Below, piece by piece: positions 1-10,864 of a DNA stretch of 10,864 nt. Location: the NCBI GenBank assembly GCA_020433835.1, contig JAGRBY010000206.1, positions 1-10,864 of the forward strand, written 5' to 3'. Source of the DNA: Anaerolineae bacterium (GTDB lineage Bacteria; Chloroflexota; Anaerolineae; 4572-78; J111). Made by a program: the position numbers and the translations under genes. A model generated the notes under the pieces. That model saw only the letters and a list, made by a program, of their open reading frames with translations. It was not told the DNA's origin and searched no databases. Every line of letters begins with the position of its first letter. The first letter of the stretch is position 1.

Positions 1-115
1 AAATCGACCTATTTGGGCCAAACGGACGTACATTCTCAATCAAAAAGTGACTATCACCTTGTTCGTTCGCCCAACTGCGTAAGTCATAACCTTTACACTT
101 TAATGTATTATGGTA

Positions 116-196
116 AGAAACCAGGGTTTTTAGCGTTAACAAAAGACACTTTTTATCCCAAAAGGCCATCAATTAAGCATCAAAACCCTGGTTTCT
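116..196. repeat. 15-bp perfect inverted repeat around a 51-nt spacer
   Basis: AGAAACCAGGGTTTT at 116-130 is the exact reverse complement of 182-196. Each arm is itself a near-palindrome (AAACC-AG-GGTTT). Pairing does not extend outward or inward beyond the 15 bases. No target-site duplication flanks the unit (left flank ends GGTA, right flank starts AAAA). The unit could be a small non-autonomous mobile element, two inverted copies of a short dispersed palindromic repeat, or a long-loop RNA stem. Sequence alone does not decide between these. Confidence 0.6.
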
Positions 197-235
197 AAAA
201 AAGTGCAAACTCTCTAAAAGCTCTTCTATAGTAGT

Positions 236-268
236 GAGTAGGGACAGGCCTAGGACCTGTCCCTACTC
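236..268. terminator. 13-bp perfect hairpin downstream of MCO-C
   Basis: GAGTAGGGACAGG (236-248) pairs fully with CCTGTCCCTACTC (256-268) around a 7-nt loop. It sits 54-86 bases after the MCO-C stop codon, a plausible place for a transcription end or 3' stabilising structure of the MCO transcript. No U-tract follows directly on the minus strand; the first run of six T lies about 30 bases further on. It is therefore not a textbook intrinsic terminator, and may be a dispersed palindromic repeat of the REP type. Confidence 0.4.
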
Positions 269-321
269 CAGCAGGGTGAGGGCCCAACTGGGATGCAGAA
301 CACTAATTCAGTAGCGACCAA

Positions 322-3168
322 TTAGCCTGGATTCGCGACGGCGATGGTGATACCGTCACTGTCGCCATCCGGGTCGTGGTTAAATGCAGAATCGTACGGT
401 GCTGAATTGACCACATCGATCACCGTAAAGGTGACTTCGTTCTCAAACTGGTTCGAGTTGACCGCCTGGCTCACGCTGCATTGACCGCTGGCATTCGTGC
501 TACACGTTAACGTCGATGTAGCCTGGGAGCCGTTCGACTTACGAATTCGGATAGCGTTGACCGTGACCGTAGCCCCGTTGACAGAGTTGTGATCCACATC
601 ATGGACCGTGACGACCACCTGGGCATTCCAATTGGGACCACCTGCCGGGGCGGAAGTATCATCCAGGTCGCCAACGTGGATATTGTTATGGGCGACAGTG
701 GTTAAATTAGATGACGCAGACTTGCTGTTATCTCCCTGAGAGGTAACCGTTACCGTTGCCACATCACTATCAGCATCACTAGCACCCGTCGGGATGGTCA
801 CATCGACGGTGATCTGGGCCGTTTCACCTGCTACCAGCGGACCAACAACTGATGGAGCTGAAGTTGCCCATAGATTTCCGTCGACACTCACATCGAAGGT
901 ATCTGCCACATTGCCGTCATTAGTCACATCCAGCGTATAGGAAATCACATCGCCCGGCGCACCAGACTGAGAGTCAGCTTCTGGAGCAATTGAGACAGCG
1001 TTAACCGAGTTGACGGTGGTGTCTTCAGACGTGCTGTTGTCGGCGAGGTTGGGATCACTGGTGTCAGAGGTGACGCTGGCATTGTTGGTAATCACGCCAT
1101 TTGCGTTGGTGGTAACCTCGATAGTTACGGCTGCATTATCGCTACTGGCGATGCTGCCCAGAGCACAGGTGACCACACCGGTCGCCTCTGTACATCCCGC
1201 CGAGGCCGAAACAAAGCTGACATCAGCCGGCAGCGTATCGGTCATAACCACGTTATCCGCCTGATCAGGGCCACTGTTGCTGACGGTGATTGTGTAGATT
1301 ATGTTGTCGCCAACCGTGACCGGATCGGCATCATCGGTCTTGCTGATCGTTAGGTTGGCTTGCGGAGCTGCTTCGGGGTCAACTGTCGTATCCTCAGACG
1401 TGCTGTTATTGGCACTATCGGGATCGGCCGTGTCAGAGGAGACACTAGCATCATTGGTGATCACCCCGTCTACGGTGGTGGTGACCACGATAGTTACGGC
1501 TGCATTATCACCGCTGACGATACTGCCCAGAGTACAGATGACCACACCGGCTGACTCAGTACAACCCGCCGTAGCCGAAGCAAAGTTCACATCAGCCGGC
1601 AGCGTATCGGTCATAACCACGTTATCCGCCTGATCGGGTCCATCATTGCTGACGGTGACCGTGTAGGTCACAACATCACCAACTGTTACAGGGTCAACCG
1701 CGTCACTCTTGGTTATAGATAGATCGGCTCCTGAGACAGGTACCGGATTAACCGTGGTGTCTTCGAAAGTGCTGTTGTTGGCAAGGTTGGGATCGCTGGT
1801 GTCAGAGGAGACGCTGGCATTATTGATAATTACGCCCTCTACGGTGGTGGTAACCGTGATAGTTACGGCTGCATTATCGCTGCTGGCGATGCTGCCCAGA
1901 GCACAAGTGACCACACCGGTCGATTCTGTACAACCCGCCGTAGCCGAAGCAAAGTTCACATCAGCCGGCAGTGTGTCGGTCATAACCACGTTATCCGCCT
2001 GATCGGGTCCGCTGTTGCTAACGGTGACCGTGTAGGTCACAACATCGCCAACTGTCACAGGGTCGATCGCGTCACTCTTGGTTATGGCCAAATTAGCGCC
2101 CGGTGCAGGTGCCCCAAAGGTCATAAATGTTAGCATTCCGCCGGGGTAGGCGTTACCGTTGGTAACATACATATTGCGGTTGTATAAAGGCAGCGACCCA
2201 TCCAGGTCGGCTGTGTCATCAACTATCATGTCGGCGGTGGTGCCGGCCGGGATGATCTCGGCCACCACATCGAACGCATTAGGCAACTCGAAACCTTCTT
2301 TAGCGATCACCCGCTGGTAAGCGCCCAAAAGGGTCATCGAGGGATAATCGAAACCGGCGTTCAAGTAGCGCAGCAGTATCCGGTCGCCGGGATTGGCCAT
2401 GATGGGGGCGGTGTTGGGATAGCCCTGCCCATTGATAAGCCAATACGTGGGGTGGTAGTTGAGGAGATTAAACCCGTTTGGATTGGCGTTCAAATTCGGG
2501 TCTATCTCGCTAAGAAGAAGCACCTCTTCAACATCAAATATAGTCCCGCTACCATCATAGGCCTGCCCTGAAGATGAACCGCTCAAGGGGGCCGTGTCGA
2601 CGATCAACGCGCCGTATAACCCCATGGGTATTTGCCGGCTGGGATCGGTGCCGCTCTCATAGAGATAGGTACCGGCTTGGGCGGTGAAAGTGTAGGTTGC
2701 ACTCCCGCCGGCACTTGCTTCCGTCGTGAACGTGCCGGATGAACCACTACTTCCCAACACATCTTGCCCTGGAATGAGGATCGAGGTGGCATCATTCAGA
2801 TTGTTAGTGAGAACAATAGTAACCTCGTCGTCTTTGTTAACCCGGATGACCGGACCCGGAAGGGTAGCGTCACCCGGAGCACAGGTATCTCCCAAAACAA
2901 AACCCCAGATATCGACAGAGCCGCCACCCGGTAGGGCCAATGTGCCAGTTGTAGCACACAAATCAATCGACACAGCTGCGGCGGCAGGGGCAGCAGGTTG
3001 AATAGCCGCCTCAACGGGTGGGGGTTGAGGCTGCGCCGGAGCATTTTGGATAAGGTGATCGGTGTCTGGGGTCTGCAATTTCGCTTGTACTGTGGTATGG
3101 ACCAGCAACAACGCCCAGGCCAGCAGGACGACACCCAACCCGATCAGTTTGATCATTCTTGTACGCAT
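322..3168 (-). CDS. MCO-C: copper-free multicopper-oxidase-like protein with three DUF11 repeats
   Basis: This is a 948-residue secreted protein. Residues 1-29 form an N-terminal signal or membrane anchor (basic MRTRMIK, then a hydrophobic stretch), followed by a Pro/Ala-rich linker to about 65. Residues 66-355 are two cupredoxin domains related to MCO-B next door (shared GTYLYESG, MGLYG, GGMLT). None of the copper motifs survive: HWHG becomes LIPG (131-134), HCH becomes ESG (171-173), the domain-2 HPFHPHG becomes PSMTLLG (276-282), and the final HSH becomes LYN (328-330). Three DUF11 repeats of 123 residues follow from 358. Then come a NEW3/CARDB-like beta domain (about 722-825) and an Ig-like end domain (about 828-948) with a DPDGDSDG acidic, possibly calcium-binding loop. 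There is no LPXTG or C-terminal membrane helix. The start is supported by AAAGGAGAA six bases upstream. It is last in the MCO block. I infer a structural or anchoring role rather than catalysis. Confidence 0.85.
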   Translation of the reverse strand: MRTRMIKLIGLGVVLLAWALLLVHTTVQAKLQTPDTDHLIQNAPAQPQPPPVEAAIQPAAPAAAAVSIDLCATTGTLALPGGGSVDIWGFVLGDTCAPGDATLPGPVIRVNKDDEVTIVLTNNLNDATSILIPGQDVLGSSGSSGTFTTEASAGGSATYTFTAQAGTYLYESGTDPSRQIPMGLYGALIVDTAPLSGSSSGQAYDGSGTIFDVEEVLLLSEIDPNLNANPNGFNLLNYHPTYWLINGQGYPNTAPIMANPGDRILLRYLNAGFDYPSMTLLGAYQRVIAKEGFELPNAFDVVAEIIPAGTTADMIVDDTADLDGSLPLYNRNMYVTNGNAYPGGMLTFMTFGAPAPGANLAITKSDAIDPVTVGDVVTYTVTVSNSGPDQADNVVMTDTLPADVNFASATAGCTESTGVVTCALGSIASSDNAAVTITVTTTVEGVIINNASVSSDTSDPNLANNSTFEDTTVNPVPVSGADLSITKSDAVDPVTVGDVVTYTVTVSNDGPDQADNVVMTDTLPADVNFASATAGCTESAGVVICTLGSIVSGDNAAVTIVVTTTVDGVITNDASVSSDTADPDSANNSTSEDTTVDPEAAPQANLTISKTDDADPVTVGDNIIYTITVSNSGPDQADNVVMTDTLPADVSFVSASAGCTEATGVVTCALGSIASSDNAAVTIEVTTNANGVITNNASVTSDTSDPNLADNSTSEDTTVNSVNAVSIAPEADSQSGAPGDVISYTLDVTNDGNVADTFDVSVDGNLWATSAPSVVGPLVAGETAQITVDVTIPTGASDADSDVATVTVTSQGDNSKSASSNLTTVAHNNIHVGDLDDTSAPAGGPNWNAQVVVTVHDVDHNSVNGATVTVNAIRIRKSNGSQATSTLTCSTNASGQCSVSQAVNSNQFENEVTFTVIDVVNSAPYDSAFNHDPDGDSDGITIAVANPG
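991..2097 (-). repeat. Three tandem DUF11 repeats, exact 369-bp period
   Basis: Within MCO-C, repeats begin at residues 358, 481 and 604, giving a period of 123 residues or 369 bases. Each contains the DPVTVGD, SGPDQADNVVMTDTLPADV-type core and a Cys pair nine residues apart (413/422, 536/545, 659/668), probably a disulfide. Conservation reaches the DNA level: a 26-base block starting at plus-strand positions 1241, 1610 and 1979 is identical in all three copies. DUF11 modules typically form extended beta stalks on extracellular proteins. The DNA identity points to recent duplication or ongoing gene conversion. Confidence 0.9.
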
Positions 3169-3174
3169 CGTTTT

Positions 3175-3183
3175 TTCTCCTTT
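3175..3183 (-). promoter_or_regulatory. Ribosome binding site of MCO-C
   Basis: AAAGGAGAA on the minus strand, six bases before the ATG that ends at 3168. It fixes the MCO-C start and lies inside the 42-base gap after the MCO-B stop, so no separate promoter is required. The identical element precedes MCO-B. Confidence 0.75.
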
Positions 3184-3210
3184 ATCATTCGCTTTGTCTG
3201 ATCATTACCA

Positions 3211-4470
3211 TCAGGGGCAGCCGCCCGGCGGATCTACCCGTACCAGGGTGAGCATGCCACCAAAGCCTTCATCCCAGTTTTGAATCTCATGGAGAGCGTG
3301 GCTGTGCCAGGGGAAGTAGAACTCGCCGCACTGGTTGAACGAGGTTACGCCGGTCGGTAGTTCTCCCTTCAGGCCCAGATGCTTATCTCCACTGTAGAAC
3401 GACACGTCGTCCTTAAAGGTCAGATTGCCCAGGTTAGGAAAGGGGAATTTGGTGCTATCCGGAATGTTGCCGTTGGAGCCTGGCGTCCACGCTTCAACGT
3501 TGTCCCAAGTAAACAGCAGGTCATAGGTTTGGCCTGCGCCGATAGTGGTGGTAAAGTTTTCTAATTTAGCCGCTCCCAAATAGTGGCCGTCGCGGCCGAC
3601 AACTTGCATCGTATTACCGTGAGGGTGGAAGGGGTGGTTGACCGTACCGGCGTTAGCATAACGGATTAAAGCCGGCAGATCTGCGTCCGCTTCGATCTGC
3701 ACCAAAGCGCTGTAAGGCTGGTGGGGCAACCAGACAACATCGTTGTCCAAAAGGGTGTCCACCGCGCCCCGCCCGTTGATCGTCCAGTAGCGATCGTGGC
3801 GGGTGGTGACCTTATAGGCCAGTCCAAATTCGACAGCTTGATGCAGATCGGGGTCAATTTCGTGCATCACCAGCAAGTATTCTCGGTCGGGGTCGAATGC
3901 GGTAGCAGAATTACTGTTGGCCCAGTCAGGGTGTCCAGCCGGACGCACTATCAAGACGCCGTACAAGCCCATTTGTACCTGCTTATGAGCATTTGAACCG
4001 CTCTCGTAAAGGTATGTGCCTGGTTCGCCGGCGACAAATTCATAGCTTACCGTTCCGCCGCCGCTTGCAGCTTCAGCAGCCAGCAGGCCGGTTGAACCAC
4101 CCGTCGCCGTCACCCCCATTTGTCCGGGGAAAACAATCGAGACCGGCTCGTTAAGATCATTGGTCAGTTCGACGGTGACTGTGACGCCTTCAGTTACGCA
4201 CAGTACCGGCCCGGGTATCTGGAACACGCCGGAATCCTGCCTGAAGCCCCACATATAGACGCTATTTCCATCCGGCGTGTCGATATAGCCTTCGGTGGCA
4301 TGCAAAGCGAAGTCGGTACCGTTCGTACATTCCATTGTGGTCGATCCGGTCGCGGCTTGCAGGTTGGGCCGGCCTATGGCCACACCAGGGAAGGCCCAAC
4401 CGATAATGAGCGCCACCGCGCCTACCAGGAGACCCATCCCAATAAGTTTATACCTTGATGTTGCCGTCAT
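3211..4470 (-). CDS. MCO-B: two-domain MCO-like protein with copper motifs only in domain 2
   Basis: A 419-residue exported protein. It starts with a Sec-type signal or uncleaved anchor (about 6-32, GMGLLVGAVALIIGWAF) and has two cupredoxin domains (about 45-178 and 195-415). Domain 1 has lost all copper ligands: the HWHG position reads VFPG (112-115) and the HCH position reads ESG (156-158). Domain 2 keeps HPFHPHG (H279, H282, H284) and, near the end, HSHALHE (H389, S390, H391, H394). The usual type 1 copper Cys is Ser390, so neither domain can form a standard type 1 centre, while four trinuclear-type His remain. Four cysteines (48, 91, 381, 418) could form disulfides. Its Shine-Dalgarno sequence overlaps the stop codon of MCO-A, suggesting translational coupling. 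Acting alone it should not work as a normal MCO; it could complete the active site of MCO-A. The reaction is unknown. Confidence 0.88.
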   Translation of the reverse strand: MTATSRYKLIGMGLLVGAVALIIGWAFPGVAIGRPNLQAATGSTTMECTNGTDFALHATEGYIDTPDGNSVYMWGFRQDSGVFQIPGPVLCVTEGVTVTVELTNDLNEPVSIVFPGQMGVTATGGSTGLLAAEAASGGGTVSYEFVAGEPGTYLYESGSNAHKQVQMGLYGVLIVRPAGHPDWANSNSATAFDPDREYLLVMHEIDPDLHQAVEFGLAYKVTTRHDRYWTINGRGAVDTLLDNDVVWLPHQPYSALVQIEADADLPALIRYANAGTVNHPFHPHGNTMQVVGRDGHYLGAAKLENFTTTIGAGQTYDLLFTWDNVEAWTPGSNGNIPDSTKFPFPNLGNLTFKDDVSFYSGDKHLGLKGELPTGVTSFNQCGEFYFPWHSHALHEIQNWDEGFGGMLTLVRVDPPGGCP

Positions 4471-4477
4471 TATCTGT

Positions 4478-4486
4478 TTCTCCTTT
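4478..4486 (-). promoter_or_regulatory. Ribosome binding site of MCO-B, abutting the MCO-A stop
   Basis: AAAGGAGAA on the minus strand begins on the last base of the MCO-A TAA (4486-4488) and lies seven bases before the MCO-B ATG (4468-4470). The whole gap is only 15 bases. This arrangement favours reinitiation by ribosomes leaving MCO-A and so coordinated production of the two proteins. Confidence 0.8.
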
Positions 4487-5769
4487 TAAAACGTCTTGTT
4501 AGGCCCGGTTTGGGGACCCAGAGTACCGGGGTAAACGCGAACCTCGGTCAACATACCGCCTAAGCCCGATTGGTTGCCATTGATCAGCCGCTGGGCGCTC
4601 CGATTCCGGAACCAATAGCGGTCGTAAGGTCCGGCCGCATCAGTACCATCCGGCGAACTACTATAAGGAGGAGCGGTGAACAACACATCGCGGGCTTCAC
4701 CCGCCCCCAGATAGAGACTATGCGTCTCGTAAGCGTTAGCCCCCAGGTAGGAGGCGTCCTGCCCGACAACCGTCATCGGGATGCCCGGCAGTTGCATGAC
4801 ATGCTGTTCGTAACCCAAGCTGGCGATGCGTAGCAGGACCCGATCACCGGCGTTGGCCTGAACCAAGGATGAGACCGGCTGTGAATAAAGGCCGCCACCC
4901 AGGTCAAAGTCTGAGCCGGGTAAATCTTGGTCGCGGATGATGGTATCCGGATAAGAGCGGCCGTTCATAACCCAATAGTCGGCTTTGTAGTCCGACCAAA
5001 CATTCTCCTGGACGTTTTCCAGGTTGTCGTGGGCATGGCTGTAGATCTCGTTGAGCATAAAGGTGAATTGCCGGTCGAAGGCCGTGTCGAGGGCGGGCGA
5101 CCCGTCGGAAAGGTCATAGACATAGCCGGGAGTGTAGGACTCGATGTAGACTACGCCATCCATCCCCATCTGCACGTGTTCCACATCCTCGAAGTGGCAG
5201 TGGTACATATAAGTACCCTCATCGCGAGGTTTGTAGTAGTAAGGGAAGTCTCGGCCCAGCGGTACCGCAATGGATACTTCCGGCACGCCATCGAAAACGG
5301 CGTTGGGGTTGCGGAAGCCGTGCCAGTGAACCGTGTGGGAGTCGTCCAGGTCGGGCCGCTGCACGAAGCCCAGGTTGGTCATGGCGATGTATAGATTGAT
5401 GTCTTTAGGGATCGCCAGGATGGGGGCCGGCCAGGTGACCTTGCCTTTATATTTCTGAATTAGCTTGTTGATTTTGGCGTAGGTCTCATTAGCTGCCACA
5501 GGTCGGAAGCCAAAAACATAGATACCCGCGTCATCGGCCCGACGACGACCCGGAAAAGACATCCAGCCGTCGGTAGCCAGCAGGCGAATGTCCATCGGGG
5601 TGGTCTGGAGGGCCGGCCTGGGTGCCGGCGCTGCCGCGGCTATCGGCAGTTCCTGGTGCAGCAGCCTATTCAGGCCACTGCCACCCATTAAGGCCAGCAG
5701 CGCGCCGCTGCCGCCCAATCTTAGGATATCACGCCGACTGACGCGGCGTGGCGTTCTTTTTTCAGTCAT
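4486..5769 (-). CDS. MCO-A: Tat-exported two-domain multicopper oxidase with copper sites only in domain 1
   Basis: A 427-residue protein. The N-terminus has a twin-arginine signal (SRRDILRLG at 11-19, then a hydrophobic stretch and an Ala/Pro region to about 50), as expected for a cupredoxin folded before export. Domain 1 (about 58-212) has HTVHWHG (H145, H148, H150) and HCHFEDVEHVQMGM (H190, C191, H192, H198, M203). By comparison with nitrite reductases and type C two-domain MCOs, H145/C191/H198/M203 should bind type 1 copper and H148/H150/H190/H192 half of the trinuclear cluster. Domain 2 (about 230-415) keeps the fold and the GGMLTEVRV end, but HPFHPHG has become HVMQLPG (323-329) and the final HSH reads NRS (389-391). 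It therefore lacks the other half of the cluster. The start has a strong GGAGGT site. First gene of the MCO block; it could be an electron acceptor or a split oxidase. Substrate unknown. Confidence 0.9.
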   Translation of the reverse strand: MTEKRTPRRVSRRDILRLGGSGALLALMGGSGLNRLLHQELPIAAAAPAPRPALQTTPMDIRLLATDGWMSFPGRRRADDAGIYVFGFRPVAANETYAKINKLIQKYKGKVTWPAPILAIPKDINLYIAMTNLGFVQRPDLDDSHTVHWHGFRNPNAVFDGVPEVSIAVPLGRDFPYYYKPRDEGTYMYHCHFEDVEHVQMGMDGVVYIESYTPGYVYDLSDGSPALDTAFDRQFTFMLNEIYSHAHDNLENVQENVWSDYKADYWVMNGRSYPDTIIRDQDLPGSDFDLGGGLYSQPVSSLVQANAGDRVLLRIASLGYEQHVMQLPGIPMTVVGQDASYLGANAYETHSLYLGAGEARDVLFTAPPYSSSPDGTDAAGPYDRYWFRNRSAQRLINGNQSGLGGMLTEVRVYPGTLGPQTGPNKTF

Positions 5770-5818
5770 GCTCTCTACCTCCGGTCATATCTTGTATAGG
5801 ATTGCATTTGTTATTCAT
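5762..5818 (-). CDS. Possible 18-codon leader ORF overlapping the MCO-A start
   Basis: Minus-strand ATG at 5816-5818 opens an 18-codon frame (MNNKCNPIQDMTGGREHD) that stops at 5762-5764, eight bases inside MCO-A and in a different frame. An AGGAG precedes its ATG by only three bases, shorter than ideal. The MCO-A ribosome binding site lies inside this frame, so translating it would affect MCO-A initiation. Tiny ORFs of this size occur by chance; I list it because of position, not because of any recognised peptide. Confidence 0.2.
   Translation of the reverse strand: MNNKCNPIQDMTGGREHD
5777..5782 (-). promoter_or_regulatory. Ribosome binding site of MCO-A
   Basis: GGAGGT on the minus strand, seven bases before the ATG at 5767-5769. 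It is the strongest Shine-Dalgarno match in the window and fixes the start so that the Tat signal is included in full. Confidence 0.8.
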
Positions 5819-5848
5819 CGTCTCCTACTTCACTTGTTCTCTTTACGC

Positions 5849-5890
5849 GCCCACCCTCCCTCTGTCCTTTCGACAAAGGAGAGGGTGGGC
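5849..5890. terminator. Strong bulged hairpin between the giant gene and MCO-A
   Basis: GCCCACCCTC (5849-5858) pairs perfectly with GAGGGTGGGC (5881-5890). After a six-base bulge on one side, TCCTTT (5865-5870) pairs with AAAGGA (5875-5880) around a CGAC loop. It lies 21-62 bases after the giant gene's stop codon. No U-run follows on the minus strand, so it may be a weak terminator, an mRNA-stabilising stem that separates expression of the giant gene from the MCO genes, or a dispersed palindromic repeat. Confidence 0.45.
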
Positions 5891-5910
5891 ATAGTCTCAG
5901 ATCGGCGAGA

Positions 5911-8900
5911 CTAGTTTTCGTCCGCACTCATATCGGGAGGTGTGCTTCGAGCGTCCAGGTCAATATCGACCGCTGGAGCGCTGACACCATCGAAGCTGGC
6001 CGCACCTTGATTGATGGTCGGCGATCCGTTGCTCAGATGATAGTCGCCCTGGTTGTCGCCAGGTGTCGCCGAAATGGCCACCCCGATGAACGCCGGCGCT
6101 CCCAACAGCGGCAACGCATGGAAGTTAAGGTCGATGGGGGTTTCCAGGAATGGGTCACCGATGAGGCAGTTGTTACCGCCGCTCGTACAGCCGTCGTAAT
6201 CTTTCGTCAACAGTGAGAAGTGGGGACTCATCGTCTCCGGTATGGCGGGCAAAAATACCTCTAAGTCGATGATGCCATTCAACCCGACAATAGTCGATAG
6301 CGGATTCAGCGGATCTGCTCCATCGTTCAGATACCAAGCCCGGTTATCCCAGACGACGTTGTTGAACATCAGTGGGTCACTGAAGTCGGTCGGCGGTGTC
6401 GGGTTGCGGTCCAAGAGGGCCGCGCTGTGGGGCTGGCTGGCGATACCGGCGACGTGCGGGCAGCTACCCAGGGCCGGTGGGCCGCAAGTCAAGCGATCGG
6501 CGTCTTCGGCCGTGGCGGTGGAGACGTTGCGGGCCACGGTGTTGTTGACGATCTCAACATCGAGCGCGTCATCAAGAGCCATACCGCCGCCTACATCGGT
6601 CGCCAGATTATTGACCACCATGTTGTTGACGATACGCACCTGACCATCGACCGGCATCAGCAAGCGTATACCGCCGCCATCGTCGTTGCTGAGGTTGTGT
6701 TGAATTAGGTTACGCTCGATGGTTACGTCACCGGAACCGGCTGACAGCGAGCCGGGCTGGATCGGCAGCTCGCCGGCGATCATGATCCCGCCGCCTTCGT
6801 CAAAGGCTGAGTTGAAGACAATCTGGTTGTCGTGGATTTGTCCACCGTCACTCAACCCAAAGTGAGAGATGCCGCCGCCGTACTCGGCCGACTGATTACC
6901 GCAGATGACGTTATGGTCGATCTCGTAGTTATCTGCATTGTTGAAGATAGCGATGCCGCCCGCCAGAATCAGGCCACCGTTATTGAGTACCCGATTGTGG
7001 TGGATGCGAATATCCTGGTTGAAGTTATTTCCAACGTAGGCCTGGCCCAGAATGATGCCGCCACCGGCGTTGCCGGCGTTAGACTGGATCAGGTTGTTGC
7101 TAACCATCAGGCGTCTGGCCTGGGCATGGGCGTAGATACCACCACCCTGAGACGGCGCAGCCGAATTGCCGGCACGGGCCGAGTCGCCGCCGATGATAGT
7201 GAAACCATCGATCTGGGTTCTGAAGTTGTTATTGTTATGGGTGCCACTCGATGTAGCCACCACGGTGACAGCCTGTCCAATCGGAACCAGGCCACCGGCT
7301 TGCGGTCCTACCGGGTTAATGGCGGCCATCTTAGCCTCCCAGGCATCCGTATCAAAGTTGGCACCCGCACCAAAGCCGAGGAAGCGGCCATCGATACTCG
7401 TCGCGTCGGGGCCGTAGCCTTGCAGTTTGACATTCTTGTAAACGATGGGGCTTTCGAAGTAGGTACCCGGATGGACGATGATCAGGTCACCGTTGGTGGC
7501 TGCGTCAATAGCGGCCTGGATAGTAGCAAACGTCTGGCCTGCGCCGACGTGCTTGATAGGTGGCCTATAAGCAGGGCCGCCTCCTTGGCCCAATATGTGG
7601 AAGGTGATGCCGGTGGGGCTGACCTGGCCGTTGGCATTTCTCACCAACAACTGATGCACACCTTGCGAGGGGCCAGTTGGGCCACCGGGGATAGTTGTCT
7701 GAATCTGGTTCGCGCTCCAACTGCTGGGCGATATTGTGGCTCCGTCTAACATAACCGATGGGTTGTCGAAGCCCGTGCCATTTATCGTGATGGGGATGGC
7801 ACTACCTTTGTTACCATAGACAGTCGATACGCTTTGCAGGTCGGGTGTGCCGGTGGAAACGTTACACAACGGCGGATTGTCGAAGCCAAAGCCGGTAATC
7901 GGGGTCAAGGCCACATCTGCGTAGGTCGTCTTGCCGGTCCAGACGTCCAAGGGAAGCGTCAGGGTGGCGTAGGCCGGGTTCCAGTTGGACAGCGGATGAA
8001 GCGGATCTTGACCGGGGTAGTTGCCTACCACCAGGTACATGGCCGGACAGACACCACCCGGTGTGGGGCACAGCCGGGTATAGCCGGAGGGCAGTAGTAC
8101 CTCAAAGAAACCATCATCGTCAGTGTTGACCACGGTAATCTCATTACCCTGGAAGTCCAGGATACCGACCGGTGTATTGGGCACGCCCTTCTTGCCTTGG
8201 AACATAACCGAGCCAGGGTCAAACTGAACGTTTAGGTCGTCGAACAGGACACCCCGGATAAAGCCGGGCGGTGGTACTTCGGCCGTGCCGGTGAAGTCGG
8301 TCGAGTCGCTGTCGTCGAAGTTGGTCATCACATAGAATTCGGCCGGCGGGTTGGTTCCGTCGATAACCCGCACGAACTTGCTGTCACATAACGGCGTCGG
8401 TGTGCTGTCGGCTGGGTTGCGCGGATCGTTAACTATGTGCAGTGGTCCGGCGCAGGCCGGCGGCGGCACTTGCGGAATAAAGTCATCGCCCTGATCGGTG
8501 TTCTGATCCTCTTCTTTGATGTGTCGGTAGCCGGGGGGAGCGACCATCTCAACAATGTAAGCGCCCTTCGGCGTGTCTTCAAAGGCGTAGCCGCCATCAA
8601 ACACACCATCCTGAATCTGGCTCATGTTAAGGGGCACTTCCAGACAATCGGAATCATTTATTGTTCCACCCAGTAAATTGGAATAGACACAGTTCGTGGG
8701 ATGATTTTCAATGTAAGAGTCTGTTGCGACGGAGTCGACCAGGTCTCCTGAGTCGGGGTCCGTTCCTGTCGCGGTAGAAACTCTTTGGTATTCACCCGCG
8801 CCATAGGGGCAACCGGGGCCAGCGGCTGTACAGGAGATCGGCTGCTGGTTAGCATCGAGGGCTGCCTCATAAAGGTTAATCGTCACATTGGGGACGCCCG

Positions 8901-10864
8901 GTTCGTAATCCTCAGCCGCAGCCAACCTGGGGTTAAACTCGTTGCGGGTAGCGGCGTAGTGGACGATACCGGAGATACCACCGTTTTCGCCGGGTCCATA
9001 AGGTGCCTTGCCAGTATCAATCCAGTGGTAGAAGCCGGCCAGCGTGATCTCGGCTTGCAGCAGCGAGGCCGCGCCAAATTCGGCCGGGCCGTTCTGTGGA
9101 TCGTAAGGATAGCCGGTGGGGATAGGAGTCAGGCCATCGCCGGGGAATTCGGTGAAATAGCCGGTTGTGCTCATCTGCTTCAGGCGGCCAAAGCCCACCT
9201 CCCAGATGAGGTAGTGCCCGTAGGGGAAATGGGTGGGGAAATCATAGTAGCCATCCGCATCGGTAAACGTGGCGTACTTGATCGATCCGTCATTAAAACG
9301 AATGTCAAGGTCCTGGTTGGGCAGTCCCTTTTCACAGGTAGCGGCATTGTAAGGATCAATTCCACCGCCGGCATCATAGCAGTCACGGATACCGTTCCCG
9401 GCACCGCCAGAAATTTCGGTACCATCTTTGGTCACGCCATCGTCGATGTACGTGTAACCCTGGATCTGACCGAACCACCTTGGCATAAGAATATCGCCGA
9501 TGTTAACATCCTCGTTATCGCCAACCTGAACCGTAGCAAAGGAGATAATGTAGAGTTGTGGCTCATCCCAGTAAACCAATTGGTACGTGCCGACAGGTAC
9601 GTTGGGGATAGTGAAGGTGCCATCAGAGTTGCCACGGCCGGTGTAAACCTGTTCGTCATTACCGCTTAGGTTGTTAAGGGCGATATAGGGCCTATCAACT
9701 GCCTTACCCGGTTCAACCTGAAACTCGCCGCCGGCCTCAGAGGCTTCGCGTACGCGCCCCGTGATAGAGCCGCCGCCAGCCGTATTATTGGTCGGACAGT
9801 CATCCGAGGTGCTGCCGAAGCTGCACTCGTGGACGAAACCAATTGCTACCGCCGGCCCGAGCACGCCCGCCTCGGTGATAAAGCCTTTGTTACCTTCCTC
9901 TACCCAGGCATCAACGGTGTGGGTGCCTTCGATGGTGCTAGTCTGAATCCATCCCTCTCCATCCGGCGGAACGACAAAGGCGCCATACTTGCCTGGACCA
10001 AGGTTGGGGATGGTGACCTCGCCGTTGGCGTCGGTCAAGCACTGGCCGCCGGTGTCAGGGTCAGGATTCCCGGCCCCGTCATACTTAGTGCAGATCGGGT
10101 TGCCGTAAAAATCCACCGAGACTTCGCCGGTACCATCTTCGAGCAATATGGCAAAGCCCTCTAGCCCCTCCTCGACCGGAACGTCGGGGGCACCGTTAAC
10201 CATAAGGTTATCGTGGTGAACGACCACATTGATCGAAGCCAGGGGCAGTGGCCCGGGTACCAGGCCCACAGCGACAGTGTCGTCATCAGGCACCGAGAAG
10301 TGCTTGCCGCTCATCTTGTAACCACCCGGCGTTGGGGGGAAAGGTCCGCCCATGACGGAAACCAAATATTTTTTGCCATCCGGCAGGCAGATGGTGGCGG
10401 AGGTATCATCACCAACAGCCATGACCGGGCTGTAGCTGCGGGGACTATTGAGCGATGGGGGATATCCCTCATCGGCCTGATTGGCGATATCCTCGTTAAC
10501 AATAAATCGAAAACCGGGGTCGTTTGCCAGATCAGCATTGGTATCGCGGTCGAAAGCCGTAATAGTTACAGCGTGCGAACCCGGATATGTATCAGCAGTA
10601 CCGCAAATCCACGGTCCCATTGCCGGCCCCGAGGCCGTAACAAAAGTCGCCTGAGGCGCGACTTCGGCGGTTGGTTCGGATGTGATAGGTTCCGCAGTTG
10701 GTTCTGTGGCGGGTAGAATAACCGGTTCTGATGTCGGTTCCGGAGTCGCCTCGTCAGCAGGTGGAGCGATAGGTTCTGCGGTCACTTCAGAGGTTGCTTC
10801 CTGACTGGGTTCCGGCAGAGGTTCTGATGTCGCTTCGGTAGTCGGTTCCGACGTGGGTTCTGCT
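5911..10864 (-). CDS. Giant modular extracellular protein: SdrD-B-like domains, IPT/TIG, parallel beta-helix (N-terminus off window)
   Basis: The frame is open to the right edge, so the true start and any signal peptide are missing. The GTG at 10783-10785 lies inside a repetitive EPTSEP linker and is unlikely to be the start. At least 1650 residues are visible. Numbering from that GTG: an acidic Pro/Thr linker (to about 42); a first beta-domain region (about 45-320); carboxypeptidase-regulatory/SdrD-B-like domains (about 338-435, 438-530, 600-760, 840-960) with DANGEVTIPNLGPGKY, DGTFTIPNVPVGTY and DADGYYDFP hallmarks; an IPT/TIG domain (about 978-1066); and a right-handed beta-helix (about 1080-1480) opening with GAGQTFATIQAAIDAATNGD. 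A choice-of-anchor-Q-like end (about 1580-1624, DYHLSNGSP...DMSADE) closes it, with no sorting signal after. Many Cys pairs fit an extracytoplasmic location. The family suggests a surface adhesin or scaffold; no lyase catalytic residues were recognised. Confidence 0.88.
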   Translation of the reverse strand, partial: AEPTSEPTTEATSEPLPEPSQEATSEVTAEPIAPPADEATPEPTSEPVILPATEPTAEPITSEPTAEVAPQATFVTASGPAMGPWICGTADTYPGSHAVTITAFDRDTNADLANDPGFRFIVNEDIANQADEGYPPSLNSPRSYSPVMAVGDDTSATICLPDGKKYLVSVMGGPFPPTPGGYKMSGKHFSVPDDDTVAVGLVPGPLPLASINVVVHHDNLMVNGAPDVPVEEGLEGFAILLEDGTGEVSVDFYGNPICTKYDGAGNPDPDTGGQCLTDANGEVTIPNLGPGKYGAFVVPPDGEGWIQTSTIEGTHTVDAWVEEGNKGFITEAGVLGPAVAIGFVHECSFGSTSDDCPTNNTAGGGSITGRVREASEAGGEFQVEPGKAVDRPYIALNNLSGNDEQVYTGRGNSDGTFTIPNVPVGTYQLVYWDEPQLYIISFATVQVGDNEDVNIGDILMPRWFGQIQGYTYIDDGVTKDGTEISGGAGNGIRDCYDAGGGIDPYNAATCEKGLPNQDLDIRFNDGSIKYATFTDADGYYDFPTHFPYGHYLIWEVGFGRLKQMSTTGYFTEFPGDGLTPIPTGYPYDPQNGPAEFGAASLLQAEITLAGFYHWIDTGKAPYGPGENGGISGIVHYAATRNEFNPRLAAAEDYEPGVPNVTINLYEAALDANQQPISCTAAGPGCPYGAGEYQRVSTATGTDPDSGDLVDSVATDSYIENHPTNCVYSNLLGGTINDSDCLEVPLNMSQIQDGVFDGGYAFEDTPKGAYIVEMVAPPGYRHIKEEDQNTDQGDDFIPQVPPPACAGPLHIVNDPRNPADSTPTPLCDSKFVRVIDGTNPPAEFYVMTNFDDSDSTDFTGTAEVPPPGFIRGVLFDDLNVQFDPGSVMFQGKKGVPNTPVGILDFQGNEITVVNTDDDGFFEVLLPSGYTRLCPTPGGVCPAMYLVVGNYPGQDPLHPLSNWNPAYATLTLPLDVWTGKTTYADVALTPITGFGFDNPPLCNVSTGTPDLQSVSTVYGNKGSAIPITINGTGFDNPSVMLDGATISPSSWSANQIQTTIPGGPTGPSQGVHQLLVRNANGQVSPTGITFHILGQGGGPAYRPPIKHVGAGQTFATIQAAIDAATNGDLIIVHPGTYFESPIVYKNVKLQGYGPDATSIDGRFLGFGAGANFDTDAWEAKMAAINPVGPQAGGLVPIGQAVTVVATSSGTHNNNNFRTQIDGFTIIGGDSARAGNSAAPSQGGGIYAHAQARRLMVSNNLIQSNAGNAGGGIILGQAYVGNNFNQDIRIHHNRVLNNGGLILAGGIAIFNNADNYEIDHNVICGNQSAEYGGGISHFGLSDGGQIHDNQIVFNSAFDEGGGIMIAGELPIQPGSLSAGSGDVTIERNLIQHNLSNDDGGGIRLLMPVDGQVRIVNNMVVNNLATDVGGGMALDDALDVEIVNNTVARNVSTATAEDADRLTCGPPALGSCPHVAGIASQPHSAALLDRNPTPPTDFSDPLMFNNVVWDNRAWYLNDGADPLNPLSTIVGLNGIIDLEVFLPAIPETMSPHFSLLTKDYDGCTSGGNNCLIGDPFLETPIDLNFHALPLLGAPAFIGVAISATPGDNQGDYHLSNGSPTINQGAASFDGVSAPAVDIDLDARSTPPDMSADEN
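6526..7152 (-). repeat. Parallel beta-helix coils (GGGI ... N-N-x-V-x-x-N)
   Basis: Inside the giant protein, about seven coils of roughly 27-39 residues each carry a Gly-rich GGGI/AGGI/GGGM turn (near residues 1213, 1241, 1275, 1303, 1331, 1370, 1399). Each is followed or preceded by an Asn ladder of the type HNRVLNN, HNVICGN, DNQIVFN, RNLIQHN, NNMVVNN, NNTVARN. The pattern is that of pectin-lyase-fold helices and resembles Pmp-type repeats. Such folds bind or cleave polysaccharides or act as adhesins; here only the fold is supported. Confidence 0.75.
7588..7854 (-). other. IPT/TIG domain region of the giant protein
   Basis: Residues about 978-1066 (numbered from the GTG at 10785) show the IPT/TIG pattern: a start 'GTPDLQSVSTVYGNKGSAI', the ITINGTGFDNPSVMLDG core, and an end HQLLVRNANGQVSPTGITF. 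The domain is an immunoglobulin-like fold common in extracellular bacterial proteins, and here serves as the joint between the SdrD-like stalk and the beta-helix. Confidence 0.8.
10660..10864 (-). repeat. Low-complexity Glu/Pro/Thr/Ser linker of the giant protein
   Basis: The frame encodes repeating PE-P-T-S-E-P style units (EPTSEP, EPTAEP, EPITSEP, EATSEP) right up to the window edge. DNA repeats of the GGTTC-(T)GATGTCG type are visible on the plus strand. Such acidic, Pro-rich linkers commonly separate a signal peptide or anchor from folded domains. They also show that the coding frame extends upstream of the GTG at 10785. Confidence 0.85.

What the first reader, a model, noticed from the sequence alone, without database searches (positions are those of the whole stretch)
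3211..5769. Two adjacent MCO genes carry complementary halves of one multicopper oxidase active site
MCO-A domain 1 keeps all expected ligands (H145, H148, H150, H190, C191, H192, H198, M203), but its domain 2 has only H323 where HPFHPHG should be and NRS where HSH should be. MCO-B is the mirror image: domain 1 reads VFPG and ESG at the ligand positions, while domain 2 keeps H279, H282, H284, H389, H391 and H394. In two-domain MCOs the trinuclear cluster is built from domain 1 of one subunit and domain 2 of its neighbour, eight His in all. MCO-A domain 1 supplies four and MCO-B domain 2 supplies four, with type 1 copper in MCO-A as in type C enzymes. The genes are 15 bases apart with a coupled ribosome binding site, consistent with fixed stoichiometry. 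An obligate hetero-oligomeric, split MCO would be unusual. The alternative is independent decay, with MCO-A acting as an electron carrier.
Basis: partly seen in the sequence, partly recalled or inferred. Interest (0 to 1): 0.82.

Follow-up and report, generated by a model that had tools for sequence, protein, structure and literature searches.

The report
Copper oxidase split across three proteins
Neighbouring genes in this bacterium each encode only part of one copper enzyme, and relatives in three bacterial phyla keep the same division of labour, so the enzyme very likely works only as an assembly of different proteins.

Summary
MCO-A (4486-5769, -) has all domain-1 copper ligands and lacks the domain-2 histidines; MCO-B (3211-4470, -) is the reverse. 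All eight domain-1 ligands are present in 120 of 120 examined A homologs and 79 of 79 genome loci. The four domain-2 trinuclear-cluster (TNC) His are kept in 120 of 120 examined B homologs and 77 of 77 loci with B, while B's type-1-like His is lost in about half the loci, as expected if B supplies only half a TNC. A lacks B only where a contig ends (2 of 79 loci). In even samples of 547 genomes, all 15 A copies have B beside them.

Two further genes belong: C (322-3168), a third two-domain cupredoxin without copper motifs, and D (5911 to beyond 10785), a >1600-aa protein. D-A-B-C recurs in Chloroflexota, Actinomycetota and Bacillota; 7 of 120 listed C homologs are B-C fusions. An A-B-C chain models at pTM 0.84, A-B at 0.65.

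Best reading: a heterotrimeric, type-C-like multicopper oxidase with one type-1 Cu and one TNC, a ceruloplasmin-like ring split over three genes. Distances could not be measured, and the A ligand loop is modelled with low confidence.

The parts
4486..5769 (-). MCO-A, 427 aa two-domain cupredoxin protein: type-1 Cu site (H145, C191, H198, M203) and half of the TNC (H148, H150, H190, H192) in domain 1; domain 2 without TNC His; twin-arginine-like N-terminus (RRDILRLGG)
   Evidence: ORF; ligands 8/8 in 120/120 homologs and 79/79 loci; loose RR pattern near the N-terminus in 68 of 69 non-Bacillota loci
3211..4470 (-). MCO-B, 419 aa two-domain cupredoxin protein: other half of the TNC (H282, H284, H389, H391) in domain 2; domain 1 without copper ligands; Sec-like signal
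   Evidence: ORF; four His in 120/120 homologs and 77/77 loci with B; hydrophobic N-terminus in 66 of 67 non-Bacillota loci
4471..4485 (-). A-B intergenic spacer with Shine-Dalgarno-like AAGGAG
   Evidence: read directly
322..3168 (-). MCO-C, 948 aa: residues about 66-355 form a two-domain cupredoxin module with no copper motif, then DUF11 repeats; proposed third ring subunit
   Evidence: Pfam; 35% identity to B over 274 columns; no HxxHxHG or H[CSWT]H motif in the C module of any of 120 listed homologs; downstream of B in 74 of 79 loci; natural B-C fusions
5911..10785 (-). D, at least 1624 aa (open reading frame runs on to the window edge): Ig-like/SdrD_B/TIG modules and a C-terminal part with weak NosD/beta-helix similarity; proposed scaffold
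   Evidence: Pfam/NCBIfam (NosD below cut-off); beta-helix above cut-off in the Moorella homolog; homolog upstream of A in 74 of 79 loci

Best explanation
The genes A, B and C encode one heterotrimeric multicopper oxidase in which each chain is a two-domain cupredoxin unit. As in homotrimeric two-domain MCOs, the trinuclear cluster sits at a subunit interface, but here only one of three interfaces is live: A domain 1 (H148, H150, H190, H192) against B domain 2 (H282, H284, H389, H391). The only type-1 copper is in A domain 1 (H145, C191, H198, M203), so electrons enter at A, pass through the His-Cys-His bridge and reduce O2 at the A/B interface (type C geometry). C carries no copper and closes the six-domain ring in the order A-C-B, giving a ceruloplasmin-like particle with one TNC split over three genes. 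Outside Bacillota, A is probably exported folded (Tat) and B by Sec, so the TNC would be completed outside the membrane. D is a large conserved partner, probably a scaffold, and neighbouring CopC-CopD genes in many loci suggest dedicated copper supply. Shown: ligand partition, co-occurrence, synteny, fusions, a jointly confident fold. Inferred: TNC geometry, ring order, export routes, O2 reduction, the roles of C and D; substrate unknown (metal ion or phenolic).
For: (1) Strict complementarity: all eight D1 ligands in 120/120 A homologs and 79/79 loci; the four D2 TNC His in 120/120 B homologs and 77/77 loci with B, while B's type-1-like His279 is kept in only 39 of 79 aligned rows, so selection acts on exactly the four TNC His. 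(2) Co-occurrence: B follows A in 77 of 79 loci, and the other two contigs end 147-302 bases after A. Among 301 genomes of one phylum, 10 A copies in 8 genomes, each with B adjacent. Among 246 genomes of a second phylum, 5 A and 5 B copies in the same 3 genomes, adjacent. A divergent pair of copies (G515) keeps the pattern. (3) A, B and C each form one side of a branch across phyla in a 213-row quick tree (support 100, 98, 72), and the Bacillota rows group together in each. (4) C is downstream of B in 74 of 79 loci, and 7 of 120 listed C homologs are single-chain B-C fusions. (5) AlphaFold2 of A-B-C as one read-through chain: pTM 0.84 over 1183 residues although 192 residues have pLDDT under 50; A-B alone gives pTM 0.65, so the arrangement is more certain with C. 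(6) Foldseek's top 18 matches to the A-B-C model are factor V, ceruloplasmin, factor VIII and MnxG chains. Their TM of about 0.2 and rmsd of 32.5-35.7 A argue against the sequential ring A-B-C; a toy C3 calculation gives means of 28.5-33.5 A for a swapped ring and 12.8-15.9 A for a swapped pair, the latter against 13.7-18.6 A (MnxG 21.4 A) for six-domain-family hits of the A-B model.
Against: No coordinates were available, so the A.D1-B.D2 distance was not measured, and the ring order is inferred only from rmsd values and a toy model of random blobs; Foldseek could also have misaligned modules. Local confidence at half of the proposed site is low: the blocks holding A H148 and H150 (model residues 99 and 101) have mean pLDDT 63 and 50, and the block with H190-H192 71, against 82 and 86 for the B His blocks. 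VIA-align did not list ceruloplasmin among its 50 best rows for either model. The modelled chain joined A, B and C by read-through, which favours contact. A-B alone is only moderately confident (pTM 0.65), and no negative control could be run. Nothing here shows copper binding or oxidase activity. C is the most divergent subunit, its clade support is only 72, and it could be an attachment protein rather than a ring member. The Tat/Sec contrast is soft: the loose RR pattern also matches 20 of 67 B.
Confidence: 0.72

Rival explanations
1. A and B form the split TNC together, but C is not part of the ring: it is a cell-surface or adhesion protein that reuses the cupredoxin fold, and the enzyme is an A/B heterodimer, an A2B or AB2 trimer, or an A3B3 hexamer.
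For: C has long variable C-terminal repeats (DUF11 in the window, other domains elsewhere) and is the most divergent subunit (long branches). The A/B complementarity does not itself need C.
Against: C's cupredoxin module is conserved in the same order in 74 of 79 loci and occurs fused to B. Joint modelling is more confident with C (pTM 0.84) than without (0.65). A ring of three two-domain units needs a third unit.
Confidence: 0.15
2. Independent decay: A is a blue-copper electron carrier that kept its type-1 site, and B is a separate protein with a leftover His cluster; no TNC exists.
For: A type-1 centre alone could carry electrons; dead cupredoxin subunits are known (recalled).
Against: A keeps the four TNC His as strictly as the type-1 ligands (120/120 and 79/79), which an electron carrier would not need. 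B keeps the four TNC His but often not the type-1-like His. The pattern spans three phyla with adjacent genes. The dead site of B domain 1 has its own invariant residues (P115, S157 and G158 in 120/120).
Confidence: 0.03
3. The complex assembles as proposed but is not an oxidase: the A/B site binds a different metal set or works as a reductase or metal store. (This overlaps with the best explanation on assembly.)
For: Loss of two of three active interfaces and occurrence in Bacillota such as Moorella (anaerobes by recall) are unusual for a laccase. No substrate is known.
Against: The complete 1 + 3 copper ligand set of MCOs is conserved, and CopC or CopC-CopD genes lie nearby in 33 of 79 loci.
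Confidence: 0.12

Closest known systems
Type C two-domain multicopper oxidases (e.g. Nitrosomonas europaea blue copper oxidase 3g5w, its type recalled; type definitions in PMC13151041, passages read)
   Same: Two cupredoxin domains per chain, type-1 Cu in the N-terminal domain, TNC between protomers; 3g5w is among the best sequence matches of A and B and the best fold match of the A module.
   Different: Those are homotrimers in which every chain carries both halves (recalled). Here the halves lie on different genes, giving one TNC per trimer, and the third chain carries no copper motif.
Six-domain MCOs (ceruloplasmin, hephaestin, factors V/VIII, MnxG)
   Same: Six cupredoxin domains in a ring with a single TNC (recalled); members are the top Foldseek matches by E-value. 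PMC3600357 (passages read) proposes a triplicated two-domain ancestor with three TNCs.
   Different: Those are one polypeptide. Here three chains would form the six domains, in ring order A-C-B, not the gene order (inferred).
Mnx manganese oxidase complex, MnxG with MnxE3F3 (PMC5622069, passages read)
   Same: A bacterial MCO that is a hetero-oligomer.
   Different: One MCO chain with small MnxE and MnxF subunits said to have no known homologs; here the active site itself is divided between homologous subunits.
Copper nitrite reductase (NirK)
   Same: Two-domain trimer fold and interface metal site (recalled); fold matches.
   Different: NirK has a mononuclear type-2 site (recalled); A and B together have the eight His and HCH motif of an MCO TNC.

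Membership tests
Two-domain multicopper oxidase, type C | Two cupredoxin domains per chain | tested here: met
Two-domain multicopper oxidase, type C | Type-1 Cu in the N-terminal domain only | tested here: met
   By ligand residues: A H145/C191/H198/M203 in 120/120 and 79/79; B has S157 and S/T390 instead of Cys in 120/120
Two-domain multicopper oxidase, type C | Each chain carries both TNC halves (homotrimer) | tested here: not met
   A lacks the D2 half (113/120 with zero His, none with more than two), B lacks the D1 half (120/120 with zero His)
Two-domain multicopper oxidase, type C | TNC at the interface between protomers | tested here: inconclusive
   Jointly confident A-B-C model (pTM 0.84) but no coordinates and low pLDDT at the A ligand loop; ring order indirect
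Six-domain MCO (ceruloplasmin-like) | Six cupredoxin domains in one chain | tested here: not met
   Three separate ORFs in the window; among the 120 listed C homologs only B-C fusions and two double-C proteins were seen; A-B fusions were outside the length limits
Six-domain MCO (ceruloplasmin-like) | Closed six-domain ring with one TNC | tested here: inconclusive
   One set of eight TNC His per A+B+C; ring not directly seen; ceruloplasmin is a Foldseek top hit with TM about 0.2 and is not in the VIA lists
Mnx complex | MCO chain with MnxE/MnxF partners | tested here: inconclusive
   Recurrent neighbours are C, D, CopC-CopD and others; MnxE/F were not searched by sequence
Copper nitrite reductase | Score above the curated model cut-off | tested here: not met
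   NCBIfam TIGR02376: 19.9 (A), 37.2 (B), 33.9 (C) bits against a cut-off of 296.3
Any MCO | Four-electron O2 reduction | not testable with these tools
   Needs biochemistry

The most novel reading that the evidence does not exclude
A widespread, apparently undescribed class of obligate heterotrimeric multicopper oxidase: three paralogous two-domain subunits form an A-C-B ring with one type-1 copper and one trinuclear site split between A and B. The two halves leave the cell by different export routes (Tat for A, Sec for B), so the site is assembled only outside, on a >1600-aa partner D; in Bacillota the same set has no export signals and may be a spore-associated oxidase. It is a living gene-level parallel to the trimer-to-ceruloplasmin transition.
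Probability: 0.5. Interest if true: 0.88.

Novelty: new variant of a known kind. Interest (0 to 1): 0.8.

Why it matters
In the multicopper oxidases I know of (recalled), each ligand-bearing gene carries a whole ligand set, even where the site lies between identical chains. A set of separate genes that strictly divides one trinuclear site would be a heteromeric MCO kept in three phyla. It would make directly testable how symmetric trimers with three sites became asymmetric rings with one (ceruloplasmin, MnxG), and how copper is loaded into a site whose halves sit on different chains. Practically, proteins of these A and B families, where a source names them mostly called multicopper oxidases, would be inactive if expressed alone; how many of the 2199 and 2978 hits are true A or B was not counted.

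Tried and rejected
Own genome search: no genome is held for the window. A single MAFFT alignment of the A-B-C chain with single A, B and C homologs put the B and C homologs on the A block too and was dropped; rows spanning two or three subunits plus A singles aligned correctly. Fold searches did not give a direct quaternary match: Foldseek aligns in sequence order, and VIA-align's 50 best rows are mostly single two-domain modules, without ceruloplasmin. That absence is inconclusive. CopA, CueO and ascorbate oxidase models hit far below their cut-offs and were rejected as names.

Literature: no paper on a split or heteromeric MCO of this kind was found. Ten searches; the two that used phrases such as 'split/heteromeric/heterotrimeric multicopper oxidase' and 'heterotrimeric/split laccase' found 0 papers. 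Only open-licence PMC texts are held, so subscription papers were not covered. Apparent exceptions to A-B pairing were followed up: G068 has B at 370 bits, missed by the B search; the TAG flagged in G295's A match lies outside the open 494-codon frame, so it is at its end.
Full report
What is there. The window holds four same-strand genes read right to left: D (5911-10785, open to the window edge), A (4486-5769), B (3211-4470) and C (322-3168). A, B and the N-terminal part of C match the Pfam multicopper-oxidase domains; C then carries DUF11 repeats. The finding describes A and B correctly and does not mention C or D. A-B identity is 28% (329 columns) and B-C 35% (274 columns), so the three look like paralogs. 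The nearest named relatives are Anaerolineae MAGs (A homolog P0001, 91% identity).

Ligand partition. Alignment of the 120 best A homologs (of 2199 hits) and the 120 best B homologs (of 2978) gave: A H145, H148, H150, H190, C191, H192, H198 and M203 each in 120/120; B H279, H282, H284, H389 and H391 each in 120/120; B H394 in 6/120. At the four TNC positions of the opposite domain, A has no His in 113, one in 5 and two in 2 of 120; B has none in 120/120.

Wider sample. A profile scan of genome contigs gave 79 loci from Chloroflexota, Actinomycetota and Bacillota, the last including Moorella and Thermincola (86 relatives found, the best 80 kept). A keeps 8/8 ligands in 79/79. At A's four D2 TNC positions 77 of 79 have no His and 2 have one; at B's four D1 positions 75 of 79 rows have none and 4 have one. 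B is present in 77 loci; the other two (L013, L052) end 147 and 302 bases after A. The four TNC His of B are kept in all 77 loci (78 of 79 aligned rows; the row without them is the other fragment of a B split into two profile hits, L063). His279 is kept in 39 rows and is Tyr, Ala, Val or Phe in 39. So B is held to exactly the four cluster ligands. The scan patterns came from A (YHCHFED, PDLDD[SA]HT), so this set is biased to recognisable A; the sampled searches below are less so, since A and B were sought separately.

Co-occurrence. In 301 genomes of the phylum of G001, A profile matches (E up to 1e-70) were 10 in 8 genomes and B matches 9 in 7 genomes, each B next to an A; the tenth A (G068) also has B and C. 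In 246 genomes of the phylum of G004, 5 A and 5 B copies lie next to each other in the same 3 genomes. Both copies of a divergent pair (G515) keep A's motifs and B's four His, one with Ser for His279.

Third subunit. A, B and C occur together on one strand in 74 of 79 loci: order A-B-C in 73, while L059, which holds two sets, was ordered B-C-A by the script although A-B-C is also there. In L021, L028 and L033 the contig ends 0.2-0.8 kb after B, in L013 and L052 after A. The C module has neither copper motif in any of 120 listed homologs; the motifs found in 7 of them belong to the B half of B-C fusions. Those seven single-chain B-C proteins are Rosetta-stone evidence that B and C act together. 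In a 213-row quick tree (71 of 74 complete loci; L001, L059 and L063 left out) A, B and C each need one change (support 100, 98, 72), and the ten Bacillota rows group together in each; the tool warns of long branches among the C rows. The partition therefore seems to predate the spread of the gene set among these phyla.

Fourth gene. A D homolog (E up to 1e-5) lies upstream of A in 74 of 79 loci, in one of them (L033) broken into several frames. In four of the other five the contig starts within 0.5 kb of A; L062 has 2.1 kb upstream without a detected match. Five D proteins (window, L070, L005, L010, L031) were scanned with Pfam: SdrD_B in all five, fn3_3, CarboxypepD and TIG in most, beta-helix above cut-off in L070, NosD below cut-off in the window and L005.

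Export. Outside Bacillota, a loose RR pattern near the N-terminus of A is found in 68 of 69 loci (60 of them also with a hydrophobic stretch by my cut; the missing one is cut by the contig edge), and a hydrophobic N-terminal stretch in B in 66 of 67; 20 of those 66 also match the loose RR pattern, so the contrast is soft. In the 10 Bacillota loci A has neither; B has a hydrophobic stretch in one (L066), possibly upstream of its start. This is a simple hydropathy test, not a signal-peptide predictor. If right, A (Tat, folded) and B (Sec, unfolded) can only complete the cluster outside. The spore-coat idea for Bacillota rests on recalled knowledge that CotA also lacks a signal.

Copper context. 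A CopC or CopC-CopD gene is near the set in 33 of 79 loci, downstream of C in 30 and upstream of D in 3 (Pfam checked in 3 of them). A small protein of about 166 aa recurs in 28 loci; histidine kinases (21 loci), response regulators (10) and S8 peptidases (19) also recur as BLAST clusters, of which one or two members each were checked by Pfam. Flanks are cut by contig ends in many loci, so these are minimum counts.

Structure. The A-B-C chain (A residue 50 to C residue 365, stops read as Gly) gave mean pLDDT 80.4 and pTM 0.84, with 192 residues below 50: linkers and signal peptides, but also a loop of A (model residues 105-118) and one of B (717-763). The A ligand loop is weak: blocks with H148 and H150 have mean pLDDT 63 and 50, with H190-H192 71; the B ligand blocks 82 and 86. 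By my own estimate, three independently placed modules would give a pTM of about 0.35; no control run was possible. A-B alone gave pTM 0.65, so the arrangement is more certain with C. No coordinates were released. Foldseek's 18 best rows are factor V, ceruloplasmin, factor VIII and MnxG chains, over 1286-1468 alignment columns, but with TM about 0.2 and rmsd 32.5-35.7 A; for A-B the six-domain-family rows, including partial factor V/VIII chains, gave 13.7-18.6 A, with MnxG at 21.4 A. A ring in gene order A-B-C should superpose closely, so these values argue against it for the model. A toy C3 calculation predicts 28.5-33.5 A for a ring with two units swapped and 12.8-15.9 A for a swapped pair. 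The swapped order A-C-B is the one that puts A domain 1 against B domain 2. This is consistent with, not proof of, the shared TNC; other compact arrangements and misaligned modules are not excluded.

Comparison. PMC13151041 (passages read) defines type A, B and C two-domain MCOs by type-1 location and places the TNC between protomers; A+B fit type C except that the halves are on separate genes. PMC3600357 (passages read) proposes a triplicated two-domain ancestor with three TNCs for six-domain proteins; the ABC set is a separate-gene parallel with one TNC. Mnx (PMC5622069, passages read) is hetero-oligomeric, but with small partners said to lack known homologs. PMC12195979 and PMC10707984 were seen in passages only.

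Verdict. The split-enzyme reading is well supported for A and B and good for C as the third ring member; enzymatic function, substrate and exact geometry are inferred.

Noticed in passing
window 5770-5910, minus strand: Between D and A the transcript can form a very stable hairpin (18 pairs; z-score -5.35); the terminator scan listed none for it on the coding strand. Perhaps an mRNA processing or differential-expression element.
   Followed up: partly
L003:15733-17688 and equivalents in 33 loci: CopC or CopC-CopD genes recur downstream of C (30 loci) or upstream of D (3), suggesting dedicated copper supply.
   Followed up: partly
L003:14648-15145, L002:10851-11417 and 26 further loci: A small protein of about 166 aa, apparently with one membrane stretch; three members had no Pfam match. 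In L003 and L004 it lies between C and the CopC-CopD genes.
   Followed up: no
L050, L053, L060, L065, L066, L070, L071, L073, L074, L075: In the Bacillota loci A and B lack export signals (hydropathy test; one B flagged), unlike nearly all other loci; possible spore-coat complex.
   Followed up: partly
P0244, P0260: Proteins of 671-696 aa with two C-like cupredoxin modules in tandem and no copper motif; P0244 has a dockerin domain (PF00404) in its Pfam list.
   Followed up: no
L059/L083, L084/L085, L010/L036, G001: Some genomes carry two complete or partial sets.
   Followed up: no
window 10786-10864, minus strand: D's reading frame stays open to the window edge through a Glu/Pro/Thr/Ser-rich stretch, so D is truncated in this window.
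   Followed up: no
L003:17630-19573, L005:13403-15007 and 17 further loci of the BLAST cluster: An S8 (subtilase-like) peptidase family recurs near the set; two members were checked by Pfam.
   Followed up: no
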